The notes under the pieces were generated by a model. It searched no databases. It saw nothing but the letters and a program-made list of their open reading frames with translations, and was not told where the DNA came from. Made by a program: the position numbers and the translations under genes. A DNA stretch of 64,000 nt from Hoylesella pleuritidis JCM 14110 (GTDB taxonomy: Bacteria > Bacteroidota > Bacteroidia > Bacteroidales > Bacteroidaceae), in contig NZ_BAJN01000006.1 of the NCBI RefSeq assembly GCF_000613725.1, positions 62,001-126,000 on the forward strand. Direction: 5' to 3'. Positions 1 through 64,000 of the stretch are shown here, in pieces (the first letter of the stretch is position 1; every line of letters starts with the position of its first letter).

Positions 1-40
1 AATATAACCATAAAATCTGAAATGCAATGCATTTTTCAGC

Positions 41-77
41 AAAAAAGATAAAGGGATACATCTTTTTGCATCCCTTT
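41..77 (-). terminator. Terminator after dnaA
   Basis: An 8-bp stem (AAAGGGAT at 50-57 with ATCCCTTT at 70-77) is followed on the minus strand by a run of T. It lies just past the dnaA stop codon, so it probably ends the dnaA transcript. Confidence 0.6.
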
Positions 78-88
78 GAACTATCTTT

Positions 89-1498
89 CTATTTCTTTAA
101 CTTAAATGAATTCTCGATACTTACTATCTCATCTGAGAACAATCGATCGGTTTTCAAACGGTTTTCTACCTGTGTACAACTATGAATAACCGTAGAATGA
201 TCACGCCCTCCTACCAATTTACCGATTCGACTGGCCGGCATCTTGGTATATTTCTGGGCCAAATACATAGACACTTGACGTGCCGTGACCAGCTCGCGAC
301 GGCGACTTTTGCTGTTGACAGCGGTCGCAGAAACATTAAAATGATGACAAACGGTGTCGAGAATATCGTCAACGGTGAGCGGTTTATCATCTACTTTCAC
401 GGCGCGTTTGATAACACGTTCGGCCAAACGCATATCAATATGACTGTTATAAACCACAGAATAGGCCAGCAGACTGTTGATAACACCCTCTAAATCACGT
501 ACACTTCCGTTGGCAGTCGACGCAATATACTGCACTACTTCATCAGGAATACGAAGTCCGTCACGCCTTATTTTGCTGTTGAGAATGTCTACACAGAGCT
601 GCACATTGGGTTTCTCCAATTCGGCAATCAGGCCGCAAGAGAAGCGGGTTAGTAAACGGTCGTTCATTCCTTTAAGGTCAACGGGTGGGCGATCGCTGGC
701 TAAAATGATTCGTTTTCCATTGCGGAAGAGATGGTTGAAGATGTGGAAGAACGTGTCTTGAGTCTTCGTTGCCGTGATCCATTCTTGTATATCATCAACG
801 ATCAGAATATCAATGGTTTGATAAAAATTGATGAAGTCGTTGGTCTTATTCTGTAAAACGGCGTTGGTAAATTGCACTTGGAAGAGGCGGGCACTGATAT
901 ACAGCACACGTTTTTGCGGATAGAGCTGCTTTGCTTGCACGCCGATCGCATTGATCAGATGCGTCTTTCCGCAACCCGAAGGCCCGTAAATGAACATCGG
1001 ATTGAACTGAGTGGTGTTAGGATGTTCTGCAATGGAGAGACCGACAGAGCGTGGCAGCTTGTTGCTATCGCCCTCGATGAAGTTTGAAAAGGTTTGATGC
1101 GGGTTGAGTTGTGGGTCTAATTGTTGCGGAACGGCTGCGTCGAGAACAGTGGGTGACTGATTGGCGCGGGTCTTTTGTTGCGGAGCGAGCGAGGCATCTG
1201 TGGGATCTGCTTCGATATCTTGTGTCAACTTGTGTTCCTGATCGGTCACAACACGATACGTCAGACGAATACCCTCACCGAAAACACGGCTTAGTACTGT
1301 TTTAAGCAGGTCTACATAATTCTCTTCCAAATACTCATATACGAAAAGACTCGGCACCTGTACTAAAATCGTGCGGGTCTTCTCGTTGAATGATTCAAAC
1401 ACAATCGGTTTGAACCACGTAGCATATTGCTGTGCGGACACGTTCTTACTGATGAGCGCAAGCACCTCGTTCCAATGTTGATCAGAACTCACTTTCAT
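89..1498 (-). CDS. dnaA: Chromosomal replication initiator DnaA
   Basis: DnaA binds DnaA boxes at the origin, melts the DNA and helps load the helicase. The 469-residue protein has an N-terminal domain (about 1-80), a short acidic and Gln-rich linker, an AAA+ domain with Walker A GPSGCGKTHL near residue 172 and Walker B ILIVDD near 232, and a C-terminal helix-turn-helix with the box-binding motif RDHSTVIH. I chose the ATG at 1498, beginning MKVSSDQHW, because AGGAG lies about 8 bases upstream and the longer reading adds 26 residues foreign to the family. The gene stands alone, with repeat-rich DNA upstream. No cluster of TTATCCACA-type boxes is visible nearby, so there is no sequence support for an origin here. 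Confidence 0.97.
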   Translation of the reverse strand: MKVSSDQHWNEVLALISKNVSAQQYATWFKPIVFESFNEKTRTILVQVPSLFVYEYLEENYVDLLKTVLSRVFGEGIRLTYRVVTDQEHKLTQDIEADPTDASLAPQQKTRANQSPTVLDAAVPQQLDPQLNPHQTFSNFIEGDSNKLPRSVGLSIAEHPNTTQFNPMFIYGPSGCGKTHLINAIGVQAKQLYPQKRVLYISARLFQVQFTNAVLQNKTNDFINFYQTIDILIVDDIQEWITATKTQDTFFHIFNHLFRNGKRIILASDRPPVDLKGMNDRLLTRFSCGLIAELEKPNVQLCVDILNSKIRRDGLRIPDEVVQYIASTANGSVRDLEGVINSLLAYSVVYNSHIDMRLAERVIKRAVKVDDKPLTVDDILDTVCHHFNVSATAVNSKSRRRELVTARQVSMYLAQKYTKMPASRIGKLVGGRDHSTVIHSCTQVENRLKTDRLFSDEIVSIENSFKLKK

Positions 1499-1920
1499 TT
1501 TCACAACTCCTATATTATTAATAAGTTTGCAACTGCAAATTTCGCAAAAAAAAACAAGAAATGCAAACTCTAACATTTAATTAGATTTTGCCCGGATTGC
1601 ATAAAACGCTATAAATGGGCACTTTACGTAAAAGATTCACATCAACTCGTTTTCCTACCTCTTGCGCAATTCAAACAAACTGAATATTAGGCACTTATAG
1701 AGTCTTATCGAGCGGCGGTTCCAAATGGTGAAACACTGATGTAAAACGGCTGAAATGCTTGTGGGAAAAGCCATTTTCGAGCGTTTGAAATGTTGTGAAA
1801 CAAATGGTAGCTTATTTAGAGTAAATTTATATTTGATGCGAAATTAGCTCTTGTTTGAAATCGACTAATTTGGCTGTTTGCTTTTAGATAGGAGGTCATA
1901 AGAAATCAAAAGGAATGAGA
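1499..1920. other. AT-rich gap upstream of dnaA, no gene seen
   Basis: This gap must hold the dnaA promoter. A weak candidate on the minus strand is a TAGAGTTTG-like sequence near 1570-1580, but it does not fit the TAnnTTTG spacing exactly. I found no convincing open reading frame, DnaA-box cluster or RNA gene. A 187-bp-type repeat element begins at 1921. Confidence 0.4.
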
Positions 1921-2118
1921 TTTGTATATTGTTGAGAATCAATATTATACGGAGATCATTGCGATTAACGGTTAATCACCTTGCAAAAAGCCGTTAAATG
2001 GAATACGATTAACTGTTAGTTGCGATGCGAAAAGCCGTTAATCTGCGTGCGATTGATGGCTTTTCGCACAGAGATTAACGGCATCTTTATAAACTATTGA
2101 TTAACAATTATTTATGAG
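1921..2118. repeat. Composite palindrome/22-bp repeat element, 198-bp variant
   Basis: A 33-bp imperfect palindrome (1921-1953, centre TTGAGAATCAA) is followed by 12 bases, five 22-bp units (1966-2075), a 10-base partial unit and a second 33-bp palindrome (2086-2118, centre ATTGATTAACA). Units begin TAACGGTTA, AAGCCGTTA, TAACTGTTA, AAGCCGTTA and TGATGGCTT. It has the layout of the 187-bp copies at 33198, 38441, 58613 and 62987, but is 11 bp, half a unit, longer. Units four and five could also pair as an 18-base hairpin (2026-2068). Confidence 0.85.
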
Positions 2119-2130
2119 AGAATGGCCTTT

Positions 2131-3033
2131 TTATTTATCTTTACGTCCGAACAGCGAGAAATGTATATAACGTTTGGGGTGTTGCCGCAGGTTGACCACG
2201 AGCGAGTCGGCATTGCGCATCACTGAATTGAGATTGTTGTAGAGGCTCGGATCATTCATCAGCAGTCCCAAAGAACCGTCATTGCTGTTGAGTCTGTCGG
2301 TCAATGCCTGTATGCCGGCAAGTGTTTGGTTGACTTGATTCATCGTTTCATTGATGTCGACAGCTGCTAAATTTGCTGTCAATGTGTTAGTATTGTTGAG
2401 CACTCCGTTGGCTTTGCGGATCAGTCCGGGTACTTGGCTGTTGAGGCTCGACATCAAGACGTTGAGCTGTTGGGTCGTAGCGGTCAGATTTCCGGTGATA
2501 TTTCTCACATTGTGTAATGATTGGGGAATGTCCGGATTGGTTAATAACACGTTGAGATTAATCAAAATCGAGTCGAGTTTAGGCAACATTGCTTCGATGG
2601 CCGGCACCATTTGAGCCACTTTCGAGACCATTCCAGCGCTCACATCACCTGGAATCACATCGCCGGGGCGCAGCATTTGCGTTGTGTTTCGGTTGAGTTT
2701 GAGGTTTACTTGCACGTTTCCGAGTACATCGCTCACGATTTCTGCCGTACTGCCTTGCGGTATAGACATTCGTTTGTCGATACCAATTCGGGCTATAATA
2801 CCATTCTTTCCTGAGTAGTCATACGTGAAATCTTTCACGACTCCAATCTTAAACCCGTTGGCATAAATGGGATTTGAGCCGGAGAGTCCCGTTATATCCT
2901 TGAATGAAATATAATAGGTGTTATCGTTGGAAAATATTGTCAGTCCTTTCAGAAAGTTCATTCCGAAAAACAAAACGATAATTCCAACGACGGCAACGAG
3001 CGCTATTTTGATTTCTTTTGCATAATTTTTCAT
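2131..3033 (-). CDS. MlaD/MCE-family lipid-transport protein
   Basis: This 300-residue protein has one N-terminal membrane segment (about residues 8-28) followed by an MCE domain (about 38-115). Such proteins are the periplasmic substrate-binding part of ABC systems that move phospholipids between the two membranes. The C-terminal half is predicted to be long and helical with many Asn and Leu residues, as in other Bacteroidetes MlaD-like proteins. It starts 7 bases after the amidase gene stop, so the two are surely co-transcribed. No permease or ATPase gene is beside it; in this phylum those are often elsewhere. A family-level call is secure, but the specific lipid is not known. Confidence 0.88.
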   Translation of the reverse strand: MKNYAKEIKIALVAVVGIIVLFFGMNFLKGLTIFSNDNTYYISFKDITGLSGSNPIYANGFKIGVVKDFTYDYSGKNGIIARIGIDKRMSIPQGSTAEIVSDVLGNVQVNLKLNRNTTQMLRPGDVIPGDVSAGMVSKVAQMVPAIEAMLPKLDSILINLNVLLTNPDIPQSLHNVRNITGNLTATTQQLNVLMSSLNSQVPGLIRKANGVLNNTNTLTANLAAVDINETMNQVNQTLAGIQALTDRLNSNDGSLGLLMNDPSLYNNLNSVMRNADSLVVNLRQHPKRYIHFSLFGRKDK

Positions 3034-3040
3034 ATACGGT

Positions 3041-4294
3041 TTATTTGTTTCTATTCTGTTTAAACTCCTGAACGGCTTGATTGATGTTCATCTTTTCGCC
3101 GTGCTTGAACGCAATGACGAAAGCGTCGGGGAACTTATCGAGGATGCGGCGACGGATTCGACAGATCTCGTAAAAGTCTTTCGACGAGCCGTAAGTATAT
3201 TTGATCAGGTCGCCTTCGCGATAAGATTCGATGACATCTAAGCCCTTAAACTGACTGCAACCCTGGTTTAACACCAGTTTGCTGACGAAAACTTGGATCT
3301 TGAACAGCGGCCAGTCGCTGCCCGTCTCGGCGTTGCCCGGCGGTTCGATTTGCGGCGAATCAGCAACAGTTCCATCGCCTCTTGTCTCGTTGTTATCCGT
3401 CGGCGGAGGTATAGTTTGCGGTTCTTTCTGTTTGTAGTCATCGGGAACAATTGAGGGAATTGTACGTTCTTCCTCGCTTCCACTGGGTTTATAAGGCACT
3501 ACAATCTTGTTATCATAACGGCCCTTATAGCGTTTGAAGGCATTGAGAAATCCCCGGGAGTAAGCCCGAAGTGCCTCATCCGAATTGAGATATTGTTCTT
3601 CATCGGGCGTGGAAATAAATCCAAGTTCCATCAAACAACCCGGCATTGAGGTGAGTCTAAGTACGGCCAAGTTATCTTGATGTGCCCCGCCGTTGACTCG
3701 TCCGGTAGCTGCACAGACCTCATTTTGCAAGAGTTTGGCCAGCTCTACACTGCGTTCGCGGTTCTTGTCTTGGATAAACTCGAACATAATATCGCTTTCC
3801 ACCGAGTTGGGATCAAATCCTTTGTACGTGCGCCGATAGTCTTTTTCAAGATAGATAACGGAATTTTCGCGCTTGGCTACTTCTAAATTCTGTCGTATTC
3901 CTTCGCTGTTTCCGTTGCGCAAACTGCGTCCTAAGGTGTAGGTTTGGTAGCCGTGGGCGTTGCGCGAACCGTCAACGGCATTGATATGAACGGAAACAAA
4001 GAGGTCGCCTTTGCATCGGTTGGCCAGCGCAGCACGGTTGGCTAAGGTGAGGTAGGTATCAGTTTTGCGAGTGAAAACGACCTTTACATCGGGACAATTT
4101 TGCTCAATGACGCGCCCGAAAGCCAAAGCGAACTTCAAAGTAAGGTCTTTTTCCTTGGAGAATGAACCCGGAGCGCCGTGGTCTTTACCGCCGTGTCCGG
4201 GATCGATAATGAGCGTAAAGTAGTTGTTCGCGGCCCAAACGGATGTCGCGAGCATCAACATTGGCAACAATATAACCATCAACCTTTTACGCAT
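3041..4294 (-). CDS. N-acetylmuramoyl-L-alanine amidase, secreted
   Basis: This zinc amidase cuts the bond between MurNAc and the peptide stem of peptidoglycan, usually during daughter-cell separation. The 417-residue protein has a signal peptide (about 1-21), an Amidase_3 domain with IIDPGHGGKDHG (zinc His), SVHINA and LMELGFIS (catalytic Glu), a Pro- and Thr-rich linker (about 260-315) and a SPOR-like C-terminus (about 320-405) that could bind denuded glycan at the septum. The SPOR assignment rests on layout more than on a crisp motif. It is the first gene of an operon with the MCE protein. CAAAAATA at 4314-4321 may be the -7 box on the minus strand. Confidence 0.93.
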   Translation of the reverse strand: MRKRLMVILLPMLMLATSVWAANNYFTLIIDPGHGGKDHGAPGSFSKEKDLTLKFALAFGRVIEQNCPDVKVVFTRKTDTYLTLANRAALANRCKGDLFVSVHINAVDGSRNAHGYQTYTLGRSLRNGNSEGIRQNLEVAKRENSVIYLEKDYRRTYKGFDPNSVESDIMFEFIQDKNRERSVELAKLLQNEVCAATGRVNGGAHQDNLAVLRLTSMPGCLMELGFISTPDEEQYLNSDEALRAYSRGFLNAFKRYKGRYDNKIVVPYKPSGSEEERTIPSIVPDDYKQKEPQTIPPPTDNNETRGDGTVADSPQIEPPGNAETGSDWPLFKIQVFVSKLVLNQGCSQFKGLDVIESYREGDLIKYTYGSSKDFYEICRIRRRILDKFPDAFVIAFKHGEKMNINQAVQEFKQNRNK

Positions 4295-4360
4295 ATCAGC
4301 TCAATTGGTTTTGCAAAAATAGCTAAATTCCGGCGGAAGCGCTAACAACCGCTATGGTTT

Positions 4361-4738
4361 TTATTCTTTATTAATGAAACGAAAATGCACACCGGCCCCC
4401 TTACTGTCGGTTCCCATCGGCGGATTCAGCTTGCGGATATCAAGCTCAATGGCGCTGATTGCGGGATAAGCAGCTGTTAATCGCTCACAGATTCGATATC
4501 CGACACGCTCTAAAAGACGGCTTGGCAAGGCCATTTCCTGTGCAATCAGTGCAAAGACTTCGGCGTAATTGAGAGTGTCTTCGACATCATCCGACAGCAT
4601 TGCACGCGCTACCGAGTAGTCGATTTGCACATTGACGACATACTCATTGCCTATAACACGCTCTTGCGGAAGTACACCGTGGTAAGCGTGAAACCGAAGA
4701 TCGCGCAGGTAAATGTGGCTACTCTCTAACTGCATCAT
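4361..4738 (-). CDS. folB: Dihydroneopterin aldolase
   Basis: FolB converts 7,8-dihydroneopterin to 6-hydroxymethyl-dihydropterin and glycolaldehyde in folate synthesis, in the cytoplasm. At 125 residues it has the normal family length. It carries YHGVLPQER near residue 20, the LNYAEVF segment (active-site Tyr region) and the C-terminal ELDIRKLNPP and MGTDSKGAGV motifs. Two ATG codons in tandem (4738 and 4735) could serve as start. It lies 21 bases after the nrdJ stop on the same strand and is likely transcribed with it. Confidence 0.93.
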   Translation of the reverse strand: MMQLESSHIYLRDLRFHAYHGVLPQERVIGNEYVVNVQIDYSVARAMLSDDVEDTLNYAEVFALIAQEMALPSRLLERVGYRICERLTAAYPAISAIELDIRKLNPPMGTDSKGAGVHFRFINKE

Positions 4739-4759
4739 TTGAAAACGTATGTTCGTTTG

Positions 4760-7324
4760 TTATCCGCAGCGTGATGCACCACAGTTTTTGCAGATGAGAC
4801 AACCCTCTTGATAGACCAGCGTTTCTTGTCCGCAGACCGGACATCTTTGTCCTGCTGCCTCGGTCCCATCTACAATATACTTCTTTAAGGCACGCTCTAC
4901 GCCGTTCTTCCAGGTGTTAATGCTCTCGCTTTTAAGTTGCAATGAGCCTACAAGTTTAATCACGTGATCGATCGGCATACGGTAACGCAGCACGCCGGAA
5001 ATGAGCTTTGCGTAGTTCCAATACTCCGGATTGAACTTCTCACTCAATCCTTCGACCGTGGTTTTATAGCCTCGTTTGTTTTCAAATTGGAAATCATAAC
5101 GGCTGTTTCCGTCGTCGGTTCGGTTTTTGATAATACGTCCTTTGGTGACCGATTTCGGTAAAACGATACCCTCGTCATCGTCTTGCAGACCTGTAAATAT
5201 CTCGTAAGGGTAGCCATCTAACAGTCCGACGAAAGCCACCCACTTCTCTTTGTTATTCTGGAAGCGTACAACATCGCACTCTAATTCACGTGGACGCACC
5301 TCCGTTACAGTGGGATGTTTGCACGGAATAGGTTCAGATACCTCCTCGGTAACTTCTTTTTTCTTGTCTTTGTTCGATACAGAGATCATCACTCCGGCCC
5401 TACTGCCGTCGCGATAAATAGTGCATCCTTTACAGCCTGAGCGCCAAGCCTCTACGTAAAGACGGTTAACGAGTGCTTCGTCGACATCATTTGGCAGATT
5501 GACAGTGACACTTATCGAGTGATCTATCCACTTCTGAATAGCTCCTTGCATCTTAATCTTCATCAGCCAATCCACATCATTGGCCGTGGCTTTATAATAA
5601 GGAGACTGCGAAACCAGATTATCGATCTCTTCTTGGGTGTATTGTTTGGTCGTATCGAACCCATTGATACGCATCCACTCCATAAATTTCTTGTGGTAAA
5701 CGATGTATTCTTCAAACGAGTCTCCTACTTCATCGACAAAGTCTACGTGCACATCCGTGTCGTTGGGATTTACTTTTCGACGGCGTTTATACACCGGCAT
5801 AAACACCGGTTCGATGCCGCTTGTGGTCTGAGTCATCAGACTTGTTGTGCCGGTAGGTGCTATTGTGAGGCACGCTATGTTGCGTCGGCCGTACTTTACC
5901 ATATCTTTGTAAAGTTCGGAATCGGTTTCTTTGATGCGAAGTATAAATGGGTTGTTCTGCTCGCGGGCTGCATCGAAGATCTCGAAAGCGCCTCGTTCGG
6001 CAGCCATTGTCACCGAACTTCGATACGCCGACAATGCCAATGCCTTGTGAACAGATACGCTGAATTCGGTGGCTTCTTGTGTTCCGTAACGTAATCCCAA
6101 TGCCGCGAGCATATCGCCTTCGGCTGTTATGCCCACGCCAGTGCGTCTTCCCATACTGCTCTTGCGCTTAATCTTCTCCCAAAGATGATACTCTGCTCCT
6201 CTCACTTCATCGCTCTGAGGATCAGTTTGAATCTTAGCCATTATCTTGTCGATCTTTTCGAGCTCGAGATCAACAATATCATCCATTATACGTTGGGCAT
6301 AAGCGACGTGCGTCTTGAACTTATCAAAATCGAAACGAGCCTCTTTCGTGAACGGATTTACAACGTAACTGTACAGGTTAATACTTAATAACCGACAGCT
6401 ATCGTATGGACATAGTGGTATCTCTCCACACGGATTGGTGCTCACAGTGCGAAAACCCAGGTCGGCATAACAATCCGGAATGCTCTCGCGCAGAATGGTA
6501 TCCCAGAACAAAACACCCGGTTCGGCACTCTTCCAAGCATTATGTACAATCTTTTCCCACAGCTCTTTGGCCGAGATTTCTCTCTTTACCATCGGCTCGG
6601 CAGCGTCTATCGGGAACTGTTGGACATACGAACGGTCGTCGATGGCGGCCTGCATAAACGCGTCGTCGATCTTAACTGACACGTTGGCACCGGTTACTTT
6701 GCCCTCGGTCATCTTCGCATCGATAAACGATTCGCTGTCGGGATGCTTGATACTGACGCTCAACATCAGTGCGCCTCGGCGTCCGTCTTGCGCCACTTCA
6801 CGTGTGGAGTTGCTGTAACGCTCCATAAACGGCACGAGACCTGTTGATGTCAGCGCCGAGTTATTGACCGGAGAGCCCTTCGGGCGGATATGAGACAAGT
6901 CGTGTCCCACGCCTCCGCGACGTTTCATCAGCTGCACTTGCTCTTCGTCGATGCGCATAATCGCACCGTAAGAATCGGCATCGCCGTCCAATCCGATCAC
7001 GAAACAGTTGCTCAGCGACGCCACCTGATGATCGTTTCCGATGCCCGTCATCGGACTTCCGGCAGGTACAATGTATCTGAAATGGTCTAACAAGTCGAAT
7101 ACTTGTTGTGTAGTGAGCGGGCTTTTATATTTATTTTCGATGCGTACAATCTCGTTGGCGATGCGTCGGTGCATATCTTCGGGCGAACATTCGAATATGT
7201 TTCCGAAGCTGTCTTTCATCGCATACTTGTTCACCCAGACCCTTGCGGCGAGTTCATCTCCATCAAAATATTGCAAGGAAGCAGTATAAGCCTCCTCATA
7301 AGAATATGTTTTGCTACGCTCCAT
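4760..7324 (-). CDS. nrdJ: Adenosylcobalamin-dependent ribonucleotide reductase (class II)
   Basis: NrdJ reduces ribonucleotides to deoxyribonucleotides using adenosylcobalamin to make the active-site thiyl radical, so it works with or without oxygen. The 854-residue protein has SNCFVIG (first active-site Cys, residue 107), the NPCGE loop at 297-301, an APTGT nucleotide-site motif, and a C-terminal tail with paired cysteines (CPVCG ... CLICKNCG) that can re-reduce the active site and bind zinc. I start at the ATG at 7324 (MERSKTYSYEE); a longer reading runs back through the promoter region. A -7 box TAACTTTG reads on the minus strand at 7349-7356. No cobalamin riboswitch fits in the short leader. 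Its B12 need is of interest beside the chelatase operon at 22267. Confidence 0.95.
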   Translation of the reverse strand: MERSKTYSYEEAYTASLQYFDGDELAARVWVNKYAMKDSFGNIFECSPEDMHRRIANEIVRIENKYKSPLTTQQVFDLLDHFRYIVPAGSPMTGIGNDHQVASLSNCFVIGLDGDADSYGAIMRIDEEQVQLMKRRGGVGHDLSHIRPKGSPVNNSALTSTGLVPFMERYSNSTREVAQDGRRGALMLSVSIKHPDSESFIDAKMTEGKVTGANVSVKIDDAFMQAAIDDRSYVQQFPIDAAEPMVKREISAKELWEKIVHNAWKSAEPGVLFWDTILRESIPDCYADLGFRTVSTNPCGEIPLCPYDSCRLLSINLYSYVVNPFTKEARFDFDKFKTHVAYAQRIMDDIVDLELEKIDKIMAKIQTDPQSDEVRGAEYHLWEKIKRKSSMGRRTGVGITAEGDMLAALGLRYGTQEATEFSVSVHKALALSAYRSSVTMAAERGAFEIFDAAREQNNPFILRIKETDSELYKDMVKYGRRNIACLTIAPTGTTSLMTQTTSGIEPVFMPVYKRRRKVNPNDTDVHVDFVDEVGDSFEEYIVYHKKFMEWMRINGFDTTKQYTQEEIDNLVSQSPYYKATANDVDWLMKIKMQGAIQKWIDHSISVTVNLPNDVDEALVNRLYVEAWRSGCKGCTIYRDGSRAGVMISVSNKDKKKEVTEEVSEPIPCKHPTVTEVRPRELECDVVRFQNNKEKWVAFVGLLDGYPYEIFTGLQDDDEGIVLPKSVTKGRIIKNRTDDGNSRYDFQFENKRGYKTTVEGLSEKFNPEYWNYAKLISGVLRYRMPIDHVIKLVGSLQLKSESINTWKNGVERALKKYIVDGTEAAGQRCPVCGQETLVYQEGCLICKNCGASRCG

Positions 7325-7420
7325 CGATAGAAAATGAGAATTGTCCTGCAAAGTTATGTACAATAATCGATAATCAGAAACATTTTTATGGATATTTCTT
7401 TTCTTTTTTATAAGCCCAAG

Positions 7421-7451
7421 TTGACCGAAAGAGAAAAGTTTTGTAACTTTG
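7421..7451 (+). promoter_or_regulatory. Bacteroidetes promoter for nitroreductase
   Basis: TTG at 7421-7423, 20 bases, then TAACTTTG at 7444-7451 matches the primary sigma-factor promoter of this phylum. It rules out the upstream TTG at 7449 as a start codon, because that lies inside the -7 box. Confidence 0.8.
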
Positions 7452-7472
7452 CGAAAACAAATGTTTGACGAA

Positions 7473-8210
7473 ATGGAAACAATCAAAGAACACAGAAGTA
7501 TACGAAAATATACCGACCAACCGGTGTCTGACGAACTCTTGAGTCGGCTCTTGACCGAGGCAGAACGTACACAGACGATGGGTAATCTGCAACTATACAG
7601 TGTCATCGTTACGCGAGATAGCGAAATGAAACATCGGCTTGCGCCTGCCCATTTGCATCAACCGATGGTAGAGTCTGCTCCTGTCGTACTCACGATTTGT
7701 GCCGACTTCCGCCGTACAAGTATCTGGGCGGACAACCGAAAGGCGCAACCCGGCTACGACAATCTGCTTTCCTTTATGAATGCAGCTACAGATGCGCTGT
7801 TATTTACACAGACTTTCTGCTGTCTGGCAGAAGAAAACGGACTGGGATATTGCTTTCTCGGTACCACGATTTACAGTCCGGAACAGATCATCGACACGCT
7901 TCGGTTACCCCGTCTTGTGATGCCCGTGGCCACGCTTACGTTGGGTTGGCCCGACGAACAGCCGCCGCTTACCGATCGTTTGCCGCTGAAAGCCATCGTA
8001 CATAACGAAACTTACTACGACTATACGCCTGCCGCAATCGACGAATTTTACGCCGAAAAGGAGGCGTTAGAGGTCAATCGCCATTTCTGCGAACTGAATA
8101 ATAAGGAGACGTTGGCTCAAGTTTACACCGACATTCGCTACACCCGAAAAGACAATGAACGAATGTCGGCTACTTTCCTCGATGCACTTCGCAGGCAAGG
8201 TTTTATCTAA
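7473..8210 (+). CDS. NfsA-like NAD(P)H nitroreductase
   Basis: This FMN-dependent oxidoreductase reduces nitro or quinone compounds in the cytoplasm; its real substrate is unknown. The protein of about 245 residues opens METIKEHRSIRKYTD, the phosphate-contacting Arg-Ser-Ile-Arg motif of the family. It has SAPVVLTICADF and GLGYCFLGTTIY in the nitroreductase core, and a C-terminal extension typical of the NfsA/FRP group (YYDYTPAAIDEFYAE). I prefer the ATG at 7473; the ATG at 7461 is possible and would add four residues. It is divergent from nrdJ and monocistronic, with a clear promoter at 7421-7451. Confidence 0.88.
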   Translation: METIKEHRSIRKYTDQPVSDELLSRLLTEAERTQTMGNLQLYSVIVTRDSEMKHRLAPAHLHQPMVESAPVVLTICADFRRTSIWADNRKAQPGYDNLLSFMNAATDALLFTQTFCCLAEENGLGYCFLGTTIYSPEQIIDTLRLPRLVMPVATLTLGWPDEQPPLTDRLPLKAIVHNETYYDYTPAAIDEFYAEKEALEVNRHFCELNNKETLAQVYTDIRYTRKDNERMSATFLDALRRQGFI

Positions 8211-8287
8211 ACCATTCCTCATTTGGTGTGAGTTGGTAAGTTTATGAGTTTTTGAGTTAATGAGTTTTTAGCTAAGCTGTTTTTCAT

Positions 8288-8371
8288 TTGATGCTTTTCG
8301 CCTTGCGTTTAACCGTTAAACGCGCTCCGTTTAACGGCTAAACACAAGGCGATTAACGGTGAATTGATTTG
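8288..8371. repeat. Partial 22-bp unit array
   Basis: Units in 22-bp phase start at 8310 (TAACCGTTAAACG), 8332 (TAACGGCTAAACA) and 8354 (TAACGGTGAATTG). They are preceded by a sequence like the fifth unit of the element at 1921 (TGATGCTTTTCGC). The palindromic flanks are not recognisable. It lies between the convergent nitroreductase and murF-alr genes. Confidence 0.7.
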
Positions 8372-8415
8372 TATTTGCTAACTTTTTGGAAATCCGTTAG
8401 TTACAAAGAAAGAAT

Positions 8416-8451
8416 AAAAAGAACACAGACGAACTTTTGATAAGTTCGTCT
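8416..8451 (-). terminator. Terminator after murF-alr
   Basis: A perfect 10-bp stem (AGACGAACTT at 8427-8436 with AAGTTCGTCT at 8442-8451) with a 5-base loop is followed on the minus strand by a T-rich tail, 31 bases past the alr stop. Confidence 0.75.
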
Positions 8452-8481
8452 ATACTGATTCATTGAACTGTAATCACACGG

Positions 8482-10955
8482 TCAGTCTTGAAAATACACC
8501 CGCTTGACACGTGTACTTACGCCCGTCAATACCTCATAAGGGATGGTTTCTAACACGTCACTGAGTACCGTAACAGGCAAATGATCGCCAAAGATTTCAA
8601 CGCTATCGCCCTCTCGGCAGTCGATTCCCGTTACGTCGATCATCGCCACATCCATACAGATATTGCCCACATACGGGGCCTTTTTGCCGTTGACCAGACA
8701 ATAACAACGGCGGTTTCCGAGGCGCCGATCAAGTCCGTCGGCATACCCGATGGGGATAGCTGCAATCAAACTATCGTGTTCTATTACCCCCTTTCGACTG
8801 TAACCGACGGTTTCTCCGGCCTTAACACTGTGCATTTGTAGGATAGTGGTTTTCAGAGTACTCACATTTTGCAGCATCGCATTGGTGCGAGGATCTACGC
8901 CATAAAGACCCAATCCCAAACGACACATATCCATTTGTCGTTCGGGAAAGTGTTCGATACCGGCCGAATTGTCCATATGTCGCAGGATTTTGTGGCTGAA
9001 TGCCGCTTGAAGTTGCTTGCTTCCAGCCTCGAACAACGCAAACTGGCGTGCCGAAAAATCGTCGAACGCATCGCTGTCAGAGCCTACGAAATGGGAGAAA
9101 ACTGACCGCGGGATGATTGCATTTTGGTGTTTCAGCCGGTCGATAAGCCGTTTCATATCCGCAGTTGGGTCGAAACCGAGTCGGTGCATACCTGTATCGA
9201 GTTTCACGTGAACGGGATAATCGGTGATGCCTTCTTTCTCTGCTGCTCTGATTAACGCTTCGAGCAAACGGAAGGAATACACTTCGGGTTCGAGATCGTA
9301 ATCGAACATCGTTTTGAAAGCCGTCATTTCGGGATTCATAATCATAACATTGGCCGTGATACCGTTCCTTCGCAGCGTCACGCTTCATCTGCAACGGCAA
9401 CGGCCAGATAGTCTACGCGATGGTCTTGCAGTGTTTTTGCGATTTCAACCGAGCCCGAACCGTAGGCATCAGCTTTAATCATACAGACGAGTTTGGTGGT
9501 CGGTTTGAGGAACGAACGATAGTGATTGAGATTCTCGACCACGTTGTTGAGATTGACTTCCAATATCGTTTCGTGCACTTTCTTGACCAAAAGCTCGGTC
9601 ACTTGGTCGAAACCGAACTTGCGGGCACCTTTTAACAAAATTACTTCATTGTGCAAAGAGCGGAACACTTCGCTGTGAATGAATTGCTCGACTGTGTGAA
9701 AAAAGAATTTCTCAGGCAACTGAATCTCTTCCGCCTGCGCACAAAGCTGCGGCCCGATACCGATGAATTTCTCTACGTCGCGCTTCAAAGCGAGATCCGA
9801 AACCTCTTTATACAGCTCTCGGGAAGCCTTTCCGCTCTGGTAAATATCGCTCAAAACGAGGGTGTGTCGGCGCCCTTTATGATCGGGGCGACGGTTCATA
9901 AAGTCGAGTGCGATGTCCAACGAGTTGATATCCGAGTTGTAAGAGTCGTTGATCAGCGTGCATCCGTGCTGCCCTTCTTTCACTTCCAAGCGCATTGCTA
10001 CGGGTTCTAATAGGCGCATTCGGCGATCGAGTGCGTCGCGACTGAGCCCCAACTGCAAAGCCACTACGGCGCAAATGATGGAGTTGGAGACCGAAGCTGC
10101 GTCGATGAAAGGCAATGAATAACGTCCCGCTACGCCTTTATATATGTAGGAAACGACCGACATCGCATCCTCTTTCTTGACTTCCGACACATAGAAAGCG
10201 GCGTTTTTGTCCCGTCTCGACCACGCAATCGTTTCGCCTTGAATATCCGTTTTGCTCACGATTCGGCGCACGATGGCGTCGTCGGCATCGTAAACTACGG
10301 TGCGAGCATCGTGAAACAGCGCGAGTTTTTCACGACATTTGGCTTCCATCGAACTGAAATTCTCTTGATGTGCAGTACCTAAATTGGTGAGAACGGCAAT
10401 CGTCGACCGGATGATTGCACGTAAAGCGGCCATTTCTCCGGGCTTACTGATACCTGCTTCAAATACACCCACCTGTGTATGTTCATCCATCAGCCACACC
10501 GAAAGCGGTACGCCGATCTGCGAATTATAGCTGCGGGGCGAACGAGTGACGAACATCTCGGGCGAAAGCAGCTGATAAAGCCACTCTTTGACCATTGTTT
10601 TCCCATTGGAACCGGTGATTCCTACGACGGGAATGTCAAACTCGTCGCGGTGCCGCTCGGCCAGTCTCTGCAAGGCTTTCAGTGTGTTGGACACTTTTAG
10701 GAAGTTGGCATCCGGATATGTTTCGGCTCTGTCGGTAGGTACATCAGTCACGACAAAGTTTCTCACTCCGCGCTGATACAACTCCGGAATATACTTATGG
10801 CCGTCGTTGCGATTGGTTTGAAGGGCAAAGAACAATGTTTCTTCGGGGAAACAGAGCGACCTGCTGTCTGTCAATATAAATGCTATATCGGCAGCGTTTT
10901 CACCGTAATGGTGTGCGCCGATGAGTGTGGTTATCTTTTCAATAGTATATGTCAT
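8482..10955 (-). CDS. MurF-alanine racemase fusion, frameshifted as sequenced
   Basis: Bacteroidetes join two wall enzymes in one protein: MurF, which adds D-Ala-D-Ala to UDP-MurNAc-tripeptide, and Alr, which makes D-Ala. MurF (about 1-450) shows VGITGSNGKT (ATP loop), EAGISKPGE and INDSYNSDIN. Alr (about 460-824) shows MIKADAYGSG with the PLP lysine, KLDTGMHRLGF and GYADG. The frame breaks near 9378-9384: the first frame ends ADEA-stop, the next begins VTLRRNG, and the stop and a GTG overlap as GTGA. Adding one base gives 824 residues with the expected joint. The break falls just after the PLP lysine, so two separate proteins would be an unlikely design. A single-base sequencing error is the best reading. 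Confidence 0.9.
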
Positions 10956-10977
10956 ACGTCTGTTTTATACGTTGCTG

Positions 10978-11008
10978 CAAAGGTACAGCAAATTCAACAG
11001 ACAGCAAA
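10978..11008 (-). promoter_or_regulatory. Promoter for murF-alr
   Basis: On the minus strand TTTG (11005-11008), 19 bases, then TACCTTTG (10978-10985) lies 23 bases upstream of the murF start. Confidence 0.8.
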
Positions 11009-11100
11009 AGGAATGAAAGAAAAACGCGGGTGACAAGGTCTTGTCTACTACTGCTCTATTTCTAAGAGATGAAATAAGAACAAACTGCTTTATAAAATGT

Positions 11101-11239
11101 CGTTAATCGCACTGGGAAAAGTCGTTAAAATACCAGGGAAACGCTTTATAAGGTCTGAATCAATCTTATGTATTCGGATAAATATGATGTCATATCCGAG
11201 TAAATATGACGTCATATTTATTTGAATATGACGTCATAT
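11101..11239. repeat. Variant element: 33-bp palindrome plus TGACGTCA palindromes at 22-bp period
   Basis: Two degenerate units with CGTTAA cores (near 11101 and 11123) precede a 33-bp flank-like palindrome (11145-11177, centre TGAATCAA). Then come three 14-bp palindromes, ATATGA(T/C)GTCATAT, at 11182, 11204 and 11226, exactly 22 bp apart. The period matches the other arrays but the core palindrome is different. The gap 10956-11322 holds nothing else that I can identify. Confidence 0.75.
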
Positions 11240-11322
11240 TTTTTATTCTATCCTATGATATTTTTGTCAAGAAACGCAATTGTCGGAGGCTCTCCATTTA
11301 CATTTAGGAAGATATCCGCCTG

Positions 11323-12231
11323 TTATTCGACGAGTATCGGGCGAATAGAGTTGCCGTGACGGCAGTCTTCTCCGTTGTTGTCATACACGCCGTCATTGTC
11401 GAATTGCAGACTTCTTGCCCAGTCAGTGGCATCTTCAAAGAGAATGGATGCGAAATAATAGCCACCATATCCTGCATATTTTACGGCATTGGTATTGTCA
11501 TATCGCGAGCCGGCACAGGGTAAGAAGAGACCTTTGTCTATCTCTTCCTTAGTGAGCTCACGGGCCACTCTATTCTTCATCGGAGTGGTTTCGGGGTTGG
11601 TTACTAAATAACCGTAAAGCCGATTGTTGCCTTCGAGGACGACATAACCGAACTGCCACGATGCTTTTTCTGTCAATTCGAGAATTTCTCGGTAGCGAGG
11701 CATACGGTATTTACCGTTCGTGGCCCAATAAGCGATATCTCCGAAGGCTGCCTCTTGAAAGTTGTTCGTCTCGTGTTGCAGTTTATCGTCAGTGTACATC
11801 TTGCCAGAGATATCTGTCTTTGTCGTATTTGCGAATATCATGTTGCTGTAAGTCAGTGCGTTTTTGCCGCAAACGCCATAATTGAAATGGTCGATCTGAT
11901 CTTCGGCTTGCGGTATTTCATACTTATAGGCTTCGCTTGATGAGTTGTGAAAGCCGTAACGTGGCTTGAAATAATCCCACTGGTGGTCGGCGATTTTCCA
12001 TTTCCCCTTGTCGTATTGCAGGTTGCCGGTAGCCCATTTGATACCGGCAACAGTGATGAAACGGTCCGGTTCTTGGGGCGACTGGGTTGTTTCAAAAGTG
12101 ATGTCTTGAATGGCATCGGCTGCGATCTCAATCGTTTCGCCATTGGTTTTGGTCACTTTCATCTTGTAGTTTTGAGCAGACAACGAGGTGAATACCAAAG
12201 AGACGAATAGTAAAAGTATATATTTTTTCAT
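11323..12231 (-). CDS. Secreted protein of unknown function with FISUMP-like features
   Basis: The 302-residue protein has a signal peptide (about 1-19, ending SLSAQ). A short N-terminal part reads MKVTKTNGETIEIAADAIQ, a pattern seen at the start of many secreted Bacteroidales proteins. The rest is rich in Tyr, Trp, Asn and Gly, with GIKWATGNLQY and, at the end, HGNSIRPILVE. The ending and the RMPRYREILEL segment recall FISUMP/DUF1566-type extracellular domains, but I do not claim the family. It is the last gene of the chelatase-SusCD operon, 42 bases after the preceding gene. A cell-surface or periplasmic binding role is possible; the function is unknown. Confidence 0.75.
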   Translation of the reverse strand: MKKYILLLFVSLVFTSLSAQNYKMKVTKTNGETIEIAADAIQDITFETTQSPQEPDRFITVAGIKWATGNLQYDKGKWKIADHQWDYFKPRYGFHNSSSEAYKYEIPQAEDQIDHFNYGVCGKNALTYSNMIFANTTKTDISGKMYTDDKLQHETNNFQEAAFGDIAYWATNGKYRMPRYREILELTEKASWQFGYVVLEGNNRLYGYLVTNPETTPMKNRVARELTKEEIDKGLFLPCAGSRYDNTNAVKYAGYGGYYFASILFEDATDWARSLQFDNDGVYDNNGEDCRHGNSIRPILVE

Positions 12232-12273
12232 TGTGTAAAGGATTTGTTTATTTGTAATGGATGAGTTTTGAGA

Positions 12274-12771
12274 TCAGTGTTTGTTGAAAACTTTAATACT
12301 TATGGTAGGCGTTCGGAGTATGTAAATACCGGTGTGCTGTTGTGAAAGGTCGATGTCTGCCCGGCCGTCTGTACCGGCCTGCGTTTTGAGTACGAGCCGT
12401 CCGTCGATCGTTACGACGCTGATGGGGGCGCGTGCAGGCAGATTTGTAAAACGAACGTGCCCTTCTTCAAACACCGATTGTGGTTGTGAGGATTGTGTTT
12501 TGGTGTCATCCTCGATACCGGTTGTACCTCCTTCTGTCTTGAATGTGTATCGAACGACATCAGACAGGGATGCTGTAATGGTTTTCCCCGCTGTTGCCGC
12601 TTTCATCATTCCGCCCGTCAGCGTGATTACGGGACGATCTGCAAGGGCGAATTCTGCCGTTGTTCCGTTGCGGAGTTCGATGCTAAGGAATTTCACTTCG
12701 TTGTTGGCGAAGACACCCAATGGTGTGAGTAGCCAACTGGATAGCAATAAATAAATGAACTTTTTTTTCAT
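12274..12771 (-). CDS. Small secreted protein with type IX sorting-like tail
   Basis: This 165-residue protein has a signal peptide (about 1-22). Residues 24-85 read like the DNA-free MKVTLKDGT-type domain common in Bacteroidales (FLSIELRNGTTAEFALAD). The last 60 residues end in a pattern like type IX secretion sorting domains: ISVVTIDGRLVLK, a Gly-Arg-Asp turn, then TGIYILRT and a final basic strand. It lies between the ChaN-like gene and the 302-residue gene in the same operon. I do not recognise a function. It may be a carrier or surface anchor, or simply a small exported protein. Confidence 0.75.
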   Translation of the reverse strand: MKKKFIYLLLSSWLLTPLGVFANNEVKFLSIELRNGTTAEFALADRPVITLTGGMMKAATAGKTITASLSDVVRYTFKTEGGTTGIEDDTKTQSSQPQSVFEEGHVRFTNLPARAPISVVTIDGRLVLKTQAGTDGRADIDLSQQHTGIYILRTPTISIKVFNKH

Positions 12772-12815
12772 AACTGTATGAATTGATTAGTCTGATCGGT
12801 AGGGGAGAATACGTC

Positions 12816-13702
12816 TCAGTAAGACATACTCATATCTTCGGGCACGCAGATGTAATAATCGGCGAGTCCTTTGTAGGCGTCTTCCAAATGCGAAATGTTC
12901 TCTTGTCGCACGGCGCGTACGGTCTTGAACGTTGTTCCCGGGTGGTATTGCAGTAGGTAAGGGACGATTCCCTCCTTAGCATCTGAATGATAACTGCCGT
13001 TGAAGTGTAGGAATTTGCCGTGCAGATTCTTGGTTATAAACCAGCCCATTGTAGCATCTTTGATGGCTTGTGCCTGTGCAATGCGTTCGGGATCGGTACC
13101 TTTGTTCTTGCCCATTGCCCCCATCATAGCGAAGCCTGAGACAGCATTGGCATTGGGAACATACCGAATCGGCAGAGGGGGAAGGTATCGCTTGGCTTCG
13201 GGCGAGAGTGAATCAAGGTATGCCAGCCCGTGATTCTTTACGGCATTGGCATATCTTCGGGGTACGTTTGTGGCGATCAGTGGTAGCCGATTGTCCTTGA
13301 TGTAAGAGACGATAGGTGCATAATCAGTGCTGTAATTAGGCCAAATGCGTGCCTCTTCTTCAAAGCGGTCGGATGAAATGGCACCATTCAAATACTCGTC
13401 GATGATGAGTTGTGTATCGGCTTCAAACATTTCCATTCCCACTTCGAGGTTTTTCCCGTGGATGTCGTGCAGCGATTCGAGAATCTTCAACTCTAACCAG
13501 TGAGTGATAACACAGTTATGCATCTCACCGATGAAGACGACATCGGGAGTAGAAAGCGCGTTGATCAAGGCTGATACGTCATTTCACGTCCTGTGTTGTC
13601 GTAAAGTTTGTAGGCTTCCGGAGCCTTTTGTGCACCGACATTGAGTCCGAACAGCAGTGTCGTCGACAGCAAGATGTAGCGTAAGTGATTATGGATTGTC
13701 AT
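12816..13702 (-). CDS. ChaN-like haem-associated exported protein, frameshifted as sequenced
   Basis: Proteins of the ChaN family (haem-binding uptake domain) bind haem in pairs and are tied to iron supply. The restored 295-residue protein has a signal peptide (MTIHNHLRY to about residue 25, no lipobox Cys seen). The family core follows: DVVFIGEMHN, VGMEMFEAD, LIATNVPRR and FLHFNGSYHS. The start overlaps the M16 peptidase gene end by 14 bases, showing tight coupling. The frame breaks near 13566-13573: TYQP-stop in one frame, LINALSTPDVVF in the next. One added base restores 295 codons. With the chelatase and peptidase in the same operon, haem handling in the periplasm is the likely role. Confidence 0.85.
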
Positions 13703-16553
13703 TGTTTTTGGATTTAATGAGTAAAATTTTCTTGTCCCATTGCAGATCGTCTGCAAACCCTTGACAGATGTCTTTCGGTGTAATCGTATCGAGACAACGG
13801 GTGTATTCGTTGAAGTCTGTAAGGCTTTCATTGTTGCGGATGAGTGAAGTCAGTGCTGTTTTCCATTCGGACGGAGCTTTGTCTGACAATGCTTTGCGTT
13901 TCGTTACAATGAAAGAGCGTTTCATTTTATTGAGTTCTGCAACCGAAACGGGATGTAGCTTCAGCTCGTCAATGATATCTTTCAGTAGGCGATCGGCGCG
14001 CCCCCGGTTTGCATCTTTCACCGAAATGGTGAGTCGGAAGTGATAAACCTGCTGCGGGCGACCACTGTAATAGAGGTCGGCAAAGGGTGAATAGACGATA
14101 TTTTCGCGTTCTCGCAAGATACGGATAAGGCGATCTTGTAAGATGTCACGCATCAGTTTGAGACGCAACGAGTTGCGAAGTGAAGGTTCATAATTGCCTA
14201 CAAAAACATAATTGAGTACTGTCTGGTCATCGTTCCCGTTGTTGAACGACTCAATATAAGTTGTTGTTGGTGATGCAAAAGGGGTATCTTTGAATGAGAA
14301 AGCACCGTTGGGGCGTTGCATTCGAGCGAATGTTGCGATAGCAATTCGGGAAATTTTGTCTGGCGGAAAGTTGCCCGTGAGAATGATGGTAAGTTGTGAC
14401 GGGTCGGCAAACAGTCGTTTGTAATACTGTGTAAGCGTGTCGATGTCGAGCGCATTGATATCGTTTTTCGTCAGCATCGGCCGCATTCTGCTGAGTGCAT
14501 TGCCTGTAAGCGAGTCTATCCGATTATTGATCAGCCGGTCGGCGTCGTGTTGCATTAGTTTTTCCAATAGTGTTTCTTTGCCCATTCCGTCAGCTTCGGC
14601 CTTACGTATCTCTGTAAAATCGGTACGGTTCAAGCCCGGATGGCACATCTTTTCGTAGATTAGATTGAAGAGTTCTGTTGCTTTTTGCACTGGTGCCGAT
14701 GCCAAAATCTGATGCCAATAGTCATCTTCGCCGATGACCATAGACAGCTTTTCTTGGTTCATTACGGTCAAAAGCGTGTCTGAATTTATTTTTTCGAGTC
14801 CGCCCATATCCACATAACTCACGGCATCGTGATATTTCCGATAGTCGCGATCGGTGAGATCGGCAGTGCCACCACGGCCGAATGCCGCAACGAAAAGCAT
14901 TTGTTCGTCATCTAATGTGGGCCGGAGAAGGAGTCGGAGACCGTTACTGAGCTTGATACCTGTTACTCCTAAGTCGGCGTATTGTGTCTGATTGGCTATT
15001 TGTCGGGCGTCGAACGTGTGCTTGGTTGTCAAGCACAGCGGTATGTCGACGGGCTTTTCGTCGCTTATCTGCGGATGAAAGGCGTAATTTTCGGTCGTCT
15101 GTTGCCATCCTATTTGCCATGCCTGGTCTGCCTCTTTAACCGTTAATGGCGTCTCATTGGGCACACATGGATTGGTGTAAGCAAGCAATCGGCACTGTTG
15201 TAAATTGTGAATCAGCTGGCGGAGAAGTCTTGCCAATTGTCTGTTCGTGGTTTTTCGTAACGATATTCGTACTGTTTCGATATCCTTGGGAGCACGAAGC
15301 GGACGATCGCCGGCAGTGATATAGTCTACGAAATCATCGCAGAGATCGGTGGATAAGTGTTGGGCGGTATCCGGTTTCAGGTGAGTGAGCCGACTGTCGA
15401 TGCCGATTTCCAATTCGCCCGGGCAGAATCCATTCTTCAATATACGCCGAAACTCTCGGGCTGTCGATGTGATTTGATGTAGTAATTCGGACTTTTCTTT
15501 AGCTGAAAAACTTAAAACGAAATGGTCTTTATCGGCTAAATACCAATTGTTCGATACGTCACAGCCTGTTTTCAATGCGTTCAATCGATTAGAAAGACAG
15601 GCGATGAGTAGGTTCATTCGTTGTTTTTGCACGGCCGATGCAATGGAATTGACCATCGTTGTGCGGTGAGGTACGATGATTTCAAACTTTGTTGAAGTCT
15701 GCATGGAATCTCTTACCTCCTGCCAAGACACGCCTTTGGGATAGTCGAAAGGATAAATTTGCGCTCTCATTGACGGTTTTCGAGGGATAGATGACAGCCT
15801 GCGACGCAACAAGTCGACCGTTTTTGCGGCGTCGATGTTCCCTATTACGACGACGGTTGCTAATTGCGGAGCATACCATTGGTTGTAAAAGGTTTGCAAA
15901 GTGTGGTTGTCGATATGCTGAATATCGGTTTCCGTGCCGAGTGGCATACGTTGGGCATAGCGCCCTTTGCCTATCTTTAATGGATAAAAATCATCGTTTG
16001 TGCTGTAACCTCGCAATTCTTCGATAATCACACCACGCTCTTTTTTTACTCGTTCGGGATCGAAATTGATACCATCTAACCAGTCTCTGACTGCCAATAA
16101 GGTAGAATCCATCACGGTTTCATTACCTTTTTCCATAGGAACGGATAACCAATAAATGGTGCGATCAAAGCTCGTGAAAGCATTGATATCACGTCCGAAC
16201 TTCATCCCTTGTTGTTCAAAATAGTCGATCAGTTGGTGTTTGGGGAAGTGTTTCGTACCGATAAAAGCACTGTGTTCTAAGAAATGAGCACTCCCTTTTT
16301 GTCGATCGGTTTCCATTAATGATCCTACCCGCATTACTAATCGTATTTCAACATCGTGTTTGGGCAAGTCATTGGGGAGGATGATATAATGAAGTCCGTT
16401 ATCAAGTGTGCCTTCGATGGTTCCTTTCGGAAGACTAATGGGGTAGGACTTAGCCGTATAGGCCTGCGTGATAACGGTCGCTTGCCAAGCAAATAAGACC
16501 GTTATCAGCAGACGGAAAAGTATTTTCGGACAAACCGGAGCTTTCTTTTTCAC
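13689..16553 (-). CDS. M16-family zinc peptidase, exported
   Basis: This 954-residue protein is a two-lobed pitrilysin/insulinase-type peptidase. It has a signal peptide or anchor (about 12-32), the inverted zinc motif HFLEH at residues 90-94 and the downstream ERGVIIEE segment (about residue 170) that supplies the third zinc ligand. A second, inactive M16 lobe fills the C-terminal half (IKLSNGLRLLLRPT onwards). M16 enzymes form a chamber that degrades small unfolded peptides. In this operon, with a SusCD receptor pair, a chelatase and a ChaN-like protein, it could process an imported haem- or metal-carrying peptide. That job is inference; the family call is firm. It begins 6 bases after the preceding lipoprotein gene stop. 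Confidence 0.93.
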   Translation of the reverse strand: MKKKAPVCPKILFRLLITVLFAWQATVITQAYTAKSYPISLPKGTIEGTLDNGLHYIILPNDLPKHDVEIRLVMRVGSLMETDRQKGSAHFLEHSAFIGTKHFPKHQLIDYFEQQGMKFGRDINAFTSFDRTIYWLSVPMEKGNETVMDSTLLAVRDWLDGINFDPERVKKERGVIIEELRGYSTNDDFYPLKIGKGRYAQRMPLGTETDIQHIDNHTLQTFYNQWYAPQLATVVVIGNIDAAKTVDLLRRRLSSIPRKPSMRAQIYPFDYPKGVSWQEVRDSMQTSTKFEIIVPHRTTMVNSIASAVQKQRMNLLIACLSNRLNALKTGCDVSNNWYLADKDHFVLSFSAKEKSELLHQITSTAREFRRILKNGFCPGELEIGIDSRLTHLKPDTAQHLSTDLCDDFVDYITAGDRPLRAPKDIETVRISLRKTTNRQLARLLRQLIHNLQQCRLLAYTNPCVPNETPLTVKEADQAWQIGWQQTTENYAFHPQISDEKPVDIPLCLTTKHTFDARQIANQTQYADLGVTGIKLSNGLRLLLRPTLDDEQMLFVAAFGRGGTADLTDRDYRKYHDAVSYVDMGGLEKINSDTLLTVMNQEKLSMVIGEDDYWHQILASAPVQKATELFNLIYEKMCHPGLNRTDFTEIRKAEADGMGKETLLEKLMQHDADRLINNRIDSLTGNALSRMRPMLTKNDINALDIDTLTQYYKRLFADPSQLTIILTGNFPPDKISRIAIATFARMQRPNGAFSFKDTPFASPTTTYIESFNNGNDDQTVLNYVFVGNYEPSLRNSLRLKLMRDILQDRLIRILRERENIVYSPFADLYYSGRPQQVYHFRLTISVKDANRGRADRLLKDIIDELKLHPVSVAELNKMKRSFIVTKRKALSDKAPSEWKTALTSLIRNNESLTDFNEYTRCLDTITPKDICQGFADDLQWDKKILLIKSKNNDNP

Positions 16554-16559
16554 AAGCGT

Positions 16560-17783
16560 TTATTTATGCATCGTGTAGGTTACACGTACTTGTTCGTAGC
16601 CGTTAGCACCGTCGAAGTCCCACGGGAATATAAAAGTCATCGTTCCTTTTGTGAAATCATAGCTTGCAGTCGGTTGTATCCAATCTGTCGGAGTATGTGT
16701 AAACGTATCTCTGCTGACATCACTTACGGCAAGCCAACGCTGCGGAGCGATCGATCCTCCCATAGTAAGGAAGTCGTCATCAATCTTATATCCCACTAAC
16801 TTTCCACCTTCTTCGATCTCTACAACGGTACCTTTCTCTTTCAAAGCGAGTAATCGATCCCATGCCGAAAATGTGTAATCGAAAGCAAGACCGATGATGG
16901 GATAGCCATAAATGTCATTCCTATGCACGAGGAAATTAATGGATTGAGTTGCAGGAACGAGCTTAATGCTGTCGAGAGAGGCGGTGAATGTCTCCTTGGC
17001 CGGATCATACTTGATGGCTTTAACAGCTGCATTGCCATAAGGAGTAGCTAAGAAGAATTCTGTGTCTTCTACTGTTTTACGTTTCAATACACTATAAAAG
17101 AAAGAGGTAAGTCCCATCGGATTATCTGTCATTTTCAGTATCGGAGTGTCGGCTGTGGCCTTTTGGCTGAGCGTAATGATAGTATATCCCTTGAACGTTT
17201 TTTGTGCTGCGCCGTTGAAATATGTCTCTTTATCTTCTGTGTTGAATGTAACGACAGCTTCAACAGCAACTTTTCCAAGTATGCGCGACACATCGATGCC
17301 ATACTTCTCTTTATATCCTGCGATGAGTTTGAGTTGTTCCTGGGTGAGAACAGGTACATCCGAGTCGGGGTTTATGGTAATCTTAATGTCTTTTTTTACT
17401 GCTTTGATCATCGGATCGGATGTTTTTCCGACGGCCAAAGAGATCGTTCTCGGTACTGAGAGTGCGTGTTTCGCATTAGATAATACTTTGATTGTTGCTT
17501 CCTTCTGCCCCGGTTTGAAAGTTAAAACGGTGTTTTCAATTCGCACGATATCATCTTCATTGCCGGTAACTACGAGTTCTACAGTTTTTTCTTTGTCGGG
17601 AGTGAATGCCAGAAAAGCTTTGATCGTGATGCCGTTCGTATCGTCTTCGGACATAAAGGCGTTGCCGGAGATACTGAGATCGAGCCCGTTTGTCATCTGT
17701 TCTTTTTTGTTGTTATCGTCACTACAAGCTGTTATCGCGAAAATAGAAGCGATGAACAACACACTAAGTTTGATGTGTTTCAT
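16560..17783 (-). CDS. Unrecognised lipoprotein of SusCD operon
   Basis: The 407-residue protein has a lipoprotein signal with lipobox Cys at residue 20 (FAITACSDD) and acidic residues right after it, the usual surface-export signal in this phylum. Residues 30-140 look like a beta-sandwich (ISGNAFMSEDDTNGITI ... VKKDIKITINPDSD). The rest has many aromatic and beta-prone segments and ends YEQVRVTYTMHK. It sits directly downstream of susD, the place where surface binding lipoproteins usually lie in SusCD loci. I do not recognise a catalytic motif. A surface substrate-capture role is likely from position only. Confidence 0.8.
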   Translation of the reverse strand: MKHIKLSVLFIASIFAITACSDDNNKKEQMTNGLDLSISGNAFMSEDDTNGITIKAFLAFTPDKEKTVELVVTGNEDDIVRIENTVLTFKPGQKEATIKVLSNAKHALSVPRTISLAVGKTSDPMIKAVKKDIKITINPDSDVPVLTQEQLKLIAGYKEKYGIDVSRILGKVAVEAVVTFNTEDKETYFNGAAQKTFKGYTIITLSQKATADTPILKMTDNPMGLTSFFYSVLKRKTVEDTEFFLATPYGNAAVKAIKYDPAKETFTASLDSIKLVPATQSINFLVHRNDIYGYPIIGLAFDYTFSAWDRLLALKEKGTVVEIEEGGKLVGYKIDDDFLTMGGSIAPQRWLAVSDVSRDTFTHTPTDWIQPTASYDFTKGTMTFIFPWDFDGANGYEQVRVTYTMHK

Positions 17784-17800
17784 ATCTTTCTTATTTGAGT

Positions 17801-19189
17801 TTATTTATTGATGGGCCAGCCTTCGTTCTGGCTTACGTTATCATTGAACCTATATTCAGATCGTGGAATGGGGAAAGTCCATCGATAGTCGTCGACGGAT
17901 ATATTTGCATTCGATGCACTTCCCCAGCGTGATAAGCGCGCCAATGGTTGTAAATGAGTGCGCTTTAAATCAAAGAAATTGACGCCTTCACCCACAAATT
18001 CGCGTTGCTTGTCGAGTAAAATACGGTCGAGTAGGGCATCTGAGGTGATATCGGCAGGTGCTTCTTCTACCCCGATCTGTTTCCAGTAACGGTTGATTAA
18101 GGTACGAGCTGCGTCAGTATTACCTGTTCTGCAATAGGCTTCCGCAGCTATATAGAAAGCTCCGGCATAGCGAATCTGGTTGATATAAGTTGTGGTTTTG
18201 CCTTCTTTATTATTCTTGTTATACTTTCCCAAGAGATTACGCACAGCACCGTCCATTGTAAATGGATAAACGGAGAATGCTTTGCGAACATCCGAATCGG
18301 TAAAATTGAGAGCAGGATTAAGTGCGAAATAGTCGCCTTCTGCCGCCGAATATTGGATAGAAACATATATCTGACTCGTTGTATTGAATGCGAAGATGCG
18401 ACCGTTATAGCTCTCTCCCGACCAAAGCCGATTGAGTCCGTCAGAAGTAAAATAGCTGTTGTCGGCCAGAGCGATTACTTGTTCGGCCTTGTTTGCAGCC
18501 TCCTGATAGTCAGAACTGTAAAGAGCGAGATCTGCCAAAAGATACTTTACGGCAGTCTGTGACAGCCAACCGTTGCGATCGGGAGTGTTTTTTACCTGTT
18601 CGGTGTCGGTGAGTAGCTGCCGGATATAGGCAACACACGCCTTGATTGATGAACGCTTGTTAGTCTCCAAACCCAAAAAGTTTTTGATAACTACGCCGTC
18701 TGCTTCAGCATTTCGATCGTAAGCCGGAGCGAAAATACGCAGGAGTTGGAAATAACAGAGAGCTTTCAAAGTTTTGGTCTCAGCCTCAATAGCCTGTTTC
18801 TCCTTGTTCTCAGCTTCGGTGTTAGTCGTTACTTGCGGAAGTCTTTCAAGTAAAGCGTCGCACGAAGAGATGGTATTGTAATAGCCAAGCCATATTGTCG
18901 GTGCCTGTTTACTGATTTCTTTGTCCTCCCAACGATAAAGATTGAGTGTAGAAATGTCTTTGATTGAAACGGAAGTAGGGCAGAAATCATTGCCCAGTAT
19001 TGACAATTCGTACTCGTAATGCGGGTAAGAGAGATAGGCGGAAGCTAATAATGAGCGTGCATTCTCAACGTTATTGATGGCGTTTGGATCAGAAAATTGA
19101 TCTTGCGGAGGGATGTTCAGCGAGCAAGAAGCGAGTGAAATACTCCCCATTCCTATACCTATTATATATATGGCAATTTGTTTCAGCAT
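17801..19189 (-). CDS. SusD/RagB-family outer-membrane lipoprotein
   Basis: SusD proteins are surface lids that deliver substrate to a SusC channel. The 462-residue protein has a lipobox Cys at residue 22 (SLASC), the N-terminal TPR-like helices (NNVENARSLLASAY, WLGYYNTISSCDALLERL) and the C-terminal signature LLDRILLDKQREFVGEGVNFFDLKR followed by WTFPIPRSEYRFNDN. It lies 12 bases after the SusC gene on the same strand, the invariant pairing. The neighbouring genes contain no glycosidase, so the substrate is probably not a glycan. Confidence 0.95.
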   Translation of the reverse strand: MLKQIAIYIIGIGMGSISLASCSLNIPPQDQFSDPNAINNVENARSLLASAYLSYPHYEYELSILGNDFCPTSVSIKDISTLNLYRWEDKEISKQAPTIWLGYYNTISSCDALLERLPQVTTNTEAENKEKQAIEAETKTLKALCYFQLLRIFAPAYDRNAEADGVVIKNFLGLETNKRSSIKACVAYIRQLLTDTEQVKNTPDRNGWLSQTAVKYLLADLALYSSDYQEAANKAEQVIALADNSYFTSDGLNRLWSGESYNGRIFAFNTTSQIYVSIQYSAAEGDYFALNPALNFTDSDVRKAFSVYPFTMDGAVRNLLGKYNKNNKEGKTTTYINQIRYAGAFYIAAEAYCRTGNTDAARTLINRYWKQIGVEEAPADITSDALLDRILLDKQREFVGEGVNFFDLKRTHLQPLARLSRWGSASNANISVDDYRWTFPIPRSEYRFNDNVSQNEGWPINK

Positions 19190-19201
19190 AACGAGAGATT
19201 A

Positions 19202-22200
19202 TCAAAAGGTGAGATTTAAATGGAAAGTAAAGACGGGCTGAACCGTTCCTGCGAGTTTGCCACTTTCCGGATCAGACTCTTTGTAAGCTGTCCACGTGAA
19301 GAGATTAGAGCCTTGTAGCCCAATATTGGCATATTGTATGAACGGCAAAACTTTGTGAAGTGTGCCCGAAGGAATACGATAACGAAGTGCGAGACTTGAT
19401 AGTTTGAGATAATCGCTACGCCCGACGGTGCGTGAGTTAGGATAAAGCGCTAGATTTTCTTCTGCTATTGACTGTGTGTAAAACGGTGTCCAATACTCTT
19501 TGTGTTCATCTCCGCGTTTGAACCACATCTTTTCCGTCTGACCTGCAACGGCATTATAGATTGCATTATCACGGTTCCGCACATACTGGTAGTTGAATCT
19601 CTGCTTACCGCCGAATACATAATAGAACGAGATATCAAAGTCGAAAGACTTGTAAGAAAAGCTAACGTTGAAACTACCGGCATAAGGTGGAGTGAGATGT
19701 CCAAGTGAAACGAAATCATCTCGGGTTAATTGCTCTGTTCCTTGCTTTTCTTTTCCATCGGCAGTAAGAAATACTGGATAGCCTGTTAACGGATTAATGC
19801 CCAACGAATGAGCACCGTAGATCATATCATAGGCCTTTCCTACCTCGTAATTCGGTAACATCGCTTGTTCGTCTAAATACAGTTTGTCTGTCCAATAGAG
19901 ACTGAGCACCTTGTTACTGTTATAAGCTATGTTCGCGCCTAAGCCCAAACGACAGTCATAAGTGTCGATGACCCGAGCATTGATACCCGCTTCGATGCCC
20001 CTGTTCTGTAGCACGCCAATGTTTCGTTTCAATGTAGTGAAGCCCGTACTTGTAGGAATCGGGACATCGAGCAGTGCTTGTTCGGTGCGGCGATTGTACC
20101 AATTTACGTCCAAAGTAATGCGTTTGAACAGTTCCATTGTCATTCCGATGTCGGTGGCTTTATTCTGTTCGGCCTTCAAGTCTTTGTTATAAAGGGAGAG
20201 AAGAGCCAACGACCGACTCGTTTCGTATGCTTGTTCGGAGAAGGCGAACGTGCCAGTGGTACTCGAAACGGTGACTCCATTGAGATTGGCAGTGACCCCG
20301 TACGATGCTTTCAGATTGAGTCGGGTAATCACTTTATTTTCTTTCAGCCACGAATAGTTAGTAGGTGTCCATCCGATACCGGCTGCCCAGGCTCTGTTCC
20401 ATCGTTTGTCTCGGGGTAAAACGGATGAAGCGTCGGCTTTGTAGGTAAGATATAAATCGTAGAGTTCATTAAAAGTATAGCCCGCTACGACTCCGATACC
20501 CATCTGGGCATTCTTATCGCGTGGGTTTCTGACTTCCGGTTGTCGATAGCCTCGTAGTGAACGGTTGATGGCCGATGGCGAATCGACGTTCCCCACACCG
20601 TAACCGGTGATACCAACAGCATCATAGTTATACAGATAATAGTCCATATTGGCCCCTAAGGTGAGGTCGTGTACATCGCCGAATGTATGATTATACGTAA
20701 CGCGTAGATTGCTCGAGAGGTTTGTCGTGGTAGCTTTCGTACGACTGTAAATACCTTGTGCCAATGTTGGAACACCTTTCTTGGATTCCGAATAGGCCGA
20801 AGCTGGAGTGAAACGATGGTCTTCTCCTAAGAGAATATCAAGTCCGGCGACATATGCAAGGGTCAATCCCTGCACGGGAGTCAGCGTTAAGTTGGCACTC
20901 ACTCCGGTGTTTTTATCATTTGAATCGCTGTTAAATTGATGGATCAAATCGTTATATGTACGGTCAGGATAGGAATAAAGACTACCCGTTTTGCGTTCAT
21001 ATGGATTAAGGTTGTACACCAGCGATGTTAAGTCGAAAGTTGTTCCGTTGGGCGTCTTGCTTTTGGCGTAGCCGCCGTTGACGCCTAACATCAAGTAACC
21101 TATCCGCCCGATCCGTTGGTCTAAACTCATTCTCACGTTGAAACGCTGCTTGTTATTGCCTTCCAAGCGCCCTCCTTGGTAGGTGTAGTTACCTGAAATA
21201 TAATAGGTAGTCGTATTGTTTCCGCCTTTGATACTGATGCTGTGCTTCTGATAAATATTGTTATGGATAAGTTCTTTAAACCAGTCTGTATGAATGTTTC
21301 GTAGTTCGGCGAGCTTTCGTTCGCCTTCGGCGATGAGCTGTTCTTTATTCGGATCGGTGGCATTATATTTCTCATAGTAATCCCGACTGAATCTATATCC
21401 CGGCGCAGCAGGGTTTTGCAACAGTCGTTCTAATTCGAGTTTCTCTGCCGAATCCATCATTTTCACACCTCGCCGACCGCGTGCCGTGAGTCCGAAGTCC
21501 ATTCCATAAGTTACGGTCAGCTTGCCGTTGTATCCCCGTTGAGATGCAATTTCAAGTACACCGTTAGCTGCTTTCACGCCGTAAAGTGCACAGGCAGCCG
21601 CGTCTTTAAGCACTTTGATGCTGCTGATGTCCTGAGGATTGAGGTTATAGAATGTTTCTGCGGAGATGATTTGCCCGTCAAGCACATACAACGGTTCGTT
21701 GGTCTCATTACCGCGACGTAGCGATGAGTTGCCACGAATACGTATTTGAGGAACCGATCCTAACTCGCCCGTGTTGATGACATTCAATCCCGGCACCATA
21801 CCTTGCAGTGCGAGGCCTATGTCGATCATAGGTTTTTCGGAGAGACGCTTCATATCTACGTTCTCCACTACACCCGACTTGGCACGCAAGTCGATGGCAT
21901 TGATGTTGCTTTTGGCCTTGATAACTACCTCACCCAAGTTCTTCGCGTTCTCAAATAGCTTGACATTGAGCTGTTTCCGGCCGTCGTATTTAATGCGTTT
22001 AGTGGCATATCCGATGTAGGAAAACACGATTTCTGTGCCTTGCTCCCACGTACCGCCAAGCTGATAACGGCCTCCTGCGTCGGTCACGGCAATAGAGTGG
22101 GTGCCCGTTACGTGAACGGTCACACCCACCAATGGCTCGTTTTGTGTATCGGTTACATAGCCGAACAGTTTGCTTTCCTGGCCGTTACATCGGAAAGAAA

Positions 22201-22252
22201 TGGCAAACAGCAGGCCGAATATCAACAGAACGGTTGTTCTGAATCTCTTCAT
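19202..22252 (-). CDS. SusC/RagA-family TonB-dependent receptor
   Basis: This 1016-residue outer-membrane channel imports its ligand using TonB and proton motive force. It has a signal peptide (about 1-24), a carboxypeptidase-regulatory-like domain (about 27-100, GYVTDTQNEPLVGVTVHVTG), a plug domain (MVPGLNVINTGELG, IRIRGNSSLR, PLYVLDGQII, IKVLKDAAACALYG) and a long beta-barrel ending in LNLTF with a C-terminal Phe. It lies 14 bases after the chelatase gene and 12 before susD. Its ligand is likely haem, a haemopeptide or a corrinoid, judged only from the neighbours. Confidence 0.95.
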   Translation of the reverse strand: MKRFRTTVLLIFGLLFAISFRCNGQESKLFGYVTDTQNEPLVGVTVHVTGTHSIAVTDAGGRYQLGGTWEQGTEIVFSYIGYATKRIKYDGRKQLNVKLFENAKNLGEVVIKAKSNINAIDLRAKSGVVENVDMKRLSEKPMIDIGLALQGMVPGLNVINTGELGSVPQIRIRGNSSLRRGNETNEPLYVLDGQIISAETFYNLNPQDISSIKVLKDAAACALYGVKAANGVLEIASQRGYNGKLTVTYGMDFGLTARGRRGVKMMDSAEKLELERLLQNPAAPGYRFSRDYYEKYNATDPNKEQLIAEGERKLAELRNIHTDWFKELIHNNIYQKHSISIKGGNNTTTYYISGNYTYQGGRLEGNNKQRFNVRMSLDQRIGRIGYLMLGVNGGYAKSKTPNGTTFDLTSLVYNLNPYERKTGSLYSYPDRTYNDLIHQFNSDSNDKNTGVSANLTLTPVQGLTLAYVAGLDILLGEDHRFTPASAYSESKKGVPTLAQGIYSRTKATTTNLSSNLRVTYNHTFGDVHDLTLGANMDYYLYNYDAVGITGYGVGNVDSPSAINRSLRGYRQPEVRNPRDKNAQMGIGVVAGYTFNELYDLYLTYKADASSVLPRDKRWNRAWAAGIGWTPTNYSWLKENKVITRLNLKASYGVTANLNGVTVSSTTGTFAFSEQAYETSRSLALLSLYNKDLKAEQNKATDIGMTMELFKRITLDVNWYNRRTEQALLDVPIPTSTGFTTLKRNIGVLQNRGIEAGINARVIDTYDCRLGLGANIAYNSNKVLSLYWTDKLYLDEQAMLPNYEVGKAYDMIYGAHSLGINPLTGYPVFLTADGKEKQGTEQLTRDDFVSLGHLTPPYAGSFNVSFSYKSFDFDISFYYVFGGKQRFNYQYVRNRDNAIYNAVAGQTEKMWFKRGDEHKEYWTPFYTQSIAEENLALYPNSRTVGRSDYLKLSSLALRYRIPSGTLHKVLPFIQYANIGLQGSNLFTWTAYKESDPESGKLAGTVQPVFTFHLNLTF

Positions 22253-22266
22253 TGTCTCCTGATTTC

Positions 22267-23163
22267 TTATCTTGCGCTATGTAACCACTGCTTGGTCTGC
22301 TCCACAATCCAGTCAGCTACGAGACCGGTCGAGGCCGGAAGAATACCCTCGGCACAGTAAATGATCTCCACACCGCGGCTTTTTACTAATGCGGCTTGTT
22401 GTTCATTCATCTTATGACGGTCTGCCATTTGCTTTACATCCGATGTAAGATAGATGCCCTGTACAATGATGCGTTTCTTGGCTTGGGCAGCTTTCGTCAG
22501 AAGTGGCATCAGCTTTACGCCGAAGTTATAGCCCATTTCGATCAGTCTTCCGTCAGTATACGTAATCTTGCTGTGCTCTTTTACATACTTGCTTACATTC
22601 TCCAAGATATTGTTCCAGAAGCCGATGCGATCGTTATCACCGTGTGCAAGGAGAATGACTGCTTCGTTGGCAGGGTCTTTGGAAAGGCTTTTCACCCGCT
22701 CCATCATTGCCTTTTCCAAGACGTAGCTATAATAAAAGGTGGGCCCGAGCACGATAGGTGTGCGACTCTTGACCATTTCTGTCTTTTCCTCTGCTAATTC
22801 TTTACGTACGTGAGGATTATATTTCTGTCCCAGAATATTGGGTAAATCCTCTTCAGTATGGCTCGACGGGGCCATAAATAGCGGCAGTGCGAAAATCGAG
22901 TCTACACCCTGTGTTTCGCAATCTTTAATAACCGATGCTATCGAAGGCTCCGTATATTCCATCAAAGCCACGCGAACATAGTCGATTCCTTTCAACTCTC
23001 CGGCCTTTACTTTGGCCCGAACGATCTCTTCGAGGTTTAAAACAGGCTTGCGCCAACTTTCCATCGGCGATCCGTGAGCAATCACAACGAGTGCGTTCTT
23101 GGCTTCTGAGCCATAGACGCCTGCCATCAACAGGGCAAGTGAAAAAAGTAATTTTTTCATCAT
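22267..23163 (-). CDS. Exported CbiK/CbiX-like metal chelatase
   Basis: The CbiK family inserts cobalt into sirohydrochlorin. Periplasmic and outer-membrane relatives in anaerobes are thought to act on haem or porphyrins, for example the FetB/IhtB haem-binding protein of Porphyromonas gingivalis. This 298-residue protein has a signal peptide (about 1-21, ending GSEA), so it does not act in the cytoplasm. The two metal-site histidines of the family are present: AHGS with His30 and LLAHGDNDR with His174. It is the first gene of the operon and sits right behind the promoter at 23247-23277. Demetallation of incoming haem, or cobalt loading, would both fit; the sequence does not decide. Confidence 0.88.
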   Translation of the reverse strand: MMKKLLFSLALLMAGVYGSEAKNALVVIAHGSPMESWRKPVLNLEEIVRAKVKAGELKGIDYVRVALMEYTEPSIASVIKDCETQGVDSIFALPLFMAPSSHTEEDLPNILGQKYNPHVRKELAEEKTEMVKSRTPIVLGPTFYYSYVLEKAMMERVKSLSKDPANEAVILLAHGDNDRIGFWNNILENVSKYVKEHSKITYTDGRLIEMGYNFGVKLMPLLTKAAQAKKRIIVQGIYLTSDVKQMADRHKMNEQQAALVKSRGVEIIYCAEGILPASTGLVADWIVEQTKQWLHSAR

Positions 23164-23246
23164 TTAATTTGTTTTTAGTTTATTATTCGACCTTTCAGAC
23201 ACGCGCAAAAAGCTGTCTTCAATAGGCAGATCGGTCTTGCGACGTG

Positions 23247-23277
23247 CAAAAATATTAAGAAGTAGGGAGATGTGCAA
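23247..23277 (-). promoter_or_regulatory. Promoter of chelatase-SusCD-peptidase operon
   Basis: On the minus strand TTG (23275-23277), 20 bases, then TATTTTTG (23247-23254) fits the phylum consensus. The predicted leader is about 75 bases. I see no clear Fur-type operator over it. The rest of the 23164-23601 gap holds a G-rich low-complexity stretch (AGTAAGGAG, GAGGAAAATA) and the array at 23472. Confidence 0.8.
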
Positions 23278-23471
23278 TACTCAAAAATAGTGAAATTCAC
23301 CGTTGTAGAGTGGGAGATAGCCGGTCAGTTACCCAATAATTGTTATTTTTTTAGAAGTAAGGAGAAGGAGAGTAGGTGGCAAGCAGGCAGGAGTAAGGAG
23401 GAAAATAGTAGGTAGTAGAGTGGTAAGTAATAATGGGTTGGTGTATTAGGATTTAAGAGCTGTAGTGCGCA

Positions 23472-23601
23472 AAGCCGTTAAATGTGCTGCAACTAACGGT
23501 TACTTGCATTGCGATTAACGGTTACTTACACGCTGATTAACGGTGAGTTGCACAGTGTTTAACGGTTACTTGCTGAGCGTTTAACGGTTAATGAGGTTGC
23601 G
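23472..23601. repeat. 22-bp unit array abutting a stop codon
   Basis: Six units in strict 22-bp phase start at 23472 (AAGCCGTTA), 23494, 23516, 23538, 23560 and 23582 (all TAACGGT). The last runs up to the base before the regulator's stop codon. No 33-bp palindromes flank it. Confidence 0.85.
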
Positions 23602-25277
23602 TCAGGAACCGAGCTGGCGGATCATTGCATCGAAATCCTTGGCACCGCCGACTTTATTGAATAGCTTGTTGAGCAGGCGTACTCGAATGTTTGTCACCGA
23701 CTGAGACGACGATGCGGTGAGAGCGGCAATCTCGGAAGGAATGAATCTGAGGCGGATCAACAGACAGATATTGCGTTCTTTATGAGAAAGCAGACCGGCA
23801 GTATCCAATGCCTGAACGAATGTCGATTGCTGTTCGCTCATCAGATCATATACAGCCTGCCAATGTTCTGTCGTTGCCGATCTGCCGTGAGCTGCCAAAT
23901 TATGGAGCTGCAGCACGGCTTCGGCGTTGAGCAATGTGTCTGGCAATGCCCAATTTTCAGGCTTTTGACGGTCTTCCTGATAGTCGGCGAGCTTCTGTTG
24001 CAGACTTCTTATTTCCTCCATCTTGGTTGCAATTAACGCATTATTGGCCTGTCGCTCGTGCCGAAGATGCCGAAGCAGGTTACGGGTTTGCGTATATTGT
24101 TCGAGATCGGCAATGTAACGGGCATTTTGTTGTTCGATGATTTGCCGGTATTTCCGTGTTCTGACACGATACGACAGATAGATAACGAGCACTGACAATA
24201 GCAGAGCGGAAATTGAAATCATCCACACGTGTTCTGTCTTTCGTATCTTCCGGGCCGCTGTGCGTGCATCGAATTCTGTTTGATAATTGGCAATCTCGGT
24301 GGCGTTGACAGCCTGATAATTTTCATATTCGCGGTTGAGCCGATGGCTTAAAGACAGTTCTCGACGGGCATCTCCTGCCTGTTTTGCGTATACAATCAGT
24401 TTCTTGTAAGACGCGATGCGTGTTTCCGGGTCGCGAGCTTCTACCGACATATAGTAATAATCACACGCTTTCTCTTTGTTGCCGAGCTGCTCATAAAGGT
24501 CGCCTGCACTCTTGGCCGTCTCGTAAAGATGGCTGGTAGTCATCGCGCTGTCTATGTAATTGCGGGCCAATTGGTAGTTTTTCTGTTTGAAATAGAAGTT
24601 GCCGAGCTGAGCCATCACCTCTTCCCGCACCGCAGAACTTGTGGAAAGGGGCTTACAAAGACGGATGTAGTGGATGAAACTGTCGGCTTTGCCCAATCGT
24701 TCATACAGTGAGGCGATTCTTGAAAGGCATTGTGCGCGGGCATCGACCGTGATTCGTGGGTCGTCGATAGACAGTGAACGCTTGAAATGTTTCAATGCGA
24801 TTTCCTTGCAATTGGCCGCTGCATTCGTCTGTCCGAGCATTGTTTGGATGGAGAATTGCAGGTAGTTATCGGGCAAGTTGCGCGCCATCAATTCGGCATC
24901 TTTAAGATATTGCACTGCCCGAAGATATTTTCGGGTGTTGTAAAAGGAAATACCGTGTTGGAGATATGCCCGCACTAACTTATCCATTTGCTTGCTCTGG
25001 CGATAGAATCGCTCGCTGGCGGCAATCATCGAATCGCTTTTCGTATAGAGGCCCACATTGTGCAAAGCCTCGATATAAAGCAGATTGTAGAGTGCCGAGT
25101 CATCGGCCGTAGCTAATCCGCCCGTTGGAATGCTGTCGAGAATCTCAAAAACGGTATACGGGTCGGTGTCGACAATTTGCCAGGCCGCCGTTAACCGATT
25201 GTCTGTCGCTGCTGTTTGCCGCAGCCGACAGACAAAATGGTGAGGGATATAAGGACGTTTCGGATGCTGAATTTCAT
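23602..25277 (-). CDS. Membrane-anchored TPR regulator with C-terminal HTH, frameshifted as sequenced
   Basis: The restored 558-residue protein starts at ATG 25277 with a lipoprotein-like signal (ILSVGCGKQ). Several TPR repeats follow, then one membrane segment (WMISISALLLSVLVIYLSY), a coiled coil (about 370-430) and a C-terminal LuxR-like helix-turn-helix (LSHKERNICLLIRLRF, PSEIAALTASSSQSVTNI). This layout is common in Prevotella and Bacteroides one-piece regulators. The frame breaks near 25203-25211: the first frame stops after KQQRQTIG, while the other reads TDNRLTAAWQIVD. One missing base explains it. It is 2 bases from the TonB-domain gene and upstream of the chelatase operon, which it may control; that is inference. 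Confidence 0.8.
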
Positions 25278-25279
25278 CT

Positions 25280-25708
25280 TTATCCCAGGCTGAAAGTTAC
25301 GGGAAGATTGAATTTCACACGTACAGGCTTACCCTTTAAGCGGCCGGGCATCCATCTGGGCATCGATTTTACCACTCTAATTGCTTCGGCGTCAAGCAGT
25401 GGATGCACCTTGCTCATTACGCGAACGTTGCTGATTGAACCGTCTTTCTCAACGATAAACTGTACCAAACAACGGCCTTGTATCTTCTTCTTAACGGCTT
25501 CAGGCGGATACTTTGTGGTCTTAGAAAGAAACGCCATCATCTCTTTCTGGCCGCCGGGAAACATCGGCATCTCTTCAACCATTTCATAAACTTTGTGCGA
25601 CTTTTGGTTTGTCGCATTAGCGTTGACAGCCGTCGAGGCCGAAATTGTCATTGGGCACAGCATCAGAAGCAGTGCCACGAGTGCTTGAATCATTGTCATT
25701 CTTTTCAT
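25280..25708 (-). CDS. Exported TonB C-terminal-domain protein
   Basis: The 142-residue protein has a signal peptide (about 1-24) and a complete TonB C-terminal domain (about 50-140): EEMPMFPGGQKEMMAFL, YPPEAVKKKIQGRCLVQFIVEKDG, HPLLDAEAIRVV and a closing VKFNLPVTF strand. It lacks the Pro-rich spacer and membrane anchor of a true TonB, so it may not transduce energy by itself. The stop lies 2 bases before the ATG of the TPR/HTH regulator, so they form an operon. A signalling or periplasmic linker role is possible. Confidence 0.85.
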   Translation of the reverse strand: MKRMTMIQALVALLLMLCPMTISASTAVNANATNQKSHKVYEMVEEMPMFPGGQKEMMAFLSKTTKYPPEAVKKKIQGRCLVQFIVEKDGSISNVRVMSKVHPLLDAEAIRVVKSMPRWMPGRLKGKPVRVKFNLPVTFSLG

Positions 25709-25753
25709 AATCGTTGTCTTTTAAAAATGAGATATTAGGTTGTCCGGACGCTG

Positions 25754-25784
25754 CAAAAGTACGAAACAAACAGGCAGCAAGCAA
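25754..25784 (-). promoter_or_regulatory. Promoter for TonB-domain gene and TPR regulator
   Basis: On the minus strand TTG (25782-25784), 20 bases, then TACTTTTG (25754-25761). Confidence 0.75.
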
Positions 25785-25907
25785 GTTTTTCATTACACAA
25801 AATTACACATCGCCTTACAAAAACGGCCAATTGGTTTGCAATTAACAGTTAAATGGTAGTAAGGAGTAGGGAAATGAGGAGGAAAATAATAGGTCGTAGC
25901 CTGTGAT

Positions 25908-26017
25908 TAACGGTTAAACACGATGTATTTAACCGTCAGTTGTGTTGCGATTAACTGTTACTTACGATGTAATTAACGGTTAAACGGCGTGTGATTAACT
26001 ATTAGTTGCAAGCTGTT
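25908..26017. repeat. 22-bp unit array, five units
   Basis: Units start at 25908 (TAACGGTTA), 25930 (TAACCGTCA), 25952 (TAACTGTTA), 25974 (TAACGGTTA) and 25996 (TAACTATTA). The right palindrome seems to begin in place (TTTTGTAATATAT at 26017) but is cut off by a long hairpin. On the left, AGTAAGGAG and GAGGAAAATA sequences (25857-25890) replace the flank and recur near the 23472 array. Confidence 0.85.
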
Positions 26018-26024
26018 TTGTAAT

Positions 26025-26116
26025 ATATTAGATGAAGAATGGAAGATAAAGGATGAAAGTTTGTTTGCCGGTTCAAGTAAACTTTCATCCTTTATCTTCC
26101 ATTCTTCATCTAATAT
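26025..26116. terminator. Exceptionally long hairpin at end of GHL10 gene
   Basis: Arms of about 38 bases (26025-26062 and 26079-26116) are perfect or nearly perfect reverse complements around a 16-base loop. The right arm touches the stop codon of the GHL10 gene. It may end transcription on either strand, but it is much longer than a normal terminator stem and purine-rich on one arm (GATGAAGAATGGAAGATAAA). Confidence 0.7.
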
Positions 26117-27786
26117 TATTTCCGAATCAATACATATCCCAACTTGTGTGATACGCCTCGGGCATTGAGCGAACGAATGATGTATATGCCGGAAGGGATG
26201 TGTCGTATATCAACTTGCATATTTCGGTACGGTCGAGTAGCGATAATGGTGCCTTGAAACGTCTCGATGGCAATGAGATCGGCATCTAAGATCTTGCTCT
26301 TTTGCGGTAGATAGATCATCTTTCCATCGCATTGCAGCAATTCGACAGCAGTCGATTCCGTTTGCGGTCGCTCCATTTGCGCGGGCGAACTCTCGTTACC
26401 GTATCTGTCAACAGCTGTCACGGCATAATATCTTCGGCCCTTGACAGAAGGCAATTCGATATCAGTAGCCTGTACACGTGTAGTTATCAAATTACGTGCA
26501 TCATCGATATCGACAGGATATTCGCGACTGCTGTACACATTATATAATAGGTATGACCCGTTGCTTCGATCCCGAGCGCCCTGCCACGAAAGACGACTGG
26601 AGATACCGTTATCCTGTGATGAGATACCGATGGAAGTAGGAGGCAGCGGCGGGATGTCGTGAATCCACGTCATTGCAGGAATGAGTGCAGGGCTGCGATC
26701 GAACTCATCAGCCGTGAAATCATATATTCCTTTTACGTTATCGGTGAAGAACTGTGAGCGGAAATGTGCAAATCCAAGATGCCATCGACGCAGAAGTTCC
26801 ATCTCGCGGGTAATCGTTTCCAAGGGCCAATCGGCCTGATCGGGCGACAGGAAATAAGTACCGAGTCCGGGAGCGACGATTCGTCCATTGCTCTGTTCGG
26901 CCCAATCGATGGCAAAAGGATAGAATTGATTACCCTGAAAATACATCATCGGGAAGAGCTCATCTATTATCCCGGCTCGTAACCAGCCCTGAGCATCTTG
27001 ACAAACCTTAGTATATGCATTCCAACCGTGGCTTCGGAAGCGACTCAGATCATCATATTTCCCCACGGGCGAAGCACTCAATTTCACCCACGGTTTGCGC
27101 GATTTGATCCGCGTATAGATTGCTCGCACAATGCCGGTGATATGCTTTCGAGCCTCATTGCGCGTTATTCGGATGGGCCAAGTCTCCGGATAGCGGATGT
27201 AATCGAGGTGAATGCCATCTATATCATAGTTGCTTGTAATCTCATCGCATATATTGGCAAGCCACGAAGACGTCCGCTCATCTTCTGGATTCATATATCC
27301 GTCGGGCCCGATGCGGCGTATCAGTCCTGGAAGTCGTTGTCGAAGATGGCGGCATCCCAATGCATCCCACTTGCCGACAGGCATCGTTACTACCCACGCC
27401 TGTATCTCCATACCACGCTTGTGGCACTCGTCGACAGCAAATTTCAGTGCATCGTAGCCCGGCGATTGTCCCGTAACACCCGACAGACAACCGTCCCATG
27501 GCTCGTATTGGGATGGATAAATCATCGTGCCTCGTATGCGTGTCTGCATCAAAACGGTGTTGATACCGGCCTGTTTCAACTTATCGAGAATGTCGCAAAG
27601 CGCCTGTTGCTGCTTGGCAACCGACTGTTCGCTGTGCGCATAGCCGTGAGGCCAGTCTAAACCGCCTATTGTCGTGAGCCAAACGGCACGCACTTCGTAT
27701 TTCGGAGAAGCTGTAAACACATCGGCCTTTATGCTGATCGGCAATGCAAACAGCACGGAAAGGAGCAGAAAGAAAAGACTTTTCAT
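26116..27786 (-). CDS. GHL10-family glycosyl hydrolase-like protein, secreted
   Basis: This 556-residue protein has a signal peptide (about 1-21) and a GHL10 (YngK-like) barrel from about 28 to 380: EVRAVWLTTIGGLDWPHGYA, INTVLMQTRIRG, GMEIQAWVV and the likely active-site stretch DGIHLDYIRYP. A fibronectin-like module (about 385-470) and a type IX sorting-like tail (about 480-556, IPSGIYIIRSLNARG) follow. The family is thought to cut or bind peptidoglycan or other surface glycans, with little biochemical proof. It is transcribed away from cstA, and a shared AT-rich gap holds both promoters. Confidence 0.88.
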   Translation of the reverse strand: MKSLFFLLLSVLFALPISIKADVFTASPKYEVRAVWLTTIGGLDWPHGYAHSEQSVAKQQQALCDILDKLKQAGINTVLMQTRIRGTMIYPSQYEPWDGCLSGVTGQSPGYDALKFAVDECHKRGMEIQAWVVTMPVGKWDALGCRHLRQRLPGLIRRIGPDGYMNPEDERTSSWLANICDEITSNYDIDGIHLDYIRYPETWPIRITRNEARKHITGIVRAIYTRIKSRKPWVKLSASPVGKYDDLSRFRSHGWNAYTKVCQDAQGWLRAGIIDELFPMMYFQGNQFYPFAIDWAEQSNGRIVAPGLGTYFLSPDQADWPLETITREMELLRRWHLGFAHFRSQFFTDNVKGIYDFTADEFDRSPALIPAMTWIHDIPPLPPTSIGISSQDNGISSRLSWQGARDRSNGSYLLYNVYSSREYPVDIDDARNLITTRVQATDIELPSVKGRRYYAVTAVDRYGNESSPAQMERPQTESTAVELLQCDGKMIYLPQKSKILDADLIAIETFQGTIIATRPYRNMQVDIRHIPSGIYIIRSLNARGVSHKLGYVLIRK

Positions 27787-27884
27787 CTTGTCAGAAATCT
27801 TGTAACCGTTTGATTTAAATATGTTTTAACTTGCGAATTGACTGCAAAGTTATGGATTTTTTCGCGTTATTCAAATTATTTGTT

Positions 27885-27892
27885 TACTTTTG
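27885..27892 (+). promoter_or_regulatory. Candidate -7 box for cstA
   Basis: TACTTTTG matches TAnnTTTG, 29 bases upstream of the cstA ATG. A -33 TTTG is not clear. Confidence 0.5.
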
Positions 27893-27921
27893 CAACGACT
27901 ATTTACACAATTCATCGGGCT

Positions 27922-29439
27922 ATGATTTCATTCACTTTGTCGCTTTTGGCACTGATTATGGGCTACCTGATTTACGGTAAATGCGTCGAGCACGTGTTCA
28001 AACCGGATGATCGACCGACACCTGCCGTAGCACAAGCAGACGGTGTTGACTATATTGCTCTGCCCACTTGGAAAGTCTTTATGATTCAATTCCTCAACAT
28101 TGCAGGTACTGGTCCCATCTTCGGAGCTATTATGGGAGCCTGGTACGGGCCTGCTTCCTACTTGTGGATTGTGTTTGGTTGTATTTTTGCAGGGGCTGTT
28201 CACGATTATTTCAGCGGTATGTTATCCGTCCGTCATAAAGGAGCGGGCTTGCCAGAGTTGGTTGGAATCTATCTCGGTCAAGGTACCCGACGCGTGATGT
28301 TGGTCTTTTCCGTGGTGCTGTTGCTGATGGTCGGCGTGGTATTCGTGTATAGTCCGGCCATCATTTTGGGAGATATTTGGGGCTCGAAGATGACGTGGAT
28401 CATCGCCATTTTCATCTATTATATCGTCGCTACGATGATGCCGATCGATAGAATCATTGGTAAAATCTATCCACTTTTTGCCTTTTCGCTGCTGTTTATG
28501 GCGCTGGCGCTGTTGGTAGGACTGTTTATTAAGATGCCCGAATTGCCCGAATGGTGGACTCATCTCAGTCAGAGTAATCTGAATGAGAATCCTGCTTGGT
28601 TGGGCGAAAGCAATTTTATGGAAGTTAATCCGTTATTCCCTTGCCTGTTTATAACTATTGCTTGCGGGGCGATCAGCGGTTTCCACGCTACCCAGAGTCC
28701 GTTAATGGCACGTTGCTTAACGGCCGAAAGACACGGGCGTCCTATCTTTTACGGTGCTATGATTACCGAAGGCATTGTGGCATTGGTATGGGCTTCGGTC
28801 TCAATGTACTTCTTTTATTACGGCGGTTGGCGCGAAGTCGTGGCACCGGAAACGGCTAATCAGTTTATCGCACAAGCCAAAGGCGGACACAGTTTGATTG
28901 AGTTTTTCAGTGCTCCGACCGTTGTCAAAATGGTATGCGAGGGTTGGTTGGGTGTCTTCGGGGGGATTTTGGCTTTATTAGGAGTGGTTGCAGCACCTAT
29001 CACGAGCGGCGATACCGCCTTTCGCAGTGCCCGACTCATCATTGCAGAATTCATTCATCTCGATCAGAAAGCTATCTCCAAGCGTCTCTATATCTGCCTG
29101 CCGATATTCTTAGCAGCCATCGGTCTGCTTGTGTGGCAGATGGAAAACCCTAACGGTTTCAATATTATCTGGCAGTATTTCGGCTGGGCCAACCAAACGT
29201 TAGCAGTCTTTACACTGTGGACTATCACTGTATATCTTGTGCAAAAGCATAAACCTTTCTATCTCACTCTTATCCCGGCGCTCTTTATGACCGTTGTTTG
29301 CGCTACGTTCCTGATGGTTTCTCCGCAGGCGTTCGGATTGAGTCGGTCAGTCTCTTACATCGGAAGCGCAGTAGTATTAGTGATGGCTTCAGTATGGTTC
29401 TTTGCTTGGTATCAACGACAAATCAATCAAAACAAATAA
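27922..29439 (+). CDS. cstA: CstA-type carbon starvation/pyruvate transporter
   Basis: CstA proteins are inner-membrane importers of pyruvate or peptides. The 505-residue protein has more than ten hydrophobic segments and the family landmarks YGPASYLWIVFGCIFAGAVHD, VRHKGAGLPEL and SGDTAFRSARL. It is the shorter Bacteroidetes form, lacking the C-terminal domain of the enteric protein. The ATG at 27922 (MISFTLSLLALIMG) is favoured; a longer reading runs through the promoter. A small outer-membrane protein gene follows after 4 bases. Confidence 0.9.
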   Translation: MISFTLSLLALIMGYLIYGKCVEHVFKPDDRPTPAVAQADGVDYIALPTWKVFMIQFLNIAGTGPIFGAIMGAWYGPASYLWIVFGCIFAGAVHDYFSGMLSVRHKGAGLPELVGIYLGQGTRRVMLVFSVVLLLMVGVVFVYSPAIILGDIWGSKMTWIIAIFIYYIVATMMPIDRIIGKIYPLFAFSLLFMALALLVGLFIKMPELPEWWTHLSQSNLNENPAWLGESNFMEVNPLFPCLFITIACGAISGFHATQSPLMARCLTAERHGRPIFYGAMITEGIVALVWASVSMYFFYYGGWREVVAPETANQFIAQAKGGHSLIEFFSAPTVVKMVCEGWLGVFGGILALLGVVAAPITSGDTAFRSARLIIAEFIHLDQKAISKRLYICLPIFLAAIGLLVWQMENPNGFNIIWQYFGWANQTLAVFTLWTITVYLVQKHKPFYLTLIPALFMTVVCATFLMVSPQAFGLSRSVSYIGSAVVLVMASVWFFAWYQRQINQNK

Positions 29440-29443
29440 TGAT

Positions 29444-29932
29444 ATGAAAAAGAAGATTGTATTAATAATGGCAACTCTGTTGCTCACTCTTACTGCCCAC
29501 GCGCAGTTCGAGGCTGAAAAGATGTATGTAGGAGGCTCATTAACGGGGCTCAATCTCAATTACAACGGGAAAGATAAGCTCAATCTCGGTGTACAAGCAC
29601 AAGTCGGTTATTTCCTCGAAGATAACTGGATGGTGCTGGCTCAGGCTTCTTTCCAACACTATGGCAACGATTCTGCACCCGATAATGTGTCTATCGGCGT
29701 AGGCGGTCGTTATTACGTCGTGCAGAACGGACTATATTTGGGCGCCAATTGTAAACTCGTTCACGCTTATCATAACTATAATGACCTGATGCCCGGAGTA
29801 GAACTTGGATACGCGTTCTTTATCAGTCGGACTGCAACTATTGAACCGGCGATTTATTACGATCAATCATTCAAAAGTCATAAAGACTATTCTACGGTCG
29901 GATTTAAGATCGGAATAAGTCTGTATCTCTAA
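29444..29932 (+). CDS. Small outer-membrane beta-barrel protein
   Basis: The 162-residue protein has a signal peptide (about 1-20, ending AHAQ). Alternating beta strands fill the rest, with many Tyr and Gly residues, in the style of eight-stranded OmpA/OmpW-like barrels (GGSLTGLNLNYNGKDKLNLG, GVGGRYYVVQNGLYLGAN, VGFKIGISLYL with a final hydrophobic Leu). It is translated 4 bases after cstA and likely shares its transcript. No specific function can be given. Confidence 0.8.
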   Translation: MKKKIVLIMATLLLTLTAHAQFEAEKMYVGGSLTGLNLNYNGKDKLNLGVQAQVGYFLEDNWMVLAQASFQHYGNDSAPDNVSIGVGGRYYVVQNGLYLGANCKLVHAYHNYNDLMPGVELGYAFFISRTATIEPAIYYDQSFKSHKDYSTVGFKIGISLYL

Positions 29933-30008
29933 TCAATTGCACTGACAATTCACTCAATTCGGGATTTATCGGACTGCTGGAGACAGAATGAAAATATGTC
30001 GATCAGCG

Positions 30009-30039
30009 TCTGATAAATTCCTATTTTTTTGTAACTTTG
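30009..30039 (+). promoter_or_regulatory. Promoter for recR, very short leader
   Basis: TCTG (30009-30012), 19 bases, then TAACTTTG (30032-30039). The recR ATG begins 8 bases after the box, so the mRNA may have almost no leader. Confidence 0.7.
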
Positions 30040-30046
30040 CCGTGAA

Positions 30047-30661
30047 ATGGAACAGCAATATCCCTCGAAGTTATTGGAAAAAGCGGTTACGGAGTTTGCA
30101 AGTCTGCCAGGAATCGGACGCAAAACGGCGTTGCGTTTGGTGTTGCATCTACTCAGACAACCAACCGACGACGTACAAGCGTTTGCCAAAGCGGTGTCGA
30201 CGGTGAAACAAGACATCAAATATTGTCGTGTATGTCACAACATCAGTGATACCGAAGTGTGCCCGATCTGTTCAAGTTTACATCGCGATACGTCGCTGAT
30301 TTGCGTCGTTGAGAATATCCAAGACGTGATGGCCATCGAGAATACACAGCAATACAACGGTCTGTATCACGTCTTGGGCGGTGTCATTTCACCGATGGAC
30401 GGTGTGGGACCGACCGACATCGAGATCGATTCTTTAATCGAAAGGGTGCGCAGCGGAGGCATAAGCGAAGTAATTCTGGCGCTGAGTTCGACGATGGAAG
30501 GCGATACAACCAACTTTTATATATCGCGGAAACTGACCGAATTCGATGTGAAGCAGAGTGTGATTGCACGCGGAATATCCGTGGGCGACGAACTGGAATA
30601 TACCGACGAGGTAACTTTGGGACGCGCCATTGTGAACAGAACGGCGGTAATGAACAAATAA
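30047..30661 (+). CDS. recR: Recombination mediator RecR
   Basis: RecR works with RecO (and RecF) to load RecA on gapped DNA. The 204-residue protein has the helix-hairpin-helix region [19 protein letters not shown] (about 17-36), a four-cysteine zinc motif CRVCH...CPIC (about 57-75) and a Toprim domain ([33 protein letters not shown]). It is the first gene of a four-gene plus-strand cluster with a small membrane protein, a glycosyltransferase and an acetyltransferase. Confidence 0.96.
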
Positions 30662-30670
30662 CGACGATGT

Positions 30671-31090
30671 ATGGAACGAATAAGAAAAATCTTAATGACG
30701 GAATTTTGCACGGCGCTGGGGCTCTCGTTGCTCGTCGTCGTGCTGTTTGAGACCGATCTTTTACCCGTCGGTCTGCTGGTAGGTGACAAGTCTTCTGAAT
30801 TTGTTCCGGCCACAGTGATGGAGCTACTTACCCTCTGTACCATCCCGTTAGCTTTGCGATTGTTCCGCTTCAGGCGTGTATCTGCACAATTGAAAACCGC
30901 TCCCGAGCGTGCATTACTGTGCTGGGGAACGTTTCGGATGCTGCTCATTTGTGTGCCGATGATGGCCAATTGTCTTCTCTATTATCTCTATATGTCCACC
31001 ACTTTTGGCTATATGGGGATCATTCTGATGCTTTGTCTTTTCTTCATTTATCCCTCCCGGCAACGTTGTCAGGGTGAAACTGAACGATGA
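30671..31090 (+). CDS. Small membrane protein, unknown function
   Basis: The 139-residue protein has four likely membrane segments (about 13-30, 48-62, 85-102, 108-125), a basic central loop (RFRRVSAQLK) and a basic tail. It starts 9 bases after recR and its stop overlaps the next ATG by four bases (ATGA), so it belongs to the same operon. I do not recognise a family beyond a resemblance to conserved Bacteroidales membrane proteins at this position. Confidence 0.75.
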   Translation: MERIRKILMTEFCTALGLSLLVVVLFETDLLPVGLLVGDKSSEFVPATVMELLTLCTIPLALRLFRFRRVSAQLKTAPERALLCWGTFRMLLICVPMMANCLLYYLYMSTTFGYMGIILMLCLFFIYPSRQRCQGETER

Positions 31091-32271
31091 AACTATCTGT
31101 CGTTATTATCAATTACAACGTAAAAGATTACTTAGGACAATGTCTTACATCGCTTGAACGGGCTTTGGCAGATGTCGAATCAGAAGTTTTAGTGGTTGAT
31201 AATCACTCTACCGACGGGTCGGTAGCCTATATCGAGAAGCACTTTCCTACTGTAAAACTCATCAGCAGTTCGCATAATTTGGGCTTTGCACGTGCTAATA
31301 ACCTGGCCATTCGGCGTTGTCAAGGCGAATTTATTCTACTGTTGAACCCCGATACGATTATCGGTGAGGAAACGATTCACCGCTCGATCGATTTTATCGA
31401 ATCGCATCCCGCAGCAGGTGCAATGGGTGTTCGGATGCTGAAAGCAGATGGTTCGGACGCTAAGGAATCACGCCGCGGAATGCCGACTGTGATGACCTCG
31501 TTTTACAAAATGAGCGGACTCTGCGCTGCATTTCCCACAAGTCGTCGCTTCGGACATTATTATATGGGATACTTGCCGTGGAATCAGGCAGCTCTGATCG
31601 ACATCGTAAGTGGGGCCTTTTGCCTGTTACGACAGTCGGCCTTACAGCAAATAGGACTCTTGGATGAGGACTTTTTTATGTACGGTGAGGACATCGAGCT
31701 CTCTTGCCGACTGTTGAAAGCAGGTTGGCAAAACTGGTATCTACCCGTAAAAATCTTGCATTACAAAGGTGAAAGCACGCAAAAGTCGTCCTTTCGATAC
31801 GTTCACGTCTTCTATGAAGCTATGCTGATCTTCTTCCGAAAACACTATCGGCACACAAGTTTTCTGCTTACCGGACCAATCAAAGTGGCCATTTGGCTGA
31901 AAGCTTTAGTGGCTTTAGTTGGCCTTCTCGTCGTGAAAACACGGCGCAGTATGGGCTTTTTTGAACGGAAAAAGATAGAATGCGACTATCTCTTCATTGG
32001 AAACGAAATATCGATAGCCACTTGTCGTCGATTGGCAGACAGCAAAGCGCTGAACGCCCGATTCGTTGTAGGAAGCGAACAGACGTTGCCCGCAGGACAT
32101 CAAGGACTGACTGAACCTGTCCGTCTCACTTATGTCGTCTACGATATAGATGCTTACAGGTTCGATACGATATTTGAAATCTTCTCAAAAAATCATCACC
32201 CTAACGTGCGTTTGGGCACTTTCAATCCGCAAACACGAACTATTATCACCGCCGAAGATATATTGCAATGA
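31087..32271 (+). CDS. Family 2 glycosyltransferase
   Basis: The 394-residue protein has a GT-A fold at its N-terminus: VVIINYNVKDYLGQCL, VVDNHSTDGS, a LLNPDTII acidic motif near residue 90 and DEDFFMYGEDIELSCRLLKAG. It resembles rhamnosyl- or galactofuranosyl-type GT2 enzymes. A hydrophobic helix (about 265-285) and a C-terminal region of about 100 residues of unclear role follow. It overlaps the previous gene by four bases and the next by four, so translation is coupled. The acceptor is probably a cell-envelope glycan; the sugar cannot be told. Confidence 0.87.
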   Translation: MKLSVVIINYNVKDYLGQCLTSLERALADVESEVLVVDNHSTDGSVAYIEKHFPTVKLISSSHNLGFARANNLAIRRCQGEFILLLNPDTIIGEETIHRSIDFIESHPAAGAMGVRMLKADGSDAKESRRGMPTVMTSFYKMSGLCAAFPTSRRFGHYYMGYLPWNQAALIDIVSGAFCLLRQSALQQIGLLDEDFFMYGEDIELSCRLLKAGWQNWYLPVKILHYKGESTQKSSFRYVHVFYEAMLIFFRKHYRHTSFLLTGPIKVAIWLKALVALVGLLVVKTRRSMGFFERKKIECDYLFIGNEISIATCRRLADSKALNARFVVGSEQTLPAGHQGLTEPVRLTYVVYDIDAYRFDTIFEIFSKNHHPNVRLGTFNPQTRTIITAEDILQ

Positions 32272-32777
32272 AATTACCCGAAGTAAAAATCCGAGCGATG
32301 GAGCCCGAAGACTTAGACGCGTTATATCGAATCGAAAACGATACGACACTGTGGGATATCGGGCCTACCAATGTTTCGTATTCCCGCTATGTGCTGCGTG
32401 ATTACATAGCACATTCATCTGCCGACATATATACAGATAAACAAGTGCGTCAAATCATTGAAAACGCTGCCGGAGAAACGGTTGGCGTTATTGACCTTTG
32501 CAACTTCGAACCGCGCCATCTGCGTGCGGAGGTCGGCATCATCATCCAAAACGACTGTCGCGGAAAAGGCTATGCGGCAGCTGCAATGCACTGGCTCATC
32601 GATTATTCGCGCCGCATCTTGCATCTGCACCAGCTCTATGCTGTGGTGGACAGCGATAATACACGATGTCTGCAATTATTCTCGCAACTCGGATTCGTCC
32701 ATAATGCCGTGTTGAAAGACTGGCTCATGCAATATGATTGCTACCGCGATGCCGTACTGTTGCAACTAATGCTATAA
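32268..32777 (+). CDS. GNAT-family N-acetyltransferase
   Basis: The 169-residue protein shows the GNAT fold: VGVIDLCNFEPRHLRAEVGI followed by the acetyl-CoA loop NDCRGKGYAAAAM, and the terminal LYAVVDSDNTRCLQLFSQLGF. It resembles the RimJ/SpeG-like group. Its start overlaps the glycosyltransferase stop. The substrate is unknown; position in a glycosyltransferase operon is weak evidence for a sugar or envelope target. Confidence 0.88.
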   Translation: MKLPEVKIRAMEPEDLDALYRIENDTTLWDIGPTNVSYSRYVLRDYIAHSSADIYTDKQVRQIIENAAGETVGVIDLCNFEPRHLRAEVGIIIQNDCRGKGYAAAAMHWLIDYSRRILHLHQLYAVVDSDNTRCLQLFSQLGFVHNAVLKDWLMQYDCYRDAVLLQLML

Positions 32778-32778
32778 A

Positions 32779-32809
32779 CAAAAAACGCCGAAGACGATAT
32801 CTTCGACGG
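32779..32809 (-). terminator. Terminator after tRNA-Asp genes
   Basis: A CGAAGA/TCTTCG stem (32789-32794 with 32800-32805) is followed on the minus strand by six T. It lies just past the 3' end of the downstream tRNA-Asp. Confidence 0.65.
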
Positions 32810-32815
32810 TTTCAG

Positions 32816-32889
32816 CGGTGCGTACGAGATTCGAACTCGTGACCTCCTGCGTGACAGGCAGGCATTCTAACCAACTGAACTAACGCACC
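32816..32889 (-). tRNA. tRNA-Asp (GTC), copy 2
   Basis: On the minus strand the cloverleaf reads GGTGCGT acceptor, AGTTCAGTTGGTTAGA D-arm, CCTGC-CTGTCAC-GCAGG anticodon arm with GTC, GTTCGAATC T-arm, ACGCACC and discriminator G. CCA is not encoded. It is identical to the copy at 32917. Confidence 0.96.
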
Positions 32890-32916
32890 AATCAGGGCTT
32901 TTCAAAAGTGAGTCAG

Positions 32917-32990
32917 CGGTGCGTACGAGATTCGAACTCGTGACCTCCTGCGTGACAGGCAGGCATTCTAACCAACTGAACTAACGCACC
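32917..32990 (-). tRNA. tRNA-Asp (GTC), copy 1
   Basis: Same sequence as the copy at 32816, 101 bases away start to start, transcribed first. A promoter lies at 33021-33052. Confidence 0.96.
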
Positions 32991-33020
32991 AGAACTCGTT
33001 TGGCTTTTATTAAGCGGTTG

Positions 33021-33052
33021 CAAAGATAGTGATAAAAATCCGTCCGACCAAA
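33021..33052 (-). promoter_or_regulatory. Promoter for the tRNA-Asp pair
   Basis: On the minus strand TTTG (33049-33052), 20 bases, then TATCTTTG (33021-33028). Confidence 0.8.
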
Positions 33053-33197
33053 TTCTTTCCGATGTTTTTTAAAGAAATGTTTATCCATTCGACGTCGATT
33101 GCATAATAAATCGTCGTAAATCGATTTGTCTCAGCATCTCTCTTTTCGCTCAATAGGATAGGGCAGGACCGATTTGGAAAACAGATTCGGCAAGAGA

Positions 33198-33384
33198 GTT
33201 ATATCTTACTGATTATCATATAGATACAAAGTGCATAACAACTAATGGTTAATGACTGCGTATTTAACCGTTAATTACCGTGCGTTTAACCATTAATCGC
33301 CCGTCGTTTAACGGTCTTTTACACGCCGTTTAGCCGTTAACCGTAGAGAGATTTGTATATATCTGATTATCATATATATACAAA
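33198..33384. repeat. 187-bp composite palindrome/22-bp repeat element
   Basis: Left 33-bp palindrome 33198-33230, 12-base spacer, units at 33243, 33265, 33287, 33309 (22 bp each) and 33331 (21 bp), right palindrome 33352-33384. The right flank is nearly perfectly self-complementary: TTTGTATATAT, a TGATTATCA centre, then ATATATACAAA. Cores read TAATGGTTA, TAACCGTTA, TAACCATTA, TAACGGTCT and TAGCCGTTA. Dyad centres are 33, 22, 22, 22, 22 and 33 bp apart. Beside the element the 32991-33562 gap holds only a short hairpin CTCTC...GAGAG near 33432-33452. Confidence 0.9.
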
Positions 33385-33562
33385 CAGTAACGTTACGCAT
33401 ATTTTTTCCCAAGAAACCTTGCCGCTAATCTCTCCTCCGCAGAGAGAGAAACAGAATCGTATTGATATGATCAAAGCTATTGTCTCGTTTTTTTCACTTC
33501 CCACTTTTTACTTTCTCACTTTTAACGATATGTTAAATAAAATTTAATCAACAACCAAACAC

Positions 33563-33593
33563 TTGACAAAATCAAATAAGTATACTATCTTTG
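33563..33593 (+). promoter_or_regulatory. Promoter for SPFH-protein operon
   Basis: TTG (33563-33565), 20 bases, then TATCTTTG (33586-33593), 50 bases upstream of the ATG. Confidence 0.8.
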
Positions 33594-33642
33594 TGACATC
33601 AAAATAATATCAAATTAAATTAATCTAAAAACGAATAAAACG

Positions 33643-34602
33643 ATGGAAACAAAAGAATTTGCATTTAACGGCTTAGTACTGAACGGCTTTCTGATGCTTT
33701 TTGTGGGCTTTCTGCTCCCGATAGCAGGTATTGCAATCTTTGTCAGTGGTATCGGATCAGAAGGTAATATATCACCGGTAGTAGGTATCGTAGGTGTTCT
33801 TGCCATTCTGTTCGGCGTGTTGATCTTCCGCGGTTTCATCAGATTGGAGCCCAACGAAGCCCGCGTGATGATGTTTTTCGGCGAATATCGCGGTACGTTT
33901 ACACTTGTGGGCTTTCACTGGGTGAATCCTTTCATCAATACAAAACATCTTTCTCTTCGGGCGCGTAACTTGGATGCAGAACCTATCAAGGTAAATGACA
34001 AAGTGGGAAATCCCGTAATGATCGGGATGGTTTTGGTATGGAAACTGCGCGATACGTATAAAGCCATCTTTGAAATAGACTCGCAGACAATGGCGCGAAC
34101 GGCCGGAAGCAATACGCTCGGCACTGATGTGACAAGCATTATGCGTGCTTTCGAACGTTTCGTACAGATTCAAAGCGATGCCGCTCTGCGTCAAGTGGCC
34201 GGTCAATATGCCTATGACAATGCGGAAGTGGATACCAGCGAGCCCACGTTACGGGACAGCGGCGAAGAAATTAACCGTCAATTGGAAGAAAAACTCGATG
34301 AACGACTGGCAATGGCAGGTATTGAAATCGTAGAGGCTCGCATCAATTACTTAGCTTATGCACCTGAAATTGCAGCCGTAATGTTGCGTCGTCAGCAGGC
34401 CAGTGCTATCATTTCGGCTCGCGAAAAGATTGTAGAGGGAGCTGTTTCGATGGTGAAAATGGCTCTCGAAAGATTGTCCGAAGACGGCATCGTGGAGTTA
34501 GACGAGGAGAAAAAAGCCGCTATGGTGAGCAATTTAATGGTGGTTTTGTGTGGTGACAATACAGCTCAACCGGTAGTAAATACAGGTACATTGAATATGT
34601 AA
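33643..34602 (+). CDS. SPFH/band-7 (stomatin-like) membrane protein
   Basis: The 319-residue protein has two N-terminal membrane segments (about 13-33 and 42-64) and then a band-7 domain ([20 protein letters not shown] through about residue 260), with an Ala- and Glu-rich helical end that drives oligomerisation. Such proteins scaffold membrane microdomains and often control membrane proteases; no NfeD-type partner gene is nearby. It heads a likely operon with an Arc-like protein and an alpha/beta hydrolase. The SPFH-Arc pairing is familiar from other Bacteroidales. Confidence 0.9.
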
Positions 34603-34658
34603 AGCAGCAAATGGATAGCTCATATCTCCCTTCTGAGGGAGAAGAGAATCGACTTTAT

Positions 34659-34847
34659 ATGTCTAAAAAGGAAAGTAAGATTAAGAGTTTTGTGCTTCGT
34701 GTCGATGCCGATACGATGAATGCGATAGAGAAATGGGCCGCAGATGAGTTTCGTTCCATCAACGGACAACTGCAATGGATTATTTCCGAGGCATTGCATA
34801 AGGGCGGTCGACTTCCCCGAAAACGAAAAACGACAGAGGAAAACTAA
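34659..34847 (+). CDS. Arc-like ribbon-helix-helix protein
   Basis: This small protein (62 residues from ATG 34659) reads SFVLRVDADTMNAIEKWAADEFRS and SINGQLQWIISEAL, the strand and two helices of an Arc/MetJ fold, and it ends in a basic tail (PRKRKTTEEN). I prefer this start to the ATG at 34611 because the region before 34659 contains a short CTCCCTTCTGAGGGAG hairpin and the extra residues do not belong to the fold. It probably binds DNA. There is no toxin gene partner. Confidence 0.8.
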   Translation: MSKKESKIKSFVLRVDADTMNAIEKWAADEFRSINGQLQWIISEALHKGGRLPRKRKTTEEN

Positions 34848-34860
34848 TCAAAACAATCGT

Positions 34861-36108
34861 ATGAATAAGATGAAAAGACATATTATTGCATTACTGTTGT
34901 TCGCTTGTCCATTGTTGACAATGGGGCAGAAAATCACCGGAACGTGGTCGGGTGAGCTCACCATAGGTCCTCAGAGACTGCGTGTCAACTTCAATCTTAG
35001 TCAAAATGAGCGTGGCGCAGATGTCTGTACATTAGATAGTCCGGATCAAAATGCGATGGGAATAGAAGCTGTTGCCGATCTCGTTTCAGCCGATTCGCTG
35101 CATATCAGTATTCCGATCATCGGTGCGTCGTATGCAGGCAAGTTGCAAGATGGTGTTATTCGAGGCCGATTTACGCAGAGTGGTTATACGCTTCCACTTG
35201 AATTGTGCCCCGGATCGTACGAACCCAAGCGGCCGCAGACACCGAGTTCCAAGTTGTCTTACCGTACAGAGGAAGTTAGTTTTACCAATCCCGAGGGTAC
35301 AGCAGTGCTCTCGGGCACTTTATCTTACCCCTCAGAGTGGGGCAAGGGACGTCGAATGCCGGTAGCATTGATGGTTACTGGCAGTGGATTGCAGGACAGA
35401 GACGAAGCAATTTTCGGTCATCGGCCCTTTGCTGTAATAGCAGATGCATTGGCAAAACGCGGCATAGCCACGCTGAGATACGATGATCGGGGATTCGGAA
35501 AGTCGACAGGAGATGGGAAAAATGCCACGATTTACGATTTCGCTAAGGATGCCGCGGCCGGTGTTCAGTACTTACGCAGGTTGGGAAAGTTTGGTAAAGT
35601 GGGTGTCATCGGCCATAGCGAAGGGGCTGCTATTGCGTTAATGTTGGCTTCGGAAGGTAAAATCGACTTCGCCATTGCATTGGCTTCGCCTGGCGTTCAA
35701 GGCGACAGCATCAGCACAGAACAGAACAATCGATTGCTTACTCGTGCCGGTTCATCCGTCAGGATGACCGTTCGTAGCCTGCGCGAAAAGCTGAAATCCG
35801 CCCCTACTAACCTGTGGATCCAATCCTTTTTAGACTTTAACCCGCAGCCATACATCGAAAAAGTGAAGTGCCCTGCAATGATTTTAAATGGCGAAAAAGA
35901 TGTACAAGTGATTGCAGCAACCAATCTTTCTACCATCGAACGTCTGCTTCCGCCGAACAAGCAAAACTTTATCAAGGTGTATCCGGGTCTCAACCACCTT
36001 TTCCAACACTGTCAGACAGGTTTCCCTGACGAATATTCGCATATAGAAGAAACCTTTTCGCCCGAGGTGTTAACGGATATGGAAAAGTGGATCAATTGTT
36101 TGCGGTGA
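34861..36108 (+). CDS. Exported alpha/beta hydrolase
   Basis: The 415-residue protein has a signal peptide (about 1-20), an N-terminal beta-rich domain (about 22-135, GTWSGELTIGPQRLRVNFN) and an alpha/beta hydrolase domain with nucleophile elbow GHSEGA and a terminal catalytic-type His in YPGLNHLFQ. The fold suggests an esterase or peptidase acting in the periplasm. The ATG at 34861 gives the signal peptide a clean start. It lies 13 bases after the Arc-like gene. Confidence 0.88.
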   Translation: MNKMKRHIIALLLFACPLLTMGQKITGTWSGELTIGPQRLRVNFNLSQNERGADVCTLDSPDQNAMGIEAVADLVSADSLHISIPIIGASYAGKLQDGVIRGRFTQSGYTLPLELCPGSYEPKRPQTPSSKLSYRTEEVSFTNPEGTAVLSGTLSYPSEWGKGRRMPVALMVTGSGLQDRDEAIFGHRPFAVIADALAKRGIATLRYDDRGFGKSTGDGKNATIYDFAKDAAAGVQYLRRLGKFGKVGVIGHSEGAAIALMLASEGKIDFAIALASPGVQGDSISTEQNNRLLTRAGSSVRMTVRSLREKLKSAPTNLWIQSFLDFNPQPYIEKVKCPAMILNGEKDVQVIAATNLSTIERLLPPNKQNFIKVYPGLNHLFQHCQTGFPDEYSHIEETFSPEVLTDMEKWINCLR

Positions 36109-36133
36109 ACCAAAATGTACTATTACACCTTTC

Positions 36134-37066
36134 TTAATACGCTTCGCGATATTTGTTTTCATCCTTATCCTCAAGCATATTGAGGTAAGATTGGTAGCGA
36201 CTTTGAGCTATATAATGGTTGTCAAGAGCCTTACGCACGGCGCAACCGGGCTCGTGTGTGTGTGTGCAATTATTGAAACGGCAGTCTTTCGAGAAATGAA
36301 ATATCTCCTTAAAATAACTTGTCAGTTCGGCGGGTTCAATGTCGAAAGTGCCGAATCCTTTGATTCCGGGCGTGTCAATGACGTATCCTCCACCGGGCAC
36401 TTCAAGCATTTCGCTGAACGTTGTGGTGTGAATTCCTGTATTATGAGCATTACTAATCTCGGCCGTTCGCAGCCCGACGCCGGGAATCAGAGCGTTGATC
36501 AATGTCGATTTACCCACTCCGCTGTTGCCGCTCAGCAGCGTAATCTTATCTTGAAGCAATGGTTTCAGCTTATCGATACCTGTTCCTGAGGTTGCCGAAA
36601 TGGCGTAACAGGCATATCCAATGGTGTCATAGAGCGTCATCATCATATCTTGATAACGGCGCTCTTCGGGTGAGAGAAGATCCGTTTTGTTGAAAATCAG
36701 ACAAACGGGAACACGATATGCTTCGGCCGAAGCTAAGAAACGGTCGATAAAAACAGTGTTGGTCTGCGGATAATTCACCGTCACCAAGAGGAAGACTTGA
36801 TCAACATTAGCTGCCAGGATATGACTTTGCTTCGATAGGTTAGAGGCTTTTCGGATGATATAATTGCGTCGTTCCTCAATGGAAGCAATAAAAGCGGTAC
36901 CCTCTTGATTAGTAATCAGTTCCACATAATCGCCTACCGCCACAGGGTTTGTACTGCGGATACCTTTCAATCGGAAGTTACCTTTGATTTTACTTTCCAC
37001 CGTTTGCCCGTCGTCTGTACGTACCGTGTACCAGCTCCCGGTGTTTTTTATCACGAGTCCACGCAT
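36134..37066 (-). CDS. rsgA: Ribosome small-subunit maturation GTPase RsgA
   Basis: RsgA checks 30S subunits late in assembly. The 310-residue protein shows the OB-fold N-terminus, then the circularly permuted GTPase order: NKTDLL (G4) first, then [10 protein letters not shown] (G1), and DTPGIKGFG (G3). A C-terminal zinc motif C-x5-C-x-H-x5-C ([14 protein letters not shown]) follows. It is downstream of frr on the same strand, separated by an inverted repeat. Confidence 0.95.
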
Positions 37067-37078
37067 TAGTTAAAGATA

Positions 37079-37196
37079 GCCTCACCCTAACCCCTCTCCC
37101 AAAAGAGAGGGAAGGGATCGGCAAAAATAATTAATTTCTTTTCAAACAGAGGCATATTATACCCTTCTCCCATTGAAAAAGGGACGGAGGTGAGGC
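37079..37196. repeat. Long inverted repeat of the GCCTCACCC type
   Basis: GCCTCACC at 37079 pairs with GGTGAGGC ending at 37196, and an inner CCCTCTCCC/GAGAGGG hairpin sits in the left half. Related CCTCA...CTCTCC hairpins occur at 58437 and 62940. It lies between frr and rsgA. Confidence 0.7.
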
Positions 37197-37199
37197 TTC

Positions 37200-37760
37200 T
37201 TACACCGTCATTATCTCCTTATTCTTTGCCTCCAACAGGTCATCTAACTTCTTGATAAACTTGTCGTGAATCTTCTGCAAGTCGTTTTCAGCATCCTTCT
37301 CGTTATCTTCCGAGAGTCCGTCTTTGATGGCTTTCTTGAGTTTCTCTTTAATTTCGGCACGCACGTTACGCACTTCCACCTTCGCCTTTTCACCTATTTT
37401 GTTGCACTGTTTGGTCAAATCGCGCCGCCGTTCTTCCGTGGGTTGAGGGATACCTAAGCGCACAATCTCTCCGTTGTTTTCAGGAGTTATGCCCACATCA
37501 CTATCCATTATGGCTTTCTCTATATCCTTAATGGCCTTCTTATCCCACGGTTTGATTGCGATAGTACGGGCATCCGGCGTCGAGATATTGGCCACTTGGT
37601 TCAGCGGAACCATTGAACCGTAAGAGTTAACACGCACTCCATCGAGGATGGCTACATTGGCCCGACCGGCTCGAATGCGTGAAAGTTGCTCCTCTAAAAA
37701 CATTGCAGCCATCTCCATTCGCTCCTCTGCGTCTTTCAGTGTTGCTTTAACGTCAATCAT
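37200..37760 (-). CDS. frr: Ribosome recycling factor
   Basis: This factor splits the ribosome after termination together with EF-G. The 186-residue protein is of normal length and shows RIRAGRANVAILDGVRVNSYG, the IKPWDKKAIKDIEKAI segment, and the closing coiled-coil arm. I place the start at ATG 37760 (MIDVKATLKDAEERM), which gives the usual family N-terminus; a longer reading adds 11 unrelated residues. Confidence 0.95.
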   Translation of the reverse strand: MIDVKATLKDAEERMEMAAMFLEEQLSRIRAGRANVAILDGVRVNSYGSMVPLNQVANISTPDARTIAIKPWDKKAIKDIEKAIMDSDVGITPENNGEIVRLGIPQPTEERRRDLTKQCNKIGEKAKVEVRNVRAEIKEKLKKAIKDGLSEDNEKDAENDLQKIHDKFIKKLDDLLEAKNKEIMTV

Positions 37761-37856
37761 ATTTATGTCTATATTAGTTACAATGATGCACAAATTTAGA
37801 GATTAATTTGCAATTATGCAACTCTTTATCCAAGTTTTTGACAATTCCGACCGATA

Positions 37857-38326
37857 TTAACCATACAACGACTCAGCCACAATTCGGGCCAATTGTTCCA
37901 AATACAGACCGTCGACAGCATCAAATGCATCTGTATCTGTACTGTCGATATCAATCACACCGCACACTTCAGCTTGGCGGTTGAACATCGGAACCACAAT
38001 TTCAGATCGCGACTGACTGCTGCAAGCGATATGCCCCGGAAACTGTTCTACATCTGGAACAATGACCGTCTGCGCCTTTTCCCAAGCCGTTCCGCACACA
38101 CCGCGCCCGCGTTTGATACGATAACAGGCCACAGGACCTTGAAACGGGCCAAGCTGCAGCTCCCCGTCACGCACCAAATAGAAACCTACCCAAAAGTAAC
38201 GGTCGGCGAAAGCTCGTACATTGCAGCTGAAACATTAGCCAAAACACCCATCTCATTGTGTTCACCCGCAATTAGTTCTCTAATCTGCGAGCACAACATC
38301 TTATATCGTTCTTCCTTTGTCTCCAT
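37857..38326 (-). CDS. Free-methionine-(R)-sulfoxide reductase (GAF domain), frameshifted as sequenced
   Basis: This enzyme reduces free Met-R-sulfoxide using active-site cysteines in a GAF domain. Restored, it is 156 residues with GRGVCGTAWEKAQTVIVPDV, FPGHIACSSQSRSEIVVPM and GVIDIDSTDTDAF; Cys residues in GVCG and HIACSS are in the family positions. The frame breaks at the run of A at 38192-38195 on the plus strand: TVTFG-stop against an expected TVTFWVGFYLVRDG. One missing T in the coding strand accounts for it. The ATG at 38326 lies only 5 bases after the -7 box. Confidence 0.9.
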
Positions 38327-38331
38327 ACGTG

Positions 38332-38362
38332 CAAAGGTAATATAAATCGCGAGATTATGCAA
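38332..38362 (-). promoter_or_regulatory. Promoter for fRMsr gene, nearly leaderless
   Basis: On the minus strand TTG (38360-38362), 20 bases, then TACCTTTG (38332-38339), with the ATG at 38326. Confidence 0.75.
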
Positions 38363-38440
38363 TATTAGCATAGGATAATGATTAAACAAAAGGAGTTTTA
38401 TTCTCATATAGAAGTATGAAAGACTAAAAACGAAGGGAAG

Positions 38441-38627
38441 TTTATATCTTACTGTGAATCAATAAGATATAAATAGATTTTTAATTAATTATTAATTGAC
38501 TTGCGATTAACTGTTAATTGGTGTGCGAAAAGCCGCTAAATGCAACGCATTTAACCGTTAGTTACAATGCGATTGACCGTTAATTGGAAAGAAACTCATA
38601 TTTCATTGATTCCCAGGTATATATAAA
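38441..38627. repeat. 187-bp composite palindrome/22-bp repeat element
   Basis: Left palindrome 38441-38473 (TTTATATCTTA and its reverse complement TAAGATATAAA around GTGAATCAA), 12-base spacer, units at 38486, 38508, 38530, 38552 and 38574 (the last 21 bp), right palindrome 38595-38627 (centre ATTGATTCCCAG). Cores read TAATTATTA, TAACTGTTA, AAGCCGCTA, TAACCGTTA and TGACCGTTA. Its length and spacing equal the copies at 33198, 58613 and 62987. Confidence 0.9.
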
Positions 38628-38711
38628 TCCACTTTCATTTCTGTTCTTTTATTCTTCCGATTGAAAAGAAACGGGCTTCTAACTCTAATTTTATCAGAGA
38701 ATATTCAATTG

Positions 38712-39512
38712 TTAACTATTAATTCTCAATTCGTTTTCCACGAGATTGGTTAAAACAACAAACTCGGCAATGGATAATTGTTCGGGACGCCGTGTCATTA
38801 TATCCTGTGTGTAAAATGCGGCTCGTGCGGGAGCACCGGCAAACAATTGACGAAGACTTACACGTAACATCTTGCGGCGTTGGTTGAATACCGTCTTGAC
38901 CAAACGCTTGAAAAGCATTTCATTACAGCCTAAATTCGTAACGTCGTTGCGTGTCATTCGGATGACGGCACTTTTCACTTTGGGCGGCGGATTGAACACG
39001 TTCTCATCCACAGTAAAAAGGTATTCCACATCATACCACGCCTGAATGAGCACTGACAAGATGCCGTAAGCTTTGCTACCCGGCGCCGATGCCATTCGCT
39101 GAGCTACTTCCCGCTGAATCATTCCGGTGCAACAGGGTATCAAATCCTTATAATCGAGCATCTTGAAAAATATCTGCGACGAAATGTCATAGGGATAATT
39201 GCCTGTGAGAACGAACTGATGACCGTCGAAAACGTCATTCAAATCCATCCGAAGAAAATCTTTGCCGATGATATTTTCACGCAAAGCAGGGTATTTCTCG
39301 TGCAGATAGGCCACCGACTCGACATCGATCTCTACGGCTTTTACCTCTCGTCCTTTGGTCACAAGATATTGCGTGAGCACGCCCATACCCGGTCCGATTT
39401 CCAAAACGGGGATAGCGGGGCAAGCATCAACGGTGTCTGCAATGCGGCGAGCTATGTTTTGGTCGATCAAAAAATGCTGACCGAGATTCTTCTTGGGCTT
39501 AACTGATTTCAT
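38712..39512 (-). CDS. rsmA: 16S rRNA dimethyladenosine transferase
   Basis: RsmA (KsgA) dimethylates two adjacent adenines near the 3' end of 16S rRNA. The 266-residue protein has KNLGQHFLIDQNIARRI, the SAM motif EIGPGMGVLT, and the catalytic GNYPYDISSQIFFK, in which the family motif is NLPY/NYPY. A C-terminal helical domain completes it. It has its own promoter and faces the 29-codon small gene. Confidence 0.95.
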   Translation of the reverse strand: MKSVKPKKNLGQHFLIDQNIARRIADTVDACPAIPVLEIGPGMGVLTQYLVTKGREVKAVEIDVESVAYLHEKYPALRENIIGKDFLRMDLNDVFDGHQFVLTGNYPYDISSQIFFKMLDYKDLIPCCTGMIQREVAQRMASAPGSKAYGILSVLIQAWYDVEYLFTVDENVFNPPPKVKSAVIRMTRNDVTNLGCNEMLFKRLVKTVFNQRRKMLRVSLRQLFAGAPARAAFYTQDIMTRRPEQLSIAEFVVLTNLVENELRINS

Positions 39513-39534
39513 CGTATTGTGTTGTTTTTGCGTG

Positions 39535-39565
39535 CAAAGGTAGTCAGATTCGGAGAAAGAACAAA
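39535..39565 (-). promoter_or_regulatory. Promoter for rsmA
   Basis: On the minus strand TTTG (39562-39565), 19 bases, then TACCTTTG (39535-39542). Confidence 0.75.
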
Positions 39566-39575
39566 AGAATCAACG

Positions 39576-39627
39576 AAAAAACGGACGATACTTAAACACT
39601 GTCTAAGTACCGTCCGTCTTTTTATTT
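39576..39627. terminator. Terminator of the 29-codon gene transcript
   Basis: ACGGACG and TACTTA (39581-39594) pair with TAAGTA and CGTCCGT (39604-39617), with one A/C mismatch. Runs of T follow on both strands. On the minus strand it closes the transcript from the promoter at 39861. Confidence 0.75.
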
Positions 39628-39714
39628 TCAATGAAAGGGAGGTCGTTTACGACTTCCGCTCTTTTGATTTCACATTTTGTTATCCTGTGAATAGCATCTA
39701 TAAGCCTTCTTGAC

Positions 39715-39804
39715 TTACATCCGACCGAGGTCGATCTTCTTGCTGAGAACCAATGCTTCGGCCAAAACTGCTGCTACAATTGTTACGATTCCAAATACTA
39801 CCAT
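39715..39804 (-). CDS. 29-residue single-span membrane protein
   Basis: An ATG at 39802-39804 opens a 29-codon frame: MVVFGIVTIVAAVLAEALV then LSKKIDLGRM. Residues 2-19 are one hydrophobic span and the tail is basic. A purine-rich AAAGG lies upstream. The frame has its own promoter (39861-39891, both boxes perfect) and a terminator (39576-39627), and nothing else is encoded on the transcript, which argues that it is a real small gene. About 90 untranslated bases follow it, with a short GTCGT...ACGAC hairpin, so the RNA might also act by itself. I know no family name. Confidence 0.6.
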   Translation of the reverse strand: MVVFGIVTIVAAVLAEALVLSKKIDLGRM

Positions 39805-39860
39805 AATCTTTTTACCTTTCTCTTCAATTAATTTGTTATCCTATTTTCTTATTGACGATG

Positions 39861-39891
39861 CAAAGATACGACAACTTTCTGTGTGCGCAAA
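39861..39891 (-). promoter_or_regulatory. Promoter of the 29-codon gene
   Basis: On the minus strand TTTG (39888-39891), 19 bases, then TATCTTTG (39861-39868). Confidence 0.8.
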
Positions 39892-39971
39892 CAATTTGAA
39901 CATCAATCGTCCGATAAACGGTGTTTTGTTGATTCAAATCAAAAATAGGTCGAAATAATCGCCGTTTTTAT

Positions 39972-40002
39972 TTTGAATTACGCTCAAATTACCGTAACTT
40001 TG
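39972..40002 (+). promoter_or_regulatory. Promoter for UPF0104-type gene
   Basis: TTTG (39972-39975), 19 bases, then TAACTTTG (39995-40002), 28 bases before the start codon. Confidence 0.8.
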
Positions 40003-40030
40003 CCCAAATAAAGAAAAAGACAGTATAACA

Positions 40031-41041
40031 TTGGAATTGAAATCAATACTTAATCGGATTGTAAAGATTATATTCCCTCTGTTTCTCGGAGGTGCAATCC
40101 TCTATTGGATGTATCGAGGTTTCGATTTCAAACGCATCGAACACGTAGTGCTTTACGAGATGAACTGGACGTGGATGTTACTTTCTTTTCCTTTCGGAAT
40201 ACTTGCCCAAATGTTTCGCGGATGGCGATGGCGGCAGACTTTGGAGCCGCTTGGCGAGCATCCACGCACAACCACCTGTATCAATGCAGTCTTTCTGTCG
40301 TATGCGATGAGTTTAATTGTTCCGCGCGTAGGCGAATTTGCACGCTGTGGTGTACTCAAGCGCTATGACGGAACATCTTTTCCGAAAGCGCTCGGTACCG
40401 TAGTCACCGAGCGAGCCATCGATTCTTTACTGCTGGCAGTTATTGCCGGACTCACCATTCTGGCCCAAATACGGGTTTTCTCTACGTTTTTCGATCACAC
40501 GGGAATGAGTATCGATACGTTGATTCGTAGTTTCTCATTCACAGGTTATCTCGTAACAGGGATCTGTGGCATTGCAGTGTTCGTCTTATTGCACATTCTT
40601 CTTCGCAGATTATATATATATAATAAGGTGAAAGATATGTTGCGAGGTATTTGGCAAGGCGTGATCTCCCTGCGAAAAGTACACAATATTCCGCTGTTCG
40701 CATTCTTTACACTGGCTATTTGGGGCAGTTACTTCCTGCATTATTATCTCACATTCTTCTGTTTTTCAGACACTTCGCATTTAGGAATGACGTGTGCGCT
40801 GGTGACATTCATCGTGGGAAGTATTGCCGTTATCGTGCCGACGCCTAACGGAGCAGGATCTTGGCACTTCGCAGTCAAGACAATGCTCATTCTATATGGT
40901 ATCATCGAGACAGACGCTCTCTATTTCGTGCTCATTGTACATACCGTACAAACGATGCTTATTGTCGTGCTCGGTATCTATGCTTGGGCTGCATTAGCAT
41001 TTACAAAGAAAACGACTTTAACCCTAAACCAAAATCAATAA
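40031..41041 (+). CDS. UPF0104 (lysylphosphatidylglycerol synthase TM-like) membrane protein
   Basis: The 336-residue protein has about eight membrane segments and family motifs around RGWRWRQTLEPLGEHP, VPRVGEFARCGVLKRYDGTSFPKALGTVVTERAID and the late PTPNGAGSWHFAV. It resembles the flippase-like part of MprF and related glycolipid proteins, without the synthase domain. The start is TTG at 40031: no ATG lies in frame upstream before a stop, and the first internal ATG falls inside the first membrane segment. pepD follows after 2 bases. Confidence 0.87.
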   Translation: MELKSILNRIVKIIFPLFLGGAILYWMYRGFDFKRIEHVVLYEMNWTWMLLSFPFGILAQMFRGWRWRQTLEPLGEHPRTTTCINAVFLSYAMSLIVPRVGEFARCGVLKRYDGTSFPKALGTVVTERAIDSLLLAVIAGLTILAQIRVFSTFFDHTGMSIDTLIRSFSFTGYLVTGICGIAVFVLLHILLRRLYIYNKVKDMLRGIWQGVISLRKVHNIPLFAFFTLAIWGSYFLHYYLTFFCFSDTSHLGMTCALVTFIVGSIAVIVPTPNGAGSWHFAVKTMLILYGIIETDALYFVLIVHTVQTMLIVVLGIYAWAALAFTKKTTLTLNQNQ

Positions 41042-41043
41042 TT

Positions 41044-42501
41044 ATGAGTGAAATTAAAAATCTGAATCCCGAGTGCATCTGGCGCAACTTTTATGCACTG
41101 ACACAAGTGCCGCGTCCGTCGGGACATTTGGAGCAAGTACAACGTTTCTTGCTCGACTTTGCGAAGCAAAACGGTGTAGAAGCCTTTGTCGATGATGCAC
41201 AGAACATTGTGATGCGTAAACCTGCTACGCCCGGAATGGAAAACCGAAAAGGCATTATTATGCAGGCACATATGGATATGGTGCCGCAGAAATCGCCTGA
41301 CAGCGATCACAACTTTGAAACTGATCCGCTGCAACCGTATATCGACGGCGAATGGGTGAAGGCTAAGAATACTACGCTCGGTGCCGACAACGGTATCGGA
41401 GTGGCTGCCATTATGGCTGTGATGGAGGCAAAAGATTTAAAACACGGCCCCATCGAAGGACTTATTACGGCAGATGAAGAGACGGGAATGTTCGGTGCCA
41501 ATGACTTGGCCAAGGGCATTCTGCAAGGTGATATATTGCTCAATCTCGACTCGGAGACGTGGGGAAATCTCGTAATAGGTAGTGCCGGAGGCATCGATTT
41601 AGATGCATCGCGTACTTACAAAGAAGTTCCCGCTGACCAAAATCACGCGGCACTACATGTGATCATTAAGGGATTGAAGGGTGGACACTCGGGTTTGGAG
41701 ATCAATGAAGGCCGAGCTAACGCCAATAAACTGATGGCTCGCGTGCTGTTGAAGCTCGTCGAAACGTGCAATGCCGAGCTTTCGAGTTGGCACGGCGGTA
41801 ATATGCGCAATGCCATTCCGTTCAAAGCTGAGACCGTTGTAGTGCTGCCGAAAGAAAAAGTAGCCGACGCCAAGGTACTCATCAACGAGCTCAGAGAGAT
41901 GTTTGAGGCTGAATATAAATTCATCGAGAACCAAGTTGAACTCACAGCTGAGGATATTCCGACACCCAAGATGCAACTTGACAAAACCGATCGAGAGATG
42001 ATTCTGCGTGCTATTTATGGTCTGCATAACGGTGTAATGCGGATGATTCCCGCCATTCCGACTGTTGTCGAAACATCATCTAACCTCGCAATCATCGACA
42101 TCGAGGAGGGAAAAGTCGCTATCAAGGTGCTTCCCCGTAGTTCGAGTGAGACGATGAAAGAGTGTATTTGCAAGACATTGCTCGGCCCATTGGCATTGGC
42201 CGGTTTTGAAGTTAAGTTCAGCGGAAGCTATCAGGGATGGGATCCTAACACCGATAGTGAGATACTTAACCTGCTGAAATGCCTCTACAAAGAGATGTTT
42301 GGCGAAGAAGTCGTCGTGAAGGTAGACCACGCCGGCCTCGAATGTTCAATCATTCTGAACAAGTATCCGCATTTAGATGTCATCTCAATGGGCCCAACCA
42401 TTCGTTCTCCGCACACTACCAACGAGCGTTGTCTTGTTGAAACTGTGGCGCCGTTTTGGGAGTTGCTGAAACGAACAATGGAAGAGGCGCCGGTCAAATA
42501 A
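41044..42501 (+). CDS. pepD: Aminoacyl-histidine dipeptidase (M20)
   Basis: PepD hydrolyses Xaa-His and other dipeptides in the cytoplasm. The 485-residue protein has the M20 metal ligands in MQAHMDMVPQK (His), LGADNGIGVAA (Asp) and ITADEETGMFGA (Glu pair), and a late SPHTTNERCLVE with the last His. The dimerisation domain (about 210-400) includes GLKGGHSGLEI. ATG 41044 gives MSEIKNLNPECIWRNF, the usual start; a longer frame upstream overlaps the previous gene. Confidence 0.94.
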   Translation: MSEIKNLNPECIWRNFYALTQVPRPSGHLEQVQRFLLDFAKQNGVEAFVDDAQNIVMRKPATPGMENRKGIIMQAHMDMVPQKSPDSDHNFETDPLQPYIDGEWVKAKNTTLGADNGIGVAAIMAVMEAKDLKHGPIEGLITADEETGMFGANDLAKGILQGDILLNLDSETWGNLVIGSAGGIDLDASRTYKEVPADQNHAALHVIIKGLKGGHSGLEINEGRANANKLMARVLLKLVETCNAELSSWHGGNMRNAIPFKAETVVVLPKEKVADAKVLINELREMFEAEYKFIENQVELTAEDIPTPKMQLDKTDREMILRAIYGLHNGVMRMIPAIPTVVETSSNLAIIDIEEGKVAIKVLPRSSSETMKECICKTLLGPLALAGFEVKFSGSYQGWDPNTDSEILNLLKCLYKEMFGEEVVVKVDHAGLECSIILNKYPHLDVISMGPTIRSPHTTNERCLVETVAPFWELLKRTMEEAPVK

Positions 42502-42654
42502 ACCGATCGGAACAGCTATTGACAGATAATCACAGACCGTTCTTCCGTTTAGGAGAACGGTCTTTTGTGATTTTCACTACCGCCAATGGTCTTTTTTCTT
42601 CCCATTTTTTCGCACTTTCAACTTATTTCACTACCTTTGCACCGCCAAACAGAA

Positions 42655-42705
42655 ATGAACAACAATTCGATGGACGATTATCACGCGGAAAATAAAGACT
42701 TGTAG
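42655..42705 (+). other. Possible leader ORF before corA
   Basis: A -7 box TACCTTTG (42632-42639) is followed by an ATG that opens a 16-residue frame, MNNNSMDDYHAENKDL, ending TAG at 42705. It lies 55 bases before corA. It might be a regulatory leader peptide, as described for corA of Salmonella, or chance. Confidence 0.35.
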
Positions 42706-42732
42706 GTTGGAGAAAGGATGCTCTATGGGCTG

Positions 42733-42761
42733 ATCTCCACCTTGATTTTAATCTTGGAGAT
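42733..42761 (+). promoter_or_regulatory. Hairpin over the corA ribosome-binding region
   Basis: ATCTCCA (42733-42739) can pair with TGGAGAT (42755-42761). The right arm contains GGAG and overlaps the first ATG (42760), so the stem could hide the translation start. Confidence 0.4.
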
Positions 42762-43695
42762 GAGCGAAATGAGAACATACTGGAATATAAACGCAAATCT
42801 GAAAGTCATCAATGAATGGCAGCCCAACTGTTGGATACAGGTCACTTGTCCCACGGACGAAGACCAACAGTTTTTAGAAGACCGATTTAAAATACCTGAT
42901 TATTTTCTTTCTGACATCAGCGACACCGACGAAAGGGCGCGTTATGAGTACGATGATGGCTGGATGCTCATCATTCTACGCATCCCTTACGTCAAAGAAA
43001 TACGGTCGCGTACACCCTATACCACTGTTCCGCTCGGCATCATTCACAAGCGCGACGTCACCATTACGGTGTGTTACTATGAGAGTAATATGATGATTGA
43101 TTTCGTCACTTATCAACAGAAGCGTGGCGAAGGATTCACAGACTATGTCGATATGATCTTCCGCCTGTTCCTCTCTTCGGCCGTTTGGTATCTCAAAAGA
43201 CTGAAACAGATCAACGCACTCATCGAAAAAGCCAAGCATAACTTGGATCACGGCGTGAACAACGAATCATTGATCGGACTGAGCCGGCTGCAAGATTCGC
43301 TCACATATTTCATTACGTCGATCCGTGGAAATGAAAATCTCTTAGCTAAACTGAAATTCAAACTCCAAGTGGATGAGCTGGATGCCGACCTTATCGAGGA
43401 CGTAAACATCGAGATGACGCAGGCTCGCGAAACTACGAGCATCTATTCAGACATTCTCGAATCGACAATGGATACCTATTCGAGCATCATCAACAACAAT
43501 ATGAATACGGTGATGCGAACCCTCACTTCGGTAAGTATTATTATGATGTTTCCCACGCTTATCGCCTCGCTTTTCGGTATGAACCTCATTAATGGAATGG
43601 AAACGAGCCGCTATGGATTCGTTATTGCACTGCTCATCTCGTTCGTTGTATCGGGCGTTTCGTGGTGGATTTTACGCTTTAAACGTTTACTTTAA
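42760..43695 (+). CDS. CorA-family magnesium/divalent-cation channel
   Basis: CorA forms a pentameric inner-membrane channel for Mg2+ or Co2+/Ni2+. The 311-residue protein has the cytoplasmic alpha/beta funnel (about 1-245) and two C-terminal membrane segments, the first ending in the signature GMN (FGMNLING). Two starts are possible, ATG 42760 (MSEMRTYWN) and ATG 42769; the second has GGAG at a better distance. It is monocistronic with an unusually long leader (about 115 bases). Confidence 0.92.
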   Translation: MSEMRTYWNINANLKVINEWQPNCWIQVTCPTDEDQQFLEDRFKIPDYFLSDISDTDERARYEYDDGWMLIILRIPYVKEIRSRTPYTTVPLGIIHKRDVTITVCYYESNMMIDFVTYQQKRGEGFTDYVDMIFRLFLSSAVWYLKRLKQINALIEKAKHNLDHGVNNESLIGLSRLQDSLTYFITSIRGNENLLAKLKFKLQVDELDADLIEDVNIEMTQARETTSIYSDILESTMDTYSSIINNNMNTVMRTLTSVSIIMMFPTLIASLFGMNLINGMETSRYGFVIALLISFVVSGVSWWILRFKRLL

Positions 43696-43808
43696 CCCCA
43701 TAAAGTACAAAAAGTGCGTTTTAAATTAGGTGATTACGCTTTTTTTGTTTAAGTTTGCAAGCAATTAAAACGTATTGGAAAACCGAATCATAAACTTAAA
43801 GTAGTGAA

Positions 43809-45695
43809 ATGATGGACTCTCAGTTGAACACCCTGGAACAGGGAATGAATGAAGAAGAGAAAGTATTGCCGGACAGTAAGATGGTTAATGACGATGTAAA
43901 AGACACTGAATCACCTTCTGACACGCCGTTAAATGTAGAGCAATTAACGGCAGAGCACGATGCCGATAACGATTACTTGCAAAAGGTTTATACAACCAAG
44001 CAAGAGATATTGGAACGCGTTCGTGAAATCGCTCACGGCGAAGAGGCCCCTCGCAAGGAGGAAGTAGACTATCTGAAAACCGTCTTCTACAAACTGCACA
44101 TTGCCGAACGCGATGTCCAACAACGTGAGTATTTGGAGGCGGGAGGCAATCCTGATACCTATTCCGTACTTCCCGACGATGATGAAGAGGCGTTCAAGGC
44201 CGAGATGATCATTATTAAAGAGCGACGTGCGAAGCTCTTCCAAGAGAAAGAAGCAGAGAAAGCGGAGAACCTGAAACGCAAACTCGAGATCATAGAGAAG
44301 ATTAAAGCGATGGCCATTTCGCCCGATGAGGCTAACAAATCATATCTGCAATTCAAAGAATTACAACAAGAGTGGAAAGAGATCAAGGCAGTCCCAGCAG
44401 AGAAAGCCAATGAACTTTGGCGTAATTATCAATCTATGTGGAGCAGTTTTATGATTTATTGAAATTGAATAGTGAAGCGCGCGAGTATGATTTCAAGAAA
44501 AATCTTGAACGTAAAACAAAGCTTTGTGAAGCTGCAGAAAAGTTGGCTGATGAGTCAGATGTAATCAGTGCTTTCCATCAATTGCAGGAGTTGCACCAGC
44601 AGTATCGTGAGATCGGCCCCGTTTCTAAGGATTTGCGTGAAGAAATTTGGGCTCGCTTCAAAGCTGCTTCCACTGTTATCAACAAACGCCATCAGCAACA
44701 TTTTGAACAACTTAGAGCTAAGGAGAATGAGAATCTGACCAAAAAGACGGTCCTCTGTGAGCAAGTTGAAACCTTAGCACAGCAAGAATGTAAGACCGCA
44801 GCCGATTGGGAGAAACTCACCAAAGAGATTATCGCCGTGCAAGCAGAATGGAAAACCATCGGATTTGCACCGCAGAAGATGAACGTTAAAATATTCGAGC
44901 GTTTCCGTTCGACTTGTGATGATTTCTTCAGTCGTAAAGCAACGTTTTTTCAAAGAGTTGAAAACGCAATATGCAGAGAATGCAGAAAAGAAGAAGACTT
45001 TGGTAGAAAAGGCCCGCGCTCTGCAAGATAGTACTGAATGGAAATCTACAAGTGACAAACTCATTGCTCTGCAAAAAGAATGGAAAACCATCGGAATGGT
45101 TCCCCGAAAGTTGGGTGATCAGCTATGGAATGACTTCCTCAATGCTTGCAATCATTTCTTCGAGGCACGTAATTCGGCTAATGCTGGCACACGAAATGAG
45201 GAAAAAGACAACCTCGGAAAGAAGCGAGACATTATTGCTCAATTGAAAACACTGGCCGAAGAAAAGGCAGACAATATTCAGGAAAAGGTTCAGAGTCTGG
45301 TAGACGAATACAATCAAGTGGGGCACGTACCATATAAAGAAAAAGATAAGCTGTACAAAGAGTATCACGATATACTTGATAAACTGTATAAAGAACTGAA
45401 TATCTCTATTGCACGGAAGCGTCTTGATAATTTCAAGAACAATTTGAAGAACGTGGCTAAGCGTGGGGAAGACGCCTTGGACAATGAACGTGGTCGCCTG
45501 ATGCGGCGTTATGAGCAAGTGAAACAAGAAGTTCAGACGTATGAAAACAATCTTGGTTTCCTCAATGCCAGCAGTAAAAAAGGCAACAGTTTGATTGACG
45601 AAATGAATCGGAAAGTGCAGAAACTCAAAGATGATATGAGTCTTTTGCGCGAAAAGATCAAGGCAATCGACAAGCAAAGTGAAGCCGAAGAATAA
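43809..45695 (+). CDS. DUF349-repeat protein, two frameshifts as sequenced
   Basis: The restored protein is 628 residues: an acidic N-terminal tail (about 1-60), then repeated DUF349 helical modules of about 70 residues (for example LQFKELQQEWKEIKAVPAEK and KLIALQKEWKTIGMVPRKLG), and a C-terminal coiled coil (QKLKDDMSLLREKIKAID). DUF349 proteins are mostly uncharacterised. The frame breaks twice: near 44431-44438 (one base missing; expected YVEQFYDLLK) and at the T run 44945-44950 (one T too many; expected RKATFFKELK). A -7 box TAAGTTTG lies at 43750-43757. The first frame start has ATG at 43809 and 43812. A strong terminator follows. Confidence 0.87.
43923..43988 (+). repeat. 22-bp phased units inside the DUF349 gene
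   Basis: ACGCCGTTAAATG at 43923, TAACGGCAGAGCA at 43945 and TAACGATTACTTGC at 43967 are exactly 22 bp apart and resemble the intergenic units. They encode part of the acidic N-terminal tail. Confidence 0.55.
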
Positions 45696-45717
45696 ATCTT
45701 CCTATATAAATAGGAAT

Positions 45718-45764
45718 GCGACAGCCACGCAGATGTATTATCATTTGCGTGGCTGTCGCTTTTA
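45718..45764 (+). terminator. Terminator after DUF349 gene
   Basis: GCGACAGCCACGCA pairs with TGCGTGGCTGTCGC, followed by TTTT. Confidence 0.9.
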
Positions 45765-45794
45765 ATGAATCCCCCATCGTTCACCTCTATACAA

Positions 45795-45822
45795 CAAAAA
45801 AGCATCTCCGATATGGAGATGC
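45795..45822 (-). terminator. Terminator after tRNA-Gln
   Basis: GCATCTCC (45802-45809) pairs with GGAGATGC (45815-45822); six T follow on the minus strand. Confidence 0.85.
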
Positions 45823-45828
45823 GTCTTG

Positions 45829-45899
45829 TTGGGATACCAGGATTCGAACCTGGAATGACAGGACCAGAATCTGTAGTGTTACCATTACACCATATCCCA
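45829..45899 (-). tRNA. tRNA-Gln (CTG)
   Basis: On the minus strand: TGGGATA acceptor, ATGGTGTAATGGTAACAC D-arm, loop TTCTGGT with anticodon CTG, GTTCGAATC T-arm, TATCCCA. The acceptor with U1-A72 fits glutamine tRNA. The top pair of the anticodon stem below the loop is A-C rather than a Watson-Crick pair, and the discriminator is A. CCA is not encoded. Confidence 0.88.
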
Positions 45900-45939
45900 A
45901 GATGTGTCTTGTCTGCCGATTCATTTCTGAATACGTGTG

Positions 45940-45970
45940 CAAAGATACTTCTTTTTCCCGAAACGACAAA
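45940..45970 (-). promoter_or_regulatory. Promoter for tRNA-Gln
   Basis: On the minus strand TTTG (45967-45970), 19 bases, then TATCTTTG (45940-45947). Confidence 0.8.
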
Positions 45971-46061
45971 CTTTTTCAGCGAGTTTTTTAGTGATCTGCT
46001 ATGAATTCAACATCCAAAAGAAATGTCGCCTATAAAAAATCCAAATAAAAGCGGCATTGTA

Positions 46062-46091
46062 TTGCTATCTCAATAAATAGCTGTAATTTTG
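46062..46091 (+). promoter_or_regulatory. Promoter for rsfS-ftsH-cdsA
   Basis: TTG (46062-46064), 19 bases, then TAATTTTG (46084-46091), 24 bases before the rsfS ATG. Confidence 0.75.
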
Positions 46092-46115
46092 TAATTCATA
46101 ATGAAACAACATTGA

Positions 46116-46475
46116 ATGATTAAGACAAACGAACTGGTAAAGACGATAACCAAGGGGATTCAAGAAAAGAAAGGGAGTGGCATAGTTATTGCAGATCTCG
46201 GAAATATAGACGGAGCCATTGCCCGATATTTCGTGATCTGTCAAGGCAATTCGCCCTCGCAAGTAGAAGCAATTGCCGAATCGGTAGGTGATTTTGCTCG
46301 GAAAGACGGTGGCGAAAAGCCTACTCACGTAGTCGGATTGGGAACAGACCAATGGGTGGCGATGGATTACAGCGATGTGATGGTACACATCTTCTTGCCT
46401 GAGACACGCGCATTCTACGACTTGGAAAATCTTTGGCAGGACGCGAAATTGACCCGTTTACCAGACATAGATTAA
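46116..46475 (+). CDS. rsfS: Ribosomal silencing factor RsfS
   Basis: RsfS binds uL14 and keeps the two ribosomal subunits apart when nutrients are low. The 119-residue protein shows IVIADLGNIDGAIARYFVIC, VEAIAESV, and the conserved WVAMDYSDVMVHIFLPETRAFYDLENLW. It begins an operon with ftsH (14-base gap) and cdsA, the usual order in Bacteroidetes. Confidence 0.95.
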   Translation: MIKTNELVKTITKGIQEKKGSGIVIADLGNIDGAIARYFVICQGNSPSQVEAIAESVGDFARKDGGEKPTHVVGLGTDQWVAMDYSDVMVHIFLPETRAFYDLENLWQDAKLTRLPDID

Positions 46476-46489
46476 TCAATTAAGAACAA

Positions 46490-48522
46490 ATGAACAATAA
46501 CAACAATCCCTTTAACGGCCCGGATCAACAGCCGAAGATGCCCCGATTCAATATGAATTGGGTCTATGCCATCGTGTTGGTAGCGCTCATCGTACTGTTT
46601 CTTTCGGGTGGCGGCGAGGCGCTTGGCGGCAACGGAGCCAGCCAACAGGCCACTTACACGAGGTTTAAAGAGTATGTCGAGAAAGGTTACGCACAGAGTG
46701 TGGTGGTCAATAAGAATGAGGGTACGCTGCGAATGTATGTCAAAGCCAAGAATGTTCGCGATGTTTTCAATATGTCGGCCAAGCAAGTGGGAGCACATCC
46801 ATATGTGAATGTTGACTTCGGCTCTATCGATGAGCTGGACAAATATCTCACCGTTGAACAGCAAAAGGGTAAGATCGTTGATTTCAGTTACGAAAACAAG
46901 CGAGGCAACGATCTGATAAACATCCTCCTCAATCTGTCTCCTTTCATTCTGATGGCCGTGGTTTGGATCTTCTTGATGCGGCGTTGGGGCGGTGGAACCG
47001 GTGGGGCGGCGTGTTCAATGTAGGCAAGAGCAAGGCCCGAATGTATGAAAAGGGAAACGAGATAGGCATTACTTTCAAAGACGTTGCCGGTCAGGCAGGT
47101 GCCAAACAAGAGGTTCAAGAGATCGTGGAGTTTCTTCGGAATCCGCAGAAATACACCGACTTGGGGGGCAAGATACCGAAAGGCGCGCTATTAGTGGGAC
47201 CTCCCGGAACAGGAAAAACGTTGCTGGCTAAAGCTGTTGCGGGCGAAGCGGGCGTGCCGTTCTTCTCGATGAGCGGCTCAGATTTCGTCGAAATGTTTGT
47301 AGGCGTAGGTGCCAGTCGTGTGCGCGACGCTTTCCAAAAAGCCAAAGAGAAAGCTCCGAGCATCATCTTTATTGATGAAATCGACGCGATTGGCCGTGCC
47401 CGGAGCAAAAATCCGGCTATGGGCGGTAACGACGAACGCGAAAATACGCTCAATGCACTGCTTACTGAGATGGACGGATTCGGTACCAATAGCGGCGTTA
47501 TCATCCTCGCAGCCACTAACCGAGTAGATATGCTCGACAGTGCATTGCTCCGTGCGGGCAGGTTCGATCGTCAGATCAATGTCGATTTACCTGACCTGAC
47601 CGAGCGAAAAGAAATCTTCCAGGTGCATCTTCGCCCTGTCAAGATAGACGAAAGTCTTGACATCGACTTGTTGGCACGGCAAACTCCGGGTTTTTCAGGC
47701 GCAGATATAGCCAACGTTTGCAATGAAGCTGCCCTGATTGCAGCCCGACACGATAAGAAAAAAGTGGGTAAACAAGATTTTCTTGATGCCGTAGACCGCA
47801 TCATCGGAGGTTTGGAGAAAAAAACGAAAGTGATGACTGCCAGAGAGAAACGTACCATTGCGCTGCACGAAGCTGGGCACGCCACGGTGTCGTGGTTCTG
47901 CGAACACGCCAATCCTTTGGTCAAAGTATCCATCGTTCCGCGTGGGCGCGCATTGGGAGCAGCGTGGTATCTGCCCGAAGAACGCCAGATAACGACTAAA
48001 GAAGAGATGCTCGATGAGATGTGTGCACTCTTCGGCGGGCGTGCAGCCGAGGAACTTTTCACCGGTCATATATCGACAGGTGCAATGAACGATTTGGAAA
48101 GAGCCACCAAGAGTGCATATGGAATGATTGCCTATGCAGGTATGGGCGACAAACTGCCGAATGTTTGTTACTATAACAATCAGGAATATCAATTTCAGCG
48201 TCCGTACTCAGATACAACCGCAAAGATTATGGATGACGAGGTGATCAAAATGCTCAACGAACAGTATGAGCGTGCAAAGAAAATCCTGATAGAGCATAAA
48301 GAGGGGCACAATCAGCTGGCAGAGCTCCTCATTCAACGTGAAGTCATTATGGCAGAGGATGTGGAACGCATCTTTGGTAAGCGTCCGTGGGTGAGTCGCT
48401 CGCAAGAACTGATGGAAGACAACGAACCTAAACTCGAAGATATGCCTGACGAAGTGAAGCTGGCACAGGCTGAATTCAAACAGTCGGAAGCCGATAAACA
48501 GGCTGACGAAAACAACAAATAA
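46490..48522 (+). CDS. ftsH: ATP-dependent zinc metalloprotease FtsH, frameshifted as sequenced
   Basis: FtsH is a membrane-bound AAA+ protease for quality control. Restored, it is 677 residues: a membrane segment (about 20-40), a periplasmic domain, a second membrane segment (about 145-165), a Gly-rich linker, the AAA+ domain ([24 protein letters not shown]) and the zinc protease with [12 protein letters not shown]. The frame breaks in a G-rich stretch at about 47002-47009, just after the second membrane segment: GGAACSM-stop against the expected [19 protein letters not shown]. One missing G explains it. As FtsH is usually essential, a sequencing error is more likely than a real split. Confidence 0.93.
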
Positions 48523-48530
48523 CAATCACG

Positions 48531-48566
48531 GCCGACTTGGGACGCACAGTCCCTGGTCGGTCTTTT
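48531..48566 (+). terminator. Hairpin between ftsH and cdsA
   Basis: GCCGACTTGGGAC pairs with GTCCCTGGTCGGT around a 5-base loop, followed by CTTTT. It lies within the operon, so it could set the ratio of ftsH to cdsA message. Confidence 0.75.
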
Positions 48567-48578
48567 AACTGTAAAAAG

Positions 48579-49441
48579 ATGAGCAGCAAGACCAAAAACT
48601 TATTGTCCGTACAATTACGGGCGTGCTTTTCATAGCCATAATGGTATCGGGATTCCTGCGTCCGCAGGCTATGGTGTTCCTATTCAGTCTCATTACGGGC
48701 CTCACGATATGGGAATACTGCTCGTTAGTGAATGAATTAAAGACTGTCACCGTTAATCGTTTTATCGCTACGGTGGCCGGAGTCTACTTCTTTCTGGCTG
48801 TTGCCGGCATCAACAGCGGTTACATTCAGACCAACGGTGTGTTTGTTCCTTATCTGCTGACGATTGTTTATCTCTTCGTCAGCGAACTCTACACGCGCAA
48901 CGAAAACGCCATACACGACTGGGCCTATACAATGCTTTCGCAGATGTATATCGCTCTTCCGTTCTCAATGATCAATGTTTTGGCATTCCGACAGGCCCCC
49001 GACGGCGACATACATTATTATTATCTCCTGCCGCTCAGCGTGTTTATCTTTCTGTGGACGAACGACACTGGTGCTTATTGCAGTGGTTCGTTGTTAGGCA
49101 AACACAAGTTATTTCCACGTATCTCACCTGCCAAGAGCTGGGAAGGCAGCATTGGCGGAACTCTCTTCGTACTCATTGCAGCTGCTGTTGTGGGCTATTT
49201 AGAATCACAGAGTAATGCGCTTTCGGGGCTCACCATTGTTCAATGGTTAGGTTTGGGGCTCGTTGTTACCGTCTTCGGAACATGGGGTGACTTGGTGGAA
49301 AGCCTCTTCAAACGTACCTTGGGCATTAAAGACAGCGGCAATATTTTGCCTGGACACGGCGGAATGCTCGACCGTTTCGACTCATCTTTAATGGCGATTC
49401 CTGCCTCTGTGGTATATCTTTATACTTTGAGTCTTTGTTAG
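48579..49441 (+). CDS. cdsA: Phosphatidate cytidylyltransferase, frameshifted near the start
   Basis: CdsA makes CDP-diacylglycerol for phospholipid synthesis. It has about eight membrane segments and the C-terminal family signature: SPAKSWEGSIGGTLF, GTWGDLVESLFKRTLGIKDSG, PGHGGMLDRFDS. The natural start seems to be ATG 48579 (MSSKTKN), but that frame soon stops. The main frame upstream of RTITGVLFIAIM has no ATG before a stop. One missing base near 48598-48604 joins them as a 287-residue protein. Confidence 0.88.
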
Positions 49442-49475
49442 AATTATGACATTCGATTATTCGGCTGATTGCGAC

Positions 49476-49563
49476 TAACTGTTAGTTGTATTGCAATTAA
49501 CCGTTAGTTACAACGCGAAAAGCCGTTAATCGGACGACGATTAACGGCTTTTCGCAAACCAAT
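49476..49563. repeat. 22-bp unit array with built-in hairpin
   Basis: Units start at 49476 (TAACTGTTA), 49498 (TAACCGTTA), 49520 (AAGCCGTTA) and 49542 (TAACGGCTT). Units three and four are reverse complements, forming a perfect 18-bp stem with a 5-base loop (49515-49555) that ends in AAAGC and GCTTT runs. It lies between the convergent cdsA and lpxB genes and may serve as a two-way terminator. Confidence 0.85.
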
Positions 49564-49650
49564 TTACACTTGATCACTTTCGGGACTGCCGTTTTGGCTG
49601 CGACAAAAAGGCAGTATCACTTGATCGCCTTTCCCCTTTCGGCCACCCTT

Positions 49651-50793
49651 TCAGGCGTTTTTTAACAAGCGGATCATCATCTTTGCAGCTTGATCGGGGG
49701 CTATATCGTCACCCAAACGATGACGAATGTCGGCATAGTCTTGCAACATTTTCGCGCGATAAGACATGTCGTTGAGGAGCCGGTTGAGTTCTCCGGCGAT
49801 GTTATCTACAGTGAACCGATCGGCCAACAGCTCTTGGACGACTTCACGATCGGCAATGAGATTGACCAGAGAGATATATTTCACTTGGATGATATGATTG
49901 AAAGCGAAACGGATGAGATGCGGAACGGGCGTCTCATAACACACCACTTGGGGAACATCCAACAATGCCGTCTCGAGCGTTGCAGTTCCGCTTGTGACAA
50001 GCGCTGCGGCCGAATGCGAGAGGAGTGCGTATGTTTGATCTTTCATCAACACGACATTCGTACCCGAAATGAATTTCTCATAATACGCCTCTTCAATCGA
50101 CGGCGCACCCGCCAACACCATTTGGCAATTCGGGAAACGGCTGGCAGCTTCGATCATAGCCGGTAAATTATCTTTGATTTCCTGTCGTCGACTGCCTGCC
50201 AACAAAGCAATGACAGGTTTGTCGAGCGCCAATCCATTCTTTCTTTTAAAAGCTTCGGCCGTCTGCTGATAATCTTTTCGGAACAGCCGAACCTCATCTG
50301 CCGTGGGGTTTCCTACATAATGGATAGGATAATGATGCTTCTGCTCATAGAAAGGGACCTCAAATGGCAGAATCGAGAACAGTTCGTCGACATCTCTCTT
50401 GATGTTTTTAATGCGGTATTCTTTCCATGCCCAGATCTTCGGTGAGATGTAATAGTAGACGGGGATACGGCTGTGCGCGTGGATATAACGGGCAATATTG
50501 AGGTTGAAACCAGGATAATCGACCAAAATCAAAACGTCGGGCTGCCACTGAATGATATCTCGTTTGCATGTGGCCATTGCCTGAAAGATGGTGCGCAAGT
50601 GCAGTAGCACAGGCACGAATCCCATATAAGCCATATCCTTATAGTGACGAATGCATGTGCCCCCAACCGCAGTCATCAGATCGCCGCCCACAAACCGGAA
50701 CTCGGTTTGCGGGTCTTCAGCTTGCAAGGAGCGCATTAGGTGTGATGCGTGAAGGTCGCCCGAGGCTTCGCCTACTATCAAATAATACCTCAT
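49651..50793 (-). CDS. lpxB: Lipid-A-disaccharide synthase
   Basis: LpxB joins UDP-2,3-diacylglucosamine to lipid X in lipid A synthesis at the inner face of the inner membrane. The 380-residue protein has VGEASGDLHASHL at the N-terminus, FRFVGGDLMTAVGG, the membrane-near VLILVDYPGFNLNIARY and PVIALLAGSRRQEIKDNLP, and VTSGTATLETALLDVPQVV near the C-terminus. It follows surE on the same strand after 57 bases. Confidence 0.95.
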   Translation of the reverse strand: MRYYLIVGEASGDLHASHLMRSLQAEDPQTEFRFVGGDLMTAVGGTCIRHYKDMAYMGFVPVLLHLRTIFQAMATCKRDIIQWQPDVLILVDYPGFNLNIARYIHAHSRIPVYYYISPKIWAWKEYRIKNIKRDVDELFSILPFEVPFYEQKHHYPIHYVGNPTADEVRLFRKDYQQTAEAFKRKNGLALDKPVIALLAGSRRQEIKDNLPAMIEAASRFPNCQMVLAGAPSIEEAYYEKFISGTNVVLMKDQTYALLSHSAAALVTSGTATLETALLDVPQVVCYETPVPHLIRFAFNHIIQVKYISLVNLIADREVVQELLADRFTVDNIAGELNRLLNDMSYRAKMLQDYADIRHRLGDDIAPDQAAKMMIRLLKNA

Positions 50794-50850
50794 TTTAGTT
50801 GAAAGTTAAGGGCTGAAAGTCAAGAGTTGTCCAATTAGAATTGTCAATTG

Positions 50851-51627
50851 TCAGTTCTCAACGATCAACTTCTGCACCTCTTTCATTGCTTCATATGCCG
50901 TGACATCCATCGTTGTAGGCGTTATTGAGACGTAACCGTGTGTGAGAGCCCAGCTGTCTGTGTCCTCAGCCTGCGGTTCATCGTTGGTATATTCACCCGT
51001 CATCCAAAAGTAATCATAACCGTGCGGATGACGCATTTTCACGCATTCGTTATCCCACGTGCCGTAAGCCATCCGGCAAATTTTCACACCTCGGAACTCA
51101 GTCAGCTTCGGGAAGTTGACGTTTAGACACACGCCTTTGGGCAAACCGGTCGTTAACACACGTGTGACAATCTGTCGAACAAGCGGTCGCAAGGGCGTAA
51201 AGTCGGCGTCATCACGATGATCACAGAGCGAAAAAGCTATCGAAGGAATATATTTCATACAGCCTTCCATCGTAACCCCCATCGTTCCGCTGTAATGCGA
51301 ATTAACTGAAGCGTTATCTCCATGATTGATTCCGCCGATTATAATATCAGGCTTTCGGTCGTGGAAAAACTGATCCAAAGCTAACTTTACACAGTCAGCC
51401 GGTGTACCGCTGCACGACCATACTTCGGCATTTTCAATCGGCCGGCGCAGCTTCAAGCGCAAAGGCTCGGCTGCAGAAAAGGCACAAGAGAATCCCGAGC
51501 GGGCCGATTCAGGGGCACAAACAAGAATATCGCCTAAATCACTGAGCATTGCTACCAAACTGCGTAACCCTTTGGCGTGATAACCGTCATCGTTTGAGAT
51601 TAATATAAAAGGTCTCTTTTTATCCAT
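50851..51627 (-). CDS. surE: 5'-nucleotidase SurE
   Basis: SurE removes phosphate from nucleoside monophosphates and short polyphosphate in the cytoplasm. The 258-residue protein has LISNDDGYHAKGL (metal-binding Asp pair), SGFSCAFS, GTPADCVKLAL and SGINHGDN-like SVNSHYSGTMGVTMEG. It is divergent from parA. -7 boxes for both lie in the shared gap. Confidence 0.95.
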   Translation of the reverse strand: MDKKRPFILISNDDGYHAKGLRSLVAMLSDLGDILVCAPESARSGFSCAFSAAEPLRLKLRRPIENAEVWSCSGTPADCVKLALDQFFHDRKPDIIIGGINHGDNASVNSHYSGTMGVTMEGCMKYIPSIAFSLCDHRDDADFTPLRPLVRQIVTRVLTTGLPKGVCLNVNFPKLTEFRGVKICRMAYGTWDNECVKMRHPHGYDYFWMTGEYTNDEPQAEDTDSWALTHGYVSITPTTMDVTAYEAMKEVQKLIVEN

Positions 51628-51650
51628 AAATTATAACTGTTTTCAGATTG

Positions 51651-51707
51651 CAAAAGTACGAAAAAACCTTTAATCTACCGCTTTCTCACATAAAATATGT
51701 ATCTTTG
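51651..51707. promoter_or_regulatory. Divergent -7 boxes for surE and parA
   Basis: TACTTTTG on the minus strand (51651-51658) faces surE, and TATCTTTG on the plus strand (51700-51707) faces parA. Clear -33 boxes are not seen for either. Confidence 0.55.
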
Positions 51708-51740
51708 CAATCTACATTTCATAGAAGAAAGAAGAATCAA

Positions 51741-52508
51741 ATGGGAAAAATTATCGCATTAGCCAATCAAAAGGGAGGTGTCGGTAAGACGACAACGACC
51801 ATCAATCTTGCTGCTTCGCTTGCCACACTCGAGAAGAGTGTCCTTGTGGTTGATGCCGACCCGCAGGCCAATGCATCAAGTGGCTTGGGCGTAGACATCA
51901 AAGAGGTGGATTGTTCTCTTTATGAGTGCATCATCGATCACGCTGATGTGCGCGATGCAGTCTATACCACCGATATCGACGGTTTAGACATAATCCCAAG
52001 CCATATCGACCTTGTAGGAGCGGAAATAGAGATGCTCAATATCGAGAATCGTGAGAAAGTGATCAAGAATTTGCTTGATACCATCCGCCAAGAATACGAC
52101 TATATCCTTATCGATTGCTCACCTTCGTTGGGCCTGATCACTGTAAATGCTCTCACGGCTGCTGATTCCGTAATCATTCCTGTACAATGCGAATACTTCG
52201 CTTTGGAAGGAATCAGCAAACTGCTGAATACAATTAAGATTATCAAAAGCAAGCTCAATCCGGCTTTGGAGATTGAAGGTTTCTTGCTGACAATGTATGA
52301 CAGCCGGTTGCGTTTGGCCAACCAGATTTATGACGAGGTAAAACGCCACTTCCAAGAACTGGTCTTCAAGACTGTTATTCAGCGCAATGTGAAGCTCAGC
52401 GAGAGTCCGAGCCACGGTCTTCCGGTTATTCTTTACGATGCCGATTCTACCGGATCAAAGAATCATTTGGCACTGGCTAAGGAGATTATCAGCAAGAGCG
52501 AGAGTTAG
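51741..52508 (+). CDS. parA: Chromosome-partitioning ATPase ParA
   Basis: ParA is a deviant Walker ATPase that moves the ParB-parS complex over the nucleoid. The 255-residue protein begins GKIIALANQKGGVGKTTT (deviant Walker A), then VVDADPQANASSGLG and YILIDCSPSLGLITVNAL. ATG 51741 is the proper start; a longer frame runs into the promoter. parB follows after a 117-base repeat-rich gap. Confidence 0.95.
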   Translation: MGKIIALANQKGGVGKTTTTINLAASLATLEKSVLVVDADPQANASSGLGVDIKEVDCSLYECIIDHADVRDAVYTTDIDGLDIIPSHIDLVGAEIEMLNIENREKVIKNLLDTIRQEYDYILIDCSPSLGLITVNALTAADSVIIPVQCEYFALEGISKLLNTIKIIKSKLNPALEIEGFLLTMYDSRLRLANQIYDEVKRHFQELVFKTVIQRNVKLSESPSHGLPVILYDADSTGSKNHLALAKEIISKSES

Positions 52509-52509
52509 G

Positions 52510-52612
52510 GTTTTAGTTTTTGAGTTTTCGAGTTGATAGGTTTTCTCTATTGAGATATATCGGCTCTGAACTCAAAAAACTAAAAAACTTGAGAACTCAA
52601 AAACTAAAATAA
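52510..52612. repeat. Inverted repeat between parA and parB
   Basis: GGTTTTAGTTTTTGAGTT (from 52509) is largely complementary to AACTCAAAAACTAAAAT (to 52611), with a second CTCAAAAAACTAAA copy between. A related GAGTTTTTGAGTTAATGAG stretch occurs near 8245. It could weaken read-through into parB. Confidence 0.6.
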
Positions 52613-52625
52613 CTCATCAACTTAT

Positions 52626-53518
52626 ATGGTTGTACATAAGAAATTCAATGCGCTGGGGCGTGGACTCGATGCTCTTATTTCCACCGAAGCAGTTCGTACT
52701 CAGGGCAGTTCGACGATAAACGAGATCCAGATAGACCAGATTCAGGCCAATCCGAACCAACCTCGGCGCGAGTTTGACGAAGAATCGTTGCAAGAATTAG
52801 CCATAGTATTCGCGAAATCGGCATTGTTCAGCCTATCACACTGCGTCAGATTGCCGACAACAAATTTCAGATCGTAGCCGGCGAACGGCGCTGGCGAGCC
52901 TCACAGATCGCTGGATTGAAAGCCATTCCAGCCTATATCCGTACCATCGACGATGAAACTGTGATGGAAATGGCACTTGTCGAGAATATCCAACGTGAAG
53001 ATTTGAACGCCATCGAAATTGCTTTGGCCTACGAACATTTGATGGAAAACAGCGGAATGACACAAGAGAAGGTGGCTGAAAGAGTCGGAAAGAGTCGTAC
53101 GGCAGTGGCTAACTATCTGCGATTATTGAAACTTCCCGCCCAGGTTCAAATGGCTTTACAAAAGAAAGAGATTGATATGGGGCACGCCAGGGCCTTGCTC
53201 TCACTCGAAAGCCCGTCTATGCAAATCAAACTTTTCAAGGAAATACAGAAAAACGGATACTCGGTACGCAAGGTGGAAGATCTTGTGCGCAATTTTAAAA
53301 GCAGTGAAACCGATGGCGACGAATTACAGAAGATTACCCTGCGACCCCAACTCCCCAAAGAGTTCAATGTCTTGAAAAAACGCCTCTCTGCGTTCCTTAA
53401 TACCCAAGTACAAATGAGTTGTTCGGCAAAAGGCAAAGGAAAAATTACTATTCCGTTTGCAGACGAACAGGAATTGGAACGCATTATGAATATTTTCGAT
53501 AAACTGAAAGAGCAGTAA
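52626..53518 (+). CDS. parB: Chromosome-partitioning protein ParB, frameshifted as sequenced
   Basis: ParB binds parS and spreads as a CTP-driven clamp. Restored, it is 297 residues: KKFNALGRGLDALIST start, IDQIQANPNQPRREFDEESL, GERRWRAS (CTP/arginine patch), the helix-turn-helix region with MTQEKVAERVGKSRTAVANYLRLLKLP, and a C-terminal dimer domain. The frame breaks near 52801-52807: the first frame runs on to VFAKSALF, where the family expects SIREIGIVQPITLRQ. One missing base explains it. Confidence 0.92.
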
Positions 53519-53522
53519 CAGC

Positions 53523-54251
53523 GTGGACAGACATCATCATAAGATATTACTTTTATTGCTGATTGTCAGTATTTTATTAGTCATTGCCCCCCGATCGGTA
53601 TTCGCTGGGGAACTGGACACATTGCAAGTAACGGTCAATCACGATGCAAAAAGCATCGAATCGGAAAGCGAAACACCGTTAGATACACTGCAAAAGACCG
53701 TTCTTCAGAATACGCCTAAAAAGAAACCGGCACGTGATTGGGCCACTTGGCATCCCAATCCCAAGCGAGCATTGTGGCTTGCATTGGTTCTACCTGGTGC
53801 TGGACAAATCTATAATCGTAAGTATTGGAAGTTACCATTAGTATATGGAGGCTTTGTTGGCTGTGTCTATGCAATGCGATGGAACGACCAGATGTACCAC
53901 GATTACTCACAGGCATATTTAGATATATCGGATGATGACCCCAACACGCAGAGCTATAACCAGTTTCTGCATTTAGGAAAAGCCATTACTAAGGAAAATA
54001 TGGCTACCTATCAGAATCTCTTCAAGCAGCGAAAAGATCGCTATCGGAGATGGCGCGATCTCAGCTTCTTTTGTCTTTTGGGCGTCTATGCTTTGTCGGT
54101 CATCGATGCTTATGTAGATGCTTCGCTCTCTGAATTTGACATTTCAAATAATCTCAGTCTACGAGTTGAACCGGCCATCATCAATAATCGTATTTCGCGT
54201 AACCCATTTACGGCTTCTGCTGTGGGACTACAATGCAGCTTGAATTTTTAA
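53523..54251 (+). CDS. DUF5683-type exported membrane protein
   Basis: The 242-residue protein starts at GTG 53523, four bases after parB. It has an N-terminal signal or anchor (about 8-27), a variable linker (about 30-70), then the conserved core WHPNPKRALWLALVLPGAGQIYNRKYWKLPLVYGG, a membrane segment, a polar region and a second membrane segment (LSFFCLLGVYALSVIDAYVDA). This protein is a regular neighbour of parB and mltD in Bacteroidales. Its function is unknown. The linker is encoded by 22-bp phased DNA (53629-53716). Confidence 0.85.
   Translation: MDRHHHKILLLLLIVSILLVIAPRSVFAGELDTLQVTVNHDAKSIESESETPLDTLQKTVLQNTPKKKPARDWATWHPNPKRALWLALVLPGAGQIYNRKYWKLPLVYGGFVGCVYAMRWNDQMYHDYSQAYLDISDDDPNTQSYNQFLHLGKAITKENMATYQNLFKQRKDRYRRWRDLSFFCLLGVYALSVIDAYVDASLSEFDISNNLSLRVEPAIINNRISRNPFTASAVGLQCSLNF
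53629..53716 (+). repeat. 22-bp phased units inside the DUF5683 gene
   Basis: TAACGGTCAATCAC...TGCAAA at 53629, AAGCATCGAA at 53651, ACACCGTTAGATA...TGCAAA at 53673 and AGACCGTTCTTC at 53695 keep a 22-bp phase. The first closely matches the first unit of the intergenic element at 1921 (TAACGGTTAATCAC...TGCAAA|AAGC). Confidence 0.6.
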
Positions 54252-54282
54252 AACGGAAACAGAAAAAACAGCAAACAAAATA

Positions 54283-55629
54283 ATGAAAAGAATTTATTTA
54301 CAGATAGTCACAATGTTTTTCTTTAGCGTTTGCACCATACAAGCGCAGACAGAAGATAAGAAAGCTAACGAGATTACGGTTACTAATGCACAAGGCAAAC
54401 AAGAAGTGATCGATGTGCCCGAGGCTATGAACACAGAAGTTGACAGTCTGCTGAATTTATATTACACGAAAAACTACCTCCATCCGGATACCGGTTGCAA
54501 TCTGCCCAACGTGAATCCGATTTACGATAAAAGTGTTTACATCGATCGTTTGAGGCGAATCCCGTCGGTGATAGAGCTTCCCTACAATGAAGTTGTGCAA
54601 AAGTTCATCGACCGTTATAGCGGGCGTCTGCGCCGTTCGGTAAGTTATATGCTCGGTGCATCTAACTTTTATATTCCGATCTTTGAACAGGCGCTTGAGA
54701 CTTACGGGCTTCCGCTCGAACTAAAATATCTTCCCGTAATCGAGTCTGCGCTCAACCCGAAAGCCGTTTCACGTGTAGGTGCCACGGGGTTGTGGCAGTT
54801 TATGCTTGGAACGGGCAAACGGTACGGCCTTGAAATAAACTCGCTTGTCGATGAAAGACGCGACCCCGTAAAGGCATCTTATGCCGCTGCACATTACCTG
54901 AGCGACTTATACAAGATCTTCGGAGACTGGAATCTCGTCATCGCTGCTTATAATGCGGGCCCCGATAAGATAACAAAAGCCATCCATCGAGCCAAAGGTC
55001 AGACCGATTATTGGCAAATTTACCCTTATCTTCCGCAAGAAACGAGAGGCTATGTACCTGCTTTTATCGCGGCCAACTACATTATGAACTATTACTGTGA
55101 GCACAATATCTGCCCGTTAGTAACAGATCTTCCAGCCAAGACCGATACTGTTTTAGTGAACCGTGATATTCATTTTGACCAGATTGCCCATGTGCTTCAC
55201 ATCGATACCGAGCAATTATTGGAACTTAATCCGCAGTATCGTCGCAATGTAATCAATGGCAGTTCGCAGCCGTCTGCATTGCGTTTGCCTGCTGCTTTAA
55301 TTAATACCTTTATTGATAAAGCCGACTCCATTTATGCGTATAACCCCGACGAGCTGCTCAACAAGCGTACAGAGGTCGTTGTGAATGATGATGTTCCGAT
55401 GTATACGAGTCCTCGGAAGACTTACAGTCGTAAGTCGGGCAGGCACACAAAAGAGACTCGTCGGCACGGGAAAAAGCAGCGTTCGCAGGGCAAGAGTATT
55501 ACAATTAAGGATGGTGATACGCTCTCTGAAATTGCCGCCCGTAATCACACAACAGTCAAGAAACTGCGAAAACTGAACAATATAAGCGGTTCTAATATTC
55601 GCGCCGGCAAGAAAATCAAAGTTAAGTAA
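54283..55629 (+). CDS. MltD-like membrane-bound lytic transglycosylase
   Basis: This enzyme cleaves peptidoglycan glycan strands to 1,6-anhydroMurNAc products. The 448-residue protein has a signal peptide (about 1-21), an SLT domain with catalytic Glu in PVIESALNPKAVSRVGATGL and AAYNAGPDKITKAI, and a C-terminal LysM (SITIKDGDTLSEIAARNHTT). A basic stretch (RKSGRHTKETRRHGKKQ) precedes the LysM. It is the fourth gene of the parA cluster. Confidence 0.93.
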   Translation: MKRIYLQIVTMFFFSVCTIQAQTEDKKANEITVTNAQGKQEVIDVPEAMNTEVDSLLNLYYTKNYLHPDTGCNLPNVNPIYDKSVYIDRLRRIPSVIELPYNEVVQKFIDRYSGRLRRSVSYMLGASNFYIPIFEQALETYGLPLELKYLPVIESALNPKAVSRVGATGLWQFMLGTGKRYGLEINSLVDERRDPVKASYAAAHYLSDLYKIFGDWNLVIAAYNAGPDKITKAIHRAKGQTDYWQIYPYLPQETRGYVPAFIAANYIMNYYCEHNICPLVTDLPAKTDTVLVNRDIHFDQIAHVLHIDTEQLLELNPQYRRNVINGSSQPSALRLPAALINTFIDKADSIYAYNPDELLNKRTEVVVNDDVPMYTSPRKTYSRKSGRHTKETRRHGKKQRSQGKSITIKDGDTLSEIAARNHTTVKKLRKLNNISGSNIRAGKKIKVK

Positions 55630-55655
55630 GGCGTCTTCATACAGCAATCAACAAT

Positions 55656-57938
55656 ATGGAAACAGACAAGATACAGCAAGACGACAAAGAGAAAGAGGCC
55701 ACCGAGAATCGAATGGTTGACCAGGCGTTTCAGCATTTGCTTGAAACATACTTGGCATCACGCCATCGCAAGAAGGTGGATATCATCACTAAGGCTTTCC
55801 ATTTTGCGCGTCAGGCACATAAAGGAGTGCGTAGACTGTCCGGCGAACCATACATAATGCATCCCATTGCGGTTGCTCAGATTGCCTGTGAAGAGATGGG
55901 ACTCGGGTCGACCAGCATCTGTTCGGCCTTGCTCCACGATGTAGTCGAAGACACGGATTATACTGTCGAGGATATTGAAAACATCTTCGGCCCTAAGATT
56001 GCACAAATAGTCGACGGACTGACAAAGATTAGCGGCGGCATATTCGGCGATAAAGCGTCGGCCCAAGCAGAGAATTTCAAGAAGCTTTTGCTCACAATGA
56101 GCGATGATATACGTGTTATTCTCATCAAAATTTGTGACCGGTTGCACAATATGCGCACGTTGGCCAGCCAACCGGCAAACAAGAAATACAAGATCGCTGG
56201 TGAAACTTTGTATATCTATGCACCGTTAGCCAATCGTTTAGGATTGAATAAAATCAAGACCGAACTTGAAGATTTGAGTTTCCGCTACGAGCATCCCGAA
56301 GAATATGAAAATATCAAGCGCAAACTCTCTCTGACCAAAGAGCAACGCGACCTACTGTTTGAACAGTTCACGGGTCCTATCAAATCGGCTCTCGATAAGA
56401 TGGGAATCGGTTACCAAATCAAGGCTCGTGTAAAAAGTCCTTACTCTATTTGGAGTAAGATGCAGAATAAACACGTTACCTTTGACGAGATTTATGACAT
56501 CCTCGCTGTGCGTATTATCTTCACGCCTAAACAGCAAGAAGACGAAATAAACGAATGCTTTAATATCTACGTTGCCATCAGTAAAATCTACAAATCACAC
56601 CCTGACCGACTGCGCGATTGGCTCAATCATCCCAAGGCCAACGGTTATCAGGCTCTCCACGTGACGCTGATGAGCAAGCAAGGACGATGGATCGAGGTGC
56701 AGATTCGCAGTGAACGGATGAACGAAATTGCCGAACAGGGGTTCGCAGCACACTGGAAATACAAGGCTGGTAATGAAATAGCCGAAGACGAGGGCGAACT
56801 GAACGACTGGTTGGGAACCATCAAAGAGATTCTCGATGACCCGCAACCGGATGCAATGGACTTTCTCGATGCCATCAAACTCAATCTTTTTGCGTCCGAG
56901 ATATTTGTTTTCACGCCCAAAGGAGAAATTAAAACACTGCCCGCCGGATGCACGGCGCTCGACTTTGCATTTCAAATTCACACGTTCTTAGGTAGTCATT
57001 GCATTGGTGCCAAGGTCAATCACAAACTTGTTCCGTTAAGTCATCGTCTGCAAAGCGGCGATCAAGTGGAGATACTTACATCCAAATCACAGCACGTTCA
57101 GCCTTCGTGGATCAACTTCGTATCTACTGCCAAGGCCAAGGCTAAGATTCAAGCGATTCTCAGAAGAAACAATCGCGAGGTGCAAAAGCACGGTGAAACG
57201 CTACTGAACAACTGGTTGAAAAAGAACAATTTAGAGTTGACGACCTCGGTGTTAGACCAACTTTGTAGGTTTCATGAAGTGCAAAAGTACGATAATCTTT
57301 TCTTAGCTTTAGGCGAAAAAACCATTATTCTTGGTGACAAAGATCTCGATGAGCTGCACGGAAGGAATCGGGATAGGGAATCGGGAACATCGGGTTGGCG
57401 CAGATATGTACCTTTCTTGGGCCACGATAAAAAGAAAAAAGCAGTGGCGGAAACCACCGATCCACTTATCGTCGATAAAGATTTCAACAAGAAAAAGCCC
57501 TGTATCATCACCGAAAATTCCATTGGTCGCTATATCTTTCCTACCTGTTGCCATCCTATTCCGGGCGATGATATCCTTGGATATATCGATAATAAGAATC
57601 AGATTGAGATTCACAAGCGTACCTGTTCGGTAGCAAGCAAACTCAAATCCAGCTTCGGTAATCGCATTCTTGATGCTCAATGGGATATGCACCGTAAGTT
57701 ACTCTTCGATGCAACGATTGCTATTCACGGTATCGATCGTACCGGAATGTTGCACGATGTGGCTGATGTCATCTCCGGCGAACTTAATGTAAACATCCAT
57801 AAAATCACCATTTCCAGCGATGAAGGTATCTTCAACGGAGTCATTGAACTGCGCGTTCACGACCGCGAAGATGTAAAAACCGTTATGGATCAGCTCCGAA
57901 AAATTCCCGATATGCAAGAACTCCAAGAGCTACTTTGA
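55656..57938 (+). CDS. RelA/SpoT-family (p)ppGpp synthetase/hydrolase
   Basis: It makes and probably breaks the stringent-response alarmone. The 760-residue protein has an HD hydrolase domain (HPIAVAQIACEEMG, ALLHDVVEDTDYT, ICDRLHNMRTL), a synthetase domain (RVKSPYSIWSKM, YDILAVRIIF, YQALHVTLMS), a TGS domain (VFTPKGEIKTLPAGCTALDFAF) and a C-terminal ACT domain (IAIHGIDRTGMLHDVAD). The HD residues are intact, so both activities are expected. It is the last gene of the parA cluster. Confidence 0.95.
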   Translation: METDKIQQDDKEKEATENRMVDQAFQHLLETYLASRHRKKVDIITKAFHFARQAHKGVRRLSGEPYIMHPIAVAQIACEEMGLGSTSICSALLHDVVEDTDYTVEDIENIFGPKIAQIVDGLTKISGGIFGDKASAQAENFKKLLLTMSDDIRVILIKICDRLHNMRTLASQPANKKYKIAGETLYIYAPLANRLGLNKIKTELEDLSFRYEHPEEYENIKRKLSLTKEQRDLLFEQFTGPIKSALDKMGIGYQIKARVKSPYSIWSKMQNKHVTFDEIYDILAVRIIFTPKQQEDEINECFNIYVAISKIYKSHPDRLRDWLNHPKANGYQALHVTLMSKQGRWIEVQIRSERMNEIAEQGFAAHWKYKAGNEIAEDEGELNDWLGTIKEILDDPQPDAMDFLDAIKLNLFASEIFVFTPKGEIKTLPAGCTALDFAFQIHTFLGSHCIGAKVNHKLVPLSHRLQSGDQVEILTSKSQHVQPSWINFVSTAKAKAKIQAILRRNNREVQKHGETLLNNWLKKNNLELTTSVLDQLCRFHEVQKYDNLFLALGEKTIILGDKDLDELHGRNRDRESGTSGWRRYVPFLGHDKKKKAVAETTDPLIVDKDFNKKKPCIITENSIGRYIFPTCCHPIPGDDILGYIDNKNQIEIHKRTCSVASKLKSSFGNRILDAQWDMHRKLLFDATIAIHGIDRTGMLHDVADVISGELNVNIHKITISSDEGIFNGVIELRVHDREDVKTVMDQLRKIPDMQELQELL

Positions 57939-57956
57939 GCTTTTGCTAAGACGAAA

Positions 57957-57993
57957 AGGGGATGCCATCTTGCAAAATGACATCCCTCTTTAT
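57957..57993 (+). terminator. Terminator after the (p)ppGpp synthetase gene
   Basis: GGGATGCCAT pairs with ATGACATCCC, with a CTCTTTATT tail. It may also end the opposing MerR transcript. Confidence 0.8.
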
Positions 57994-58000
57994 TATAAAT

Positions 58001-58351
58001 TCACACCAAACCGTCAAGCTGAAGCTTGAGTTCTTTCAGTTGATCACGTACGGAGATGAGGGTAGTAAGTACTTCCGCACTTTTGTCAACCCCCTTTCGA
58101 TTCTCGTTGATCATCTTTCTCGCAGCTGCTAATTTGAATCCCCGCACTTTCACCAGCGTGTAGATACTGCGCAAGAGTTCAATATCCTTCTCGGTATATT
58201 GTCTGACTTTCGTAATTGATTGCGTCTTAGGCTTGAGCTGCGGGAGCTCCGTCTCCCAATATCTCAGGGTACTTTCGTTCACGCCTATCATCGCTGCAAC
58301 TTCCTTAATGGAGTAATACAACTTCAAATTTTTATCCGGATTCAGTGGCAT
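58001..58351 (-). CDS. MerR-family transcription regulator
   Basis: The 116-residue protein has a winged helix near the N-terminus (LYYSIKEVAAMIGVNESTLRYWE, then IRxYTxxDI-like VRQYTEKDIELLRSI) and a short C-terminal helix with no Cys or His sensor site. It resembles the short MerR-like proteins that are conserved single genes in Bacteroidales. The target is unknown. Confidence 0.9.
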   Translation of the reverse strand: MPLNPDKNLKLYYSIKEVAAMIGVNESTLRYWETELPQLKPKTQSITKVRQYTEKDIELLRSIYTLVKVRGFKLAAARKMINENRKGVDKSAEVLTTLISVRDQLKELKLQLDGLV

Positions 58352-58436
58352 AACAATCTACTTTGTCTGCAAAAATACTGAAAATATTCAAGAAAACTAT
58401 TCCCTTTTCTCCTTATTTTATATATCTTAGAGAACG

Positions 58437-58470
58437 GCCTCACCCTCTATCTCTCTCCCTTGGGAGAGAA
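58437..58470. repeat. CCTCACCC/CTCTCCC hairpin
   Basis: GGCCTCACCC followed by a CTCTCCCTTGGGAGAG stem. It is related to the inverted repeat at 37079 and the hairpin at 62940. The gap 58352-58923 otherwise holds the 187-bp element and the alaS promoter. Confidence 0.6.
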
Positions 58471-58612
58471 AATATATCCATTAGTCGGTAAACGCACAGC
58501 TTATAATAATCTGTATTAGAGAGGAAAACGTCTTGTTTATCTGTATTGGAGGACGATTGGTGCATCATCCTCCAATCAAACATAAATCCAAAAGAATAAA
58601 AACGGAACAGAA

Positions 58613-58799
58613 TTTGTATGTGATTGATTTTCTGCAACATACAGATCTCTTTTCAATTAATGGTTACTTGCACGGCAATTAACGGTTGAACGCACAATGA
58701 AAAACGGTTAAACGACAAGTGTTTAACCGTTAATTACAGGACGATTGACAGTTCATCAGGAAGCAATTTGTATATCATTGATTTTCAGTAACATATAAT
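58613..58799. repeat. 187-bp composite palindrome/22-bp repeat element
   Basis: Left palindrome 58613-58645 (centre ATTGATTTTCTG), 12-base spacer, units at 58658, 58680, 58702, 58724 and 58746 (the last 21 bp), right palindrome 58767-58799 (centre ATTGATTTTCAG). Cores read TAATGGTTA, TAACGGTTG, AAACGGTTA, TAACCGTTA and TGACAGTTC. Spacing is identical to the other 187-bp copies. Confidence 0.9.
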
Positions 58800-58875
58800 A
58801 AGCCGCAACGTTTTTCCCTTGGGGGCTTCTTTCTAAAAATAATTCACCCAACCATAAGGTTTGAAAAAAATTGCG

Positions 58876-58883
58876 TACTTTTG
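58876..58883 (+). promoter_or_regulatory. Candidate -7 box for alaS
   Basis: TACTTTTG, 40 bases before the ATG. No clear -33 box at the right distance. Confidence 0.5.
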
Positions 58884-58923
58884 CATTCAATTATTCAAGA
58901 ATATATCAATTCTGGCGAAATAA

Positions 58924-61548
58924 ATGATGATGACAGCGAATGAAATACGCGACTCATACAAGAAATTCTTTGAGTCGAAGGGACATACCATCGTGCCTTC
59001 TGCGCCGATGGTCATCAAAGACGATCCCACACTGATGTTTACCAATGCGGGAATGAATCAGTGGAAGGACATCATTTTGGGCAACAAACAGCCCGAACCG
59101 CGCCGCCGCACCGACTCACAGAAGTGTCTGCGCGTGAGCGGTAAGCACAATGACCTCGAAGAAGTGGGGCACGACACTTACCATCATACGATGTTTGAGA
59201 TGCTTGGAAACTGGAGTTTCGGCGACTATTTCAAAGAAGGCGCCATCGATTATGCGTGGGAATATCTGGTAGATGTGCTGCATCTCAATCCCGACGACTT
59301 GTATGTAACGGTGTTTGAAGGCGCTCCCGAGGAGGGACTTTGTCGTGATTCGGAGGCGGCTTCCTATTGGGCGAAGCACGTTCCGACCAGTCATATCATC
59401 GACGGTAACAAGCACGACAACTTCTGGGAGATGGGAGATACAGGGCCGTGTGGCCCTTGTTCGGAGATACATCTTGATTCGCGCACACCCGAAGAGAAAG
59501 CAAAGACACCGGGACGAACGCTTGTCAACAAGGACGATCCGCAGGTAATCGAGATCTGGAACATTGTTTTTATGCAGTATAACCGCAAAGCCGACGGGTC
59601 GTTGGAGCCGCTTCCAATGCACGTTATTGATACGGGTATGGGCTTCGAACGCCTTGTTCGTGCCCTGCAAGGTAAGCACTCTAACTACGATACGGATATA
59701 TTCCAACCCATTATCAAAGAGATTTGTCGGCTCACTGGCCACGAATACGGCAAAGACGAAGCTACGGACGTGGCGATGCGTGTGGTTGCCGACCATCTCA
59801 GAGCAGTGGCTTTCTCCATCGCCGACGGGCAATTGCCGGGCAATGCAAAGGCCGGTTACGTCATCCGTCGCATTCTTCGGCGTGCCGTTCGCTATGCTTA
59901 CACGTTCTTAGGACAGAAAGAAGCCTTTATGTATAAGCTCCTCCCGGTGCTCATTCACGAGATGGGCGAGGCTTATCCCGAGTTATCCGCGCAGCGAGAA
60001 CTCATCGGACGGGTGATGAAAGAGGAGGAAGACTCGTTCCTCCGCACGTTAGAGAAAGGTATCTCGCTGCTTTCCAATGCGATCGATGAACTCAAAGCGG
60101 CCGGCAAAACACAGCTCGACGGGATACAAGCATTCCGACTTTTTGACACGTATGGATTCCCCTTAGATCTCACCCAACTGATTTGCCGCGAACATGGAAT
60201 AACTGTCGATGAGGCGCAATTTGATGAGGAGATGCAGAAACAGAAATCTCGCGCACGCAATGCAGCGCAGGTTGAGAACAGTGATTGGGTAGAAGTGCAC
60301 AGCGGTGAACAGCAGTTCGTAGGCTACGATTACACCGAATACGAGTGCAGAATACTGCGTTACCGCAAGGTTACACAAAAAAAGAACTCGTTTTTCGAGC
60401 TCGTTCTCGACTTCACTCCATTCTATGGAGAGATGGGCGGACAAGTAGGTGACCAGGGAGTGCTGGTCAATGAGAACGAGACTGTCAACGTCCTCGACAC
60501 TAAACGAGAGAATAACCAAAGCATACACATCGTTAAAGAACTGCCCAAAGACCCCGAAGCGCCGTTTATGGCGTGTGTAGACACTGAGAAACGAGAGGCC
60601 AGTGCGGCTAATCATACAGCCACTCACCTGCTTGATTACGCTCTGAAACAAGTCTTGGGAGACCACGTTGAGCAGAAGGGTTCGTATGTTTCGTCCGATA
60701 CATTGCGGTTTGACTTCTCGCATTTTCAAAAGGTCAGTGATGCAGAAATCCGTCAAGTGGAACGTTTGGTCAATGAAATGATTCGCCAAGACTTCCCTCT
60801 CGACGAGCACAGAGACACGCCGATGGAGGAAGCTAAACAAATGGGCGCTGTGGCATTATTCGGTGAAAAGTACGGCGATAAGGTGCGCGTGGTACGCTTC
60901 GGACCGTCTTGCGAGTTTTGCGGAGGCATCCACGCCAAGAGCACCGGTCGTATCGGGCTGTTCAAAATCATCAGTGAGAGCTCCGTGGCAGCAGGTATTC
61001 GCCGCTTCGAAGCTATCACCGGAAAGGCTTGCGAAGAGTCAGTCTATGTCTTGGAAGATACGATCAAGGATCTCAAAGCCCTCTTCAACAATGCCAAAGA
61101 TTTGAAAACCGTCATCACAAAGTATATCGACGAGCACGAAGCTATGCGTAAAGAGATTGATAAGTTTCAAGCACAAGCTGTGGAACGGACCAAGAATCTG
61201 CTCATCGAGCGTGCCGAAACAATCAACGGAACAACTGTGATCAAAGCCGTGTTGCCTATCGATCCCAACGTGGCTAAGGACCTCGTGTTCAAGATTCGGG
61301 AATCGATTCCAACGCATTTGCTGTGTGTTATCGGTTCAACCGCTAACGAAAAACCCCTGCTGAGCGTGATGTTGAGCAACGATTTGGTGAAGGATCACGA
61401 CCTGAATGCAGGTCAGATGGTGCGCGAAGCAGCCCGACTCATCCAAGGAGGAGGCGGTGGTCAGCCGCATTATGCATCTGCCGGCGGCAAGCATCTCGAT
61501 GGTTTGACGGCCGCAGTGGATCGAGTTGTCGAATTGGCGAAGCTTTGA
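58924..61548 (+). CDS. alaS: Alanyl-tRNA synthetase
   Basis: AlaS charges tRNA-Ala and edits Ser and Gly. The 874-residue protein has the class II core ([38 protein letters not shown]), the editing domain with zinc residues [11 protein letters not shown] and [13 protein letters not shown], and the C-terminal C-Ala domain ending [15 protein letters not shown]. Three ATG codons in a row (58924, 58927, 58930 counting the Met-Met-Met-Thr run) could start it; [14 protein letters not shown] is the family start. Confidence 0.96.
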
Positions 61549-61579
61549 TACGAGCCTGGAATTAAGAATTTGAAGAATA

Positions 61580-61628
61580 AAGGAGTTAAGCCGAATGTAA
61601 AACGAATGGCTTAACTCCTTTTCTTTTT
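61580..61628 (+). terminator. Terminator after alaS
   Basis: AAGGAGTTAAGCC (61580-61592) pairs with GGCTTAACTCCTT (61608-61620), followed by TTCTTTTTC. Confidence 0.9.
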
Positions 61629-61642
61629 CAGCGTTTGAATAC

Positions 61643-62293
61643 TCAATCAACTACTATCTGTCGCATCGAGGGCAGCATCTCGTCGAACAAGTTACGACTG
61701 ACGCGCCGTCCGCGAAGGCTTCGGACAACCGGATAAGTAGCAAAACGAGTATCCGAAGAGATGTACCACGCGAAATGATTTACTGTAAATAATTGCTTCA
61801 ATTGTGCGTTGATACGAGTAGCATAACCACGATTTACCACCGAGAAATAGCACTCACCGCTTCGCATTTCCAATGCCAATACTAAATAATCAGTTGTTTT
61901 TTGAGATACGACAGCACATCCAACCTTATTCATTCGGACACTAATTGAGATTTCCCAACCGTACTTTCGATTGAGTGCATCCATCATTTCGCGAAACACG
62001 ATGCCGTGAGGCGAAGTATCTTTCACGCCCGTATAAGCAATAGAATAATGTATCATTTCGTGTAAAAGCGTGTTTTGGAATTGCCGTTCGGTCTGTTCAT
62101 AATAAATGCTCAGGCGTATCGCGTAGTCAGAAAAAGTTGTTTTCCCACAGCGAATACGTCTCTTACAGGCCATCGTTCCCAATTGGGTACGCGACCGGGA
62201 GAGTGCTAACTTCGGACGAGGAAGCCCTCCGCCGAAGTAGTCTCGATTGAATCGGTCGAACCAAAAGGTAAGCCACGCGAGATCAATCGTCAT
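61643..62293 (-). CDS. SprT-like zinc metalloprotease-fold protein
   Basis: The 216-residue protein has the SprT motif LLHEMIHYSIAY (HExxH) after WFDRFNRDYFGGGLPRPKL, and a SPHGIVFREMMDALNRKYGW helix with a further His. SprT-like proteins resemble SPRTN, which cuts DNA-protein crosslinks, but bacterial members are poorly known. The C-terminal half (about 130-216) carries no zinc-ribbon cysteines. Confidence 0.87.
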   Translation of the reverse strand: MTIDLAWLTFWFDRFNRDYFGGGLPRPKLALSRSRTQLGTMACKRRIRCGKTTFSDYAIRLSIYYEQTERQFQNTLLHEMIHYSIAYTGVKDTSPHGIVFREMMDALNRKYGWEISISVRMNKVGCAVVSQKTTDYLVLALEMRSGECYFSVVNRGYATRINAQLKQLFTVNHFAWYISSDTRFATYPVVRSLRGRRVSRNLFDEMLPSMRQIVVD

Positions 62294-62369
62294 AAAGGAT
62301 GACCTCCCTCAGTCCCTCTGAAAGAAGGGAGAATGATTGAATAGTAAATGGAAAATATTGATAAACTAA

Positions 62370-62888
62370 TCATTTGTTATGTAATTCGGCTACAAGATAT
62401 TCTGAATAAGTGCCTATCTGGTGTAAATCGCTCATCATCACGATTTTGAGTGGTTGCTTCAACGACCTGGCTGTGATCAGTTCAATCGGCCGACGCACCT
62501 TGTTCCGATAATGAACGTTACCGTAAACAAAGATTCCCACAATGAGAAACAGCATTGCCAAGCTCCCCTTCGCACTGTTGATGAGCAGCGATGAAGGCAC
62601 GATGTGTACGAGTCTGCCAAGATCTAAAAGCCCGAACAGCATCACTACATAAAGCAAAATAAAGATAGATGATGTGCCGATCTCATACATCGGTACGGCT
62701 ATCGATATTGGCACGCGATTCAATCCGAGACCGAAGTCTACGAAAAGCAGCACGATCGACAGAGCCAACAGTACCACAATGCCGGCTTTAAAACCTGTAT
62801 TCAATGGCAGAATCTGCCAAATACGCCAAAGAGAATAGGCTGTTCCGAGAATCGGGAGCAGCAAAAAGAACATTATCCCTAATTTCAT
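62370..62888 (-). pseudogene. Metallophosphoesterase with catalytic domain deleted
   Basis: The first 150 residues are the normal N-terminus of a Bacteroidales membrane metallophosphoesterase: four membrane segments, then RPIELITARSLKQPLKIVMMSDLH, where the metal-binding Asp-x-His begins. After SDLH the protein goes straight to QIGTYSEYLVAELHNK and stops. That ending looks like the normal C-terminus of the same family (a RIGTxSEYVV-type strand). So about 190 residues, nearly all of the catalytic domain, are missing in frame. The remaining 172-residue membrane stub cannot be an active phosphoesterase. Confidence 0.75.
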
Positions 62889-62939
62889 CGCTGCACAGGT
62901 AATGCAAAAAATCCGAACGGAAAATGCATAATTGATGAA

Positions 62940-62982
62940 AGCCTCATCCCCGTCTCCTCTCCAAAAGGAGAGGGGAGAGGCT
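62940..62982. repeat. GCCTCATCCC/CTCTCC hairpin
   Basis: GCCTC (62941) pairs with GAGGC (to 62981), enclosing a CCTCTCC-AAAA-GGAGAGG stem. It belongs with the hairpins at 37079 and 58437. It directly abuts the 187-bp element. Confidence 0.7.
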
Positions 62983-62986
62983 GTTC

Positions 62987-63173
62987 TTTATATTTTATTG
63001 ATAATCAGATAGATACAAAATACTCTGTAATTAACGGTTTCCCGCATTGCAAGTCGCGGTTAAATGCACTGCAATCAACCGTTAATTATACGCCGTTTAA
63101 CCGTTAAATGCAAGGTGTTTAACGGTTAATTGGAATGCACTTTATATTCTGTTGATTCCCAACAATATACGAG
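62987..63173. repeat. 187-bp composite palindrome/22-bp repeat element
   Basis: Left palindrome 62987-63019 (centre ATTGATAATCAG), 12-base spacer, units at 63032, 63054, 63076, 63098 and 63120 (the last 21 bp), right palindrome 63141-63173 (centre GTTGATTCCCAA). Cores read TAACGGTTT, TCGCGGTTA, CAACCGTTA, TAACCGTTA and TAACGGTTA. It fills most of the 62889-63224 gap. Confidence 0.9.
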
Positions 63174-63224
63174 CTATGATTCGCCTTACCTACCATTCAT
63201 TCAGATGCAGAGGCAAGACAGTGC

Positions 63225-63767
63225 TTATTTTGTATCGAATAGCTCATTGAGTGCTTTCTCCAACTTATCCGAGAGTACGGTTCCAAGAATCACTTTACCG
63301 TCTTTTCCGATGAGATACAGGGCCGGAATCCATTTCACGCCGTATGCTTTTGCAATGTCGGTATCGTGAAATTTCTTCAGCTCACTTACCTGAACGTAAG
63401 GGATATTGAACTTTTCCACCCCTTTGCGCCAAGCTTCACGATCGGTGTCGAATGACACACCGATAAACTCTACGCCGCGTTTGTGAAACTCGTTGTACAT
63501 CCGCACCACATTCGGAGCATCTTTCCGACAATCCGGACACCACGAAGCCCAAAAGTCAATCACCACATAACGGCCTTGGAGTCGGGCCGAATCGAAATTC
63601 TTTCCGTCGAGAGTTTTCAAGTTGAAAGCCGGAGCCTGTACTCCCGGTTTCAGCATTTCGGTGGCATACTTGGCATCGTCGTCCGACTCGGGAGTCGTCT
63701 GTGCCGTGACAGAAAGTGCAGAAAACGCCATCGCTAACAATGAGATGGCCATACGTAAATGTTTCAT
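63225..63767 (-). CDS. TlpA-like periplasmic thioredoxin
   Basis: The 180-residue protein has a signal peptide (about 1-22), a peroxiredoxin/TlpA entry (GVQAPAFNLKTLDGKNFD) and the redox motif WCPDC with Cys77 and Cys80. VEFIGVSFDTDREAW and the cis-Pro loop WIPALYLI follow. It reduces or exchanges disulfides in the periplasm; the partner is not known. A -7 box TATCTTTG lies at 63799-63806 on the minus strand. Confidence 0.92.
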   Translation of the reverse strand: MKHLRMAISLLAMAFSALSVTAQTTPESDDDAKYATEMLKPGVQAPAFNLKTLDGKNFDSARLQGRYVVIDFWASWCPDCRKDAPNVVRMYNEFHKRGVEFIGVSFDTDREAWRKGVEKFNIPYVQVSELKKFHDTDIAKAYGVKWIPALYLIGKDGKVILGTVLSDKLEKALNELFDTK

Positions 63768-63931
63768 TTTCTATTTCTTTTATCATTATTGTAGGCTGCA
63801 AAGATACGGATTAATTCATAATTTATAACGCATAATACATAATTTAAAGACCGAATGCCTTTTCGCAAGCCCTTTAACGAACTTTCATATAAAAAAGAGA
63901 CGGAATAAACAGACATTTATGAGAAAAAGAG

Positions 63932-63939
63932 TAATTTTG
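63932..63939 (+). promoter_or_regulatory. Candidate -7 box for the last gene
   Basis: TAATTTTG matches TAnnTTTG, 39 bases before the ATG at 63979. The gap 63768-63931 also holds a TAATTCATAATTTATAA low-complexity stretch. Confidence 0.5.
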
Positions 63940-63978
63940 TCGTCGTAATCAGGTAATAATTAAACGCTACCAAAATAG

Positions 63979-64000
63979 ATGAATATGAAAAAGATAAGAG
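63979..64000 (+). CDS. Start of a gene cut by the window edge
   Basis: ATG 63979 or 63985 opens MNMKKIR, a basic start like a signal peptide. Nothing more can be said. Confidence 0.4.

Follow-up and report, generated by a model that had tools for sequence, protein, structure and literature searches.

Dispersed intergenic repeats are often regarded as decaying debris. REP/BIME sequences with their RAYT are short palindromic intergenic repeats present in many copies; the BOX elements of Streptococcus pneumoniae are modular, with ends that enclose internal units varying in number; the ends of Tn7 or Mu carry multiple transposase-binding sites about 22 bp long; and matS sites are dispersed sites that organise the chromosome. 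The nearest described element found in the Bacteroidales is BrickBuilt, a MITE of Porphyromonas gingivalis made up of tandem 23-nt units with a leader, a tail, and inverted ends. According to the accessible part of its description, it is intergenic, has 19 copies in strain ATCC 33277 and a unit consensus of AGAYCATARTATCCTCTCRTRTG, and its ends match IS5-family elements (PMC4596501).

The element described here is from a window of 64,000 nt, the whole stretch of DNA analysed, which corresponds to C44:62001-126000 of a 2.56-Mb draft genome in 49 contigs. As far as the accessible description of BrickBuilt goes (PMC4596501), it is like that element in belonging to the Bacteroidales, in being intergenic, and in having tandem units of similar length. 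The earlier note on this DNA took the family to be unnamed, and this still holds: there is no match to it in Rfam, its sequence differs from that of BrickBuilt, and no description of it was found in the open-licence literature.

Architecture, length, and constraint

Four copies, all on the plus strand, at 33198-33384, 38441-38627, 58613-58799 (between a RelA/SpoT-type gene and an alanyl-tRNA-synthetase-type gene), and 62987-63173, are each 187 bp long and align with one another without gaps, as first reported. The layout then proposed, 33 + 12 + 4x22 + 21 + 33, is found in all four, with five palindromic units at 22-bp spacing between two 33-bp caps; in the first copy the caps are at 33198-33230 and 33352-33384 and the array at 33231-33351. 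The caps are near-palindromes, as claimed, with 16 to 30 of 33 positions matching their own reverse complement depending on the copy, and a clearly palindromic consensus. The element is close to its own mirror image over its whole length, and for this reason a profile of it matches both strands.

The profile built from these four copies found further arrays in the window, for 11 matches in all, six of them without a complete pair of caps. A fifth full copy, 198 bp long (187 + 11), is located at 1921-2118 on the plus strand, in the gap upstream of dnaA. Arrays of 22-bp units, with no strand assigned, are at 8298-8407 (with at most one weak cap) and at 23452-23594, 25897-26027, and 49465-49576 (no caps found), the last of these between convergent ORFs. 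Two weak matches, also without a strand, are in coding sequence, one of 26 bits at 43881-43989 within a DUF349 protein (ORF 43809-44462) and one of 39 bits at 53554-53737 in the region coding for the N-terminus of a DUF5683 protein (ORF 53523-54251). The latter is no evidence of an insertion, as the DUF5683 orthologs read have N-termini of similar lengths. Two tandem tRNA genes with identical Rfam scores are located near the first copy, on the minus strand at 32816-32990.

In the genome as a whole, the four-copy model gave at least 154 matches over both strands, at a minimum of about 89 distinct places; these are lower bounds, with 150 of 1676 first-look candidates scored. The DNA fetched from this genome contains 50 unique complete copies, of which 32 are 187 bp long, five 186, three 188, four 165, two 175, two 198, one 209, and one 230. 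Forty are therefore within 1 bp of 187, and nine of the other ten are off by 11, 12, or 22 bp. The fixed length proposed from the window thus stands as a strong constraint but not an absolute one, most of the variation coming in increments of about 11 or 22 bp; a wide scatter of lengths, which the note had held to be fatal to its claim, is not seen among these full copies. The cap pattern, with up to two mismatches, occurs at 167 places in this genome versus three for a reversed control, and 45 of 46 caps with a model score above 19 in 664 kb of its DNA have a unit within 220 bp.

Among 49 placed copies, 22 are in tandem, 17 in convergent, and 10 in divergent gaps, with no clear enrichment of any type: the 14 window gaps of at least 150 bp are divided eight, four, and two. 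Overlap with a called ORF exceeds 60 bp in three of the 49 and not in the other 46. The largest contig, C49, makes up 12% of the genome and has just one of the approximately 89 best-scoring places (p = 1e-4); weaker matches are present on it (eight in seven 20-kb samples). Within C49 the sign of the GC skew changes, as it would at a terminus. Over 33 samples of 20 kb, those richer in GC have more matches (rho = 0.48, p = 0.005). The regional bias applies to this genome only. In a relative, G131, the eight cap positions look by eye to be spread out with respect to dnaA, so a general origin bias is not claimed.

Confinement to 187 bp, as first described, was not borne out. An inward-reading arm of about 45 bp is shared by up to 37 of 100 outside flanks, versus 1 of 100 shuffled ones, in a search run in fixed register, and information drops past about 45 bp. 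A model from half the flanks found the arm in 16 of 50 in the other half and in 0 of 50 shuffled, although that other half was picked with a model trained on all flanks. Arms are present on both sides of 11 of the 50 copies; in one of these both flanks are a different palindrome, and safer counts are 35 flanks and 10 copies. In the window, inverted arms are found to the left (38396-38440, plus strand; flank 15L) and right (38628-38672, minus strand; flank 15R) of the second copy (locus L034), and single ones to the left of the third copy (58568-58612, plus strand; flank 8L, locus L032) and of the copy upstream of dnaA (1876-1920, plus strand; flank 40L). Direct repeats abutting the 187-bp edges, 2 bp long, occur in two of 32 copies, with about 2.3 expected by chance, and these edges are probably not the true ends of the element.

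Outside some arms a further module is shared, CCCTAAGTTAGGGGG...TGTAAACAGAG (flanks 31L, 38L, 7R, 13R, and 0R of this genome), which suggests that the element is a mosaic. A separate intergenic palindrome, of the CCCCTCTCC-AAAGGAGAGGGG type, recurs beside several elements, for example in the left flank of the fourth window copy and in both flanks of the C49 copy in the L103 region.

Column statistics were taken from the 32 copies of exactly 187 bp, with the other 18 left out. Their pairwise identity is 0.50-0.73 (mean 0.615), without any close pair. Even so, the steps TA, TG, CA, and TA of the caps are kept in 28 to 32 of the 32 copies, and among 320 unit half-sites there is a pyrimidine at -8 in 318 and a purine at -7 in 317; other unit columns are near random, and some columns of the alignment are almost information-free. 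If the copies were dead and decaying, neither these positions nor the lengths would be expected to survive. Left and right caps within one copy are no more alike than caps from different copies, so they are not a recent duplication of one target. There is no sign of covariation: across the whole mirror 1738 Watson-Crick pairs are observed versus 1770 expected from column frequencies, the left and right caps have 328 (326 expected) and 318 (320 expected), and in the units complementary pairs are at the column-frequency expectation, without compensatory base changes. Half-sites thus behave independently, which fits double-stranded protein sites rather than RNA hairpins. Taken from the alignment, the length constraint and symmetry look like those of symmetric protein-binding sites. 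One pair of left-cap columns, 8 and 26, is complementary in 19 of 32 copies versus 8.3 expected, as the best of many pairs examined; its counterpart in the right cap is complementary in 5 of 32.

Caps and arrays in related genomes

With at most one mismatch, the cap pattern was found in 125 of 150 genomes of the GTDB genus, at 99 places in this genome and 0-21 in the other 149; counts for the reversed pattern were mostly 0 and at most 3. The four-copy model (R1) matched no relative among the best candidates scored (one of 119 genomes, its own), because units differ between species. A model from 40 of the 50 copies (R2) gave weak matches in five of 37 relatives, where the arrays have a different word and some are beside caps. 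At 84 loci chosen by their caps in other genus members, 34 had a strong period, 30 of them at lag 22; adding five loci from G004 that were chosen by array match makes 89 loci, 35 with a strong period and 31 at 22 bp. Units were compared for the 36 of 57 loci with an array strong enough to use. Across seven species, the best 33-mer identity between arrays averaged 25.6 within species (97 pairs) versus 19.3 between them (533 pairs). The unit is species-specific, and the 22-bp period is constant. The element of this species is accordingly one version of a design that occurs across the genus.

When 20 relatives were read without cap selection, lag 22 was seen in two stretches, versus five at lag 24 and four at lag 16; as it is not the commonest lag there, such arrays are not common in most relatives. 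Cap loci from across the order, beyond the genus, lack a lag-22 signal. The cap pattern was found in 224 of 295 genomes of the order, counts of 1-3 being near the reversed-pattern control in many of them. Of the G205 regions, those readable in full appear to be mostly coding sequence. G383, from another Bacteroidales family, has clusters of up to nine caps with up to three mismatches (L270-L273, L276, L277, and L286), with no lag-22 arrays apparent in the stretches read. In G045 (C1:2592500-2593700, L283), three identical cap-like sites at intervals of about 262-265 bp are in what reads like a tandem repeat, and identical cap-like sequences near contig edges in G338 (L246; C9:36, C15:41, and C25:6523) are probably part of a repeated element there. 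As a pattern, two strict adjacent units had no match in viral contigs.

Shared gaps and signs of spread

The dnaA gene is at 89-1576 of the window, on the minus strand, which presumably places the window at the origin. Among named DnaA proteins the nearest, 99% identical, is from Hoylesella enoeca JCM 12259, and the DNA (window 1-1576 versus L401) is 99-100% identical over most of the gene. In 200-bp blocks around dnaA identity is 68-93%, and the next protein is 89% identical. The host is thus a Hoylesella, in Prevotella sensu lato, related to H. enoeca, but dnaA alone overstates the closeness of the two species; a recent exchange of the gene is one possibility, a mosaic draft another. The H. 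enoeca dnaA gap has a unit of this genome's type and at least one recognisable cap, with only about 62% identity over the remainder of the gap. Since the whole gap has diverged and not the element alone, unusually fast evolution of the elements was dropped as an idea. A coding stretch of H. enoeca, L401:109-187, in a gene we take to be folB-like, fits the unit profile with 42 bits (E = 1e-11), while the homologous gene in this genome scores only 3 bits. The match contains no indel relative to that gene, so at this one locus substitution can create sites while the protein is conserved.

Two overlapping surveys were made of the dnaA gap. In 30 genomes, the neighbouring gene was found in 28 (in one wrongly oriented for use); three have strong lag-22 arrays, and this genome and P. 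illustrans (G012) have weaker ones. The other survey covered 80 named loci, 74 of them syntenic; a strong period was seen at nine, at 22 in seven and at 14 and 17 in one each. Many of the gaps surveyed had no array that could be seen. The element is present in this gap in G131 and P. aurantiaca and absent in P. falsenii, which is 88-92% identical to G131. As P. aurantiaca is filled too, the absence is most simply a loss, and this copy is dispensable. Gene order after spoT is too varied among 20 relatives for an insertion comparison, but array-like sequence follows spoT in G016 and likewise, with a cap, in G010.

By best hits in an unbiased sample, homologs of cap-adjacent genes are within 450 bp of an element in this genome in 12 of 23 cases, versus 6 of 27 farther genes of the same loci (p = 0.028) and 125 of 585 background genes (p = 0.001), the 450-bp limit having been set on earlier loci that were partly re-used. 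Without the five array-chosen G004 loci the figure is 11 of 22 (p = 0.042), at 45% identity or more it is 9 of 19 versus 4 of 23 (p = 0.039), and per locus it is 10 of 18, the dnaA gap accounting for two. The evidence for elements in gaps shared between species is suggestive, not strong. Solitary caps in three species (L131, L140, and L147) are found in the gap between a small lipoprotein-like gene and one that is presumably mtaB-like.

Longer copies are found in two relatives. P. illustrans has six of about 370-400 bp that are 82-91% identical, with a seventh at 72-76%, and G131 has six that are 73-88% identical over about 140-305 bp. In both genomes these are in different places and their ends are largely abrupt; such copies have dispersed as whole units.

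Possible roles and comparison with known systems

The element appears to work most like a protein-docking array. It has the symmetric, spaced, and constrained sites of one, and the recurrence of the same design with a differing repeated word across species suggests docking arrays for a changing putative DNA-binding protein. It is proposed tentatively, at somewhat less than an even chance, that an old, once mobile repeat now forms dispersed docking arrays for such a protein. These would be occupied by one or more sequence-specific, dimeric host proteins that bind double-stranded DNA. The 33-bp palindromic cap would be read by a conserved protein and mark an end, and the 22-bp palindromic units, spaced by two helical turns, would be read by a protein that prefers a different word from lineage to lineage; bound side by side, these proteins, whatever their number and role, could form a phased nucleoprotein patch in intergenic gaps, possibly with an architectural role. 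The family would have begun as a short dispersing repeat, as which it may still act in some relatives; in this lineage it would have been domesticated, with old copies kept by selection on site pattern and spacing. The copies that have spread in P. illustrans and G131 count against this, since a mobile element explains them directly.

Such an element, a MITE-like non-autonomous transposable element whose transposase would bind the caps, the arms, and the 22-bp subterminal sites, is the main rival, a serious candidate if on balance a doubtful one. Its architecture would be fixed since only intact copies move, and each lineage would amplify its own variant, which fits species-specific units and the great differences between species in the number of caps (99 here versus 0-21). 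The element is short, non-coding, and dispersed in many copies, as MITEs are, and it has inverted outer arms in this genome. Less easily accommodated are the lack of any excess of direct repeats at the 187-bp edges (probably not the true ends), the absence of a close pair among the 32 copies, unlike a recently active family, and the occurrence of some gaps common to several species. In 664 kb, only one of 46 caps has no unit nearby, as could be expected of a transposon end; the filled and empty dnaA gaps of G131 and P. falsenii read as loss; and no transposase linked to the element was found in the 664 kb, at the caps examined. The earlier note gave a binding array and a mobile element as alternative roles; features of both are seen, and the two need not be mutually exclusive.

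Local regulatory sites, operators or promoters for neighbouring genes, are improbable. Some copies are upstream of genes such as dnaA, and the solitary caps adjoin the same gene pair in three species, but all gene contexts occur, and a convergent gap would not be expected to hold a neighbour's promoter; ten annotated window proteins, seven of them adjoining full copies, have no evident common function. An RNA or cruciform element, acting as a terminator, attenuator, or hairpin, is very unlikely: the units are palindromic and some arrays in other species could form hairpins, but apart from the one left-cap pair, complementary pairs are at expectation in units, caps, and the whole mirror, and the Rfam search of the window, which returned only three tRNAs, left the element unmatched. 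The 17 of 49 copies in convergent gaps are of little help to it, four of 14 window gaps being convergent too. In this genome the absence of compensating changes largely refutes this reading. A REP/BIME-type repeat dispersed by a RAYT (Y1_Tnp) would likewise be palindromic and intergenic, and the sole Y1_Tnp gene found here (G000:C39:57329-57670, locus L214) is about 400 bp from one of the elements. That gene, however, is flanked by its own, unrelated palindromes of CACTGTTGTCCGCTTCGCTCCCAACAGTGCC and CATCCGCTATGCGGATG type, and Y1_Tnp was matched in 10 of 15 cap-rich genomes versus 9 of 11 cap-poor ones, with none in G122, G003, G039, G012, or G026. The link was rejected on these two grounds, and there is scarcely any likelihood left in it.

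If the docking-array proposal is taken further, to a genome-wide DNA-docking system of Prevotella sensu lato that inherits its positions, cap, and 22-bp period while each lineage rewrites the array word throughout its genome, it becomes rather unlikely. Were it true, this bacterial system would have its counterpart in fast-evolving centromere satellites or in PRDM9-type motif turnover, with a chromosome-structuring protein co-evolving with its many sites or caught in an arms race with them. Copies that have lost most of their sequence identity here retain length, spacing, and key base steps, and the architecture recurs across species with a different unit in each. The repeats amount to a natural experiment in the joint change of a DNA-binding protein and scores of its sites. 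They also point to a putative new DNA-binding factor in abundant human oral and gut bacteria, whose nucleoid proteins have to our knowledge been little studied.

Among described systems, the element lacks one defining feature of REP/BIME and one of BrickBuilt. Identity with BrickBuilt was rejected because its 23-nt consensus unit is absent: the period is 22 rather than 23, the unit is unrelated to AGAYCATARTATCCTCTCRTRTG, and the accessible part of the BrickBuilt description includes no 33-bp palindromic caps (PMC4596501). Unlike REP/BIME, the element has no linked RAYT, and it has a 22-bp array and 33-bp caps. The remaining comparisons, with BOX and with the ends of Tn7 or Mu, are by description only. 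The modular plan is like that of BOX elements, which are from another phylum; here there is no hairpin covariation. An array of sites of about 22 bp is also found at Tn7 or Mu ends, but in this case the units are palindromic, there are palindromic caps at both ends, and no transposase was found. Although far longer than matS, modular, and with a binding protein that is only putative, the element is like it in forming dozens of dispersed sites with a regional bias in this genome.
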